Assembly: GCA_003601605.1 (NCBI GenBank)
Contig: PIXZ01000004.1
Span: 1-52,002, forward strand
Direction of reading: 5' to 3'
DNA: 52,002 nucleotides
Source: Candidatus Bathyarchaeota archaeon
GTDB lineage: Archaea > Thermoproteota > Bathyarchaeia > Bathyarchaeales > Bathycorpusculaceae
The position numbers and the translations under genes are program-made. Positions within the stretch are counted from its first letter, which is position 1, and every line of letters begins with the position of its first letter. Shown here piece by piece: positions 1 to 52,002 of the stretch. The notes beneath the pieces are model-generated. The model was not told where the DNA came from and searched no databases. It was given only the letters and a program-made list of their open reading frames with translations.

Positions 1-1447
1 TTCGAAACCTCTTCATAGGCACGCTTTACAGCTTCATCAACAGCCTCATCTAAAGTTATGTAGCGTCCTCTTCTACTTGACATTTTATAGCCCGGAAGCG
101 TTACAAGGTTATAGGCAAAATGCACAAGATTGTCCGCGTATTTTTCGTAGCCTAAAGCGTATAAGGCTATCCGCAGTTGAAGTTGTGCTAGGCTTTGTTC
201 CATACCTATAACATTTATTACTTTTTCTGCTTTGGAAAACTTCCTTAAAGTGTAGGCTATGTCTCTCGTCGTGTAGAGTGTTGTGCCGTCAGCTCTCATA
301 AGCGTCAAGGGCGGCACTTCATAATTTTCTCTCAAGCCCAGCTTTTTCCTTAGATTAAGTTCTCTAACGACTTTCTCTGCTTCAAACTCTAGAACTCCGC
401 CTAAGGTGAAAACGTAAGGGGTTGTCTTCAGCCTTTGCAAGACTTCTGAGACGCTGTGATTCCAAACTAAATCGCTTTCCCAATCCCACGAATCATAAAA
501 CACGCCCATGCGAGCTAGAGTTTCTTTGAATCCTTGAAGGCAAAACTGACTAACTTCTCTTATGAGTTTTTTAGCTTCTTCTTCTCCAACTTCATAAGCC
601 CGATTTAAACTGTTAACCTCATTTTCCGGGTCTTCATCTTCACCTATTTTCTCGAGAAGTTTTTCGAAAATTTCTGGAAAGCGTTCCTTAAGTTCGACAG
701 CAATAGACATCCATTCATCCAGTTCCCTGTTAATCTTCGCAATTTCTTCAGGAACTGCAGAAGTTTGTTTCGCTAGTTCCAATTCTTTTTTAAGACGGTT
801 AATTTCAACAAGGCAGCTTGTTACCGTGTAGATTCTGCCAATGTAATGGTCTGGTTTTCCTTCTGGTTTAGGTTTACCCAGCTTTTTATATCCATAAGCG
901 ATTACGGCTGTTTGTCGTCCCACATCATCTATATAATAATGGCGAGAAACCTTGTGTCCCCTTGCTTCGAGAATGCGCGCAAGTGAATCACCCAACATGG
1001 GGTTTCTGGCTTGACCAATATGTATTGGATGGAGAGGATTCACGCTGGTATGCTCAACAATAATTTTCAAAGGCTTCCCGGTTTTAACAAAACCATAATC
1101 TGCGTCCAATTGTCTAACAGATTCAAGGGTTAAGGCTGAAAACTTGGCAAAATCTGCATAAAAATTGATGTAGCCTCCGCCAGCAGGCATAACACGCTCT
1201 ATCAGATGGAACTTTGACCTATCTACGTTTTCAACTAAGCGTCTAGCCAAAGAGAAAGGCTTCTCGCCCGTTTGTTTAGCAAGTTCAAAACACAGCGAGG
1301 AAGCCAACTGTCCAAACTCTGGGTTCGGCGGCTTCTCCAACTGTGTAAACTAGTTATGCGTATTTCTGGAAAAACCTTTTTGATAGCGTCTTCTACGACG
1401 TTTTTACATTCTGACCGAAACAGTGCGAAAGGGTTTTCTGTAACCAT
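1..1447 (-). CDS. argS: Arginyl-tRNA synthetase, 3' end cut by window edge, apparent frameshift near the 5' end
   Basis: Class I arginyl-tRNA synthetase, which charges tRNA-Arg in the cytoplasm. The reverse strand encodes the HIGH-type motif HPIHIGQARN (around 1035-1006) and the KMSKS-type motif YKMSSRRGR (around 92-66), so both halves of the active site are present; the C-terminal anticodon-binding part lies outside the window. The N-terminal Add-1-like domain starts at ATG 1447 (MVTENPFALFRSECK) and continues to about residue 33, where the reading frame must shift to keep family homology (LEKPPNPEFGQLAS). In the downstream frame a TAG at 1352-1350 blocks readthrough, so the gene as given is split. 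One extra base near 1341-1350 would restore a single frame. This could be a sequencing or assembly error, or a real mutation in a normally essential gene. It is divergent from the HDAC-like gene, with an 80-base gap holding both promoters. Confidence 0.88.
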
Positions 1448-1526
1448 GTTTTGGGCAACTCTAAAACTTTTAGCGTTGAAGTTATATTTTAACTTGAAAC
1501 CTTTAACATATACTTTCACGAAGGAA

Positions 1527-2384
1527 ATGGATATGCGAACAAAAATAATCTTCTCAGAAAAATGCTTAAACTATGGCGGCTGGCACATTGAAAGCCCAGA
1601 ACGGGTCAGAAAAGCATACGAAATTTTGAAAGAGAAAGGCTATCAGTTTTTGACGCCGGAACCAGCCACAGAAAACGCTGTTCTAAGGGTTCACGACGCA
1701 GAATATGTATGGAACTTAAAGAAAGGCTTCGTTGAAGATGGTGATACCCCAGCATACGAGAACATCTATGAATATGCAAAACTCGCAGCAGGCGGCGCCA
1801 TCCTAGCAGCAAAAGTTAATGGTTTCTCTTTAATGAGACCGCCGGGACATCATGTGGGCGTTCACGGAGCCGCTTTGGGAGCCCTAACAAGAGGTTTCTG
1901 CTATCTAAACAATATAGCCATAGCCGTTAAACATTTGGACAAGCCAACCCTCATTTTGGATATTGATGGGCACCATGGGAATGGCACTCAAGAAATTTTC
2001 TTCAAAGACCCAAAAATAACCTTCATTTCGCTCCACCGTTACCCCCACTATCCAGGTACAGGTCATTCTTCAGAGGCAAACTGTCTAAACTTTCCACTGC
2101 CTTTTAACTGCGGCGAAAAAGTTTACCTAGAAACTTTGGACTCTGCCCTAAGTCAGGTGGATATGAGCAAAATAGAAATGGTTGCGGTTTCTGCTGGATT
2201 TGACACTCACATGGGAGACCTTGCTTCTCTTGGTTTAACTGAGAAAGCTTTTCGGGAAATAGGGAGAAGAATAGGCAAGCTAAAGAAGGCAACATTCTTT
2301 GTTTTGGAGGGCGGCTATTCCGGCGAAAACATTGGGAGAGATATAGACCAACTGCTTAAAGGAGTGGAAGAAAACGCGCCCTAA
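1527..2384 (+). CDS. Histone deacetylase-fold (acetoin utilization/acetylpolyamine-type) hydrolase, paralog 1
   Basis: Zinc-dependent deacetylase of the arginase/HDAC fold, about 286 residues. Motifs in order: MRPPGHHVG (tandem active-site histidines), GFCYLNNIAIA, LDIDGHHGNGTQ (metal-binding Asp and His), SLHRYPHYPGTG, VSAGFDTHMGD (second metal Asp) and LEGGY (with the glycine-rich loop). All metal ligands are present, so it should be active. The natural substrate cannot be read from sequence: family members act on acetylated lysines, acetylpolyamines or other acetamides. The reading frame stays open upstream to 1272 but that part is antisense to argS, so I place the start at ATG 1527 (or ATG 1533). 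A second paralog lies at 12539-13603. The position beside argS is not obviously functional. Confidence 0.85.
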   Translation: MDMRTKIIFSEKCLNYGGWHIESPERVRKAYEILKEKGYQFLTPEPATENAVLRVHDAEYVWNLKKGFVEDGDTPAYENIYEYAKLAAGGAILAAKVNGFSLMRPPGHHVGVHGAALGALTRGFCYLNNIAIAVKHLDKPTLILDIDGHHGNGTQEIFFKDPKITFISLHRYPHYPGTGHSSEANCLNFPLPFNCGEKVYLETLDSALSQVDMSKIEMVAVSAGFDTHMGDLASLGLTEKAFREIGRRIGKLKKATFFVLEGGYSGENIGRDIDQLLKGVEENAP

Positions 2385-2497
2385 AATATAGTTAAGTCTT
2401 AATTAATTCCCGCTCATAAAAACTCTTGTTAAAGCGAAATCCGTATTTTGTATTCATAATTTTTTAAAGTGATTATCAAAAAATTTGAAGTTTAACG

Positions 2498-2803
2498 GTG
2501 GGATTTATGGAAGATTGGCATATCATCGTTAACATTGTTTCCTTAATAATTAATGTAAGTTTAGTTTATTTCGCTGTTAGGTTATTATGGATTTTTAGGG
2601 GCGGCATTATGGGAAGACCTTGGAGGTTTATTGCTTCTGGCGTTTTAGCCCTTGCAGTTAGCTCAACTATTTTTTCGCTTCATTATTTCTTAAACCTTGG
2701 TTCCGTAGGTCATTCGATTGGAGGTTTGATAATGATGATTGGCGGATTGCTACTATTGATTGGAATGTATCTTCAATACAAGAGTTGGGCGGTTCACTCC
2801 TGA
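2498..2803 (+). CDS. Small three-helix membrane protein of unknown function
   Basis: About 101 residues with three hydrophobic segments, roughly residues 9-30, 40-64 and 72-92, and short charged connectors (RGGIMGRPWR between helices 1 and 2). I do not recognise a named family. The start is GTG 2498 or, more likely by codon type, ATG 2507. The segment just downstream holds the remnant of a V4R-type ligand-binding domain, which raises the possibility that this membrane protein once had a sensory partner. No catalytic motif is visible. It is monocistronic as far as can be judged. Confidence 0.6.
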   Translation: MGFMEDWHIIVNIVSLIINVSLVYFAVRLLWIFRGGIMGRPWRFIASGVLALAVSSTIFSLHYFLNLGSVGHSIGGLIMMIGGLLLLIGMYLQYKSWAVHS

Positions 2804-2821
2804 CTTCGTAGAGGTTTTTAG

Positions 2822-2932
2822 ATAAAAGATGTTCTTGAACAAAACAATGGGTTTTTCATGGATTTTAAAATGTTAGTGGAAATAGAAAATGAAAAATGCG
2901 CTGCAAAGGGAGATGAAATGTGCGAATTTTAG
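2822..2932 (+). pseudogene. Remnant of a V4R (4-vinyl reductase-like) domain C-terminus
   Basis: A short open stretch ending at TAG 2932 encodes a tail VEIENEKCAAKGDEMCEF. This matches the family ending of V4R domains, in which a Cys is followed by a GD pair and a terminal CxF (here C..KGDEMCEF). The stretch is open only back to a TAG at 2819-2821, about 36 codons, so the rest of the domain (normally about 150 residues with the protein context) is missing. An ATG at 2858 could in principle start a 24-residue peptide, but no ribosome-binding site is clear. I read it as a decayed sensory or ligand-binding gene. Confidence 0.4.
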
Positions 2933-3036
2933 GTTTACCTGTAGTCCCCTAGACTTAGCAGAGACGATGAGTTCTTCACAATTTCTTATATTTTGATGTT
3001 TCACTAAACGTATATTAAAACGGAAAGTTAGTAAGG

Positions 3037-3921
3037 TTAAATCTTGACCGCAACTCTTAGTTTTGCTGACCGCGCCCTAGGGTTAACCCTAACTTCTTCG
3101 ATGGTGGGGACTACAGGCTTTTTGGTTAGGATTTTCAATTTTCCATTTTTCGAGTTTTCTCTAAAGAAATTTTTAACAATTCTATCCTCTAAAGAGTGAA
3201 AAGAAATCACAACAATTTTTCCACCCGTTTTCAGAATGTCTACTGCTTGTGGCAGCGTCTCCTTTAAATTTTCAAGTTCCCCATTAACCGCAATTCGTAG
3301 GGCTTGAAAAGTTTTTGTCGCAAAATGAATCCTTCTTTTCTGATACCAAAGGGGCACAGCACTTCTTACAACATCTACCAATTGAAAGGTTGTTTTAATC
3401 GGTTTAACTCTTCTTTTTTCAACGATAGTCTTTGCAATTCTTCTAGCAAACCTTTCTTCGCCGAACTCTTTCAAAATTCTGGCGATTTCTTCTTCCGAAC
3501 ACCCATTAACAATTTCCTCGGCGCTTACTCCCCCTTCGTAGCGCATGTCCAAAGGCTCTTCTCTCATGAACGAGAAACCTTTTCCAGACTTTTCAAGATG
3601 CCAACTGGAAAGGCCGAGGTCGAACAAAACTCCTGAAACATTTCTAAAACCGTGTTTTTCGGCAATTTCCTTTAGGTTAGAGAAGTTGTCGCAGACCAAA
3701 ACCAGATTTTGTTTAAAGTCTTTAAATTTAAGTTTTAAAGCTTCAATTAGTTCTTCCGTTAAATCAATCCCTAAAAGCTTGCCGTTCGGCAGTATTTTTT
3801 CTAGAATGGCTTGAGCGTGTCCTCCTTCTCCAATGGTGCAGTCCACATAATCGTTGTTTGGTTTAGGGTCTAAAAATTTGGCAACCTCGTTTTGAAGCAC
3901 TGGTATATGCACTGATTCCAT
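3037..3921 (-). CDS. rsmH: RsmH/MraW-type 16S rRNA (cytosine-N4)-methyltransferase
   Basis: SAM-dependent methyltransferase, 294 residues, close to the bacterial length of about 310. In bacteria it methylates N4 of C1402 in the ribosomal P site. Motifs in order: HIPVLQNEV at the N-terminus, the SAM motif DCTIGEGGHA, LLGIDLTEEL, LFDLGLSSWHLE with GKGFSF and PLDMR, VVISFHSLEDRIVKNFF, and the C-terminal RARSAKLRVA. All hallmark segments are present, so it looks functional. The family is characteristic of bacteria and uncommon in archaea, so transfer from bacteria is a reasonable inference. No mraZ or cell-wall genes accompany it, and the 2'-O partner RsmI is not in the window. Start ATG 3921. 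Confidence 0.9.
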   Translation of the reverse strand: MESVHIPVLQNEVAKFLDPKPNNDYVDCTIGEGGHAQAILEKILPNGKLLGIDLTEELIEALKLKFKDFKQNLVLVCDNFSNLKEIAEKHGFRNVSGVLFDLGLSSWHLEKSGKGFSFMREEPLDMRYEGGVSAEEIVNGCSEEEIARILKEFGEERFARRIAKTIVEKRRVKPIKTTFQLVDVVRSAVPLWYQKRRIHFATKTFQALRIAVNGELENLKETLPQAVDILKTGGKIVVISFHSLEDRIVKNFFRENSKNGKLKILTKKPVVPTIEEVRVNPRARSAKLRVAVKI

Positions 3922-4044
3922 GTTTTAGAATCAACCAGTTTTTATTATCACCATTCTCATTTATATTCTCCAAGTTTAGCATGCGTAATATTCAATAGTC
4001 TCTTCTGCATAGTAAATGCTGAAAAGCTATGATATCAGCAGTAA

Positions 4045-4668
4045 TTGTTAATACGCCTGTTAGAAGGGCGAGGGAAACGGGATAATCTCTTGGGTTTACG
4101 TGTCTTAATTAAAAGAAGCAAAGAAATTGGACCTATACTCCGCAGGTTCTTCATAAATACACTATTTGACTCAACATTTGTTCAATTAGGTATAGTGATA
4201 GGCTCCATACTTGCCATCAACCAAGACTTGCGCTTGATAATAAGCACTATGGTTGCAAGCAGTTTCGCTCTAGGTATATCAACAGGCGTTAGTGTTTATG
4301 AGTCTGAAATGTTGGAAAGGGAAAGGCGCATAGTTGACCTTGAAAAAGCTCTTTTCAGAAAACTTGACAATACGGTAATAACTGAAAATTACAAGACATA
4401 TGCACTGATACTTGCCTTTTTAAACTTTTTAACCCCTCTTATGTGCTGTTGCATCATATCCATTCCAATACTCCTTGCAACCTTTCAGCTATTAGATAGA
4501 ACCATAGCTTCGTGGCTTTCAGTAATATTAGCCCTTGGCATCCTTTTTGTTGCAGGGACATATTTGGGACGACTTAGTAAGCAGAACCCTCTCATCAAAG
4601 GATTGAGAATGGTGGTTTTCGGCGTCTTAGCTTTTCTTGTTGGTTTTCTAGTGCAAATGATGATCTAA
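4045..4668 (+). CDS. VIT1/CCC1-like integral membrane protein (possible Fe/Mn transporter)
   Basis: About 207 residues with five hydrophobic segments. The first pair (FVQLGIVIGSILA, then SSFALGISTGVSVYESEM) followed by a charged stretch (EMLERERRIVDLEKALFRKL) follows the pattern of the VIT1/CCC1 family, in which a cytoplasmic metal-binding helical region separates helices two and three. The C-terminal helices are LLATFQL, WLSVILALGILFVAG and VVFGVLAFLVGFLV. The family moves ferrous iron or manganese across membranes. The region between helices is shorter than in yeast CCC1-type proteins, so substrate is uncertain. The start is taken as TTG 4045; other non-ATG starts downstream are possible. 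Confidence 0.6.
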   Translation: MLIRLLEGRGKRDNLLGLRVLIKRSKEIGPILRRFFINTLFDSTFVQLGIVIGSILAINQDLRLIISTMVASSFALGISTGVSVYESEMLERERRIVDLEKALFRKLDNTVITENYKTYALILAFLNFLTPLMCCCIISIPILLATFQLLDRTIASWLSVILALGILFVAGTYLGRLSKQNPLIKGLRMVVFGVLAFLVGFLVQMMI

Positions 4669-4701
4669 ACTATGATAAAACAATCGAATTAAAAGCGAAA
4701 A

Positions 4702-4977
4702 TCAAGGCTTGGCTACACTTATTTCATCTACCCCTCTTATGGAAACACCATACTTCTCCATAATGTTAGAAACCAGTTCATAGTTTATTTTAGGCCCCTT
4801 CACCGTTACTTTAATTGTTTCAGTTTTGGAGTCAACTTCACTAACGATAATGTTTACCTCTTCTACCCCTTCAACTGCTCCTATAGCTCTTGCCAATTCA
4901 ACAATGGATAGTTCACGAGGTTTAAGGGCATCTAATAGAAGGCGTTTCACGTTAACCGACATGTACATCAACAACAT
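4702..4977 (-). CDS. DUF211 family small archaeal protein
   Basis: A protein of 86 to 91 residues with the ferredoxin-like alternation typical of DUF211: VKRLLLDALKPRE, AIGAVEGVEEVNIIVSEVD, ETIKVTVKGPKINYE and GVSIRGVDEIS. DUF211 proteins are widespread in archaea and form oligomers, but their role is not established. The start is ATG 4977 or, more like the family, ATG 4962 (MSVNVKRLL). It lies 3' to tRNA-Arg in the same direction, with a short gap. Confidence 0.75.
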   Translation of the reverse strand: MLLMYMSVNVKRLLLDALKPRELSIVELARAIGAVEGVEEVNIIVSEVDSKTETIKVTVKGPKINYELVSNIMEKYGVSIRGVDEISVAKP

Positions 4978-5045
4978 TTAACACTTAACCATTTAAAACT
5001 TTTACCACATTCACCAAACTAATAATTCAATATTGCTAACAATTT

Positions 5046-5145
5046 TGGCGGGCCCGAGGGGATTTGAACCCCTGTTCTCCGGCTTTCTTCCATTCCTTAA
5101 ATAGTCCGGAGGCCGGCGCCTTAATCCATACTGGGCTACGGGCCC
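5046..5145 (-). tRNA. tRNA-Arg (anticodon CCG), with a 21-nt intron after position 37 and encoded CCA
   Basis: On the reverse strand the acceptor stem GGGCCCG (5145-5139) pairs with CGGGCCC (5056-5050), followed by the discriminator G and an encoded CCA (5048-5046). The anticodon stem CCGGC (5116-5112) pairs with GCCGG (5083-5079). The loop reads C-U-CCG-G, giving anticodon CCG at 5109-5107, which reads the Arg codon CGG. The T arm is AGGGG-TTCAAAT-CCCCT. Twenty-one extra bases follow position 37, the canonical archaeal intron site. The gene lies about 3.6 kb from argS, which is probably coincidence. Confidence 0.93.
5085..5105 (-). other. Archaeal tRNA intron (bulge-helix-bulge type) in tRNA-Arg(CCG)
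   Basis: Twenty-one bases separate position 37 from position 38 of the tRNA. In the precursor, UCC of the anticodon loop can pair with GGA in the intron and AUU with AAU across a short loop, which is compatible with a relaxed bulge-helix-bulge cut by the archaeal splicing endonuclease. Boundaries are set by the need to leave a seven-base anticodon loop. Confidence 0.75.
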
Positions 5146-5227
5146 CCTTTTTTATAAAGTTAAGTGTCTTTACTTGAAATTAATAGTTGCCACACTCGAG
5201 ATTATCACTATTGGGCAGTTTTACTCC

Positions 5228-5728
5228 TTAAACTTCGCTTATTTCCTCGTTTATCCACCAAGCCTTCTTTTTTCCACTCTTTTCGCCTGCATAATACTTC
5301 ACAATGGGCTTTCCAAGCTGTTTTCTGGACGTTTTCTCTATCCTTCTCAGCCTGTTTAAAACAAGCCATCTGTTTGTTTTGAGGTATTCTGCTAATTCTG
5401 GTGTGGTTGCACCTTTGTAGTGAAGGAGATAATCCACTATTTTATGGTCTAACTCGTCTATGCAGAAGGTGTGGGGATTCGCCTTTTCTCTGCCGTATGT
5501 GAGTAGTTCTAAATCTGCAAGATACTTCTTTATTTCTGAAAGTTCGCTTTCCACTCTACTAACTCTGTTCTCCAGCTCCAAGATTTTATCAGGCTTAGGC
5601 GTCTTCTCCAACTTCTCCATTATAGCGTCGCGAACAAAATTACTTCGCTCGCCTTCCGGGACGCGCAAAATTAGTTCTTTGTAAACCTTTTCAGGTATTT
5701 TTACGGAAAACACTCGCAGTTTCTCCAA
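5228..5728 (-). CDS. Predicted transcription regulator: RHH-like N-terminus, coiled coil, winged-helix C-terminus
   Basis: A 166-residue soluble protein. The N-terminus (LRVFSVKIPEKVYKELILR, then GERSNFVRDAIMEKLEK) has the strand-helix-helix pattern of ribbon-helix-helix DNA-binding proteins. Residues about 47-72 form a heptad-rich coiled coil (ILELENRVSRVESELSEIKK). The C-terminal part (DHKIVDYLLHYKGATTPELAEYLKTN, then RLRRIEK) reads as a winged helix-turn-helix. It is divergent from the FBP aldolase/phosphatase gene, with 136 bases between them that hold two inverted repeats, so it is a candidate regulator of itself and of fbp. The ligand or signal is unknown. Confidence 0.65.
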   Translation of the reverse strand: MEKLRVFSVKIPEKVYKELILRVPEGERSNFVRDAIMEKLEKTPKPDKILELENRVSRVESELSEIKKYLADLELLTYGREKANPHTFCIDELDHKIVDYLLHYKGATTPELAEYLKTNRWLVLNRLRRIEKTSRKQLGKPIVKYYAGEKSGKKKAWWINEEISEV

Positions 5729-5789
5729 CTAACAAACCTCCACCCTTTCAATTATTAGCTTTTTATTATTTCACGATTTCTTTTACAAA

Positions 5790-5804
5790 ATTTCTTTCAG
5801 AAAT
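5790..5804. promoter_or_regulatory. Inverted repeat between the regulator and fbp genes (candidate operator)
   Basis: ATTTCT and AGAAAT form perfect six-base arms around a three-base centre. The site is placed between two divergent genes, just upstream of an A/T-rich CTTAAAAAC stretch that could act as the fbp TATA element. Function is inferred from position only. Confidence 0.3.
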
Positions 5805-5842
5805 CTTAAAAACACTAGAGGGTAAACTCTTGTTTGGGAAGG

Positions 5843-5854
5843 CCTATTAATAGG
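5843..5854. promoter_or_regulatory. 12-bp perfect palindrome overlapping the fbp ribosome-binding site
   Basis: CCTATTAATAGG is a perfect palindrome whose last bases form part of the AGGTG Shine-Dalgarno sequence at 5852-5856. Binding of a dimeric protein, or local RNA structure, would cover the ribosome-binding site. The neighbouring RHH/winged-helix gene is a candidate binder. Confidence 0.35.
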
Positions 5855-5864
5855 TGTAAATATC

Positions 5865-6983
5865 ATGCAAAAAACTACAGTTTCACTTCTTAAATGCGAC
5901 GTAGGCTCGTTAGCTGGCCATCATGTTGTTCCAAAACCCCTCCTTAATGTTGCGGAAAAAAACCTTAGAAACGCTAAAGAAGAAGGCTTGATAAACAGCT
6001 ATTACGTTTTCAATGTGGGAGACGACCTTCAACTTCTTATGGTGCATGAAAGAGGCGAATCAGACCCTGACATTCACAAGCTGGCATGGGACACTTTTAA
6101 GGAAGCAGCTGATAAAGCCTTAGGACTGAAACTTTACGGTGCAGGACAAGACCTTTTGAAAACCGCTTTCAGCGGGAACATTCGCGGAATGGGACCAGGC
6201 GTAGCAGAGATGGAAATAGAAGAAAGAGGTTCAGACCCCATTGTAGTATTGGCGGCAGACAAAACTTCTGGAGGAGCCTTCAACTTTCCGCTTTTCAAAA
6301 TTTTCGCAGACCCTATGAGCAGTGCTGGACTTGTCATAGACCCGAACATGGCTGGAGGCTTCAAATTCGAAGTATTGGACACCTTGGAAAACCAGAAGGT
6401 TGTGCTGAAATGTCCAGAAGAAATGTACGAACTAGTTGCATTGATTGGAACGGTACAGCGCTACATGATTTCTCGTATTTGGCGAGCCAGAGACGACCTA
6501 ATATGCGCCGTAGGAAGCGTAACTAGACTTTCGCAAATTGCAGGAAAATATATAGGAAAAGACGACCCCGTCATGATTATACGCGCACAGCACGGGCTTC
6601 CAGCAGTGGGCGAAATCCTTGTACCATTCATGCACAGCTACTTTGTTGAGGGCTGGATGAGGGGAAGCCACTGGGGACCCATAATGCCTGTGGGGTTAAA
6701 AGATGCCAAATGTACAGCTTTTGATGGTCCTCCAAGAATTGTTGCCTTAGGCTTTCAAATCGTGAACGGTAAAATTGCGAGTGAAGACAACGGGAAGCCT
6801 ATGATTGCCGATCTGTTTGATGACCCAGCCTTTGCTTTGGCGCGAAGAGAAGCCTTAGAACAAGCTGCTGTGCTTAGGCGTATGGGAGAGTTTGAACCAG
6901 CTCGTTTAAGCCCTCAAGAGATGGAGTATACGACTTTACAGCAAGTCCTGGACAAGCTGAAGGAACGCTTCAAACCAGCATAA
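5865..6983 (+). CDS. fbp: Fructose-1,6-bisphosphate aldolase/phosphatase (class V FBPase)
   Basis: Bifunctional gluconeogenic enzyme that condenses triose phosphates to fructose-1,6-bisphosphate and dephosphorylates it to fructose-6-phosphate. The 372-residue length is typical of this archaeal family. The N-terminal metal site CDVGSLAGHHV is present, as is the segment Y229-x-x-K232-D233, matching the tyrosine and Schiff-base lysine known from Sulfolobus-type enzymes and sitting at the same numbering. Further conserved parts are LAADKTSGGAFNFPL and TAFDGPPRIVALGFQ. The start is ATG 5865, seven bases after an AGGTG Shine-Dalgarno sequence. With PEP synthase at 16363 it supports gluconeogenesis. 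Likely regulated through the palindromes in its 5' region. Confidence 0.96.
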   Translation: MQKTTVSLLKCDVGSLAGHHVVPKPLLNVAEKNLRNAKEEGLINSYYVFNVGDDLQLLMVHERGESDPDIHKLAWDTFKEAADKALGLKLYGAGQDLLKTAFSGNIRGMGPGVAEMEIEERGSDPIVVLAADKTSGGAFNFPLFKIFADPMSSAGLVIDPNMAGGFKFEVLDTLENQKVVLKCPEEMYELVALIGTVQRYMISRIWRARDDLICAVGSVTRLSQIAGKYIGKDDPVMIIRAQHGLPAVGEILVPFMHSYFVEGWMRGSHWGPIMPVGLKDAKCTAFDGPPRIVALGFQIVNGKIASEDNGKPMIADLFDDPAFALARREALEQAAVLRRMGEFEPARLSPQEMEYTTLQQVLDKLKERFKPA

Positions 6984-6991
6984 ACGCGTGT

Positions 6992-7540
6992 CTACTGCTT
7001 TCTTATTTTGGCTAGCTCTTCACATCGGTTCTTTACGATTTCGTAGAGTTTTTTCCGCAGTTCTTCGAGGGGCATTTTCTGCTCTTTAACAAGCATTATT
7101 TTTCTCGCCAGTTCCATATCGCCTAAACCCATAAACCAAGCCTCAAAATCTCCACGGTTAACGTGAAACTCTACAGAGTTTAAATCCACTTTCATTATTT
7201 TGTCGCAAAAATCTTGAAGGCTCGCTGCGTGGATGTTTAAGGGTTTTCCAACGTCAACGTAAAAGTGGAACGCCTTCTCCATAGGTAAATAAGCTAAAAT
7301 CCTGTTTGCTGTTTCTCTGTCTATTTCTGGAAAACCCAGTATTCCCTTACCTTTCTCCGTTATCGCATAATATCCTTTCTCAGGTGAAGCAACATAACCC
7401 ATACGAGAAAGCCCGATTATGTGCATCATAACCGAAGGAAAACCTAGCCCAGCCTTTTTCGCTACTTCAGTCGCCCTAGTGGGTTTTTCAAGAGCCCACA
7501 TGGTTTCGAGAATTAAACGTTTAACTGGAGATATACTCAC
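6992..7540 (-). CDS. Winged-helix regulator with DUF5752-like C-terminal region
   Basis: A 182-residue protein. Residues about 1-70 form a winged helix-turn-helix (PVKRLILETMWALEKPTRAT, then VAKKAGLGFPSVMMHIIGLS, wing around YYAITEKGKGIL). The C-terminal half (HAASLQDFCDKIMKVDLNS, then VEFHVNRGDFEAWFMGLGD) resembles the DUF5752 type domain found in several archaeal and bacterial proteins of unknown role. It is convergent with fbp, with only eight bases between the stops. The start is read as GTG 7540, preceded by GGTGGAG. Confidence 0.65.
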   Translation of the reverse strand: MSISPVKRLILETMWALEKPTRATEVAKKAGLGFPSVMMHIIGLSRMGYVASPEKGYYAITEKGKGILGFPEIDRETANRILAYLPMEKAFHFYVDVGKPLNIHAASLQDFCDKIMKVDLNSVEFHVNRGDFEAWFMGLGDMELARKIMLVKEQKMPLEELRKKLYEIVKNRCEELAKIRKQ

Positions 7541-7932
7541 TATATATACACTCCACCAATAGTTTATTACTACGCCTTAATAGCTTTTTTCAAGTTTTCA
7601 AATGGGTAAACGATTTTAAACACACTTACAGCTTTAAAGATGATTGCAAACATGGTAGAGGATTAATGATAGAATGGGATAAAAAATTGGGGGAGAAGTC
7701 TTACAGCAAAGAGGAACTAAAAGAAGTAGAACAGCTTTTCAAAATTTCGCAAATTATACTTTAAGGTTAATTGAAAAACAGGTTAATGGTAAACTTTCTA
7801 GTCGTTATGTGTTAATAGCAAAGAAATAATACACAATTTCATAATCAACATTTTTGTTGCTTCTCTTTCCTAGCAAGTTTAGAAACATAAATAAACCTTG
7901 ATTTATTAAGCATTAACCTACATCCTTAAGGT
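7541..7932. other. Long intergenic region with a possible decayed gene
   Basis: About 390 bases between two divergent genes. It must hold the promoter of the wHTH gene (TATATATA at 7541-7548 and TTATTA-like runs near 7560) and that of the GT4 gene (TTTATTAAGC near 7900). No stable RNA fold or known RNA was recognised. The middle part holds a candidate gene remnant, listed separately. Confidence 0.5.
7666..7829 (+). pseudogene. Possible short gene remnant with an internal frameshift
   Basis: An open stretch from ATG 7666 (MIEWDKKLGEKSYSKEELKE) stops at 7764, and a second frame from 7761 to TAA 7829 reads RLIEKQVNGKLSSRYVLIAK. Joined by one inserted base the two would make a 54-residue protein with ordinary amino-acid composition. 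The final SSRYVLIAKK resembles the last strand of some SAM methyltransferases, but this is thin. No ribosome-binding site is obvious. Confidence 0.2.
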
Positions 7933-7941
7933 GTGAACAAA

Positions 7942-9192
7942 ATGAAAATAGCTGTGCTAGTCTACGAGTATCCACCGAAAATCGTTGGTGGTTTAGGAAC
8001 ATACGCTGCAGAAATCACGCGAAAATTCGTTCTAATGGACCATGACGTTACAGTTTTCACAATGAACGATGATAAAGGCACCCTCCCAACACGGGAAATC
8101 TGGAGAGGAATAGAAATCCACCGTCCACTTCACATTGATATCTCTGACTCCCTACCAGACGTACTGGCTGAAGACGTCAAAAAATGGGGTAGAGGTATCC
8201 AGCTCTTTTCCAAGATTCTTGTCTACAATTACCTAAGCGCTTCAAAACTTGTAAACGAACTTATCAGAAAGGAAAGCTTCAAATACGATATTGTCGTCGC
8301 CCATGACTGGCTTTCAGCAATAAGTGGAATAACCATCAAAAAAGAGGTTGGACTACCCTTCGCCTTTCATGTTCATTCAACAGAAAAGGGTCGAACACTC
8401 GGAAACGGCTCAGAAGTTGTAAGCAACATTGAACTTCACGGAGCAAAAGCCGCTGACCTAATTGTAACAGTTTCTTATGCCATGAAAGACGAACTTATCA
8501 AGCTAGGATTTCCCACAGAAAAAATCCAAGTTTGCTACAACGGTGTTGACCCGCAAAAATATAACCCTGAAAACGTAAACAGCGAAGACGTCAAGAAAAT
8601 CAGAGAATCCTACGGCATAAAAGAAGACGAACCCATGATACTATTTGTCGGAAGACTTGTAGGCGTCAAAGGTGTTGATAAACTGATTATGGCTATGCCG
8701 CATGTTCTACAAAAATATCCTAAAGCAAAACTGGTTGTTGTAGGAGTCGGAGACCTCCAAGAATATTTAACTAATCTAGTTAAAATAATGAGACTCCAAG
8801 ACATTGTAAAACTAAACTTTAACTTCATCTCCGAAGAAGAACGCATTTTACACTACGCAGCATGCGATGTAGCTGTTTTCCCAAGCCTCTACGAACCATT
8901 TGGAATAGTTGCCTTAGAAGCAATGAGCATGGAACGTCCCGTAGTCGTAGGCGCAGCAGGTGTCAGCGGCATGCGAGAAATAGTTGTTTGCCGCGGTGAA
9001 GACCAATGCGGTTTCCACATAGACCCCAGTAATCCTTCAGACATTGCTTGGGGCATTAACAGCGCTTTGGAAAACCCGGAAAAAAGGAAGCAACTTGGAA
9101 AAAATGGTAGAAAACGAGTTTTAGAAGAGTTTACATGGGACAAAATAGCCGAAAGAACAATAGAGTTGTATGAGCAAATAGTAAAACACTAA
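7942..9192 (+). CDS. GT4/GT5-type glycosyltransferase (glycogen synthase-like)
   Basis: A GT-B fold retaining glycosyltransferase of about 416 residues. The N-terminus has VYEYPPKIVGGLGTYAAEIT, the nucleotide-sugar and acceptor loop typical of starch/glycogen-synthase-like enzymes, then AHDWLS. The C-terminal domain has the phosphate-binding segment ILFVGRLVGVKGVDKLI and the EX7E motif EPFGIVALEA. The usual activity is transfer of glucose or another sugar from a nucleotide sugar to a glycan or lipid; substrate is not readable. Translation could start at GTG 7933, but that triplet is part of AAGGTGTG, a Shine-Dalgarno sequence, so ATG 7942 is preferred. It is followed closely by the nucleotidyltransferase gene in the same direction. 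Confidence 0.85.
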   Translation: MKIAVLVYEYPPKIVGGLGTYAAEITRKFVLMDHDVTVFTMNDDKGTLPTREIWRGIEIHRPLHIDISDSLPDVLAEDVKKWGRGIQLFSKILVYNYLSASKLVNELIRKESFKYDIVVAHDWLSAISGITIKKEVGLPFAFHVHSTEKGRTLGNGSEVVSNIELHGAKAADLIVTVSYAMKDELIKLGFPTEKIQVCYNGVDPQKYNPENVNSEDVKKIRESYGIKEDEPMILFVGRLVGVKGVDKLIMAMPHVLQKYPKAKLVVVGVGDLQEYLTNLVKIMRLQDIVKLNFNFISEEERILHYAACDVAVFPSLYEPFGIVALEAMSMERPVVVGAAGVSGMREIVVCRGEDQCGFHIDPSNPSDIAWGINSALENPEKRKQLGKNGRKRVLEEFTWDKIAERTIELYEQIVKH

Positions 9193-9226
9193 AATTTTGC
9201 AATTCTTAACATTTATTGGTGGACTT

Positions 9227-9847
9227 GTGAAAGCTGAGGCTATAAGGAAAAAAGTCGCTAGAGAAGCTGCCGCCCTACTATATTTTAAACTTGAAAAAGA
9301 ATACAAACAAGCTAAAATTAAAGCTGCAAAAATATTAGGTGTTAATTTCCTTCCAACAAACCGCGAAATCGCGAGGGAACTTGACAAAATAGCTGAAGAA
9401 AATGAAGGTTCCATCCGACAACAAAACTTGGTTAAAAAACGTCGAGAAGCACTAAAAACGATGAAAATTCTGAAGGCATACAACCCAATTTTAATTGGAA
9501 GTGTTTGGCGAGGAACAGCCCATAGAGAAAGCGACATAGACATAGTCGTATACCATGATAAACCCGACGAAATTCTAAAAGTGCTGAAACAAAATTGCAG
9601 ACTTAAAATTTTGCAGACTGAACGGGTGATGGTTACAAAAAGGGGACAAAAGAAAACATCTCTTCACATATATTTAGAATCTCAATCCAGTAAAAAAATC
9701 GAAATTATTGTTCGCTGTTCTGAAGAAGCCTATCAAAAAGAAAAATGTGAAATATACAATGATGAAATAACAGGTTTACGCATAAAAGAATTAGAAAAAG
9801 TACTTAAAGAAAATCCAACGCAACGTTTTCTTCCCTCTCAGAATTAA
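9227..9847 (+). CDS. Nucleotidyltransferase-domain (Pol beta superfamily) protein
   Basis: About 206 residues. The N-terminal third is helical and lysine-rich (KAEAIRKKVAREAAALLYF). The core motif LIGSVWRGTAHRESDIDIVV holds the GS and D-x-D metal and nucleotide-binding residues of Pol beta-type nucleotidyltransferases. Strand KIEIIVRC may carry the third acidic region. The partner or substrate is unknown: the family includes antitoxin-type, tRNA and small-molecule nucleotidyltransferases. GTG 9227 follows GGTGG directly upstream and is preferred to TTG 9197. It forms a probable cotranscribed group with the GT4 gene upstream and the small DUF2095-like gene downstream. Confidence 0.7.
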   Translation: MKAEAIRKKVAREAAALLYFKLEKEYKQAKIKAAKILGVNFLPTNREIARELDKIAEENEGSIRQQNLVKKRREALKTMKILKAYNPILIGSVWRGTAHRESDIDIVVYHDKPDEILKVLKQNCRLKILQTERVMVTKRGQKKTSLHIYLESQSSKKIEIIVRCSEEAYQKEKCEIYNDEITGLRIKELEKVLKENPTQRFLPSQN

Positions 9848-9915
9848 AGAGGGCTTAAATAACTGTTTTCCAAACTATGATTTAGAGTGTTCAGTGTTTC
9901 GTTGAGAGTGTTGCT

Positions 9916-10263
9916 GTGGAAATTGACAAAGAAACCTTCAAAAAACTCTTCCCAAACTTAGCCAAAGAACTGGAGTCCGATAAAAACAAAGTTGGAATAA
10001 ACTCTGTGCGAACAAACCCGCAAACAGGAGAAAAAGCCCACTCAAAAAACTTCGTCAATTACATGCCAGATGTTATAGACTTTATCCGAAGATGCGACAC
10101 AGAACAGCAGGCAGAAGAAATAATTGCATACATGGAGAAAAGAAAAGAAATAACAAAAGACTACGCCAAAAAACTCAGAAAACAACTAAAAGAAAAAGGC
10201 GTGAGAAGCTTTGGACCTAAAAAAGAAGAGAATTACTACCTTAAACATGGAGGCTTCAGATAA
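9916..10263 (+). CDS. Small archaeal protein, DUF2095-like
   Basis: A 115-residue charged, helical protein (MEIDKETFKKLFPNLAKELE at the start, ending NYYLKHGGFR). The opening F-K-K-L-F-P-N-L-A-K-E segment resembles DUF2095 proteins of archaea, whose role is not known. No catalytic motif or membrane segment is present. The start is GTG 9916. It may be in one transcript with the preceding nucleotidyltransferase gene, 68 bases away. Confidence 0.6.
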   Translation: MEIDKETFKKLFPNLAKELESDKNKVGINSVRTNPQTGEKAHSKNFVNYMPDVIDFIRRCDTEQQAEEIIAYMEKRKEITKDYAKKLRKQLKEKGVRSFGPKKEENYYLKHGGFR

Positions 10264-10445
10264 ACTCCTTGCCAATTAGAACACGCCTTAATCCTAAATG
10301 GCGCATCCTTTCATGTTACTTTTAAATTTTGGTTGACAATACTGAGGTAAGTATATACGTAACTGATATTAGTTAATTCTAAAAGTAAATAAATGCGATT
10401 GCAATAGATACAAGCCTAAAATTAGAATGGTTGGAGAGGGAAAAA

Positions 10446-12224
10446 GTGAAGAAAAAGAGCCTCACACTTATTATTTTAACACTTATTTTACTTCCTACTT
10501 CCTTTTTATTTGTGTCTCAAAGTGTTAAAGCGGAACACTCTGATGACTATTTTATAACAAATGTAAACCATGAAATAACAATTCTTTATAACGGCTACAT
10601 CATCATCAACGATGCCATCAATCTGGTGGGTAATGCATCTCAAGAAGCAACCATTAAAAGCATTAAGATTGGTTTCCCCTTTCAGTATGGTGCTAACTTC
10701 CTAGACTGCCAAGCCTACGACGTGTCTCAAACATTTAACGTAAACGTTAACGTTCCTTTTGAGGGACATATGAGCTTCTATGCTGTTGAAGTAGTCTTCC
10801 CCGAACCTTTGAATATAACCAAGGGAAAAGAATACACGTTTAATGTTGGTTTTATACTCTCCAATAACCTTTTCTACATGATAGAAACAGGCAAGTTTGT
10901 ACTAGACTTTCCAGCATATCCAAGTCTAACTAAACCGGTGGCTAACTGTAGCGTAAAATTAAATCTGCCAGAAAGTGCTACCAATATAACTATTGTAAAG
11001 AATGATGGGAATGTTAATACTGCCCAATACTTTAAAGAGAATCTTTCCGCTTTTGCTTATTATCCTGCAAATTTGATATTTTCACTCTCTGAGGATAAGC
11101 TTCAACTTTTTGATGTAGAGGAATTAAAGCGAGAGATAACAATAAGCGGTTTAGGCGAGATTTCTGGCTCTGACAGCTACTATATAATAAGTAAAATGTC
11201 AAAAGAAATAGCTGCAATCGAAGTGGTTTTACCTCCTAACGCGTCAATTGTAGGAGCGTACGACCAGTTTGGGAGAAAATTTGAATCAACACCATCGCTT
11301 GTGGATGCAGAAACAAATCGTTATAGAATTGCTTTAACTCTGCCCGTGGAAAGTTACAAATCAACAAGATTTACTGTCAAATATTCTCTGCCAAGTCAAA
11401 ACTATTTGAACGCACAAGGAGAAAACAGCGAGTTTAACTGTTCCTCTCTTCTATTCCGTAATATAGACTATTATGTAAAACAATCTTCCGTCTCTATCCT
11501 TCTTCCTGAAGGGGCGAGGCTGCGGGCTCCGGAGACCGTTGCCTATGCTGATTCCTTTTCCTTATCAAGAAACGTTTTCCAAGAAGCGTTAACCCTAAAC
11601 ATGCAAGGTGTAAGCCCTCTAAACAATATTCTTCCATTAAAAAGCAACTTGCAAATAATTTACACGTATAATCCATTATGGCTTTCTTTCCGTCCAACCC
11701 TATGGATATGGGCACTATCGCTTCTAGGCTGTGCAATAGTCCTCTTTTGGAAAAGGCCGAAAGCTGCAGTTCCAGTCACAGTTCCAACAATCGCAGTTCA
11801 ACTTAGCCCGGAAACCATAAAATCTTTTGTAAACTCTTACGAAGAAAAAAAGAGAATAATTTCTGAACTGAAATCCCTCGAAACTGGCGCAAGAAAGGGC
11901 AAGATTCCTAGGCGTAGGTATAAGGTGCGAAAAAGAACTTTGGAAACACGTCTTAGCGCGTTGTCTAGAAAATTGGCGGAGTATAAAGAGAAGATGCGTG
12001 TTGCAGGCGGTAAATACGCTGATTTAATGCGGCAGTTGGAAGTGGCTGAAACGGAAATTAACGAGGTTGAGGCGAATATTCGAAGCATTAAAATGAGGCA
12101 TAGACGCGGCGACCTCTCTTTAGAAGCCTATCGAAAACTTCTTTCGGATTATGAACATAGAAAAGAACGGGCTGAGACAACGATAAATGGAGTTCTTTTG
12201 AGGCTCAGAGAAGACATCCGCTAG
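10446..12224 (+). CDS. Ribophorin I (OST1)-like membrane protein
   Basis: About 592 residues: signal peptide ending KA-E, a large outer-face region, one membrane helix (about 420-440, LWIWALSLLGCAIVLFW) and a cytoplasmic coiled coil (about 460-590). Segments line up in order with eukaryotic ribophorin I, a subunit of the oligosaccharyltransferase: FYAVEVVFPEPLNITKGKEY; SLTKPVANCSVKLNLPES where ribophorin has a PTKTQT...VKL run; IEVVLPPNASIVGAYDQFGR; RFTVKYSLPSQNYL for HYIVGYNLPSYEYL; and SVSILLPEGAR for TVKIILPEGAK. The helix and coiled coil also sit in the same place, and the length is almost equal to the human protein (607). I infer a helper subunit of archaeal N-glycosylation. The start GTG 10446 follows GGAGAGGG; TTG 10431 is the alternative. 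The catalytic subunit (AglB/STT3) is not in the window. Confidence 0.72.
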   Translation: MKKKSLTLIILTLILLPTSFLFVSQSVKAEHSDDYFITNVNHEITILYNGYIIINDAINLVGNASQEATIKSIKIGFPFQYGANFLDCQAYDVSQTFNVNVNVPFEGHMSFYAVEVVFPEPLNITKGKEYTFNVGFILSNNLFYMIETGKFVLDFPAYPSLTKPVANCSVKLNLPESATNITIVKNDGNVNTAQYFKENLSAFAYYPANLIFSLSEDKLQLFDVEELKREITISGLGEISGSDSYYIISKMSKEIAAIEVVLPPNASIVGAYDQFGRKFESTPSLVDAETNRYRIALTLPVESYKSTRFTVKYSLPSQNYLNAQGENSEFNCSSLLFRNIDYYVKQSSVSILLPEGARLRAPETVAYADSFSLSRNVFQEALTLNMQGVSPLNNILPLKSNLQIIYTYNPLWLSFRPTLWIWALSLLGCAIVLFWKRPKAAVPVTVPTIAVQLSPETIKSFVNSYEEKKRIISELKSLETGARKGKIPRRRYKVRKRTLETRLSALSRKLAEYKEKMRVAGGKYADLMRQLEVAETEINEVEANIRSIKMRHRRGDLSLEAYRKLLSDYEHRKERAETTINGVLLRLREDIR

Positions 12225-12347
12225 CGGCTCCGACAACTCCAAATATTTCTGTTCAATTTTGAACATCAGAAATGATTAGGTTTAACCTAAAACCTTTTAT
12301 TGTGCTGTTTAATTTCCAATGAAAATCTAAAAGGAGATGGGGACAAA

Positions 12348-12533
12348 ATGGTGAAGATACTAGTTGATAACGATAAATGCACTGGATGCGGCACCTGCGT
12401 TGACACCTGCCCAGTGGGAGTTTATGAGTTAAACAACGGAAAATCTGTTCCAGTAAAAGTTGAGGAATGCCTTGTTTGTCGAGCCTGCGAGGCTCAATGT
12501 CCAGAAAACGCCATCCAAGTAATAGAAGAATAA
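12348..12533 (+). CDS. 2[4Fe-4S] ferredoxin
   Basis: A 61-residue electron carrier with two CxxCxxCxxxC clusters: CTGCGTCVDTCP and CLVCRACEAQCP, separated by a short loop. It is of clostridial/archaeal type and probably serves ferredoxin-dependent oxidoreductases in the cytoplasm. ATG 12348 follows AAGGAGATGG; the frame is open further upstream but without a start supported by a ribosome-binding site. It is convergent with the HDAC-like gene, six bases from its stop. Confidence 0.92.
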   Translation: MVKILVDNDKCTGCGTCVDTCPVGVYELNNGKSVPVKVEECLVCRACEAQCPENAIQVIEE

Positions 12534-12538
12534 AAGAA

Positions 12539-13603
12539 TCAATATAGATTCCAAAAATCTCTTTGCACCTTTTTCACAGAGTTAATTATTTTTTCACCTC
12601 GTCTTCTCACAGACAAGCCAGTTTCGCAAATTTTATCATTTGCATCGTATGGAGTGTTACTCATTCTTGCAACAGCAACTGCAGCTATTTTTCCAACAAA
12701 CCTGAGGCTGTACCCTCCCTCAAGAACAGACACAATTTTTCCATCACAAATTTTTGATGCAATCTCAACTATCTCATCGAAAATTTTTTGGTAGCATAAC
12801 ATTGATAGGGAAAGTTCTCCAACGGGGTCTGCGTAATGACCATCTAAACCTGCAGATATCAGCAAAAATTCTGGCTTGTACTCGTTTATTATAGGCGTCA
12901 CTATTTCCTGTAAAGCTTTAAGATATATGTGGTCATTTGTCCTGAAAGGAAGCGGGATGTTAACAGTATAGCCTAAGCCATCTTCTTGCCCTACTTCGTT
13001 TATAAATCCCGTCCCAGGAAAATCGCGGGGGTCTTGATGTATGCTGATGTATAGGACTTTGTTGGTTTCGTAGAATGTTCTTTGTGTACCGTTTCCATGA
13101 TGAGCATCAATATCTAATATTGCGATTCTTTCTAATCCGAACTTTTCCAGCAAGTATTTAGCGGCTATTGCCACATTATTGAAAATGCAGAAACCCATAG
13201 CGCGAAACTTTTCCGCGTGATGCCCTGGAGGACGAACAAGAGCAAAGGCGTTTTCAAAATGTTTTTCCATAATTAAATCAACAGCCTTAAGTGTACCACC
13301 CACGGCGTAAAGAGCAACTTCATAACTTTCTGGAGAAGCCACAGTGTCTCCGACGTCTAGTATGTCTCCACCAGACTTACAAATGGATTCTATAAACCTG
13401 ATGTATTGATAATCATGAACCAATCTGACATCCGCTATAGAAGCTTTTGTGGGTTTGACAAACTGCCAGTTTTTGCTTTTTGAAAGCTTTCCTTTTTTCA
13501 ATTCGTTGACGATTATTCCTAAACGTTTTGCAGATTCTGGATGTTTCTTGCCTGTGTTATGTTTGTAGTATACGGAAGAGAAAACAACTGCTGTCTTACT
13601 CAT
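12539..13603 (-). CDS. Histone deacetylase-fold hydrolase, paralog 2
   Basis: A 354-residue zinc hydrolase of the arginase/HDAC fold. Motifs: HPESAKRL at the N-terminus, ALVRPPGHHAEKFRAMGFCI, FNNVAIAAKYL, LDIDAHHGNGTQRTFYET, SIHQDPRDFPGTG, LISAGLDGHYADPVG and SVLEGGYSLR. Metal ligands Asp, His and the second Asp (SAGLD) are all present. It is longer than paralog 1 and closer to the classical acetoin-utilization/HDAC form. Its start overlaps the stop of the asparagine-synthetase-like gene by eight bases, so the two are translationally coupled and likely work together, for example on an acylated or amidated small molecule. The substrate is unknown. Confidence 0.9.
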   Translation of the reverse strand: MSKTAVVFSSVYYKHNTGKKHPESAKRLGIIVNELKKGKLSKSKNWQFVKPTKASIADVRLVHDYQYIRFIESICKSGGDILDVGDTVASPESYEVALYAVGGTLKAVDLIMEKHFENAFALVRPPGHHAEKFRAMGFCIFNNVAIAAKYLLEKFGLERIAILDIDAHHGNGTQRTFYETNKVLYISIHQDPRDFPGTGFINEVGQEDGLGYTVNIPLPFRTNDHIYLKALQEIVTPIINEYKPEFLLISAGLDGHYADPVGELSLSMLCYQKIFDEIVEIASKICDGKIVSVLEGGYSLRFVGKIAAVAVARMSNTPYDANDKICETGLSVRRRGEKIINSVKKVQRDFWNLY

Positions 13604-15062
13604 GGTACGTCGTCTCTTCTAAAACTGTTTTAGACATGTTGTGTAAAAATTCTTTAAGCGATAACCCTTTTCTGCGGGCAATTTTTTCAAGAGTTTTACT
13701 CACTCCAGTCGCGTATTGAACCGCCCTTTTGGGCTTTTCAATTATAAACGATGGAAGCCCCAGATTTTTTGCCACATTCCTTAAAACCACCTTTCTTAAC
13801 CCCTCGTCTGTCAGTTCGATTTTCAATTCAGGAGGTAGTTGAGCTGCAAATTTCGCCATTTCATATGTTGCAAACGGCAAACGTAACTCCACACTGTGAA
13901 AACTGCATATTTTAAAGTCTCTTTCAAAGTTGATTTCATGCATTTTAACCACGTCGTTAAAAATTGTTTTGTGAACTTTTTCTCTTCCGTGTTTTTGATA
14001 GCTGGTTACATATTTCTTGTAACCACCGAAAAGCTCATCAGCACCTTGACCAGCCAATAACACTTTAAACCCCATTGTCTCCGTTTTTTCCGCGGTCCAA
14101 AAGACTGGAATGGCTATGCTTGCTTGAATTGGGCTTGTTTCCTCAATGAACCATAAAATTTTTGGAAGAATCATTTCAACATCATCTTCATCGTATAGAA
14201 AAACTTGCAGAGGCAGTCCTAAAGCTTCAGCCCCCTTTTTCGCATCTTCGATTTCCGGCTGATCTGATAAGCTTACATGAATCAACTGAACATTAGGCAC
14301 AATTTTTTTAGCTAGAAAAGCTATGATACTGCTGTCTAATCCTCCTGAAAAGGCTAAGGCAACTTCTTTTAAGCCCGAAAGTCTTTGTTTAATTGATTTT
14401 TGTAAGAGTTTCTGAATTTCTGGAGTTGCGCTTTGCATTGTAACTTTTCTCGGCTGCGAATAGGTTATGGTTTTAACATGTCTAAAGTGGAAGCCATTAT
14501 CCCTTACTATTGCTACGTGTCCTGGTGGAAAAGAATAGGATTTTTCTATCCCAATACTCCATAAGGCTTTGCGCTGAGAAGCTAAAGCTGCAAAATTCGA
14601 ATTTTGCCCGTAATATAAAGGGCGGATGCCTAAAGGGTCTCTGCCCGCAACAATTCGTTTATCTTCAGCTATTACAAAGGCAAAGTCACCCTCAAATTCT
14701 TCAATGATTTTTGCTGCGTTCCCTGAAGGGTTCTTCTGCAGTTTTTTAGCAACAAATTCTGCGTCAAAACCGTTTGGCATAGGCTCGTAGAGTCTTCCTT
14801 CAAAAACCATTGTTGCAGTCTTTAGTTTTAGTGGTTGCGGCTTGTCTTGTGGGAGAATTTTTGAAAAAGCATAGCCAATAATGATAGACGAGTTTATTGT
14901 TTCGTTTTCAAGCTTGTCAATTGAACTTTTAATTACCAGATTATTTAATGAGGCGACACCAAATTTTTCCACGTTTTTTTGTGCCAGACTTTTTAGCATG
15001 ACAACTGCGGTTCTTGCTGCGTTTTCTCCTTTTTTGTTTATTACTGCTATTATGGCACCCAT
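13596..15062 (-). CDS. Asparagine synthetase-like protein without the glutaminase cysteine
   Basis: About 488 residues with a class II glutamine amidotransferase-like N-terminal domain and an ATP-pyrophosphatase synthetase domain. The latter has FSGGLDSSIIAFLA (PP-loop) and LLAGQGADELFGGYKKYV, typical of asparagine synthetase B. The N-terminus reads MGAIIAVI where active glutaminases have MCGI, so the catalytic Cys2 is replaced by Gly. I infer the enzyme uses free ammonia or another amine rather than glutamine. ATG 15062 follows AGGGGAGC; the frame upstream to 15080 brings no cysteine in the right place. It precedes the HDAC-like gene with an eight-base overlap. A non-asparagine product is possible, as in beta-lactam synthetase-type relatives. 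Confidence 0.82.
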   Translation of the reverse strand: MGAIIAVINKKGENAARTAVVMLKSLAQKNVEKFGVASLNNLVIKSSIDKLENETINSSIIIGYAFSKILPQDKPQPLKLKTATMVFEGRLYEPMPNGFDAEFVAKKLQKNPSGNAAKIIEEFEGDFAFVIAEDKRIVAGRDPLGIRPLYYGQNSNFAALASQRKALWSIGIEKSYSFPPGHVAIVRDNGFHFRHVKTITYSQPRKVTMQSATPEIQKLLQKSIKQRLSGLKEVALAFSGGLDSSIIAFLAKKIVPNVQLIHVSLSDQPEIEDAKKGAEALGLPLQVFLYDEDDVEMILPKILWFIEETSPIQASIAIPVFWTAEKTETMGFKVLLAGQGADELFGGYKKYVTSYQKHGREKVHKTIFNDVVKMHEINFERDFKICSFHSVELRLPFATYEMAKFAAQLPPELKIELTDEGLRKVVLRNVAKNLGLPSFIIEKPKRAVQYATGVSKTLEKIARRKGLSLKEFLHNMSKTVLEETTYHE

Positions 15063-15218
15063 TTCAGCTCCCCTAATCAACTAGCTACGCATTTATACGA
15101 TAAGTTTCGCAGAATTTGCAAGCTCATAAGGCTGCTCTCCTTTTCGTTTATTTTGTCGAAAAAGTATATAACATAAAAGCTTCAGTAATGCTAAAAAGCG
15201 TTTGGAGGCTTAATTGTC

Positions 15219-15740
15219 ATGTGCGTGTTAGGTAAAGACAAGCTTAAACAGCTTATTGAAGAGTATAAGTGCATATACCCCTACGATTATAATCTTCTTG
15301 ATGGAGACAGCTACGTCTTAACAGTGAAAGAAGAAACCACTCTTCACTACTTGGAACATAAAAACCTCATATCCTACGAAATAGTTTTTACTCCACCAAA
15401 CTATGTGGCACACCTAACAGCCAAAAGCAAGTATGGAAGAATGGGATTATCCTTCCTAAACGCTGCGAAGGTTCACAGCGGCTTTGTTGGAAGGCTTGCA
15501 CTGGAACTGGTAAACCTCAGCAATGACAGATGTCCAATAACAATAAAACGGGGCGACCCCTTCATGCATATCGAATTTGAAACAAGAGAAGGTGAACCTT
15601 CGCCTTACATGGGAGAATATCAATTTCAATATTTAACCGATGAAGAAGTGAAAATGTACATTCCCATATTGAAAAGAATTTTTCCAAACTATGATGAGCT
15701 AGCCAAAATATGGTTCAAAAACAAACGCTTAACACCCTAA
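15219..15740 (+). CDS. dCTP deaminase/dUTPase family protein
   Basis: A 173-residue protein of the trimeric dCTP deaminase/dUTPase fold. Conserved parts: LLDGDSYVLTV, HLTAKSKYGRMGLSFL (the phosphate-binding SRSS-like motif, here AKSKYGR), KVHSGFVGRLALELVNLS (the GF-G...LE-N core with the deaminase-type Glu) and the C-terminal PFMHIEFE. It should act on deoxyuridine or deoxycytidine triphosphates and so keep uracil out of DNA. The motif departs from textbook SRSSLGR, so the exact reaction is open. The start ATG 15219 follows TTTGGAGGC. Divergent from the asparagine-synthetase-like gene. Confidence 0.72.
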   Translation: MCVLGKDKLKQLIEEYKCIYPYDYNLLDGDSYVLTVKEETTLHYLEHKNLISYEIVFTPPNYVAHLTAKSKYGRMGLSFLNAAKVHSGFVGRLALELVNLSNDRCPITIKRGDPFMHIEFETREGEPSPYMGEYQFQYLTDEEVKMYIPILKRIFPNYDELAKIWFKNKRLTP

Positions 15741-15804
15741 ACATTTTGTTTGATTTCAAAACTAGATTTAAAATTCATAACTTTAATCAAAAGGCACGGT
15801 CAAC

Positions 15805-15820
15805 AAAGTGTTTAAATATT
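15805..15820 (+). promoter_or_regulatory. Candidate BRE/TATA promoter of rpl10e
   Basis: AAAGTG followed by TTTAAATATT is a fair archaeal BRE plus TATA element, about 35 bases ahead of ATG 15852, which would give a leader of about ten bases. Judged by eye only. Confidence 0.35.
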
Positions 15821-15851
15821 GCGGTTATGGTATGCTGAAAGGGAACAGAAA

Positions 15852-16370
15852 ATGCGTGCACGCAACTATAGAAATGTCAAAGGGCAACCCTACGTAAGGA
15901 AAAAATTTGTGAAAGGTTTTCCCCCTCCCAAGATAACCAAGTTTACCATGGGTGACACTAGAGCAGAATTTGAATACGAAGCAAGACTTATAGCCTTGAA
16001 AAAAGCGCAAATTCGCCATAACGCTTTAGAAGCAGCCCGCATAGCGACAAACCGCTTTTTAAATGAAAAACTTTCACAAAATTATAGATTACAAATTCAT
16101 CCATATCCCCATATAATTCTCCGCGAAAACAAAATGATTTTTGGCGCCCATGCAGACCGTCTTCAAGACGGCATGCGAAGGTCTTTTGGAAAACCCATAG
16201 GGACCGCAGCACGTGTAAGACCGAATCAAACAATTATCACTGTAAATGTTAACGCTGATGACGTTGAAGTGGCAAAAGAGGCTTTGAAGCGTGGAAGTGC
16301 GAAACTTCCCATTCCATGCAGGATAGTTATCGAGAAGAGAGAAAAGGAAGAGGTGAAAGCCGTTGAATGA
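15852..16370 (+). CDS. rpl10e: Large ribosomal subunit protein uL16 (archaeal L10e)
   Basis: Core 50S protein of about 172 residues near the A site and peptidyl transferase centre. The N-terminus MRARNYRNVKGQPYVRKKF has the family pattern (Y-R-x-x-x-G-x-P-Y). PHIILRENKMIFGAHADRLQ and DGMRRSFGKPIGTAARV follow, then the C-terminal KLPIPCRIVIE. ATG 15852 matches the usual family start; the frame continues upstream to 15819 without homology. The last codons overlap the ppsA start by eight bases, so the two are coupled. Confidence 0.95.
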   Translation: MRARNYRNVKGQPYVRKKFVKGFPPPKITKFTMGDTRAEFEYEARLIALKKAQIRHNALEAARIATNRFLNEKLSQNYRLQIHPYPHIILRENKMIFGAHADRLQDGMRRSFGKPIGTAARVRPNQTIITVNVNADDVEVAKEALKRGSAKLPIPCRIVIEKREKEEVKAVE

Positions 16371-18828
16371 GATGAGGAAAGAACTGGTAATATGGTTTGA
16401 AAACCTAAGGAAAACAGATATTCCCTCTGTGGGCGGTAAAAACGCCAATCTTGGCGAAATGATAAATGTTGGAATACCCGTTCCACCGGGATTTGCAATA
16501 ACAGCCTATGCCTACAAAAAATTCATCGAAGAAACTGGAATTGCCCAAAAAATCTATGATATCATAAACGAAACAGTGACAGACCCAACAGACCCTAAAC
16601 AGTATGAAGAAGCTTCAAAGAAAATCCGTGAACTAGTAGAATCCACACCAATGCCTAAAGAAATCGAAGAATCCATAAGAACCGCCTATAGAGAACTATG
16701 TAGGCGACTAAACGCAAACGACGTGTCAGTTGCTGTGCGCTCAAGCGCCACAGCAGAAGACTTGCCCGACGCTTCCTTTGCCGGACAGCAAGAAACTTAT
16801 CTGAACGTGAAAGGCGAGAACGAGCTTCTGGAAAAAACTGTCAAATGCTGGTCAAGTCTTTTCACTACACGCGCAATATTTTATCGAAACGAAAAGGGCT
16901 TTCCTCACGAAAAAGTCCTCATAAGTGTTGGAGTTCAAAAAATGGTTAACGCCAAAGCCGCCGGGGTCATGTTCACCATAAACCCTGTAACTGGCAACCC
17001 TAACCAGATAATTATTGAGGGAAACTACGGTTTAGGTGAGTCCGTGGTTTCCGGCGCTGTAACTCCAGACGACTTTATCGTTGACAAAAACACTTTGGAA
17101 ATAATTGAAAAACGTATTGCAAAAAAGACGGTGCAATACGTTCGCGACCCAAACACCGGAAAAACAGTGCATACAGAGGTTCCGGCTGAAAAACAGGAGC
17201 AGCCTTGCATAAGTGATGAAGAAATCGTTAAACTTGCAGAATTAGGTAAACACATTGAACAACATTATGGAAAGCCTCAAGACATTGAATGGGCAATCGA
17301 CGCAGAATCACCTTTTCCAAGTAACATATTTATAGTGCAATCCAGACCCGAAACAGTTTGGAGTTTAGAAGGTGTAAAGCCGGAAAAACCGGAAGAAATG
17401 AAAACTGCCCCTGAGTTAAAAGTTGTTGTTAAAGGAATACCAGCCGGGAAAAGAGGTTATGGTATAGGTAAGGCTAAAGTGGTTTTAAATCCTGAGGAAG
17501 CCTCCAAAGTTATGGGAAAAGGCGACATCCTTGTTACGGGCATGACAAACCCCGACTTTGTGCCATTTATGAAGCTTGCCGGCGCCATAGTCACTGACAA
17601 AGGTGGAGTGACATGCCACGCAGCTATCGTAAGCCGTGAACTTGGCATTCCATGCGTTGTTGGGACAAGGAACGCTACTAAGTTAATGGCTACCGGTAAG
17701 GAGTATACTGTTGATTCAAGAAGTGGAGTCGTCTATGAAGGCATAATGGAATCATTAACTGAACAGCTTTCAGCAGCCTCTAGAACGCCAATGCTTTTTT
17801 CTAGTGGTGGAAATGCTTACCAGCCAGTGCCAGTGACAGCCACAAAAATCTACATGAACTTGGGTGTTCCAGAAAAAATTGAAGACTATAAGGACTTGCC
17901 CTTTGAAGGAATAGGATTGATGCGCATAGAATTTATTCTAGCCAGCTACATAGGAGAACACCCGCTCTATCTTATAGAAACTGGGCAACAGCAAAAATTC
18001 GTTGATAAACTTGCAGAAGGCATATCCACAGTTGCTAGGGCAATACAGCCAAGACCCGTTGTTGTACGCTTCAGTGACTTCAAAACAAACGAATATAGAG
18101 AGTTGAAAGGCGGCGAAAAGTATGAAATTGAAGAAGCCAACCCCATGCTTGGTTGGAGAGGATGCAGCCGTTACATAAGCTCATGGTATGAAAAAGCTTT
18201 TAGACTCGAATGCCAAGCAATCGTGAAATGCCGTAAAGAGTGGGGTCTCAAAAACGTTTGGGTAATGCTTCCTGTTGTGCGAACAGTCTGGGAAGCCAAG
18301 AAAGTTTTGGAAATTATGCGTGAAGAAGGCTTAGAACGTTCTAGAGATTTTAAAGTGTGGTTTATGGCTGAAACTCCATCCATCGCCATAATGGCAGACG
18401 AATTTTCAAAACTCTGCGACGGCTTTTCCATAGGCTCCAACGACATGACCCAAGGCATACTAATGATTGACAGAGACTCGGAACGTTTAGGACAGATGGG
18501 ATACTTTGATGAAAGAGACCCAGCAGTAAAAAGAATAATCGCCCACCTAATACGAGTGGCTCACAAAAACGGATGCACAGTTTCCATATGCGGAGAAGGA
18601 CCATCCAACCTACCCGACTTCACAGAATTTCTAGTCAGAGCTGGAATTGACAGCATTTCAGTAAACGCCGACGCAGTGATTGCCACAAAGAAGCTTGTTG
18701 CAAGCATAGAACAAAAAATAATACTGGAACAGCTTGCAGAACAAAAAGAGCGTGCTCTCAGCCGCTTATCTGGAAGACCTAAGCAAGATTGGGAATGGGA
18801 ACCTCGCTGGGACGAAGAAGCACCATAA
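16363..18828 (+). CDS. ppsA: Phosphoenolpyruvate synthase
   Basis: Converts pyruvate, ATP and water to PEP, AMP and phosphate in gluconeogenesis. 821 residues, usual length about 790-820. The N-terminal ATP-grasp half has SVGGKNANLGEMINVGIPVP and AVRSSATAEDLPDASFAGQQ. The swivelling phosphohistidine domain has GGVTCHAAIVSRELGIPCVV with catalytic His419. The C-terminal TIM-barrel has FSIGSNDMTQG and a CGEGPSN cysteine. TTG 16363 is six bases after AGGTGA, and ATG 16372 is the alternative. It overlaps the L10e stop. Together with FBP aldolase/phosphatase it indicates an active gluconeogenic route. Confidence 0.95.
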   Translation: MNEMRKELVIWFENLRKTDIPSVGGKNANLGEMINVGIPVPPGFAITAYAYKKFIEETGIAQKIYDIINETVTDPTDPKQYEEASKKIRELVESTPMPKEIEESIRTAYRELCRRLNANDVSVAVRSSATAEDLPDASFAGQQETYLNVKGENELLEKTVKCWSSLFTTRAIFYRNEKGFPHEKVLISVGVQKMVNAKAAGVMFTINPVTGNPNQIIIEGNYGLGESVVSGAVTPDDFIVDKNTLEIIEKRIAKKTVQYVRDPNTGKTVHTEVPAEKQEQPCISDEEIVKLAELGKHIEQHYGKPQDIEWAIDAESPFPSNIFIVQSRPETVWSLEGVKPEKPEEMKTAPELKVVVKGIPAGKRGYGIGKAKVVLNPEEASKVMGKGDILVTGMTNPDFVPFMKLAGAIVTDKGGVTCHAAIVSRELGIPCVVGTRNATKLMATGKEYTVDSRSGVVYEGIMESLTEQLSAASRTPMLFSSGGNAYQPVPVTATKIYMNLGVPEKIEDYKDLPFEGIGLMRIEFILASYIGEHPLYLIETGQQQKFVDKLAEGISTVARAIQPRPVVVRFSDFKTNEYRELKGGEKYEIEEANPMLGWRGCSRYISSWYEKAFRLECQAIVKCRKEWGLKNVWVMLPVVRTVWEAKKVLEIMREEGLERSRDFKVWFMAETPSIAIMADEFSKLCDGFSIGSNDMTQGILMIDRDSERLGQMGYFDERDPAVKRIIAHLIRVAHKNGCTVSICGEGPSNLPDFTEFLVRAGIDSISVNADAVIATKKLVASIEQKIILEQLAEQKERALSRLSGRPKQDWEWEPRWDEEAP

Positions 18829-18867
18829 AACCTTATTTTACCCTTAACTTCACCTACTCCTTTTAGC

Positions 18868-19881
18868 ATGGGAATTTTCATGAAAAATTTTGACCTAGAA
18901 GAAGAAAGAATAAAGAAGGAAATACAGCAACTAAAAGCCAAACGCGTATTAATACAGCTTCCGGAAGGCTTAAAACCAGAAGCACCGCACATAGCCAAGA
19001 CAGTTGAAAAGGCCGGAGCATTACCAATAATTTCTGCAGACCCTTGTTATGGAGCATGCGACCTAGCGGAAGCTGAAGCTGAAAGCCTCAACGCAGATTT
19101 AATTATACATTATGGACATTCAAAACTTTTGAAGTATGAACGAGTTCCAACCATTTATGTGGAAGCGAGGGCAACCTTGAAAATTGACGAAGCTGTTGAA
19201 AAGGCTCTGCCTTTGTTAGAGAAAATGGAAAAGATAGGGTTAGCCACCACAGTTCAGCACGTGCAAACTTTGGATGAAGTTAGAGAAATTCTCACTCGTT
19301 CCGGAAAAACCGTGGTTATAGGTGATGCTGGACGCCTAAACTATCCTGGACAGGTTATTGGATGTGATTTTAGTAACGCTAAATCCATAGCAAAAGATGT
19401 GGAAGCCTTTCTTTTCATCGGCGGCGGACGATTCCACGCATTAGGTGTAGCTCTTTCAACTTCAAAACCAACGGTGGTTGCAGACCCTTACGAAAATAGA
19501 GCTTACATAATTAAAGATGAAATAAAGAAAATTTTGAAACAGCGGTGGGCAAGCATAGAAGAAGCTAAAAAAGCGAAAAAATTTGCGGTTTTAGTCGGAC
19601 TAAAGCCAGGGCAAAAACGTTTTGAAGAAGCATTAAAAATAAAAGAAAAGCTTGAAAAACATGGAAAAACCGCGTTTCTGTTCGCAGTTAAGGAAGTCAC
19701 ACCAGAAGTTTTAATGGAATTCCCTTCAATAGACGCTTATGTAAACACTGCTTGCCCGAGGCTCTCACTGGACGACGTGGCAAGATTTAAGAAGCCAATG
19801 CTAACAATTAACGAAACCTTAGTTGTTGTTAATGAACTTTCCTGGGAAAAATTATGCCAAAAAGGCTGGTTCGAAAACTAG
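18868..19881 (+). CDS. dph2: Diphthamide synthesis enzyme Dph2 (radical 3-amino-3-carboxypropyl transferase)
   Basis: A [4Fe-4S] enzyme that transfers the 3-amino-3-carboxypropyl group of SAM to a histidine of elongation factor 2. 337 residues, the usual archaeal length. Cluster cysteines are C60 (in SADPCYGACD), C166 (GQVIGCDFSN) and C296 (YVNTACPRLS), one per domain, in the three-repeat arrangement of the family. The segment LIQLPEGLKPEA near the N-terminus is also typical. ATG 18868 or ATG 18880 may be used. The 3' end overlaps the methyltransferase gene by 28 bases, so the two are probably cotranscribed. Confidence 0.93.
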   Translation: MGIFMKNFDLEEERIKKEIQQLKAKRVLIQLPEGLKPEAPHIAKTVEKAGALPIISADPCYGACDLAEAEAESLNADLIIHYGHSKLLKYERVPTIYVEARATLKIDEAVEKALPLLEKMEKIGLATTVQHVQTLDEVREILTRSGKTVVIGDAGRLNYPGQVIGCDFSNAKSIAKDVEAFLFIGGGRFHALGVALSTSKPTVVADPYENRAYIIKDEIKKILKQRWASIEEAKKAKKFAVLVGLKPGQKRFEEALKIKEKLEKHGKTAFLFAVKEVTPEVLMEFPSIDAYVNTACPRLSLDDVARFKKPMLTINETLVVVNELSWEKLCQKGWFEN

Positions 19882-20574
19882 ACCTGGAAATGCTGCTTTC
19901 GCAAGTTGAACCTCACCCGTCTCCTAAGCCAAGTCTTGAACAATACACAATTCCGTCAGATGTTGCAGCAACAATTCTTTACGTGGCAGCTTACATGCAT
20001 AACAACATAGTCGGCAAAACAGTTTTGGATTTGGGATGCGGTACCGGAAGACTTGCTTTAGGCGCTGCTTTTCTAGGCGCAAAAGAAGTAGTAGGCGTCG
20101 ATATAGACAAAACAGCGATTAGAACAGCCTTGAAAAACGCTGAAAAGCTGGGACTAAAAGGCAAGGTGCAATGGGTTGTTGCAGATATAAGCGCTGTTCA
20201 CGGGAAATTTGATGTTGTCTTGCAGAATCCGCCTTTTGGGGTGCAAAAACGAGGGGCTGACCGAAAGTTTATCGAAAAAGCTTTAGAAGTTGGCGAAACC
20301 ATTTACTCTCTCCACAAACATCTACTCTCTCCACAAACATCCACGCACAGACAAAAAACTTTTGAAGAAAATTAAAACTGGAAAAAATGAGTTAATTCCC
20401 ATTCTTCCATCTCCCTTTCTAGAAAAATTTATCAAAACGCATGGCGGAAAAGTTATAGCTGTCTATGCTATGGCAATAAAAATTCCACACATGTTCAGTT
20501 TTCATACAAAAAAGAAACACGAGTTTATAGTAGACTTGTACATAATAGAGGGAAGCAAAAAACTTGGTAACTAA
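19854..20574 (+). pseudogene. METTL5-like rRNA adenine methyltransferase, frameshifted by a 19-bp tandem duplication
   Basis: An N6-adenine methyltransferase of the METTL5/archaeal RNA methylase type. The first frame (19854-20375) holds EQYTIPSDVAATILY, the SAM motif TVLDLGCGTGRLALGAAF, VGVDIDKTAI and the catalytic NPPFGVQKRGADRKF. After GETIYSLHKH the frame is lost. The second frame (to 20574) supplies the C-terminal part PRTDKKLLKK to LYIIEGSKK. Removing one copy of the 19-base repeat at 20304-20341 rejoins both into one protein of about 233 residues with the expected family ending. As written the protein is truncated to 173 residues with an out-of-frame tail. Either a recent slippage mutation, strain variation, or an assembly artefact. 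The HicB/DinB-like gene downstream overlaps its end by 11 bases. Confidence 0.85.
20304..20341. repeat. 19-bp perfect tandem duplication inside the METTL5-like gene
   Basis: The unit TACTCTCTCCACAAACATC occurs twice with no spacer. It adds 19 bases, hence a +1 shift, and repeats the coding of YSLHKH in a second frame. The surrounding coding sequence reads through in one frame if one unit is removed, which is direct evidence that the second copy is secondary. Confidence 0.93.
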
Positions 20575-21283
20575 AATTTTCGTTTGTCTCGAGGTAGGTT
20601 CTGAAGGGACTGGAGTTTTTGTTCCAGCCTATCCAGGTTGCTGGGTGTTTGGACGAACTCCGGAAAGAGCGTTATTGAAGGTGAAAGAAGCTATATTTGA
20701 CTGGTTTAGATGGATTGAAAAGCATGGTGAACATGTTTCTAATGAAACAAAAAACTTTGAAGTTGAAGTTGCAGAAATGATGAGAGTCGATTACAACCCA
20801 GTTGAAGCGGGCAAGCCAGAACCCCTTTTTTGGTCTGAAATCGCACCTGTTTCAAGAAAAGACATTACCAGAACAATTCAGCTGTTAGAATATTCTCGAG
20901 AGGATTTACTGAAACTTGTTTCTAATCTGAGCAAAGAATGCCTTGAGTGGTTACCTCCTAACAAACCACGCACAATAAAAAATTGTCTAAAACATATAGC
21001 CTATGTCGAGCCATGGTATATTACACGCCTAAACATCGATTTGCCCAGCAAATACCCACGGAATACATTTAAACTGTTAGATTATACACGCAAACTAATT
21101 GTAAACGTTTTAAAGGATTTTCCTAAAGAAAAAATGCGTGGCGTCTATCAACCTAAAAAAGATCGAAGCCCTGTATGCAATTTATGGACTGCGCGAAAAG
21201 TATTAAGAAGATTGGTTGACCATGAGCGATTACACACGCGATACATTGAAAAAGTGTTACAACTTTACAAAGCCAAAAAATAA
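20564..21283 (+). CDS. HicB-like N-terminus fused to a DinB-like four-helix domain
   Basis: A 239-residue protein in two parts. Residues about 1-60 (FVCLEVGSEGTGVFVPAYPG, then CWVFGRTPERALLKVKEAI) show the HicB/UPF0150 fold seen in type II antitoxins. Residues about 100-235 resemble DinB/DUF664-type four-helix proteins: DITRTIQLLEYSREDLLKLV, an HIAYVEPWYI segment and a final VDHERLHTRYIEKVLQ. The histidines H in KHIAYVE and H in DHERLH could be metal ligands of the DinB type. No partner HicA toxin lies nearby. TTG 20564 overlaps the upstream gene. The role is unknown. Confidence 0.6.
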   Translation: MVTKIFVCLEVGSEGTGVFVPAYPGCWVFGRTPERALLKVKEAIFDWFRWIEKHGEHVSNETKNFEVEVAEMMRVDYNPVEAGKPEPLFWSEIAPVSRKDITRTIQLLEYSREDLLKLVSNLSKECLEWLPPNKPRTIKNCLKHIAYVEPWYITRLNIDLPSKYPRNTFKLLDYTRKLIVNVLKDFPKEKMRGVYQPKKDRSPVCNLWTARKVLRRLVDHERLHTRYIEKVLQLYKAKK

Positions 21284-21332
21284 ACTGTTATCTTTCTCGT
21301 CAAGGAATCAACCCAAAAGATTTATTGAACTC

Positions 21333-21348
21333 ATATGTGATTACATAT
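21333..21348. promoter_or_regulatory. Short inverted repeat upstream of csl4
   Basis: ATATGT and ACATAT form perfect six-base arms around GATT, about 63 bases ahead of csl4. Could be a promoter-associated operator or chance in A/T-rich DNA. Confidence 0.2.
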
Positions 21349-21410
21349 ATGCTTTAACCTTAATGGTAGCCTACAAGCATAGATAATTGTAAGACAGCTT
21401 GGGATTAAAA

Positions 21411-21992
21411 TTGAGTTTGAAATCATACAAAGAGAAAAGCGGTCAGTTCGTGTTGCCTGGTGAACGTTTAGGCGTGATTGAAGAGTTTATTCCGAACAGC
21501 GGAACATACGTTAAAAGCGGCGTAATCTACTCAAAAATTGTGGGTCGTGCCCTACTAGACTTCTTGAATAAGCGAGTCTCTGTTTACCCCCTTGTTCACG
21601 GAGCAAAAATTCCAAGAGTAGGAAGCATAGTTCTTGGGCAAGTCTCAAGCGTTCAAAGCGAAAACGCTGCCGTAAGAATTTTCAAGATAGGTAACAAGCT
21701 GCTTTCAGGGTTCTTCACTGGAATTTTACACATATCAGATGTGCAGCTAAGATACGTAGAATCCATGTATGATGTGTGCAAGCCTGGCGACATTTTAAGG
21801 GCGAAAGTTATTAGCGAAAAAAATCGCACGTACCATTTATCCACAAAAGACAAAAATCTAGGCGTTGTTTACGCCTTCTGTTCGCAGTGTGGATACATGC
21901 TTGCGTCAAAAAAGCAGAACATGTATTGTCCGCGGTGTGGGAAAATTGAAAAACGCAAAATTACAATAGATTACGGAAAAGGAATAGTATGA
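21411..21992 (+). CDS. csl4: Exosome subunit Csl4
   Basis: RNA-binding cap subunit of the archaeal exosome, which recruits DnaG and binds RNA substrates. The N-terminal domain has GQFVLPGERLGVIEEFIPNS. The S1 domain runs from about residue 70 to 140 (GSIVLGQVSSVQSENAAVRI, LHISDVQLRYV, PGDILRAKVISE). The C-terminal zinc ribbon has CSQCGYM and CPRCGK. Length is about 193 residues, typical. The start is uncertain: TTG 21411, preceded by a weak GGGA, or TTG 21399. It is followed 17 bases later by rpoL, an arrangement known from archaea. Confidence 0.93.
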   Translation: MSLKSYKEKSGQFVLPGERLGVIEEFIPNSGTYVKSGVIYSKIVGRALLDFLNKRVSVYPLVHGAKIPRVGSIVLGQVSSVQSENAAVRIFKIGNKLLSGFFTGILHISDVQLRYVESMYDVCKPGDILRAKVISEKNRTYHLSTKDKNLGVVYAFCSQCGYMLASKKQNMYCPRCGKIEKRKITIDYGKGIV

Positions 21993-22008
21993 AAGGAGCT
22001 GTAACAAA

Positions 22009-22293
22009 ATGAAAGTTAAAATATTAAAAGAAACAGCTAACGAGCTTAAAATAGAAATCGAAGGCGCTGGACACACTCTTTGTAATTTGTTGCAGAAAAT
22101 ACTCTTAGAAGATGAAAACGTAGATTTAGCTGGCTATGACATACCCCACCCTCTAGCCTCCAACCCAATAGTCTACGTTAGAACAAAAGGAAAAGCAAAA
22201 CCAAAACAAGCTCTGCTTAACGCCTTAAAAAAGGCGAAAGATATAAACAAAGAATTCAGCAAAACATTTGAAAAAGCCCTCAAGAAAATTTAA
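22009..22293 (+). CDS. rpoL: RNA polymerase subunit Rpo11 (RpoL)
   Basis: The alpha-C-like assembly subunit of archaeal RNA polymerase that pairs with Rpo3. 94 residues, with the family core EGAGHTLCNLLQKILLEDEN, AGYDIPHPLASNPIVYVRTK and a C-terminal helix. ATG 22009 follows GAAAGGAGCTG. The 3' end overlaps the convergent RNase III-like gene by 14 bases. Confidence 0.96.
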   Translation: MKVKILKETANELKIEIEGAGHTLCNLLQKILLEDENVDLAGYDIPHPLASNPIVYVRTKGKAKPKQALLNALKKAKDINKEFSKTFEKALKKI

Positions 22294-22675
22294 CTTTTTT
22301 GTTTATTTTTTTAAGCAACAAAGTAAATCCTTCCACCGCATTGTCAGATTTTTCCAGCACAGCAACACTTTCTTTCAATGTCATACGACTGTTAAGCCAA
22401 GCCCAAACAATCAACGCTTCCGCAGCATCAGCCATCTTATGGCGACTCATCCCAGAAGGCAACGCTTCTCTCAACCCACTATTCTTTAAGGCTTCGGCGA
22501 GAAAACTTCCTTTAACCTTTCTTCCTACTGGTTTACCCTTCTTGTTAGACACAGCTAACGAATAAACAAAGTTAACATACGTGTCTCCAAGGGAAGCCAA
22601 TCCATGATCAGTCAACACTTCAGTTAGAGTCTTATAATTCTTCAAAAAAGGAAAAAATTTTTGATTCTTGTTCAT
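22280..22675 (-). CDS. Archaeal RNase III-like protein (Ribonucleas_3_2 type)
   Basis: 131 residues, single domain. GLASLGDTYVNFVYSLA corresponds to the RNase III signature helix with Gly-Asp kept, and SRHKMADAAEALIVWAWLN holds the second acidic pair (D..E) of the RNase III active site. The substrate and whether it cuts double-stranded RNA are unknown. No double-stranded RNA binding domain is attached. Start ATG 22675. It is convergent with rpoL. Confidence 0.7.
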   Translation of the reverse strand: MNKNQKFFPFLKNYKTLTEVLTDHGLASLGDTYVNFVYSLAVSNKKGKPVGRKVKGSFLAEALKNSGLREALPSGMSRHKMADAAEALIVWAWLNSRMTLKESVAVLEKSDNAVEGFTLLLKKINKKVKFS

Positions 22676-22731
22676 AGCCTAAATACCTACCACATCCATT
22701 CCAGCAAATCTAATAATATCTTCTAAGAAAG

Positions 22732-23358
22732 TTATAATAACTTAGGAATAAATCTCCCAGTTTTCTTTTGATACTCTAAATACTTAGCTCCAAAACGTTG
22801 AACAAGCAGTCGCTCTTCCTCAAAAGTAATCCCATAATATCCGGGAATCGCAAACAAGGGAATAAGTGTAAACAGATTCGGCCACAAAAAGAAAAGTCCG
22901 AAAAACATAAGAAAATATCCAAGATATGACGGGTGCCTTACATAGCGGTATGGACCCCATGTTACAAGTTTCTGATTTTCCAGCATTTCCCACGAAACAG
23001 CACATCTGCCTCTAACAATTACGCTCCAAAGGAAGATAAAATACCCCGCTAACGTGAGAGCCAACCCTAAAAATTGCATATAAATCGCAAAAGGTAATTG
23101 AAAATGGAAAGGTGAAACATAGAGCAGATTAAGGAGACCAGCGAACACAAAAAAGATGTATACTAGGGCTTCTAGAAAATAGGCGAACGTTCCTAAAGCC
23201 GCAAAGCCTACCATAAGGCTTGATGGGTGTTCGACTTCAGCGTAAACCTTACCACTGCCTTTTCCTTTTTTAATTATGAGAACGTTATGCAAATTAACAA
23301 ACGCAAAAACCACTAGACAAATAAAAAGAAATATAGCTATAACAACTTCAATTAGCAT
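22732..23358 (-). CDS. Isoprenylcysteine carboxyl methyltransferase-like membrane methyltransferase
   Basis: A 208-residue integral membrane protein with about five helices, belonging to the ICMT/PEMT superfamily. The C-terminal SAM-binding region carries TWGPYRYVRHPSYLGYFLMF, and after the last helices FEEERLLVQRFGAKYLEYQ with KTGRFIP. In eukaryotes the enzyme methylates prenylated C-termini; archaeal and bacterial members methylate lipids or unknown acceptors, so the substrate is open. Start ATG 23358. Confidence 0.82.
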   Translation of the reverse strand: MLIEVVIAIFLFICLVVFAFVNLHNVLIIKKGKGSGKVYAEVEHPSSLMVGFAALGTFAYFLEALVYIFFVFAGLLNLLYVSPFHFQLPFAIYMQFLGLALTLAGYFIFLWSVIVRGRCAVSWEMLENQKLVTWGPYRYVRHPSYLGYFLMFFGLFFLWPNLFTLIPLFAIPGYYGITFEEERLLVQRFGAKYLEYQKKTGRFIPKLL

Positions 23359-23428
23359 ACTTCTAATTAAGAAAATTCACTAAACTTATAACATTTCTTT
23401 TCATAAGTTCTAGTAGGCTGAGAACCGC

Positions 23429-24028
23429 TTGAATTACCAAAAATTCCGCACTATTAAACCTGAAATTCGCGTTTTAGGCGTCGACGACGGAGTCTTTACC
23501 CCGCGTACAAAAGGTTTGGTGCCAGTTGTCGGCGTAGTCTTCCGTGGTGGATACTGGCTTGACGGTGTAATACACACAAAGATACAAATAGATGGGCTAG
23601 ACGCAACAAACAAAATAGCCTCCATGATTCTTAACTCACCTCATTACAAACAGTTAAGAGTTACAATGCTCAACGGCGTAACTTTCGCAGGTTTCAACGT
23701 TGTGGATATAAAAAAGCTTCATGATAAAACAAAGCTTCCAATAATAGTGATTACCCGGGAAAAACCAGACTTTGAAAAAATTAGAGCAGCCTTAAAAAAT
23801 CTGCCAAAAAGTGAAGAACGCTGGAATGCCATTAAAAACGCTGGAAAAATAATTGAGATACCCATACGAGGCAGTAAAAACGAGAAAATCTATATGCAAA
23901 CATGTGGCATTCTCGAAGAAGACGCGGTAAAAATTGTGCATTCCACCTCCACCCGAAGCAATATACCAGAAGCATTACGTGTAGCCCATATAATCGCTTC
24001 GGGAATAAGCATCACAGAGCCTCAATAA
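23429..24028 (+). CDS. DUF99 (UPF0215) family protein
   Basis: A 199-residue protein with the DUF99 pattern: RVLGVDDGVFTPRTKGLVPV, VVGVVFRGGYWLDGV, LNGVTFAGFNVVDIKKLHD and LPIIVITREKPDF. The family is related in fold to endonuclease V and RNase H-like proteins, and its Asp residues (VDDG) are candidate metal ligands; the biochemical role is not settled. The start is taken as TTG 23429, near weak upstream signals. It precedes tfs in the same direction. Confidence 0.83.
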   Translation: MNYQKFRTIKPEIRVLGVDDGVFTPRTKGLVPVVGVVFRGGYWLDGVIHTKIQIDGLDATNKIASMILNSPHYKQLRVTMLNGVTFAGFNVVDIKKLHDKTKLPIIVITREKPDFEKIRAALKNLPKSEERWNAIKNAGKIIEIPIRGSKNEKIYMQTCGILEEDAVKIVHSTSTRSNIPEALRVAHIIASGISITEPQ

Positions 24029-24040
24029 TTATTGTAATAA

Positions 24041-24055
24041 GAAAAAGTTTAAAAG
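24041..24055 (+). promoter_or_regulatory. Candidate BRE/TATA promoter of tfs
   Basis: GAAAAAG followed by TTTAAAAG resembles an archaeal BRE plus TATA element, about 50 bases before ATG 24102, within the usual range for a gene with a short leader. By eye only. Confidence 0.35.
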
Positions 24056-24101
24056 AGACCATGTTAAGGGAAAACAAACGAGTATAGTGGAGTAAGAAGT
24101 C

Positions 24102-24455
24102 ATGGAGTTTTGCCCAAAATGCGGTTCTCGTCTTGTACCGAAAAAGGGAAAATCCAGCCAAAAATCTTCTATAATGCTTGTCTGCCCCAAGTGCGGTTAT
24201 AGGAAGAAAACTTCTGAAAAAGATGTTAAGCCTAAGGTTGCGAAAATTATACAGCACAAACCACAACAACTTGTAGCCGTAATAGGTAAAGAAGAACAAA
24301 AACTTCGAACATTACCAACAGTTAGAGTGGAATGCCCAAGATGCGGGAATAATCAAGCCTATGTTTGGCAAGTGCAAACAAGAAGCGCAGACGAATCCTC
24401 AACTCAATTCCTCCGCTGCACCAAATGCGGATACACCTTCAGAGAATACAGCTAA
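24102..24455 (+). CDS. tfs: Transcription factor S (TFS)
   Basis: Archaeal transcript-cleavage factor that rescues backtracked RNA polymerase, homologous to eukaryotic TFIIS and Rpb9. The N-terminal zinc ribbon has CPKCGSR and CPKCGYRKK, and the C-terminal ribbon CPRCGNNQAYVWQVQTRSA with DESST, the acidic DE pair on the loop reaching the polymerase active site, then CTKCGYTFREY. 117 residues. It sits just before pcn and priL, a typical archaeal cluster. Confidence 0.95.
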   Translation: MEFCPKCGSRLVPKKGKSSQKSSIMLVCPKCGYRKKTSEKDVKPKVAKIIQHKPQQLVAVIGKEEQKLRTLPTVRVECPRCGNNQAYVWQVQTRSADESSTQFLRCTKCGYTFREYS

Positions 24456-24510
24456 ACAAAATACTGACCGTTTCCTAAGAAATTCCAGCTTCGAAGCTGA
24501 ACATTAACAC

Positions 24511-24530
24511 GTAAAGCCTTTTATTATAAA
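24511..24530 (+). promoter_or_regulatory. Candidate promoter of the pcn-priL operon
   Basis: GTAAAGCC followed by TTTTATTATAAA gives a good TATA-like element about 35 bases ahead of ATG 24562. By eye only. Confidence 0.35.
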
Positions 24531-24561
24531 ACTAAGCATATCCAATAAAAGTGAATAGGAC

Positions 24562-25317
24562 ATGTTCCAACTTAAAATGTCTGACACAAAACTACTGAAA
24601 GACATGATTACAGCAATCTCAATTCTAGTAGACGAAGCCACCTTCAAAATAGAACCAGAAACCATAAAACTACGCGCCATGGACCCCTCACGTGTCGCCA
24701 TGGTCGACTTCCAATGGCCAAAAACAGTTTTTGAAGAATACGCTTGCACCGAACCGAGCAAAATGTGCATAAATATTTCAGAAATGTTGAAACTGCTTAA
24801 AAGAGCCGGTAGAGACGAGGTAGTAGAACTTTCTCTTGACGAAAAAACTAGAAAATTACAACTCAAAATAACTGGAAAATACACCAGAACCTTCACCATG
24901 CCTACTCTGGAGGCTTCTGAAGAAGAAGTTCCCACACCAAAACTCACTTTTAATGTTAAAGCCAAAACCACAACAAACGGTTTAAGCCAAGCCATCGAAG
25001 ACGCTCAACTTGTAAGCGACCACGTAAAAATTGAGGCAGACCCAGAAAAACTAGTTTTAAACGCAGCTGGCGACCTTATGGGTGCAACAATAACTCTTCA
25101 AAAAGGAAGCGACACGCTCCTCGATTTAGAAGTTAAAGAACCTTCTAAAGCAACTTTCAGCCTAAGCTACCTTTCAGAGATTATAAAAACAGCCTCTGCC
25201 ACATCCGACATAGCCACACTAGAATTTTCCACAGACATGCCAATAAAAATAGATTTCCAACAAGCAAAAGAAGGAAAACTCACATTTTATCTAGCGCCAA
25301 GAATTGAAACAGAATAA
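24562..25317 (+). CDS. pcn: DNA polymerase sliding clamp PCNA
   Basis: Homotrimeric or heterotrimeric ring that tethers DNA polymerase, FEN1 and ligase to DNA. 251 residues, with the family pattern LRAMDPSRVAMVDFQWPK at the N-terminal domain, an interdomain connecting stretch around TMPTLEASEEE, and the C-terminal FYLAPRIET. Only one copy is in this window. It is followed 14 bases later by priL, so the two form one operon. Confidence 0.96.
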   Translation: MFQLKMSDTKLLKDMITAISILVDEATFKIEPETIKLRAMDPSRVAMVDFQWPKTVFEEYACTEPSKMCINISEMLKLLKRAGRDEVVELSLDEKTRKLQLKITGKYTRTFTMPTLEASEEEVPTPKLTFNVKAKTTTNGLSQAIEDAQLVSDHVKIEADPEKLVLNAAGDLMGATITLQKGSDTLLDLEVKEPSKATFSLSYLSEIIKTASATSDIATLEFSTDMPIKIDFQQAKEGKLTFYLAPRIETE

Positions 25318-25331
25318 CGTGAAAAACCAAC

Positions 25332-26372
25332 ATGCAAACGCTAACTGTCAAGTTTACAAAATACGACCTAGCAAAATACCCCTTTCTAAAAGAAACAGCA
25401 GATTACGTAAGAAAACTGAACTTTAAAATTGAAGATTTAACTTCCCCAGAATTATCAAGCATTCTCGAACGAGCCAAAGAAAGAGTTGAAGAAGCAATTC
25501 TATACGCCTTAGTCAGCAGAAAACTCCACAACGCAGAAATAGAAATTCTCTCTTTTCCTGTGGCAATAATGTTAACTTTGGCAACAGAAAACTCCTTCAT
25601 CAAAAAAAGATACGCCCTAGCCGAATCAAAACAAACCTACAATGATATGAAGTTAGAGCCTAAAGAAAAAATCTTGGCAATCGCACAAAATTTTGAATGG
25701 GCAATCCAAAAAAACGACAATGACAACATCCCCTATGAATTCAAATTACACTTCACAGACTTCATCAAAAACACAACCCATCTGCGAAGTGGAAAATGGA
25801 AACTAGTAAACCGTATTCTCTACAAAGGAAACGTTTACCTAACAAGAAACGAAGCTGCACGGCTACTAAGCGAAGAAGTAAGACGACACATTGAAAAACG
25901 CTTAGAAGCAAAAGACACGCCAAAATTTCCCCCAAAAATAATAGAGTTAGCCAACAAAATAAAACAATTGTCCATAGAAAAAATAGGCAAAGCCGAAATG
26001 GAAGGCTTCCCCAAAAAAATCGTGCAAGCAGCTTTTCCGCCATGCATAAAAAACCTCTACAAAGCAATAACAAGTGGACGCCACTTATCACACATTGGAC
26101 GCTTCACCCTAACATCATTTCTAGTAAACATAGGAATGCCCAGCGAAAACGTCATAGAATTATTCAAAAACTTTTCTGACTATAACGAAAGAATGACACG
26201 CTATCAAGTTGAACACATAGCTGGAGAAAGAGGCTCTAGAACACGCTACACCACACCAAAATGCGACACGCTAAAAACACATGGAGTATGCACTAACCCA
26301 GACGAAATATGCAAAAAAATACGGCATCCACTAGCCTATTACAGAAGAAAATCAAAAAGCCTTCCAAAATAA
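25332..26372 (+). CDS. priL: DNA primase large subunit PriL
   Basis: Regulatory Fe-S subunit of archaeal primase, which with PriS makes RNA/DNA primers. 346 residues. The C-terminal Fe-S domain has four candidate cysteines: FPPCIKNL, CDTLKTHGVC and DEICKKIRHP, followed by YYRRK. ATG 25332 begins MQTLTVKFTKYDLAKYPFL, close to family starts. Its partner priS is separated by glycosyltransferase and membrane genes (31158). Confidence 0.95.
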   Translation: MQTLTVKFTKYDLAKYPFLKETADYVRKLNFKIEDLTSPELSSILERAKERVEEAILYALVSRKLHNAEIEILSFPVAIMLTLATENSFIKKRYALAESKQTYNDMKLEPKEKILAIAQNFEWAIQKNDNDNIPYEFKLHFTDFIKNTTHLRSGKWKLVNRILYKGNVYLTRNEAARLLSEEVRRHIEKRLEAKDTPKFPPKIIELANKIKQLSIEKIGKAEMEGFPKKIVQAAFPPCIKNLYKAITSGRHLSHIGRFTLTSFLVNIGMPSENVIELFKNFSDYNERMTRYQVEHIAGERGSRTRYTTPKCDTLKTHGVCTNPDEICKKIRHPLAYYRRKSKSLPK

Positions 26373-26402
26373 AATTTCAAATTATACTCAATAAGCGGTA
26401 GG

Positions 26403-26413
26403 ATTTATATATT
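26403..26413 (+). promoter_or_regulatory. Candidate TATA element of the dpm1-like gene
   Basis: TTTATATATTA lies about 45 bases before ATG 26458. The gene also has AAGGTGTAAAA as ribosome-binding site. By eye only. Confidence 0.35.
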
Positions 26414-26457
26414 AAGTGTTAGATTACTGAACATTATTTAAGGTGTAAAATAACGAA

Positions 26458-27390
26458 ATGAACACTCAAGCCTCCTCCTGCAGTTCAAACTTAGAAATTA
26501 TGGAAATAGGAGGTTTGAGTCCAAAGACAAATTGTTATGGATACATTGAAGGATACAAAAGCGTTAACTCTGAAATTGGCTTAATTCTCCCGACCTATTG
26601 CGAAGCAGCAAATATTAGAAAACTGATAGAAGAAATCGAAAATCTAAACTTAAATATCACTATCTTAGTTATAGATGACTCAAGCCCCGACGGGACAGCG
26701 AACATCGTACGAAATTTACAGAAGAAATATGGAAACATACTCCTCTTCACTCGACTAGGAAAATATGGTCTTGGAACAGCAATTACAGATGGTTTTAAGA
26801 CTTTTCTATCTTTTAAAAAACCACCCAGAAACATCATAACAATGGATGCAGATTACTCACATAACCCAAAGGACATACCAAGACTGCTAAATTTAGCCGA
26901 AAAAGGCTATGACTTAGTAATAGGTAGTCGATATTTACCTGGTGGCAAGACTGAAAATTGGAGCCCCGTAAGAATAATGCTGAGTAAGATAGCTAACAGC
27001 CTTTCCTCAGTAATAATTCGAGCTAGAATAAAAGATTGTACAAGCGGATTTAGATGTTACTCGACAAGGTTGCTCAAAAAAATAATAAGAGAACTTCATA
27101 GCCAGACTTACGAAATACAAATAGAAACTGTCAGACAAGCCGTAAAAAAGGGCTCATTAGTGAGAGAAATCCCAATAACTTTTGCAAATAGGAAACTCGG
27201 AAAATCCAAGCTAACCTTAAACGAAATAAAACAATTCATTTCATATATATTAAAAGCGCAATTTGAAGATTTTTTCAGCGTTTCCAAACGTGTCTATTTT
27301 AACAAGCACAAACCTTACCTTTCGTACACAATTTCACAAGACGTTTCTAATTTTACAATTCGCTCAAAACGTGACGAAATAAACACCTAA
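26458..27390 (+). CDS. Dolichol-phosphate mannose/glucose synthase-like GT2 glycosyltransferase
   Basis: A GT-A fold enzyme of 310 residues with an extra 40 residue N-terminal tail. ILPTYCEAANIRKLIEEIE, LVIDDSSPDGTANIV, IITMDADYSHNPKDIP (DxD-type metal and nucleotide site) and LVIGSRYLPGGKTENW follow the DPM1 pattern, as does DCTSGFRCYS. It lacks the C-terminal transmembrane helices of some bacterial relatives. It likely charges dolichyl phosphate with a hexose, so supplying lipid-linked sugar for surface N-glycosylation; the sugar is not readable. Start ATG 26458 follows AAGGTGT. Confidence 0.87.
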   Translation: MNTQASSCSSNLEIMEIGGLSPKTNCYGYIEGYKSVNSEIGLILPTYCEAANIRKLIEEIENLNLNITILVIDDSSPDGTANIVRNLQKKYGNILLFTRLGKYGLGTAITDGFKTFLSFKKPPRNIITMDADYSHNPKDIPRLLNLAEKGYDLVIGSRYLPGGKTENWSPVRIMLSKIANSLSSVIIRARIKDCTSGFRCYSTRLLKKIIRELHSQTYEIQIETVRQAVKKGSLVREIPITFANRKLGKSKLTLNEIKQFISYILKAQFEDFFSVSKRVYFNKHKPYLSYTISQDVSNFTIRSKRDEINT

Positions 27391-27397
27391 TAGCAAT

Positions 27398-28495
27398 TCA
27401 GATATTTGTAATCTCACTCAACCATCTCTTAACTATTAGGCTAACATCAAATTCTAGAGATTTTTGGCGGCAGTTACTCCTAATTTTTTTGGGATAACCT
27501 TCATTCCATATCCTCAAAGCAATGTCTATCATTTCATGTTCATTATTTGCAAGCCACCCTGTTACCTTGTTAACAACGGTTTCTCTTGGACCTTGCTTAT
27601 CAAACGTTATAACTGGTGTACCGCAAGCCATGCTTTCTATTGGGATATACCCAAAAGGTTCCTCTATGAAAGGGAAGAAAGTGAAGAGAGCGTTGGAATA
27701 GAGATCGATAAGTTGAGAATCGCTAATCCTACCCAAAAATGCTAGGTTTGGATGTTTTAGCATAACTTTTGGTGCCGTTGCAATTTTTCCTCCGAAAGCC
27801 TTTATTTTAATTCCATTATTCAACGCCTTTTGAATGGCTCTGAAATCGGTTTCTTTGCCAAAATATGTTACTACATACTCTTCACTCGGTGAAGCGGTTG
27901 TCGGCTTAAATTTTTGACAATCCAAAGGCGGGTAGATAACTGTGTTGACTTCTACCCCCCACCTTTTATAAAGGTGAGCAAGATATTTGGAGTTTGTAAA
28001 CACTTTCTCTGATATTTCGGAAAATTTTTGAGTCGTTTTGTGGTCTATCTTTCGCAAGAAATGCGATGTTAACGCGTAGAACATCTTGTAATGTGGTGTT
28101 AAATAATCTTTAATATTGTCTATCAAAACAGTTGGTGGTCCTTGTGCATACCAAATGTGTGATGGCAAGACTATCATATTTGAAAAATTCAGAACAACTC
28201 CTTCATGTTTTGGCTTGAGATTTCTCATTTTTCTCGAGATTGATTCGAATATTCCCTCTCTAGTCCAAAAGTAAAACCATGTTAATGAATCGCTTTTGAA
28301 GAAAGTCTTGCTTCCAGCTGAAAAAACCTTTATCTTGTGCGAATCCAAGTTTTCTTGTAGTTTTTCGTTTATAGTGATGGTCATCAAACTTATTTCGTAA
28401 TCATATTTCCTCAATTCTTTCGCTATTAACACTGGCGGGCGGGTAGGACCTAAATCGCTAGTTAAGGGATCACAGATTATGGTCAGTTTTTTCAA
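27398..28495 (-). CDS. GT4-type glycosyltransferase
   Basis: A GT-B fold enzyme of about 365 residues. The N-terminal domain has DPLTSDLGPTRPPVLIAKEL. The C-terminal domain has TYFGKETDFRAI, LAFLGRISDSQLIDLY and the EX7E motif EEPFGYIPIESMACGTPVIT. The donor and acceptor are unknown; the position among GT2 and DUF2079 genes suggests surface glycan assembly. TTG 28495 is chosen since GGGTGTG just upstream forms a ribosome-binding site; GTG 28507 is inside that signal. It is divergent from the DUF2079 gene and its 3' end is eight bases from the dpm1-like stop (convergent). Confidence 0.82.
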   Translation of the reverse strand: MKKLTIICDPLTSDLGPTRPPVLIAKELRKYDYEISLMTITINEKLQENLDSHKIKVFSAGSKTFFKSDSLTWFYFWTREGIFESISRKMRNLKPKHEGVVLNFSNMIVLPSHIWYAQGPPTVLIDNIKDYLTPHYKMFYALTSHFLRKIDHKTTQKFSEISEKVFTNSKYLAHLYKRWGVEVNTVIYPPLDCQKFKPTTASPSEEYVVTYFGKETDFRAIQKALNNGIKIKAFGGKIATAPKVMLKHPNLAFLGRISDSQLIDLYSNALFTFFPFIEEPFGYIPIESMACGTPVITFDKQGPRETVVNKVTGWLANNEHEMIDIALRIWNEGYPKKIRSNCRQKSLEFDVSLIVKRWLSEITNI

Positions 28496-28639
28496 TAAAA
28501 GGCACACCCGTTATTCTTTTAATATTTCTTGTTGTATTAGTAAATTTAATTTGCCTTTGCATTCTAACGCTGTCGCACCAATATAGTTTAAATAAACAAT
28601 TAAAGCGTGTAACTATTAAACTATACTAGGTTGAAAGCT

Positions 28640-31090
28640 ATGGCAACATTGATAAAAAAAATCCGAAGTTACTTTTTTTTGAATAAATTTTTAGTATCGT
28701 TGTTCCTATCAATTCTGGGATATGCAACTTTAATGTCGTATATCTCTATCCTAAAGCATGAACTCTTTTTGTCAACAGCTTGGGATTTAGGTATTTATGA
28801 GCAGGTCATATGGTCCACGGTCAATGGAAAATTCTTTTGGTATACCGTTGAGTTACCAATAAACCCAAATGGATGCTTTTTTGGCATTCATTTTTCTCCA
28901 GTCCTCTTTTTAGTACTTCCATTGTATTGGCTTTTCCAAAGCACAGCGACATTATTGATTCTTCAATCATTCGTTTTGGCTTTTGCGGCGTTTCCGCTTT
29001 ATTTAATAGGGTTAAATGAAACCAATAACCCGAAATATGCTTTTGTATTTTCTATCTTGTATCTAGTTTATCCACCTTTACTTGGTGTTTATCTTTTCGA
29101 CTTTCATGCGCAGGCATTTTTGCCATTGTTCTTTTTCTGTGCTTTTTATTATTTCAATAAAAAAGATTTTCCTAAATGTCTTCTTTTCATAATCTTGTCT
29201 CTCTCTGTAATAGAGTTCGTTCCTTTCCTTGTTATTTTCTTTGGTTTGTATGGCTTATGGGTTGTATGGAAGGAGAACAGATCTTCATGCGGATCATTAG
29301 ATTTCAATATTCTATTAAACAAAACTTTGATTTTTTCGATTTTCACGATTATTCTCGGGGTTGTGTGGTATATAATTTCCAGAAAGGTAATGTTCTTTTT
29401 CAATCCCACCGTACCTCCACATCCGAATTGGCAAGAATTTGGAGACCCCGTACACAATCCTTTGGGGTTACTTTGGAATTTGGTAAGCAATCCGATAAGG
29501 ACACTACAATGTTTATTTTCTCCTTTTGGCGAAAAAATTCTGTACCTTATTGGGATTTTGTCACCAGTAGCGTTTCTTTCACTTTTTGATCTTCCATCAT
29601 TTTCGATAAGCTTACCATGGTTTTTAATCGCGTTCTTGTCTAATTACCCGCCGTACTATACAGCTATAGGCAACCATTATGTAGCGTTTGTAACGCCTTT
29701 TATTTTTATTTCAGCAGTTCTTGGCGGCAAAAGATTCCTTTCATTTTTCAGTTCAAGACTTAGAGGTAACAAAATCATGCAGTTACGATACTTCAATTAT
29801 TTTTTTAAGGGTACAGGGAAAAAAATACTTGTGTTATCTTATGCACTTTTGATTATATTTAGTTACACTTTGTCTATTCAAAAGCCTTATATAGAGAATT
29901 TTTCAACAAAGCTAAGTTCGCGCAACTTTGAACACCGCACGGTTTTGAATACATTTATAGATTGTGTTCCTCAAGAAGCAGCAGTTATAACTCAAAACGA
30001 TATTTTCCCACATTTAAGCAGGAAGATGAATTCGTATGTTATGTGGGAACCATTAATCTCAAACACTAGTTTTAGTGCTGTCGATTTCTTTTTGCAAAAT
30101 GTTTCCGTGGACTACATACTTATTGACACCACCTCTGAATGGTATCTTGACAATTTAGAAAATTTCACAGCTACATTGATAGAAAACGGAACTTTTGGCA
30201 TTATGAGCTCAACTGATTATGTTTGGCTACTTAAAAAAGGGTATAAGGATGACCCCTTATACTTTTTTGAAAACGGTCTAAACATAAGCTTGTATAACCA
30301 AGGTCTTGCGATGACCGTTTACAACGGTTCATCATCAAATGAGAATGAACTTTTAAAAGGGATAACCCTCAACATTTCCGTTTCTGATGCATTACTCCAG
30401 ACTTTAAATCCTTACATTGGGGAAGTTGAGCTTAGGGTTGCTTGGAGCGGTCAACTGTTCATTCCAGTAGAAGGCAATTACTCTTTTTATGTTTTATCTG
30501 ACTCCATGGGTTCTCGAAAACTTTGCATTGATAACAATACGATTTTAGATTATGAGGGTACATCTGCAAAAACCATGCTGAGTTTTGGTTTCCACTCTCT
30601 AAAGTTTGAATACGTAATAACGGGCAAAAGCGAATCAATGTTTTTATTCTGGAAACCACCGTGGGAAGATTCACCTAGAGTTCTTAGTTCAGAATTTCTA
30701 TATGCTAACAGTGTACCAAATGTTTCTTCCATAGTTCTTTCACCATCTTTTAGTTTCGGTTATAAATCACCATTTCCTACAATAAAACGAGATCATTTTT
30801 CAGCTTTTATAAGAGGATATTTTAAGGTAGAGTCTGCTGGTTTTTACAATTTTACAGTGGATGCTGATGATGGTGCGATGGTTTATGTTGATGGGTCTTT
30901 GGTCTTTAATTCTTACGCACCATTAAATAACACTAATACATTTGAATTACTGTTAGACAGTGGATGGCATGAAATTCTCATTTTTTATTTTGAAACCGAA
31001 GGGAATGCCATGTTTTGCTTAATGTGGCAATATCCCGGCAAAGATAATTTCGAAGAATTTCCTCTATCAATCTTCTCTTGGAAACGTTAG
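28640..31090 (+). CDS. DUF2079 membrane protein with two C-terminal PA14-like domains
   Basis: About 816 residues. The first 410 or so hold a polytopic membrane region of the DUF2079 type (AWDLGIYEQVIWSTVNG, FFGIHFSPVLFLVLPLYWLF, YPPLLGVYLFDFHAQAFLPL), resembling GT-C glycosyltransferases. The extracellular C-terminus has two PA14-like segments, about 545-690 (SGQLFIPVEGNYSFYVLSDS) and 700-815 (ISAFIRG-type region, then GYFKVESAGFYNFTVDADDG, AMVYVDGSLV, SGWHEILIFYFE). PA14 folds bind carbohydrate. Many N-x-S/T sites are present in the outer part. I infer a surface-glycan transferase or glycan-binding anchor. Start ATG 28640 or TTG 28631. A promoter-like TTTAAATAAAC lies at about 28588. Confidence 0.72.
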   Translation: MATLIKKIRSYFFLNKFLVSLFLSILGYATLMSYISILKHELFLSTAWDLGIYEQVIWSTVNGKFFWYTVELPINPNGCFFGIHFSPVLFLVLPLYWLFQSTATLLILQSFVLAFAAFPLYLIGLNETNNPKYAFVFSILYLVYPPLLGVYLFDFHAQAFLPLFFFCAFYYFNKKDFPKCLLFIILSLSVIEFVPFLVIFFGLYGLWVVWKENRSSCGSLDFNILLNKTLIFSIFTIILGVVWYIISRKVMFFFNPTVPPHPNWQEFGDPVHNPLGLLWNLVSNPIRTLQCLFSPFGEKILYLIGILSPVAFLSLFDLPSFSISLPWFLIAFLSNYPPYYTAIGNHYVAFVTPFIFISAVLGGKRFLSFFSSRLRGNKIMQLRYFNYFFKGTGKKILVLSYALLIIFSYTLSIQKPYIENFSTKLSSRNFEHRTVLNTFIDCVPQEAAVITQNDIFPHLSRKMNSYVMWEPLISNTSFSAVDFFLQNVSVDYILIDTTSEWYLDNLENFTATLIENGTFGIMSSTDYVWLLKKGYKDDPLYFFENGLNISLYNQGLAMTVYNGSSSNENELLKGITLNISVSDALLQTLNPYIGEVELRVAWSGQLFIPVEGNYSFYVLSDSMGSRKLCIDNNTILDYEGTSAKTMLSFGFHSLKFEYVITGKSESMFLFWKPPWEDSPRVLSSEFLYANSVPNVSSIVLSPSFSFGYKSPFPTIKRDHFSAFIRGYFKVESAGFYNFTVDADDGAMVYVDGSLVFNSYAPLNNTNTFELLLDSGWHEILIFYFETEGNAMFCLMWQYPGKDNFEEFPLSIFSWKR

Positions 31091-31157
31091 TGCTTGATAT
31101 GATCCCCTTTAAGTGTTATTTTTGGATCTGTAGAGAACTTTTATAATTAATTAGAGA

Positions 31158-32408
31158 ATGAAAATGTCAGGGGTTATAAGAGTGCATTCAAAGTTCATTG
31201 TTAACCAACTATTTCGTGACTATTACGCATCTAAAAATCTTGATGTAATTTCTCCTTCTATGATGAACAAAAGAGAGTTCGGCTTTTTATCATTCGATAA
31301 TGTTATGATACGTCACAAATCTTTCTTAAACAAAAACGAATTGTTCAGTTTTCTGAGAGAATTTGTTCCTGCAGATGCTTATTATTCTTGTGCTTATTAT
31401 GAGAATCCACAAGCTAATATGGATGCGAAGGGTTGGTTAGGTGCCGATTTAATTTTCGACATCGACGCCGACCACATACCAACTCCATGCGGCAAAACCC
31501 ACGATGAATGGACCTGCATTGGTTGCGGTTTTTCAGGTAAAGGTATAACACCCGAAAAATGTCCAGTCTGTGGAAAAGCAAAATTTGAGACTAAAACATG
31601 GCCTTGTGAGGTGTGTTTAGAAACTGCTAAGAAGGAAGCTACTAAACTTTTAGATATGCTGATACAAGATTTCGGCTTGTCAGATAAGGAGATACAAGTA
31701 TTTTTTTCTGGCCATCGAGGTTACCATGTGCATGTGGAAAGCCAAGCGATTAGAGCACTTGATAGCGTATCTCGTAAGGAAATTGTTGATTATGTTTCCG
31801 GTTTAGGATTTGACGTAGCTTTTTATGGTTTATACAAGGGAAAAAGTAAGAAACATTTTCATTCTACGTTTTTAAATATTTCTGGTTGGCGTAAGCGTCT
31901 TGTGTCTGGATTGCTAAATTTTATTTTTAATGCGAAGGCTGAAGACTTTAAGAAATTAGGGATTAAAGCGAATATTGGGCAGTCGATTTTTTCGAATAAA
32001 GATTTGATTCTTAAAACATTATCCGAGAAAGGAGAATTAGGTCTTATTAAGAATGTGGGGGTAAAAACGTGGAAGAAAATCGTTGAACATATTGTAAAGG
32101 TGCAGTCAGCCAAAATTGATACAGTTGTTACAACCGACATTCACCGTTTGATTCGCTTACCTGGCACTTTAAACTCTAAAACTGGTCTCAAGAAAGTTGG
32201 TTTTCCCCTATCTGCTATGGATGATTTTGATCCATTTAAACATGGTATTGCCTTTAGAAAAGGAGCATTAAGAGTTTTTGTTTTTAGTGCTCCAGCTTTC
32301 AGAATTGGTAGTGAAGTATTTGGCCCTTACATAAATCAGCGAGTTGAGTTGCCTACTGCAGCGGCAGTTTTTCTAGTGTGTAAAGATAGAGCTAAGGTTG
32401 TTGAGTAA
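31158..32408 (+). CDS. priS: DNA primase catalytic subunit PriS
   Basis: Catalytic archaeal/eukaryotic-type primase small subunit, 416 residues. The active site Asp pair is in GADLIFDIDADHIPTPCG, and the zinc site is CIGCGFSGKG with CPVCGK. SGHRGYHVHVES is the family motif for the nucleotide-binding His and Arg. TDIHRLIRLPGTLNSKTGLK is the conserved C-terminal triphosphate-binding part. ATG 31158 or ATG 31164. It leads into the GT2 gene 15 bases later and then gins51, so replication and glycan genes share a likely transcript. Confidence 0.95.
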   Translation: MKMSGVIRVHSKFIVNQLFRDYYASKNLDVISPSMMNKREFGFLSFDNVMIRHKSFLNKNELFSFLREFVPADAYYSCAYYENPQANMDAKGWLGADLIFDIDADHIPTPCGKTHDEWTCIGCGFSGKGITPEKCPVCGKAKFETKTWPCEVCLETAKKEATKLLDMLIQDFGLSDKEIQVFFSGHRGYHVHVESQAIRALDSVSRKEIVDYVSGLGFDVAFYGLYKGKSKKHFHSTFLNISGWRKRLVSGLLNFIFNAKAEDFKKLGIKANIGQSIFSNKDLILKTLSEKGELGLIKNVGVKTWKKIVEHIVKVQSAKIDTVVTTDIHRLIRLPGTLNSKTGLKKVGFPLSAMDDFDPFKHGIAFRKGALRVFVFSAPAFRIGSEVFGPYINQRVELPTAAAVFLVCKDRAKVVE

Positions 32409-32422
32409 GTTTGTGGTAAAGT

Positions 32423-33328
32423 ATGTTTGAAAATAAGGTTTCGATTATAATCGCTACGTATAATAGGTTTGCAGATTTGAAGGATTGTCTATCTTCTATT
32501 TTTAACTTAAAAGATAAAGTGCATGAAGTTATAGTAGTTGATAGCAACTCGTCAGATAAAACTCCAATGTTAAAAGAGTACTTTCCTATCAAATATATTT
32601 CCATAATTGAAAGAAATAGGCAACGTGCGCGAAACATTGGTCTTTCTGTAGCTTGTGGGGACATTGTTGCCTTCTTGGATGATGATGTTATTGTTCATAA
32701 TAGTTGGCTACGTCGCCTTTTAGAACCTTATTTAAATGAAAGTGTTGGAGGTGTAGGTGGAAGGGTTATACCTTATGGGCAGAATAGAAGGTTTTATGTT
32801 AAGATAAGTACTGGCGTTGTTGGGAAAGTCTCAAAAAGCGGACTTGTAATTGGGAATTTTGACTTACCCTTGAGGAATCCAATCGAAGTTGATTCTTTTA
32901 TTGGTTGTAATATGTCGTTTAGACGTGATTTACTTCTCAAAGTTGGAGGATTCGACGAAAATTTTGGCGGTACAGGTTACAGAGATGATACTGATTTGTG
33001 TTTGCGTGTAAAAAGCCTTGGATATAAGTTGATCTTTCATCCAGGTGCCATAGTTTGGCATAAATTTAAAGGGAAAAATGCAGGTAATAATTGGTTTTAT
33101 TGGTATGCCCGTAATCACGTTTATTTTTACCTAAAAAATTTGTTTCCAAGATTTAGGACAAGGTTTCCCCTCTTTTTTTATCGGATGTTCTTCCCACCAA
33201 GGGATTATGTTTTAAAATCTGGAATTAAGATTAGAGTTAACCCGTTATTAGCGTCATATATATTTAAAGGACTGTATGATGGTTATCAGATGTGGCGCCA
33301 ACTCTTAAGAACTAATGAACTACGATGA
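32423..33328 (+). CDS. GT2-family glycosyltransferase between priS and gins51
   Basis: A 301-residue GT-A glycosyltransferase. VSIIIATYNRFADLKDCLSS, EVIVVDSNSSDKT, RNRQRARNIGLSVACGDIVA with FLDDDVIVHN (DxD) and SFIGCNMSFRRDLLLKVGGF, then FGGTGYRDDTDLCLRVKSLG, follow the GT2/rhamnosyltransferase pattern. No membrane helices. It likely adds a sugar to a surface glycan; donor unknown. The spacing (15 bases from priS, 12 bases to gins51) shows it sits inside the replication operon. Confidence 0.87.
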   Translation: MFENKVSIIIATYNRFADLKDCLSSIFNLKDKVHEVIVVDSNSSDKTPMLKEYFPIKYISIIERNRQRARNIGLSVACGDIVAFLDDDVIVHNSWLRRLLEPYLNESVGGVGGRVIPYGQNRRFYVKISTGVVGKVSKSGLVIGNFDLPLRNPIEVDSFIGCNMSFRRDLLLKVGGFDENFGGTGYRDDTDLCLRVKSLGYKLIFHPGAIVWHKFKGKNAGNNWFYWYARNHVYFYLKNLFPRFRTRFPLFFYRMFFPPRDYVLKSGIKIRVNPLLASYIFKGLYDGYQMWRQLLRTNELR

Positions 33329-33340
33329 GAGGGGATCTGT

Positions 33341-33889
33341 ATGTACAGTGAACTTTATAAAATATGGAAGCAAGAGTTAGAAAGCAAAGAATTGACAAGG
33401 CTTCCCGAGGATTTCTATACAAGAATAGTTGACTATTTCAAAAAACTTAGAGAAGAGCACCGCATGCTTGACAAACGAACGGTTAAGGCATCACTTCTTT
33501 CAAGAGAAATGCATAATGTTAAATTCATGACTTTCAAAATACTTAATGCGCGTTACACAAAATTAATTGCATACACCGTGGAAGGTAAGAAGATCACCAG
33601 CAATTTGTTGACACGAGAGGAAGAAAAATTTTACAAGAATCTCTTTACAATTAACGAATCTTTCTGCAATTTTGTTAATGATGTTCTTCAAGGACACTTG
33701 TCAAGTATTGACCTTAAGCAGAAGCACAGAAGAATTGTTTTGCGTTTTTTTAAACCAGTTCCAGCTATAGTGGGCGCAGATATGAAAACATACGGTCCAT
33801 TCAAAGCTGAGGATGTAGCCTCTGTGCCTGATGATAATGCCAAAATATTGATTAACAGGGATCTCGCTGGAAAGGTTGAAATTAGTTAA
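33341..33889 (+). CDS. gins51: GINS complex subunit Gins51
   Basis: 182 residues, with the helical A domain first (LPEDFYTRIVDYFKKLREEH, LLSREMHNVKFMTFKILNAR) and the small B domain last (RFFKPVPAIVGADMKTYGPF, EDVASVPDDNAKILI), which is the Gins51/Gins15 order. It forms the CMG-like helicase with Gins23, MCM and GAN/Cdc45. ATG 33341 follows GAGGGGAT. The neighbourhood with priS is conserved in TACK archaea, apart from the inserted GT2. The last bases overlap the convergent sortase-like gene by four. Confidence 0.87.
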   Translation: MYSELYKIWKQELESKELTRLPEDFYTRIVDYFKKLREEHRMLDKRTVKASLLSREMHNVKFMTFKILNARYTKLIAYTVEGKKITSNLLTREEEKFYKNLFTINESFCNFVNDVLQGHLSSIDLKQKHRRIVLRFFKPVPAIVGADMKTYGPFKAEDVASVPDDNAKILINRDLAGKVEIS

Positions 33890-34914
33890 TCACGTGTGCT
33901 TTTGTTTCTGATTTTTCTCCAGATAGCTCGAGTTCCAATAATTATTAAAGGATATGCTATAATCCAACTAATTGGAAGTAATGGTCCATAAAAATCATGA
34001 AATCGTTGGAAAGCAATGCTTCCCTCGTTTATCCCAACCATGACGATTAACATTATCCTTATTATGTTGATGAAATAAGTTACCGCGGCACCAAACAGAA
34101 AATAAACTATCTGCTGCTTGCGTGGAATATTGCTATTTCTTAAAAACAACGGAATCGTTAGAGCATATATTAAAAGACTTTCAATGCCGGAGCATGGCCA
34201 ACCAATTAAAAATTCTATGGAGCCCCCTCCAACAGGATCTGCAACTACATAGTCTGGCATTCCATTGGTTGTGCCCAGCCATATCACTTTATATCCTATT
34301 ATTTGGAGAAAATTTGTTGCAAGTAGTGCTGTAATTGGGATAAGAGCTTGAAATGGTGTAAAATTGCCTTCTGGGTATATGTTGTCTATGGTGTATATCA
34401 GTCCAATAGTTCCTAGTAAAATTATAGACATAGACATTTTTGCTATACCACTCACTCCATATGTTATGACGAGTACCAATGCAAAAAGAATTGTCAAAAC
34501 CAAGTATTCCATTGCAAGAGGCATCCAATCGCAGCCTGGTTTTATGCCATAACTGTAGATTAAATCCACAATTCCTCTGTTTAGTCCATAAAAATTTGCC
34601 TTTACTACATACAATGTGGGAAGTATCAATGCTATGATTAAAAGAAATGTTCTTATGGATTTTGTGCTAAGATTTATTACTTCCAGTTCTTCCCAACTTA
34701 ATATAAGCTCTAATGTAAAAATCCATAAAAAGAAAATGTAGAATGTCCTACCCTTCCATAAAACTTCAAAACTGTTTGCATCTGGATCATAGTAATATGG
34801 GTAAGGCGGAAAAGCATCGTATTGATACACGTACAATATCAAAATTGGGGTTATGAAAGAAAGCATTAGCAGCAGTTTTATTATTGAATTTATATTTTTG
34901 TTAGATAACAGCAT
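33886..34914 (-). CDS. Exosortase/archaeosortase family membrane protein
   Basis: About 342 residues with eight or more membrane helices. The family catalytic triad is visible: Cys241 in LIGWPCSGIESLLIY, Arg286 in YFINIIRIMLI and His306 in FQRFHDFYGPLLP. These enzymes cut C-terminal sorting tails (PGF-CTERM type and others) and link surface proteins to lipids. A divergent-length loop near PVGGGSIEF precedes the Cys. I see no obvious sorting-tail substrate in the window; the secreted protein at 51066 is cut before its C-terminus. Start ATG 34914 is preceded by GTGTGTAAATATC, much like the fbp leader. GTG 34929 is less likely. Confidence 0.83.
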   Translation of the reverse strand: MLLSNKNINSIIKLLLMLSFITPILILYVYQYDAFPPYPYYYDPDANSFEVLWKGRTFYIFFLWIFTLELILSWEELEVINLSTKSIRTFLLIIALILPTLYVVKANFYGLNRGIVDLIYSYGIKPGCDWMPLAMEYLVLTILFALVLVITYGVSGIAKMSMSIILLGTIGLIYTIDNIYPEGNFTPFQALIPITALLATNFLQIIGYKVIWLGTTNGMPDYVVADPVGGGSIEFLIGWPCSGIESLLIYALTIPLFLRNSNIPRKQQIVYFLFGAAVTYFINIIRIMLIVMVGINEGSIAFQRFHDFYGPLLPISWIIAYPLIIIGTRAIWRKIRNKSTRD

Positions 34915-35052
34915 GATATTTACACACACTTTGTTCTTTATTCAAACTCCTCTTATGATAATTACTGTTTCTATTATCCATTTCTCACTATATTCCAGCT
35001 GAATATTGGAAAAATATAAGAGTATGTTTGTTTTCTTTATGCAGAGCTGGTC

Positions 35053-35337
35053 GTGGTAAGAGTGGATGTGCCAAAAGAGATAAGGACGTACTGTCCAAGG
35101 TGTAAAAAGCACCAACTTCACACTGTGTCGCTTTACAAGGCTGGAAAGCGTAGAGCTTTGGCCAAAGGTGAGCGCCACCATAAACGGGAGAAAAAAGGTT
35201 ATGGCGGGCAAAAGTATCCTCTTCAAAGGGAATTTTCGAAGACTACTAAGAAGCAGACCTTGAAGCTTAAGTGTAAGGTTTGCGGTTATACTAGACATAA
35301 GGACGGCGTACGCTTAAGAAAATTGGCAATAGTCTAA
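35053..35337 (+). CDS. rpl44e: Ribosomal protein eL42 (L44e)
   Basis: Large subunit protein of the E site, 94 residues, with zinc ribbon [10 protein letters not shown] and [11 protein letters not shown], and the conserved core [20 protein letters not shown]. The start GTG 35053 gives [19 protein letters not shown]; a start a few codons later would also fit. It opens the conserved archaeal operon L44e, S27e, aIF2-alpha, Nop10. Confidence 0.95.
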
Positions 35338-35353
35338 GAAGGGATGTTGCAAT

Positions 35354-35551
35354 ATGGCTGAATGGGAGAAGCTTATTCCTAAACCTCGAAGCAGATTTCT
35401 TAGAGTTAAATGTCTGAAGTGTGGTAATGAACAGATAATTTTTAGCCATGCTGCGAACAGAGTTAACTGTAATGTTTGCGGAACGCAACTTGCAGAGCCT
35501 GCTGGTGGAAGAGCGAAGATTAAAGGAGAAATAGTTGCAGTTTTTGAATAA
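35354..35551 (+). CDS. rps27e: Ribosomal protein eS27
   Basis: Small subunit zinc-ribbon protein, 65 residues, with [20 protein letters not shown] and [20 protein letters not shown], so all four cysteines are present. It follows rpl44e by 16 bases and precedes aIF2-alpha by three. Confidence 0.95.
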
Positions 35552-35554
35552 GGG

Positions 35555-36349
35555 ATGAAAACTGTAATGGCAATTAAAAAGCAGGAATGGCCAGAAGCTG
35601 GCGATCTGGTTTTGGCTACGGTGGAGTCTGTTACTGATTACGGTGCTTATGTGAACTTGGACGAGTTCGGTAAACGGGGTTTACTGCACATTTCTGAAGT
35701 TTCTTCTTCTTGGATTCGTAATATCCGCGATTTTGTCCGGGAAGGACAAAAAGTTGTTTTGAAAGTTTTGCGAGTTGATGTTGAGAAAGGACATATCGAC
35801 TTATCCTTGAGACGGGTTAATAAAAGGGAAAGAATCGAAAAAATCATGTCTTGGAAAAGAGAGAGAAAGGCTGAAGCCTTGCTTCGCAGCGTTGCAGAAA
35901 AAACTGGTCTTTCTTTTGAAGAGGTTTACGAGAAAGCTGGAGCGTTAATGGAGAAAGAATATGGGTTATATGAAGGTTTTGAGAAGGTCTTGAAAGAAGG
36001 TGTGGAAGTTTTAACAAAAAAGGGTGTACCCGAAGAACTGGCGAATGCTATTGCAGAGGTTGCGAAAGAACGGATACGTGTACCGATGGTTAAGGTGAAA
36101 GGAATAGTTGAACTTCGTTGTATGAAGCCCAACGGTGTAAAAGTTATCAAAGAAGCTTTTTCCAATGCCAGAAAAGCTGAGAAAACGCGAAGTGTAAAAC
36201 TTCGATTTTACGTGGTGGCTGCACCTAGATATTGCATTGAAGTTTCAGCGGAAAATTATAAGCTTGCAGAGAAAGTGTTGCAGAAAGTCGCTGATGACGT
36301 GGTTTCCAGTGTTGTTAAGTCTGGTGGACAAGGAGTATTCAAGAGGTAG
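35555..36349 (+). CDS. eif2a: Translation initiation factor aIF2 alpha subunit
   Basis: Alpha subunit of the heterotrimer that delivers initiator tRNA. 264 residues. The N-terminal S1 domain reads GDLVLATVESVTDYGAYVNL and KRGLLHISEVSSSWIRNIRD, then VVLKVLRVDVEKGHIDLSLR. A helical domain and a C-terminal alpha-beta domain (VKLRFYVVAAPRYCIEVSAE) follow. ATG 35555, or ATG 35567 as an alternative. The gene is in the usual place between eS27 and Nop10. Confidence 0.95.
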   Translation: MKTVMAIKKQEWPEAGDLVLATVESVTDYGAYVNLDEFGKRGLLHISEVSSSWIRNIRDFVREGQKVVLKVLRVDVEKGHIDLSLRRVNKRERIEKIMSWKRERKAEALLRSVAEKTGLSFEEVYEKAGALMEKEYGLYEGFEKVLKEGVEVLTKKGVPEELANAIAEVAKERIRVPMVKVKGIVELRCMKPNGVKVIKEAFSNARKAEKTRSVKLRFYVVAAPRYCIEVSAENYKLAEKVLQKVADDVVSSVVKSGGQGVFKR

Positions 36350-36353
36350 AAGT

Positions 36354-36524
36354 ATGGTTTGGCTTCTGAGGAAATGTAAAAAATGCGGAAGCTACACTTT
36401 GAAAAAGGACAAGTGTCCATATTGTGGCGGAAAAGTAAGTGTGCCGCATCCGCCGAAATTTTCGCCTGATGACAAATATCTAAACTATAGAATGGCTTTA
36501 AAGCAGGAGGAACGTAAAGTTTGA
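36354..36524 (+). CDS. nop10: H/ACA ribonucleoprotein subunit Nop10
   Basis: Small zinc-binding protein of 56 residues that holds Cbf5 in the pseudouridine-guiding complex. The family pattern is clear: MVWLLRKCKKCGSYTLKKDK, CPYCGGKVSVPHPPKFSPDD, KYLNYRM. Start ATG 36354. The gene is short. It overlaps the PAC2 gene by four bases (TTGA). Confidence 0.94.
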   Translation: MVWLLRKCKKCGSYTLKKDKCPYCGGKVSVPHPPKFSPDDKYLNYRMALKQEERKV

Positions 36525-37294
36525 AAAAGACTGTGATTAAAGAACTTTTTGAAGTTGAATTAAACAATCCGATTTTAATTGAGGGTCTTCCGGGTTTAGG
36601 GCTTGTCGGGAAGATTGCCTTACGCTATTTGATTAAGCAGTTGAAAGCCGAAAAATTTGCTTATCTTTATTCGCCGCATTTTCCGTATTTTGTTCTTGTT
36701 AATAAGAAAGGAAGTGTTAGGCTTCTTCGTGGAGTGTTCTATTTTTGGAAAAATAAAAATCAAAATAATGATTTTATATTTTTCACTGGTGATAGTCAGG
36801 CACAGACGATTGAGGGGCAATATGAAATTTCCGATGTTATTTTGGATTTTGCTGAAAAGAGGAATGTAGAATTGATTGTTACGGTGGGTGGTTACAGAGC
36901 GGAAGCAAAAGACAAGCCCAAAGTGATAGCTGCAGCTACCAGTTCTGAAATTTTGAACAAAGCGTTGAAAGCCAATGCCATATTAAGCCCTTCTGGAAGC
37001 CCTATTGTAGGAACTGCAGGCTTGCTTTTGGGTTTGGCTCGTTTCAAGAAAATTGGTGCGCTTTGCCTTTTAGGCGAGACACGCGGATATTTGCCTGACC
37101 CAAAAGCTGCAAAAAGTGTTCTTGAAGTCTTAAAAAACATGTTAAATTTGGATGTTGATTTAGATGGTTTAGATGAGGAAATTGCTAAGGCTGAGAAGGC
37201 AGTTTTACGGTTGCAGAAGATAGAGGAGAAAAGGGCTTTGCAAGCTGAGGAAATTCGAAAAGAAGAGGATAAAAAAACCGTGTATATTTCCTAA
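36521..37294 (+). CDS. PAC2-family proteasome assembly chaperone-like protein
   Basis: 257 residues. The N-terminal pattern NPILIEGLPGLGLVGKIALR, with TGDSQAQTIEGQYEISDVIL and ELIVTVGGYRAE, follows the PAC2/PbaB superfamily, which in eukaryotes assembles proteasome alpha rings. The C-terminal 60 residues form a charged coiled coil (LDEEIAKAEKAVLRLQKIEE). TTG 36521 follows AGGAGGAACG. It ends convergently with wecB, overlapping by four bases. It is the last gene of the ribosomal-protein/aIF2/Nop10 operon, consistent with the arrangement in other archaea. Confidence 0.83.
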   Translation: MKKTVIKELFEVELNNPILIEGLPGLGLVGKIALRYLIKQLKAEKFAYLYSPHFPYFVLVNKKGSVRLLRGVFYFWKNKNQNNDFIFFTGDSQAQTIEGQYEISDVILDFAEKRNVELIVTVGGYRAEAKDKPKVIAAATSSEILNKALKANAILSPSGSPIVGTAGLLLGLARFKKIGALCLLGETRGYLPDPKAAKSVLEVLKNMLNLDVDLDGLDEEIAKAEKAVLRLQKIEEKRALQAEEIRKEEDKKTVYIS

Positions 37295-38382
37295 AAAGAT
37301 AGTTCCATTTTTATTATCTCTACTATTTTTTCTGCAGCGTGTCCATCTCCGTAGGGCGATTTTTGTGGCAATTTTCGTCTATTTTTCAAGGCGGTTTCAA
37401 TAGCTTTTAGAATGTCTCTTTTTTCTATTCCAACAACTTTTGCGAAACCAGCTTCCACAGCTTCGGGGCGTTCTGTGGAAAGTCGAGTAACTAATACGGG
37501 CTTTCTTATACATGGAGCAGTTGCCTCTTCCTGTATTCCGCCAGAATCTGTAACTATTAATTCGCATTTTTTCATTAAAACGAGAAAGTCTAGGTAGCCT
37601 ACTGGCGGTAAGATTTGTATGTTTTTAGATTTTTTAATTTTTGAGTAAATTCTGTTCTGGCGCAGTCTCTTTTTTGTGCGTGGGTGCATTGGATAAACCA
37701 CTGGGATAGGGGCTTCATCGAAGGCTTCCAGAAAATTTTTGAGAACAACAATATCATCTACATTTTCTGCTCTGTGGGCAGTTACCAAAGCAAATTTGCT
37801 GAAACCCACTTTTTCTAATATTTTAGATTTTTGTTCTGCTAATGGAAGATGCTGCAAAACCGCGTCTATTACTGTGTTGCCGGTAACATAGATTTTCCCC
37901 CATACCGCCTCTTTCTTCAAGTTGTTTTCTGCTGTTGGCGTGGGAGCGAACAAGTATGTTGAAACATGGTCTGTTAATCGTCTGTTGTGTTCTTCTGGCA
38001 TGCGTAGGTCGAAGCTTCTTAATCCAGCTTCAACGTGTCCCACAAGTATTCCCAGTTTAACTGCGGCAAGAGCTGTTGCTAACACCCCATTAGTGTCTCC
38101 TTCCACTAAAACAAGGGAAGGCGAAGTTTTCTTCAGCAGCTTTTCCATTTGTGCTATTATACGCGCTGTTTGCGCTCCTTGTGAGTAGGCTTTAACTTTG
38201 TAACCGTAGTCTGGGGATGGAAGGTTGAGTTCTTCAATGAATTGTTGGGACATGTTGTAATCGTAATGTTGACCGCAGTGGACAAATGTTAAAGGTATTC
38301 TGTTTTTCTGCAGCGCCCTAATGACTGGTGCCATTTTTATTATTTCGGGTCTTGTACCAACAACAACCATTACCGTTTTCAT
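37291..38382 (-). CDS. wecB: UDP-N-acetylglucosamine 2-epimerase (non-hydrolysing)
   Basis: Converts UDP-GlcNAc to UDP-ManNAc, a precursor of surface glycans. About 363 residues. Motifs: MVVVGTRPEIIKMAPVIRAL, HCGQHYDYNMSQQF, LVEGDTNGVLATALAAVKLG, GHVEAGLRSFDLRMPEEHNR, VTAHRAEN, YPMHPRTKKRL and VTDSGGIQEEATAPCI, then LVTRLSTERPEAVEAG. Active-site acids and His are in place. ATG 38382 (MKTVMVVV) is preferred over ATG 38394. It is convergent with the PAC2 gene. With the glycosyltransferases it supports N-acetylmannosamine-derived surface sugars. Confidence 0.93.
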   Translation of the reverse strand: MKTVMVVVGTRPEIIKMAPVIRALQKNRIPLTFVHCGQHYDYNMSQQFIEELNLPSPDYGYKVKAYSQGAQTARIIAQMEKLLKKTSPSLVLVEGDTNGVLATALAAVKLGILVGHVEAGLRSFDLRMPEEHNRRLTDHVSTYLFAPTPTAENNLKKEAVWGKIYVTGNTVIDAVLQHLPLAEQKSKILEKVGFSKFALVTAHRAENVDDIVVLKNFLEAFDEAPIPVVYPMHPRTKKRLRQNRIYSKIKKSKNIQILPPVGYLDFLVLMKKCELIVTDSGGIQEEATAPCIRKPVLVTRLSTERPEAVEAGFAKVVGIEKRDILKAIETALKNRRKLPQKSPYGDGHAAEKIVEIIKMELSF

Positions 38383-38606
38383 GCGAGTCCACATTTCTCA
38401 TTTTACTAGAAGTAAACATCTTTTAACATTTGTTTAAAACTTACAAATAGAGTGTTAAGCTGTAATTGGAATACTTCTGTAAGTTTTTAAATTTTGATAA
38501 AATATTTGAATAAAAATTGTTAGTTTGCGTTACTCTCCTTCACATACAAACACTATTACATTTCTCTATCCATTAATTCTCAAAAACGTCAGGCTGGAGT
38601 AAATAT

Positions 38607-39173
38607 ATGAAAATATTTAAAAATAAGACAGGATTAAGCGTAGTTGTAACAACACTCATAATTTTAGTAGTTTCAGTGCTACTGGCAACTGTGGTAACAT
38701 TCTACGCCATAAACGTGACAACCACAAGGGTACAGGAAGAAAGCATTCAGCTTTTCAAGTTGCACACGTGGCATAATGGCACGAACTTTGCTGAAACGGC
38801 TTTCTTGATAATTAACACGGGTGGACGAGACATAGTTATAGATAAAATCTCTGTCAGAGGGCAAGAATGCAGCTGGGACACAATCTATTACAATAAAACT
38901 ACTGATACTATAAATGGAGACCTTGGCTACGTTACCCCAAATACTGATGGAACGTTAACTGGAATGAACGCAAGTGTAGGTGGATCTACAAGCGATTATG
39001 CTCTTACTGTGGCTAGCGATGACCTTATTCTGAAGTCTGGCTGGAGCATGATAGTATACATTACAAACCCCGACCACATCTCTGTTAGCGACATCGGAGT
39101 AACCGTGGGCGTAACAGTGTTCACCGCTAATGCACAGTACTATAAAGAGGCTAACGTCGAAGCAGCCCAGTAA
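38607..39173 (+). CDS. Type IV pilin/archaellin-like surface protein
   Basis: 188 residues. The N-terminus MKIFKNKTGLSVVVTTLIIL is a class III signal peptide: a charged leader, Gly before the predicted prepilin-peptidase site, then a long hydrophobic helix (LSVVVTTLIILVVSVLLATV) that would form the filament core. The rest is a beta-rich outer domain with several N-x-S/T sites (NVT, NGT, NKT, NAS). The helix is longer and lacks the DEF/E5 typical of bacterial pilins. It may form a pilus or archaellum-type filament subunit. No assembly ATPase is nearby. Start ATG 38607. Confidence 0.78.
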   Translation: MKIFKNKTGLSVVVTTLIILVVSVLLATVVTFYAINVTTTRVQEESIQLFKLHTWHNGTNFAETAFLIINTGGRDIVIDKISVRGQECSWDTIYYNKTTDTINGDLGYVTPNTDGTLTGMNASVGGSTSDYALTVASDDLILKSGWSMIVYITNPDHISVSDIGVTVGVTVFTANAQYYKEANVEAAQ

Positions 39174-39203
39174 ACACGCTTTTTCTTTAATCTTACTGAA
39201 ACT

Positions 39204-41252
39204 CTAGGTTTTCTTTAGATATCCTTCTCTTGGTTCGTAAATTGTTCCTTCGCGGAGTAGCTGATTTATAAGGCGGTCTGCTTCTACTTTTGGAATCTTA
39301 TACCTAGCCTCCAACTCATTTAAGAGCGCTGTTCTTTCAACGATTCCCGTTTCTTTCTCTATTTCCAGCAGTGTTGAAATAACTACATGGAGCTTGTCTC
39401 TCACGCTTTTCGGTTTTCCAGTCATTATCAAGTCTATGTCATATTTCTCTGAAGACACATCAATTCCCACTTCTTTAAGAGACCTCTTCATTAAATTGAT
39501 GGCTGCCTCCGCATCTTCCGCAGTAACCTCTTTTCTAAGGGCTGCACGGGCTCTAGCTTCTGCTATTCTTACAAGAGATTCCAGTTGACGAGCAGTTATT
39601 GCTACTGGCGAGTCTTCTGTTTCACTGACTGAACGCATAGCCAAATAAAAGTCTCTTAAACGTTGTAACGCTTCTGGGGTTAGAACAGGTTTGATTCCTC
39701 TAGCGTAGCTTATGTATTTGCGTAGTAGTTCTAAGGGTATTGGAGGTTCTACGGGGCTTAGCCCTTTTCTATGCATTTCCAAAATGTGTTCTGACATTTT
39801 ACTGTCTGTTTCTTTGTTCGGCACATCTCTTAAAACGAAAATTAGGTCGAATCTTGAAAGTATTGTTACTGGCAAGGAAATGTTTTCTGTTACTGTGCGG
39901 TGAGGTTCGTATCTTCCAAGAGCTGGGTTGGCTGCTGCAAGTATGGCAGTTCTAGCGTTGAGGGTTGCCACGATTCCACCTTTGGCAACCGAGACAGTGT
40001 GTTGTTCCATGGCCTCGTGAATGGCAACCCTGTCTTCTTGCCGCATCTTGTCCATCTCATCAATGCAAGCGATGCCCTTATCAGCAAGCACCAAAGCTCC
40101 AGCCTCAAGGGTCATTCCACCGCCTTTTTCGCGAATAACAGCCGCTGTCAAACCAGCAGCCGTTGTCCCTCTTCCAGAAGTATATAACCCGCGAGGTGCA
40201 ACTCTCGCTACATATTGAAGAAGTTGTGATTTTGCTGTTCCTGGGTCGCCTATTAACAGAGTGTTTATTTCTCCCCTTATTGTTATGTCTGGAAGGTTCT
40301 TTGGCACACCACCGAAAAGAAGGTACATTATTGCCTCTTTTATATGGTCATAACCGTAAATCGACGGCGCGATAGAGTCTTTGATTTTTCGATGTATCCA
40401 CGGGTCTTTTGCCAGTTCAAGGATTTTCTCTTCTTCTTCTGGCGATGGAATAGCGATTTCCGGTTCTTTACCCAAAACTTCTATTGAGTTAGCCTCTAAA
40501 TGTAAGACGAAAGTGCGGAGTTTCCCAACTCTAGGCAATGTGGGCGATACTGCACGTACAATCCCCACTATAGATACATGGTCACCTGGTCGTGCAACGT
40601 CAACTATTTCGCTTCCCACAAGCTTTACGTGCAACGTTCTAGGAAGCTGTCCCGGCGGAAGGTCTTCTGGTCTTTCTTGCATTCGAAGGTCTTGAGAGTC
40701 TATGAACGTGGATTCTTCTTGTACAAAATCGAAGGGACCTTTTGATCTACATGTTGGGTTGCTGCACGCAAAGGGGGCTCTTAAAAACTGTCCAGTTTGG
40801 TTTATGCGGGTGATTTCTCCGCATCTTTTGCATTTGAAGGCTGCCTGCATTACCATGGGACGTACTGGCGTTGAGCGGACAACGATTCCTTCAACCATGA
40901 CAAGCTTGCCAATATGGTCTGAACCCAGTTTGCGTAAATGGGTGGCTCGCCACAATCTTACTATTCTAACAGCGACCTTTTCCGCTTTTCTCGCTATTTT
41001 TTCTGCATATTCTGGGTCTTCTATTCGAAGCTGGTCATAAGCTGCATTGTTAGCGTACTTTAAGTATTCGTCAGGCTCTTCTAGAAGTTTTTCAGCGAGT
41101 TTTTGGTCAAAGGTTAGCAAGTCTTCAAAGGCGACTGTTAATGATTTGCTGTTAGCTATTGCCATCTGCGCTATTTTTTTCCTATATTTTTCAGTTTTGA
41201 AAAATTCTTGAAAATGTTCCTGCGGGTCGATAGCTTCCAATTCTTCCGTCAT
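39204..41252 (-). CDS. mcm: Replicative helicase MCM
   Basis: Hexameric 3'-5' DNA helicase of the CMG-like complex. 682 residues. The N-terminal zinc site is CKRCGEITRI with CSNPTCRSKGPF. The AAA+ core has LLIGDPGTAKSQLLQYVARV (Walker A), GIACIDEMDKMRQEDRVAIH (Walker B) and LSRFDLIFVL (Arg finger). The C-terminal winged helix ends with REGTIYEPREGYL. The start ATG 41252 overlaps the gins23 stop (41249) by four bases, so the two are cotranscribed, as in Sulfolobus. Confidence 0.97.
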   Translation of the reverse strand: MTEELEAIDPQEHFQEFFKTEKYRKKIAQMAIANSKSLTVAFEDLLTFDQKLAEKLLEEPDEYLKYANNAAYDQLRIEDPEYAEKIARKAEKVAVRIVRLWRATHLRKLGSDHIGKLVMVEGIVVRSTPVRPMVMQAAFKCKRCGEITRINQTGQFLRAPFACSNPTCRSKGPFDFVQEESTFIDSQDLRMQERPEDLPPGQLPRTLHVKLVGSEIVDVARPGDHVSIVGIVRAVSPTLPRVGKLRTFVLHLEANSIEVLGKEPEIAIPSPEEEEKILELAKDPWIHRKIKDSIAPSIYGYDHIKEAIMYLLFGGVPKNLPDITIRGEINTLLIGDPGTAKSQLLQYVARVAPRGLYTSGRGTTAAGLTAAVIREKGGGMTLEAGALVLADKGIACIDEMDKMRQEDRVAIHEAMEQHTVSVAKGGIVATLNARTAILAAANPALGRYEPHRTVTENISLPVTILSRFDLIFVLRDVPNKETDSKMSEHILEMHRKGLSPVEPPIPLELLRKYISYARGIKPVLTPEALQRLRDFYLAMRSVSETEDSPVAITARQLESLVRIAEARARAALRKEVTAEDAEAAINLMKRSLKEVGIDVSSEKYDIDLIMTGKPKSVRDKLHVVISTLLEIEKETGIVERTALLNELEARYKIPKVEADRLINQLLREGTIYEPREGYLKKT

Positions 41253-41821
41253 TCTTTCTTTCCTTCCTTAAGTTCCAATAATTTTGTTTTCCATTCTTTA
41301 ATAAGTGTGTATAATCTGTCATACAAAAAACGTTCTTCTTCAGTAAAATTCTTTAACATTTGTTCGGTTTGAGCTGGGGCAGATGCGAGGGAAACAATCT
41401 TTTTCAGTCTTAAATTCACTATATCTCTTACAAAATGCCTAATTTTCTCATATTCCCTTATTTTCTCCGGGTTTTTAGTGGCTTCTTCCTTAAGCTCTTT
41501 CAAATATCTCTTAAGTTTTGGATAGAAATTTTCTGGCAGTTTTGATATTTGATTTGTTGTTTGCACGCGTTCTGTCCAGTGGATTTTATAGATTTTGTTT
41601 GCGTCTAAACGTTCGTCTTCCCGAAAGCGCACTATTCCAGCCTTTTTCAGCTTTTCAGCTATCCAAAATTGTATTTCATATTCGTTTCCTTCCTCAAAAG
41701 GGCCAACGTTTAGCCCAGCTAGTTTAATTTCTGGGCAATTTCTGTTGGCGATAACTTTTACAAGTGAATGTTCAAAATCGAAATCAACATTGTTAAGTTT
41801 CTCTGTTAATGCTTCTAGCAT
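41249..41821 (-). CDS. gins23: GINS complex subunit Gins23
   Basis: 190 residues in the B-then-A domain order of Gins23. The small beta domain is first (LVKVIANRNCPEIKLAGLNV, GPFEEGNEYEIQFWIAEKLK, AGIVRFREDERL), the helical domain second (KLPENFYPKLKRYLKELKEE, REYEKIRHFVRDIVNLRLKK). With Gins51 at 33341 both GINS subunits are in the window, consistent with a TACK-type organism. The start ATG 41821 follows AGAAGGAAACG. It is the first gene of the gins23-mcm operon. Confidence 0.87.
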   Translation of the reverse strand: MLEALTEKLNNVDFDFEHSLVKVIANRNCPEIKLAGLNVGPFEEGNEYEIQFWIAEKLKKAGIVRFREDERLDANKIYKIHWTERVQTTNQISKLPENFYPKLKRYLKELKEEATKNPEKIREYEKIRHFVRDIVNLRLKKIVSLASAPAQTEQMLKNFTEEERFLYDRLYTLIKEWKTKLLELKEGKKE

Positions 41822-41965
41822 TCGTTTCCTTCTCCCATTATAAAGGTAGCTACTCTAGAACAAATATAAGGTCGCTAGTTTAAAAATTTAGATTAAAAAA
41901 TTTAAGCAATTAAATGCTGCTGGGCTGCCCGTTGTTTACCTTAAAAAGGAAAGCACTGAGTTTTG

Positions 41966-42076
41966 TTAGGGCCATAGCCCAAGCGTTTTTATTGCGCCTG
42001 CTACTCGTCCCACCTAAACCATTAATGCGACCATTCGCATGTCGCTTTCTTCTTTTCCGTTATTGAATAAACGTCG
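41966..42076 (-). pseudogene. C-terminal remnant of a second glutamate dehydrogenase
   Basis: The reverse strand reads NGKEESDMRMVALMV, a TAG at 42016-42014, then VGRVAGAIKTLGLWP and TAA 41968-41966. The last part aligns with the C-terminus of the intact gdhA in this window, IDMRTAAYVTAVKKIVDAMR: shared D-M-R, Ala, Val, Ala and the final L-G. The stretch is cut upstream by TAA at 42079-42077 and carries one stop inside. It is most simply read as the decayed end of a second dehydrogenase copy on the other strand. Confidence 0.45.
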
Positions 42077-42121
42077 TTAAACGTTTTCCACTTTTATCTT
42101 CAAATTTAATTGTGTAGACAA

Positions 42122-42137
42122 GAAAGGCTTAATAACT
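42122..42137 (+). promoter_or_regulatory. Candidate BRE/TATA promoter of gdhA
   Basis: GAAAGG followed by CTTAATAAC lies about 55 bases before ATG 42187, giving a leader of roughly 25-30 bases with AAAGGTGTAAAA as ribosome-binding site. By eye only. Confidence 0.4.
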
Positions 42138-42186
42138 GGATGGTTTTAATGTATCCTCATAGTTTACAAACGTAAAGGTGTAAAAT

Positions 42187-43437
42187 ATGTCTGAGCAAAA
42201 AACAAGCCTTTACGAAGAAGCGTTGAAAACGCTAAAAAAGGCGGCAGCTGTACTGAATTTGGAATCCGATGTTATAGAGGCCTTAAGCAGTCCAGAGCGA
42301 ATACTGATTGTTTCTATCCCTGTGAAGATGGATGATGGGAAAACGAAGGTTTTCACTGGCTATCGTGTGCAACATAATACTGCAAGGGGTCCAGCAAAAG
42401 GTGGCATTCGTTATCATCCTAGAGTATGTCTAGACGAAGTTAAATCCCTAGCATATTGGATGGCTATAAAAAATGCTGTTGTGGGCGTTCCTTATGGCGG
42501 TGGCAAAGGCGGAATTACATGTAACCCGAAGGAAATGTCACAGGGTGAACTTGAACGGCTAACAAGAGGCTATGCAGCTGCGATAGCGAAGTTCATTGGA
42601 CCGGACCAGGATGTTCCTGCGCCTGATGTGGGCACAAACGCTCAGATTATGGGATGGTTTGCTGATGAATACTACAAGATTGTCGGGAAAACTGTTCCTG
42701 GAGTGATAACCGCTAAACCCTTAAGCATAGGTGGTTCAAGAGGAAGAGGAACTGCTACTGGTCGTGGAGCATTCTTTGCTACACTGGAAGCTGCTAAAGC
42801 CTTCAACATACCCTTAAGAGGGGCACGCGTTTCCATACAAGGATACGGCAATGTGGCACGACCGATAGCTAGGTACCTTCATGAATTAGGCTGCAAAATC
42901 GTGGCAGTGAGCGATTCTACGGGTGGCGCATATAATCCGGAAGGTATGAACCCTATTGCGCTTGCAGAATTCAAAGATAAAACACGCACTGTGAAAGGTT
43001 TTCCTGGAAGCAAAGAACTGAGCGCTATTGACCCAATTACAGTGGACTGCGATATACTTATTCCAGCAGCCCTAGAAAATCAAATAACAAAAGAGAATGT
43101 TGACGGCGTTAAAGCAAAGCTTATAGTTGAAGAGGCCAACGGGCCAACAACCCCTGAAGCAGACAAAATACTGCACGAAAAAGGTGTCAAAATAGTTCCA
43201 GATGTTCTAGCTAATGCGGGAGGCGTCACGGTAAGCTATTTCGAATGGGTTCAAAACCGCATGGGATACTACTGGAGCGACGAAGAAGTTGACGAAAAAC
43301 TTAAACAAGCAATGACAAAAGCCTTCAAAGATGTCTACCAAACTGCACAGCAACACCAAATAGATATGCGAACAGCTGCATATGTTACAGCAGTTAAGAA
43401 AATTGTAGACGCGATGCGAGCTCTAGGCCGCATCTAA
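42187..43437 (+). CDS. gdhA: Glutamate dehydrogenase
   Basis: Interconverts glutamate with 2-oxoglutarate and ammonia using NAD or NADP. 416 residues, the typical hexameric archaeal form. RVQHNTARGPAKGGIRYHPR and GVPYGGGKGGITCNPKEM hold the catalytic lysines and glycine-rich substrate site; DVPAPDVGTNAQIMGWFADE follows; the Rossmann motif is RVSIQGYGNVARPIARYL; EEANGPTTPEAD and the C-terminal VDMRTAA-type segment complete it. Cofactor preference is not certain. The gene is single, with a strong ribosome-binding site; a decayed second copy lies upstream on the other strand. Confidence 0.95.
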   Translation: MSEQKTSLYEEALKTLKKAAAVLNLESDVIEALSSPERILIVSIPVKMDDGKTKVFTGYRVQHNTARGPAKGGIRYHPRVCLDEVKSLAYWMAIKNAVVGVPYGGGKGGITCNPKEMSQGELERLTRGYAAAIAKFIGPDQDVPAPDVGTNAQIMGWFADEYYKIVGKTVPGVITAKPLSIGGSRGRGTATGRGAFFATLEAAKAFNIPLRGARVSIQGYGNVARPIARYLHELGCKIVAVSDSTGGAYNPEGMNPIALAEFKDKTRTVKGFPGSKELSAIDPITVDCDILIPAALENQITKENVDGVKAKLIVEEANGPTTPEADKILHEKGVKIVPDVLANAGGVTVSYFEWVQNRMGYYWSDEEVDEKLKQAMTKAFKDVYQTAQQHQIDMRTAAYVTAVKKIVDAMRALGRI

Positions 43438-43562
43438 CTTCTTCTCTTTTTAACAACAAAAACCAAACTTTTACCTATTTAACAAGATGAGAAATAGTAA
43501 AATAACACAGTTAATTATTATAGTGCTTTCGCACAGCTAATAAAACAATAGAGGTTTTACTG

Positions 43563-44534
43563 TTGAGTTTTGAGATGTGGGCTGAAAAATACAGGCCAAA
43601 AAGCCTTGACGAAATGGTAAATCAGAAAGAGATAGTTGAACGTCTAAAAAACTTTGTTGAAACAAGAAACGTCCCCCACTGCATTTTCGCTGGTCCTCCA
43701 GGCACTGGAAAAACCACTGCAGCCCTTTGTTTAGCTAGAGACCTTTACGGAGATGGCTATCGAGAGTTTATTATGGAGTTGAACGCAAGCGATGAAAGAG
43801 GAATAAACGTGGTTAGGGAAACTGTAAAAACCTTTGCCAGAGTGCGGTCAGTTGGCGAAATTCCATTTAAAATAATGATTCTGGACGAAGCCGATAACAT
43901 GACTGCTGACGCCCAGCAGGCTTTAAGACGAACTATGGAGCGTTACACGGAAACCTGCCGTTTCATTCTCTGCGCAAACTATAGCGGAAAAATAATAGAA
44001 CCCATACAGTCTAGATGTGCACCTTTTCGATTTACGTTTCTTCCAAGAGAGGAACATGATAGGTATTTACAGTTTATAGCGGAAAAAGAGAATGTAACAC
44101 TTTTGAAGGAAGGTTTAGACGCAATTTTCGAAGTTTGCGGCGGAGACCTTAGAAAAGCCATAAACACGCTTCAGGCGGCATCATCATTCAACAAACCAAT
44201 AGACGCTAAAACTGTTTATTCCATTGCTGGACGGGCACACCCAGCTGACGTGCAAAAAATGATAGAAACAGCCATGAAAGGAGACTTTATAGAAGCACGA
44301 AAACAATTGCGCAATATGATTCAGAAATATGGAGTAGCGGGAAGCGACATAATAAGACAAATTCACACAGAAATCTTTAGGGCAGAAATCCCAGAACCTT
44401 GGAAGATAAAACTGGCTGATGCTATAGGCGAAATAGATTATAGACTTGTGCAAGGAGCCGACGAAGAAGTTCAGTTAAGCGCTTTACTAGCTAGACTTGT
44501 TGAAACTGGTTATGAGATGAGAATGGCAAGCTAG
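43563..44534 (+). CDS. rfcS: Replication factor C small subunit
   Basis: Clamp-loader AAA+ subunit that opens PCNA. 323 residues. WAEKYRPKSLDEMVNQKEIV at the N-terminus, FAGPPGTGKTTAALCLARDL (Walker A), IMILDEADNMTADAQQALRR (Walker B and sensor region) and CNYSGKIIEPIQSRCAPFRF (SRC motif) are all present. Start TTG 43563 or ATG 43575 (the latter is inside the conserved start). Followed 11 bases later by rfcL. Confidence 0.95.
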   Translation: MSFEMWAEKYRPKSLDEMVNQKEIVERLKNFVETRNVPHCIFAGPPGTGKTTAALCLARDLYGDGYREFIMELNASDERGINVVRETVKTFARVRSVGEIPFKIMILDEADNMTADAQQALRRTMERYTETCRFILCANYSGKIIEPIQSRCAPFRFTFLPREEHDRYLQFIAEKENVTLLKEGLDAIFEVCGGDLRKAINTLQAASSFNKPIDAKTVYSIAGRAHPADVQKMIETAMKGDFIEARKQLRNMIQKYGVAGSDIIRQIHTEIFRAEIPEPWKIKLADAIGEIDYRLVQGADEEVQLSALLARLVETGYEMRMAS

Positions 44535-44545
44535 GTGTAAAAGGC

Positions 44546-45799
44546 TTGTATGCCGCTTGGACCGTTAAGCATAAACCAAAATCTTTGAGCGAGGTTGTTG
44601 GAAACAAAGATGCAATTCAAAAACTCGTTAATTGGGTGAAATCTTGGGAAAGAGGCATACCTAAAAAAAGAGCAGTTTTCATTTACGGGCCTCCAGGCAT
44701 AGGAAAAACTGTTTCTGTGGAAGCTCTTGCCAACGATTATAAAATGGAGCTTGTAGAGAAAAATGCTAGTGACTATCGCACAGAAGACGCTGTAAAACGA
44801 TTCGCTGGTTTAGCTTCTCAATACGGGTCGCTTTTTGGTGGAAAGCGAATAGTTCTGCTTGATGAGTTGGACGGGTTAACGGGAACAGCGGATAGGGGTG
44901 GAGTGAGGGCTATAACAGAGGTTGTGAAAAATGCACAGTGCCCCATAGTTTTAATCGCTAATGATGCTTACAACCCAAGACTTTCCACGCTCCGCAACTA
45001 CTGCTTACTAATAGAGTTCAAAAAGCCTTCAGCAAGCGACGTTATGAAACATTTAAAACGTATATGTATACGCGAGGGCATCGAAGCTGAGGAAAAAGCT
45101 TTGAAGTTTATTGCTCAACGTTCCGAAGGTGATGTGCGTTCTGCTGTGAATGACCTTCAAGCTTTGGCGCAGGGCAGGAAAAGGTTGACTTACGAAGATG
45201 TTTCTTGGCTCGGCTATCGCGATAGACAAGAAAGTATTTTCAATGTTTTGCGGATGATAATTTACGGAAGAACATGCATAGGTGCGAAACGGGCTGTTGA
45301 CATGGCTGATGTGGATATGGATATGCTTTTTGAATGGATATACGAGAATGTTCCCGCCCATCTTAATGACCCGCATGATTTGGCAAAAGCAATGGACGCG
45401 CTTTCAATGGCTGACGTTTACCGCGGCAGAATCCGAGCGACTCAAGATTGGAGTTTCATACGCTATGTTATTGACTTTATGACTGCTGGAGTAGCCATGG
45501 CTAGACAAAACAGCAAAACAAGCGGTTGGATACCTTTCAAGTTTCCACAGCGCATCAAAATGCTTTCACGGTCCAAAGCTGAAAGAGGAATGCAGCTACG
45601 CATAGGGTTTAAAATTAAGCGTAAGTGTCACATTTCAGCCAATAGAGCCGCTAAAGAGGTTCTTCCCTATTTGCGAATTATTTTCAGAAATAATGTTGAA
45701 ATGGCTGCTGGGATTGCGAAGTGGCTTGAGTTGGATGAAGATATGATTGAGTATTTAGCTGGAAACAAGAAAAACGCTGAAGCTATTAAAGAAATGTAG
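44546..45799 (+). CDS. rfcL: Replication factor C large subunit
   Basis: Large clamp-loader subunit, 417 residues. TVKHKPKSLSEVVGNKDAIQ, FIYGPPGIGKTVSVEALAND (Walker A), VLLDELDGLTGTADRGGVRA (Walker B) and C-terminal helical collar. It ends in a shorter tail than many euryarchaeal RfcL proteins and I see no PIP box of the classical form at its end. TTG 44546 is preceded by AGGTGT. Confidence 0.93.
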   Translation: MYAAWTVKHKPKSLSEVVGNKDAIQKLVNWVKSWERGIPKKRAVFIYGPPGIGKTVSVEALANDYKMELVEKNASDYRTEDAVKRFAGLASQYGSLFGGKRIVLLDELDGLTGTADRGGVRAITEVVKNAQCPIVLIANDAYNPRLSTLRNYCLLIEFKKPSASDVMKHLKRICIREGIEAEEKALKFIAQRSEGDVRSAVNDLQALAQGRKRLTYEDVSWLGYRDRQESIFNVLRMIIYGRTCIGAKRAVDMADVDMDMLFEWIYENVPAHLNDPHDLAKAMDALSMADVYRGRIRATQDWSFIRYVIDFMTAGVAMARQNSKTSGWIPFKFPQRIKMLSRSKAERGMQLRIGFKIKRKCHISANRAAKEVLPYLRIIFRNNVEMAAGIAKWLELDEDMIEYLAGNKKNAEAIKEM

Positions 45800-45839
45800 A
45801 CTATGCTGGTGTGTACTGGCTTATTTTATGGGCACAATT

Positions 45840-46166
45840 TTAGTGAATTCTACTTCCTTCCGCTATGTCCTTTTCTGGTTGTAAACACACAACGTTTCCT
45901 TTTTCGTCTTCAGCTGCTAAAATCATACACTGGGACTCTACGCCCATGAACTTTCTTCGTTGAAGGTTAAGGATAAACGCGTATTTTTTCCCTACTAAGT
46001 CTTCTGGCTTGTACCATTGCAGAAGACCAGCCACTGCTTGTCTCTTTTCCGTTCCGAAATCTACAATCATTCTTATAAGGTTTCGAGAGCCGGGTATCTG
46101 GTTTGCTTCTAGAATTTTTCCAACACGTAAATCAAGCTTTTGGAACTCTTCAAATGAAATTTCCAT
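45840..46166 (-). CDS. tRNA-binding-domain protein (MetRS beta/Trbp111 type)
   Basis: 108 residues forming one OB-fold tRNA-binding domain: FQKLDLRVGKILEANQIPGS, NLIRMIVDFGTEKRQAVAGL, GKKYAFILNLQRRKFMGVES, QCMILAAEDEKGN. It resembles the C-terminal appendage of methionyl-tRNA synthetase or free Trbp111, which hold structured RNA nonspecifically. In archaea it is often a separate subunit of MetRS. It ends the translin-EndoV-HD group. Confidence 0.88.
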   Translation of the reverse strand: MEISFEEFQKLDLRVGKILEANQIPGSRNLIRMIVDFGTEKRQAVAGLLQWYKPEDLVGKKYAFILNLQRRKFMGVESQCMILAAEDEKGNVVCLQPEKDIAEGSRIH

Positions 46167-46205
46167 TTTCGCACCGCACCTTTTACTTTCGAAACAACAA
46201 TGATA

Positions 46206-46922
46206 TTAACTTTTACGTGTTTTTCTTCGCTTTTTTATTTTTTCAACGGTTTTCTCCACACCTTTCCAGCCTTCGACAGCCTTCGAATGAACTATTTCGA
46301 AAGCCTCCTTCGAAGTAAGCATGGGCAATTCTTCGCCAACAGCCTTTCTTGTAAGGTACGCTGCCGCGTTTAAGACTTCTCCGTTTAGCCGTGAATCCGC
46401 TAGATCAGCTAGATGACAAATTAAAGCCTCAACAGTGTGCGGTCTAATAGGCCCGTAGTCTCCGTGATGAGCAGCCACCACATGAACAACTTCCAGAGGG
46501 AAGCCTCTTCGAACAAGTTCTGAAATCACAAGGGACAAGTGGTCCATATAGTCTGCAAGATGGGTGGAACTGTAGCTTCCATTTTCGTTTATCGTGTAGG
46601 TGGCTGGTTTGAAAATGTCATGCAATAAAACGCCAGCCAGAACAAAATCGCGGTTGACTTTTCCATGATAGACTTTTTCCACAGAATCGCACATTGTTAA
46701 GGCGATATTTGCTGTTGAAACAACATGTTCTATATAACCTCCGGGATAACAGTGATGGTGAGATAGCCCCGCCGGCGAGACATCTAAGGGTAGGCCAGAA
46801 TATGTTTTTCCGTTTGCCTCAAAAGTCGGGTTCTCCAGCAAATCAACCACTTTTTTTCTTAACTTTCTATCGCGAATCTTTTCTACTAATTTTTTAATTT
46901 TCGGGTGCAAGCGTGTTCTCAC
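46206..46922 (-). CDS. HD-domain phosphohydrolase
   Basis: 238 residues. HHHCYPGGYIEHVVSTANIA, VLLHDIFKPATYTI (the HD pair), HLADYMDHLSLVISELVRRG, HVVAAHHGDYGPI and EALICHLADLADSRL follow the HD hydrolase pattern of RNA or nucleotide phosphodiesterases (YhaM-like). The substrate is unknown. Start ATG 46922 overlaps the end of the endonuclease V gene by 29 bases, so the two are cotranscribed. Confidence 0.82.
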   Translation of the reverse strand: MRTRLHPKIKKLVEKIRDRKLRKKVVDLLENPTFEANGKTYSGLPLDVSPAGLSHHHCYPGGYIEHVVSTANIALTMCDSVEKVYHGKVNRDFVLAGVLLHDIFKPATYTINENGSYSSTHLADYMDHLSLVISELVRRGFPLEVVHVVAAHHGDYGPIRPHTVEALICHLADLADSRLNGEVLNAAAYLTRKAVGEELPMLTSKEAFEIVHSKAVEGWKGVEKTVEKIKKRRKTRKS

Positions 46923-47646
46923 TGGTTATTCTGTTAGTACCGAAGCCAATATTGATTTTTTGTTTCATATTGTTTGCTATTTCATGAGCTTTTAAAATTG
47001 GTTCTGGAATTCGGCTTGAACGTGTACAATGCTTAACGATTTTTATGGCAGTTCCCAAAGAAACCATGTGCCCCACACTAACGTAAACAGGCTTTTGCCC
47101 CTTCTTTGTAACAACTTCAGCCCCTATAACTTCACCTTTATACCTCAAAAAACCAAAATCATCTCTGTTCCCTGCTTTGTCAACTTCACCAACCAATATG
47201 CTTTTCGCAACCCCTATTGTAGGCTTTCTCATAACAAGACCCAAATGGCTGGCAAATCCGCATCTATATGGATGAGCAAAACCGTGACCGTCAACAAGGA
47301 AAACATCTGGCTGACTTCTAAGTTTTCTAATGCACGAAACGCTTGGAGCAACTTCTCGGAAAGAAAGCAAAGTAGGAATGTAGGGAAAACGAGTTTTGCA
47401 GATGGTTGTTTGCGACTCTATAAGCTTTAGAGAATCGTAATCTAGAACGGCAACTGCGCCTATGGATAGGTTTTTGGTGTAAGCAACATCAACTCCAGCC
47501 ACTAAATCAAGTTTTTTAGGTAACAAGTCTTCAAAGATGATGCTTTTGGACATGCGAAGCTGCGTTTTATGTGCCTTTTCCCGTGAAAAAGCAGATTTTA
47601 CATAATCCTTCATGATATTCTGCTCGATAAAAACTGAAAAGTTCAC
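46894..47646 (-). CDS. nfi: Endonuclease V
   Basis: Cuts DNA or RNA one phosphodiester 3' to inosine. 250 residues. DLVAGVDVAYTKN (first Asp pair), RFPYIPTLLSFREVAPS (catalytic Glu and base-recognition loop), VFLVDGHGFAHPYRCG (second Asp) and KPTIGVAKSILVGE are all present, so it should be active. The C-terminus HCTRSSRIPEPILKAHEIAN is typical. The start is GTG 47646 (GTGA overlap with translin) or ATG 47613. In archaea the substrate may be RNA inosine. Confidence 0.93.
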   Translation of the reverse strand: MNFSVFIEQNIMKDYVKSAFSREKAHKTQLRMSKSIIFEDLLPKKLDLVAGVDVAYTKNLSIGAVAVLDYDSLKLIESQTTICKTRFPYIPTLLSFREVAPSVSCIRKLRSQPDVFLVDGHGFAHPYRCGFASHLGLVMRKPTIGVAKSILVGEVDKAGNRDDFGFLRYKGEVIGAEVVTKKGQKPVYVSVGHMVSLGTAIKIVKHCTRSSRIPEPILKAHEIANNMKQKINIGFGTNRITSENTLAPEN

Positions 47647-48278
47647 TTTTTTCTATGTTTACTTTCAAATTTTTTCAAATAGTTTTCTAACGCTGCTCTG
47701 CGTACTTCTTGGGTTACATCCCCTCTTGTTTGCTCAATAATTCTTCTCGCTATGTCACATTTTCTTCTTAAACCTGGAACAAGCATGTAAGCTTCCTCCA
47801 TACCCATAAGTTCTGTGTAAATCTCATCCATAATCCTTAAACACTCTTCGCCTTTTTCGACCTTTCCCTCGCGGAGAGCATCTAAAGCCATACGCCTATA
47901 TTCGCCTATAACATCGGACAATCCGAGCACATAATCCACTGAGGGAACGTCGATTTCTTCTGGCGTTACAAACGCTGTCTTTTCAACTAGATTAATGAGA
48001 ATGTTTGCTTCAGAAAATTCTTGGAGAGCTGCACTAAACAAGCCGCTGTAAACAATATCTGGATACTTGTTTGATGTTTCACCGAGTTCTGAAATGATTT
48101 TTCTGGCTTCTTCAATAAGTTTTGCCGCTTTTCTCATCTTTTTTTGATGAATGAGAAGTATGGCTTGTTTTGAAAGACTTGTCGCCTTCCGCATGTCTTT
48201 TTGAGCCTTCTCTCGCACTTTCTCTTTCTCTTTTAACTCTCCCTTAATTTCTCTTAAGATAGTCTTTAATGCTGGCAT
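47643..48278 (-). CDS. Translin-family protein
   Basis: 211 residues, wholly helical, of the translin/TRAX fold. MRKATSLSKQAILLIHQKKM, PDIVYSGLFSAALQEFSEAN, DYVLGLSDVIGEYRRMALDA and CDIARRIIEQTRGDVT follow the family. Acidic residues in ALQEFSEAN and GLSDVIGEYRR are candidate metal ligands for RNase activity, as reported for archaeal translins. It opens the operon with endonuclease V, HD hydrolase and the tRNA-binding protein. Confidence 0.88.
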   Translation of the reverse strand: MPALKTILREIKGELKEKEKVREKAQKDMRKATSLSKQAILLIHQKKMRKAAKLIEEARKIISELGETSNKYPDIVYSGLFSAALQEFSEANILINLVEKTAFVTPEEIDVPSVDYVLGLSDVIGEYRRMALDALREGKVEKGEECLRIMDEIYTELMGMEEAYMLVPGLRRKCDIARRIIEQTRGDVTQEVRRAALENYLKKFESKHRKK

Positions 48279-48390
48279 AAGTTTAGCACCTCTTTTAGAT
48301 TAAGAAAGAAAGATGATAAGTATTTTGTTGAATTTTAATGCTCACATCTCAAAAATGAGGAAGTATTGAACGGTTATTGTTTAGGTGTGG

Positions 48391-48594
48391 TTATTCAGAT
48401 TGTTGGGGCTCTTTCCATTTCTCTATTATCAGTTTGTGGTCTCCAAGCTTGAAACTGACTTTCACAAATATGGAGTCTGATCCTTTAAAGGGGAACATGC
48501 TGTCTTCTGCGAGGTCTTTGGGTAGATAGATCAGGAATTTGCCGTCTTTTCTTCTGAACAAACGCCCTCGTCCTTCGCTTACCATATGTATCAT
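48391..48594 (-). CDS. Small beta-rich protein, AbrB-like in outline
   Basis: 67 residues with no recognised family. GRLFRRKDGKFLIYLPKDLA and VKVSFKLGDHKLIIEKW alternate strands with a short helix, broadly like swapped-hairpin AbrB/SpoVT proteins, but the match is weak. Start ATG 48594 or ATG 48585. About 110-130 bases of non-coding DNA lie on each side. Could be a small transcription factor. Confidence 0.55.
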   Translation of the reverse strand: MIHMVSEGRGRLFRRKDGKFLIYLPKDLAEDSMFPFKGSDSIFVKVSFKLGDHKLIIEKWKEPQQSE

Positions 48595-48728
48595 CCTCCA
48601 ATTGAATTATTGGTTCAAGATTCAAGGGAATAGCCGATTTATTATATAAAGTTTATTCTAATTTGATTCATAAAACAGTTTTTAGTCATATAATTTTGAG
48701 AAAATTTCGAATCAACTACAATAAATAT

Positions 48729-49715
48729 CTAGCTATTTCCAAACTTTATGGCTTTTTCAAGCTTACTTAGCAAAACAACTCTGCTGTCCTCTGACTCATT
48801 AATAATATTATAGTCTATTTCCTCTGATAATTTTGCGGCAAATTCGCGTATTTCCGTGTAAGACGGCATGTTATCATAGCTCAAACGAAGCCGAGAAAAT
48901 CCAACATGCATGTAAGCCTTAGGTTCAACATACGTTGGATTAGCTTTTTCAATAAGTTTAGCATATTCCTCTACGTTTTCCATATTTAATCCCCGCACAA
49001 GAGTAATTCTGATAACAGTTGGGCATTTAAAACTGGGCAGAAGACTCAATGTTTCATTCAGCCTTTCCCAAGCCTTCGGAATTTGTGGACGGCAAACCCG
49101 TTTGTATGTGCTTTCGTTAGGGGCGCAAACGGAAATGTAGAGCTGCGTTGGTTCTTCGCTTAGTTTTGCTAAAACTTCGGGCATGGTACCGTTGGAAACG
49201 AGAAACGTTGTAAATCCTCTTCTGTGAAAAGCCTGAATTAACTCTCCTATATGTTCATAAAGTGTTGGCTCCCCTGTCAAGCTTATAGCTGCGTGCTTAG
49301 GCGTTAATGCTTCTCGAAGTTTCTGCTGGTTAGTTTTAGGATTACCTTTGTATCCGCTTAAAATTGCAAGTTGTGCCTTAATGCTTCCTTCCACAATTTC
49401 CTCAGGTGGGTCCCATTTAGGAAATTTCATTTCGTTCCATTTGATTTGTAGGTCGCCGCTTTGGGCTCTCCAGCAAAATAGGCATCTTTGGGTGCAGTAG
49501 AATGTTGCGGGTGTCATTTGTATGCATTGATGCGTCTTTATTCCGTAGAACTTCTGTTTATAGCATGGTCTGTTGTGGATTAGAGTTTCGTAGAGCCATC
49601 TGCACCTTTTTACGCTCGAGTGTTTGCCAACAAAGTGATATTTCTGTTTTTTCATAGTTTCTATGAGCGATTGTGGAATGGTGTTTTCCAAGGTTTTCAC
49701 TTTCGCTTTTCTCAT
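48729..49715 (-). CDS. taw1: tRNA-Phe 4-demethylwyosine synthase (Taw1/TYW1)
   Basis: Radical SAM enzyme that makes the tricyclic wyosine base at position 37 of tRNA-Phe. About 328 residues. KYHFVGKHSSVKRCRWLYET and RPCYKQKFYGIKTHQCIQMT give the extra Fe-S cluster cysteines; FYCTQRCLFCWRAQSG is the CX3CX2C radical SAM motif; AISLTGEPTLY and LVSNGTMPEVL follow. ATG 49715 is the first ATG; TTG 49760, overlapping glyA, is possible and would add 15 residues of no clear homology. Confidence 0.93.
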   Translation of the reverse strand: MRKAKVKTLENTIPQSLIETMKKQKYHFVGKHSSVKRCRWLYETLIHNRPCYKQKFYGIKTHQCIQMTPATFYCTQRCLFCWRAQSGDLQIKWNEMKFPKWDPPEEIVEGSIKAQLAILSGYKGNPKTNQQKLREALTPKHAAISLTGEPTLYEHIGELIQAFHRRGFTTFLVSNGTMPEVLAKLSEEPTQLYISVCAPNESTYKRVCRPQIPKAWERLNETLSLLPSFKCPTVIRITLVRGLNMENVEEYAKLIEKANPTYVEPKAYMHVGFSRLRLSYDNMPSYTEIREFAAKLSEEIDYNIINESEDSRVVLLSKLEKAIKFGNS

Positions 49716-49749
49716 AAAGTATTGAACAAAAACGGCTAAATAAACACGT

Positions 49750-50931
49750 TCACTTGTCAAAACAATATTTTACATTTTGAAATTCACTGCAAAGTTTCGC
49801 TACTTCTGCTTTAATCTTTTCTGAATCCTCTCTATCAAAAATAACCCTCTTCAACAACTCAGCTATTTTCAACATTTCACTTTCTCTCATTCCCCGCCTC
49901 GTAACTTCGCAAGTGCCGATTCTGACAGCACAATCAACAATAATGTTTGCTTCTTGAAGTTTTTCCGCTATTTTTCTTCCCTTTTCATAACCTCCATAGT
50001 TTAAGATAACCTGATGGGAACGAGTAAAACCCAGATGTGGACATACTGCTGGAAAGCCATACTCATGCAAAGCTTTTGCTAGCGTCTGCGCATTGCGAAT
50101 TACCTGTTGTGCATAACTTCTGCCAAATTCTTTCATTTCAGCCAATGCCAGAGTTAAGGCTGCTATACGGTTCCAATGGGCATTGTCAACAAAAGCTGGA
50201 TAAACTTTCGACTTAAGCAGTTCGCCATGTTCTTTATCTGCCAAAATTATGCCTCCTTGAGGTCCGAAAAAAGTTTTATGCGTGGAACCCAAAAGTACAT
50301 GAGCACCTTCCCTCAAAGGGTCTTGAAACTGTTCTCCAGCAATTAACCCTAAAACATGTGAACCATCAAACCCTACGCAAGCACCATACTCTTTGGCGAT
50401 TTTTGCCAATTCTTTAACTGGATGTGGAAAAGTAATTAGACTAGCACCGAAAACCACAACTTTAGGTTTCACACGCCTAATGGTTTCTTCTGCCTCTTCA
50501 ACGATTATGTTCATATCATTTTTGGAAAAGGGAAATGCCACAGCCTTAAGCCCTAACAATCCCGCTAAACCTTCATTCCACATTCCAGGATATCCACCGT
50601 CTTCAGGAGAAACGCACATAAACGTATCTCTGGGCTTTGAAAAATTTGCTAGAAAAATTAAATCTGCAATGTGTCCCGAAAGCGGACGCAAATCAGCAGT
50701 ATCTGCTTTGAACATTTCTTTGGCGATTTTTTCGCCGTATTCTTCAATTTCGTCGATGAATCTTGTTCCCATGTAGAAGCGGTCGCGGGCAGTGTAGCGG
50801 TGTCCAAGCTCTGAAGATAGAAGTCGTCTAACAGAGGGGCTCATAACGTTTTCCGAAGGTATAAGATTCAAACATTTTTTCCCGCGCCACTCCTCATGCT
50901 TGTCTACCAGGCTTAAAATTTCGTCTATCAC
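49750..50931 (-). CDS. glyA: Serine hydroxymethyltransferase
   Basis: PLP enzyme interconverting serine and glycine with a pterin carrier. 393 residues. CLNLIPSENVMSPSVRRLLS, GHRYTARDRFYMGTRFIDEI, ADLRPLSGHIADLIFLANFS, GFDGSHVLGLIAG, and the PLP lysine in LLGSTHKTFFGPQGGII. Its C-terminus has RIGTCEVTRRGM as in the family. Archaeal forms use tetrahydromethanopterin or similar. The start ATG 50931 is the likely one. Its stop lies 34 bases from the Taw1 ATG. Confidence 0.92.
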   Translation of the reverse strand: MIDEILSLVDKHEEWRGKKCLNLIPSENVMSPSVRRLLSSELGHRYTARDRFYMGTRFIDEIEEYGEKIAKEMFKADTADLRPLSGHIADLIFLANFSKPRDTFMCVSPEDGGYPGMWNEGLAGLLGLKAVAFPFSKNDMNIIVEEAEETIRRVKPKVVVFGASLITFPHPVKELAKIAKEYGACVGFDGSHVLGLIAGEQFQDPLREGAHVLLGSTHKTFFGPQGGIILADKEHGELLKSKVYPAFVDNAHWNRIAALTLALAEMKEFGRSYAQQVIRNAQTLAKALHEYGFPAVCPHLGFTRSHQVILNYGGYEKGRKIAEKLQEANIIVDCAVRIGTCEVTRRGMRESEMLKIAELLKRVIFDREDSEKIKAEVAKLCSEFQNVKYCFDK

Positions 50932-51065
50932 GTTTTATTCCTCAAATTTAAGATAAACGCTTGTGTAAAGACCTTTTATCTTTTATGTTAAAAAGGTAAA
51001 GTTTAAAATGTTCATAGTAGTAGAGTGTTTACAATCTTTACGGAATAGCTTAGAAGGGAAAAGAT

Positions 51066-52002
51066 TTGGCAGAATTTAACTCTAAAAAATCCAAAACTGC
51101 AGTATGCCTGCTAATCATATTAACTTCAGTAATAATATCCTTTTCACTATTGCATTCCGCAAAAGCGGAAACAACCATAATCTCCATAACTCCCACCTTA
51201 GGAAACGTCGGGACACTTGTTCAGCTAAACGGCAACATAAGCACTCCAAACGGACGTTATATAGTAAAGTTTGATGAAATCGAAATAACCAGCGGAAATG
51301 CCACAGAACACACGGTGAACGCAACCTTTACAGTTCCCAACACCTTCAAAGGAAGCCACAACGTAACCCTCATCGACGACACAACAAAAGAAAGCGACAC
51401 TACGCTCTTTGCAGTGACAACATCCTATTCTCTGAAAGTCCTCCCAGAAATAACGCCTCCAACACAGTTGCAAGAAGGCGATTCCGTTCAAATCATTTTG
51501 AACATAACTGGTGGAGAAAAAAGCAAGCTTTACACCGCAAACATAACAGTTCAAGACCCTTCAAACGCTACCTATCCAACCACAGAACCAATTAATGTTA
51601 CCACGTCTGAATACGGAAATGCTACAAGAGAGCTAACTTTTCCAAGCGACTTTGAAAACGCAAACACAAGCTACGTTGGAGAGTACAAAATCTTCTTTAA
51701 CACCACTCTCGCGCAAGAAACTTTCTTTATAGGACTCACTAACTCCACAGAATATCATAGACATCAAGTGGTAGACATCAAAGCAATAGGTTATAAAGAA
51801 AAAGAAAATGTTACGATAACAATAAGTAAGGGAGAGAAAACTCTTCACTCGGAAACTATAAACGCTACAAGTGAAGGAAAAATCTACGCGAACTGGACTA
51901 TTCCCTCAAACGCCACAATAGGCATCTACACTCTTAACATCACCTCAACATTCGGGAATACGACAAAAAACCCGCCTGACATTCAGAACTTCACTGTCCC
52001 AG
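51066..52002 (+). CDS. Secreted sequon-rich surface protein (start only, runs off window)
   Basis: An open frame from TTG 51066 to the window end (312 codons), with a signal peptide (TAVCLLIILTSVIISFSLL, then HSAKA-E) whose cleavage site matches that of the OST1-like protein. The mature part begins TTIISITPTLGNVGTLVQLN, like an IPT/TIG domain, then repeats beta-sandwich segments (TPPTQLQEGDSVQIILNITG, ATIGIYTLNITSTFGNTTKN). Nineteen N-x-S/T sites occur in about 310 residues. It is an extracellular, probably heavily N-glycosylated protein, perhaps an S-layer-associated or adhesin-type protein. The anchor or sorting tail is beyond the window. A promoter-like stretch lies just upstream (AAAGTTTAAAATG). 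Confidence 0.75.
   Translation, partial: MAEFNSKKSKTAVCLLIILTSVIISFSLLHSAKAETTIISITPTLGNVGTLVQLNGNISTPNGRYIVKFDEIEITSGNATEHTVNATFTVPNTFKGSHNVTLIDDTTKESDTTLFAVTTSYSLKVLPEITPPTQLQEGDSVQIILNITGGEKSKLYTANITVQDPSNATYPTTEPINVTTSEYGNATRELTFPSDFENANTSYVGEYKIFFNTTLAQETFFIGLTNSTEYHRHQVVDIKAIGYKEKENVTITISKGEKTLHSETINATSEGKIYANWTIPSNATIGIYTLNITSTFGNTTKNPPDIQNFTVP

Follow-up and report, generated by a model that had tools for sequence, protein, structure and literature searches.

According to one survey, over 90% of the archaea examined have METTL5, a normally conserved rRNA methyltransferase (PMC8481954), and the m6A of 16S rRNA in Haloferax (m6A1432) has been attributed to it (PMC8481954). The enzyme was lost from the Dikarya fungi (PMC8481954). 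Solved structures are available for human METTL5 (9ohl, 6h2u) and for PH1948 from Pyrococcus (1wy7). In the human protein, C-terminal frameshifts are destabilising (PMC9636144). Two of them, Arg115fs and Lys191fs, are 2-bp deletions that remove C-terminal strands of the fold; the frameshift at residue 191 spares the NPPF motif and lowers protein levels (PMC9636144). Tandem duplications, the type of change considered here, are among the spontaneous mutations recorded in Sulfolobus (PMC7785828).

The window, a stretch of 52,002 nucleotides from a Bathyarchaeia archaeon, contains a gene of this family. When a profile of its relatives was compared with solved structures, the best matches were PH1948 (E 1e-42), human METTL5 (4e-39) and Ta1320 (3e-28), with the next family at 3e-9; this agrees with the METTL5-like identity proposed in the earlier note. 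Pfam assigned the gene to general methyltransferase families only. The likeness to the human, Pyrococcus and Haloferax enzymes extends over most of its length, and the window gene shares with METTL5 enzymes the SAM-binding motif, the NPPF motif (QNPPFG at residues 124-129, kept in relatives, with NPPY in two) and the YSLHK segment. However, the window copy differs from the known METTL5 enzymes in being interrupted after residue 156 of 233: the complete C-terminal fold is missing from its frame, and the remainder sits in another one. The same genome encodes Trm112, the predicted partner (PF03966 match on contig C54, E 1.6e-13), as do the METTL5-less genomes that were searched.

At the break, the 19-bp sequence TACTCTCTCCACAAACATC is present twice head to tail on the plus strand, at 20304-20322 and 20323-20341, and the two copies are identical. 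Tandem Repeats Finder places this pair (20304-20341) as the top-scoring tandem array in the window, and a rough base-composition estimate gives a chance of ~1e-6 for any perfect tandem pair of at least 19 bp in 52 kb. The periodicity does not extend exactly past two copies; the only further resemblance is an imperfect CAT match just upstream, and no exact flanking repeat that would aid slippage was found at the site. The two-copy sequence is read as two ORFs in different frames, 19854-20375 (173 aa) and 20290-20574 (94 aa). The first, on the plus strand, begins with the METTL5-like start codon (ATG at 19854, where dph2 has not yet ended) and continues past the DLGCGTG motif for SAM binding and the catalytic QNPPFG motif to YSLHKH, after which come a 17-residue out-of-frame tail and a stop. 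The 3' part of the gene (20342-20574, plus strand) lies in the other frame, within the ORF open from TTG at 20290, and matches METTL5 profile positions 138-225 with an E value of 9e-33. With one 19-bp unit, the frame is whole and encodes a protein of 233 aa that retains the conserved C terminus and can be aligned with relatives over its full length, sharing 74% identity with the nearest and 56-74% with the 12 relatives in alignment A2. The duplication, which costs the frame at residue 156 of 233 and with it the last third of the protein, is the sole lesion seen in the gene. Thus, the earlier note was right that a perfect tandem duplication is present, that dropping one unit restores the gene and that the duplication accounts for the frame loss.

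Four neighbouring genes on the plus strand are intact. Upstream, dph2 for diphthamide synthesis (18868-19881; PF01866, E 1e-94) overlaps the METTL5 start; downstream, a gene for a DinB-like/HicB-like protein (20564-21283; PF12867, E 2.6e-8) overlaps the normal METTL5 stop and is followed by the exosome subunit gene csl4 (21399-21992; PF14382 and PF10447) and by rpoL for RNA polymerase subunit L (22009-22293; PF13656, E 4e-23). The PEP synthase gene of this neighbourhood is likewise intact.

Among the genomes aligned, the duplication is seen in the window genome alone. All 29 aligned relatives, one of which is cut further downstream by Ns and another of which starts at a contig end, have a single copy at the site, and none is broken there. 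Candidatus Bathyarchaeota MAGs are the nearest of the named relatives, and a scan of genome contigs turned up nothing closer. As the nearest relatives share ~74% identity in the METTL5 protein, none is close enough to confirm the lesion. At the level of the family, the METTL5 profile matches in 77 of 91 genomes. The gene is in one piece in 75 of these 77 and is split between frames in two, the window genome and G069. In G069, the frameshift (L199:1559-2250 on G069:C1, ~69.6-70.3 kb) lies further downstream than the window break and no tandem repeat was noticed at it; from its position and sequence it therefore looks independent of the window lesion. Conservation of the C-terminal part of the window gene is close to that in intact relatives (54% identity to L002 vs 56-68% in comparable pairs, a weak difference), which argues that the break is young. 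Relaxed selection on the gene, considered on the same comparison, was not evident.

METTL5 is absent from the remaining 14 family members, including every genome of the genera g9 (four) and g28 (three). Three METTL5-less genomes (G105, G008 and G036) are assembled in 4 to 10 contigs and are 96-97% complete. In nine genomes (G022, G015, G105, G036, G008, G097, G027, G029 and G003; loci L190-L198), the order PEP synthase, dph2, (dinB-like), csl4, rpoL is kept without METTL5, and in a Dph2+Csl4 tree these nine form one clade with support of 1.00. The window genome falls outside this clade and adjoins G034 and G004, both of which have METTL5. The 16S 3' motif GTCGTAACAAGG is present in eight of the nine METTL5-less genomes, identical to that of METTL5-bearing relatives; it was not found in the ninth, G029, or in the window's own assembly. 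Judging from these genome comparisons, the gene appears to have been lost altogether in a neighbouring Bathyarchaeia branch. Loss also seems to be tolerated in the family, given its absence from a clade where the operon is otherwise kept and its frameshift in G069. This clade resembles the Dikarya in having lost a normally conserved rRNA methyltransferase as a lineage; however, the Dikarya loss is eukaryotic and ancient, whereas the window lesion is recent and lies outside the METTL5-less clade.

We consider that the chances are about even that the METTL5 orthologue of this archaeon was recently inactivated by a single, isolated duplication. On the one hand, this reading is supported by the perfect pair and the accompanying frame loss at a site with one copy in every aligned relative, by the position of the site 20 kb inside the contig in an assembly that is not generally error-ridden, and by the apparent tolerance of METTL5 loss in the family. 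On the other hand, it is weakened by other frame-breaking perfect duplications in the same assembly, those with units that are not a multiple of three lying near contig ends more often than expected, and by the lack of an exact flanking repeat to aid slippage. If the duplication is real, a 19-bp stretch of YSLHKH codons would have been copied once head to tail, presumably by polymerase slippage or by fill-in of a staggered break. The frame shift would end translation at 20375, leaving the NPPF motif in place and eliminating the last third of the methyltransferase. Human Arg115fs and Lys191fs also remove C-terminal strands of this fold, and Lys191fs likewise leaves the NPPF motif, although those lesions are 2-bp deletions and this one is a 19-bp duplication; by analogy, the harm done by losing the frame at residue 156 of 233 should equal or exceed that of the human residue-191 frameshift. 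The truncated product would most likely be unstable or inactive, in which case the 16S rRNA would be without m6A near the decoding centre. Early termination might also reduce translation of the overlapping dinB-like gene.

An assembly artefact is a serious competitor, to which we give somewhat less than an even chance: reads, read mates or contigs overlapping by 19 bp may have been joined uncollapsed, so that the overlap was written twice and the gene is intact in the organism. Tandem duplications were surveyed in ~850 kb of the window genome and 758 kb of controls from seven relatives, both sampled in stretches. Perfect pairs of 14-30 bp numbered 7 in the window genome vs 2 in the similar-sized controls, and nearly all perfect short pairs in this MAG lack extension beyond two copies. 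Removing one unit lengthens an open frame at five repeats in the window genome, namely those at METTL5 (19 bp), C14:317 (14 bp), C70:540 (14 bp), C25:4038 (11 bp) and C6:5479 (11 bp); the last four thus also break frames, and all of this favours an artefact. The contrast with controls is not absolute, as some control repeats (e.g., L140) also lengthen a short ORF when a unit is removed, and the C70 repeat alone is independently supported as a break, by two halves of a Pfam rhomboid domain. Eight pairs have a unit length that is not divisible by three, and four of these fall within 600 bp of a contig end, more than expected (P 0.002 in a post hoc test). This raises the odds of an artefact, and the assembly is scaffolded with N runs. 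Against this, the METTL5 pair lies well inside the 52-kb contig, 20 kb from either end, with no Ns alongside. Unmerged scaffold overlaps, sought as direct proof of an artefact, were not seen, as the flanks of the 7 N runs have no terminal overlap. The window assembly is not generally error-ridden and its conserved genes are mostly intact: tblastn raised frameshift flags at 5 of 377 hit sites vs 10 of 602 in controls, and the other flags in the window genome, when read, looked like neighbouring or overlapping genes. Our literature search turned up no paper describing short tandem duplications as a recognised artefact of MAGs.

Whether it arose by recent mutation or in assembly, the duplication is a single lesion of an ordinary kind, and its main value is that it draws attention to the loss of METTL5 across a clade. 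Alone it amounts to one broken gene in one draft genome, and it warns that in such genomes gene loss can be mimicked by short perfect duplications. The family to which it points has METTL5 missing in one clade and frameshifted in G069 (a candidate, at the level of the assembly), with both the neighbouring genes and the sequence of the 16S target retained; a comparison of close relatives whose ribosomes do and do not carry the mark could reveal the purpose of a conserved modification.

A broader version of the real-lesion reading strikes us as improbable: that the METTL5 lesion and several like it, in the rhomboid gene and elsewhere, are genuinely present in the archaeon as the work of an unusual mutational process, one that generates short tandem duplications where there are no flanking repeats, and that its family has lost METTL5 along with the 16S m6A on more than one occasion. 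Less probable still is the phase-variable switch that the earlier note had listed, in which gain or loss of one 19-bp unit would toggle the gene in the population. A perfect pair could in principle revert by slippage or recombination, and the unit is not a multiple of three; however, there are two copies only, no relative has a repeat at the site, and the gene is in one piece in nearly every family genome that has it, so that the multi-copy tract variable between relatives that one would look for is not seen. It is barely credible that a functional enzyme is still made from the two parts, whether through programmed frameshifting or from two separate polypeptides: the layout is absent from relatives, predicted folding of the region is no stronger than that of shuffled sequence, and a recent break or an artefact would account just as well for the conservation of the downstream part, which is open from its TTG.

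Several further observations concern this genome and its relatives. The rhomboid protease gene split by a perfect 14-bp tandem duplication lies at L174:540-568 (G000:C70), in the same genome as the window. Other perfect short repeats there are at L083:317-344 (G000:C14), L177:4038-4059 (G000:C25), L075:5479-5506 (G000:C6) and L077:18648-18691 (G000:C8); the C14, C25 and C6 repeats each interrupt an ORF, and all but one of the four lie within ~400 bp of a contig end. The DinB-like domain and HicB-like N-terminal part found between METTL5 and csl4 are present in some relatives and absent from others. Elsewhere in the window, the minus strand encodes an exosortase-like membrane protein (33889-34941; PF09721, E 6e-11).
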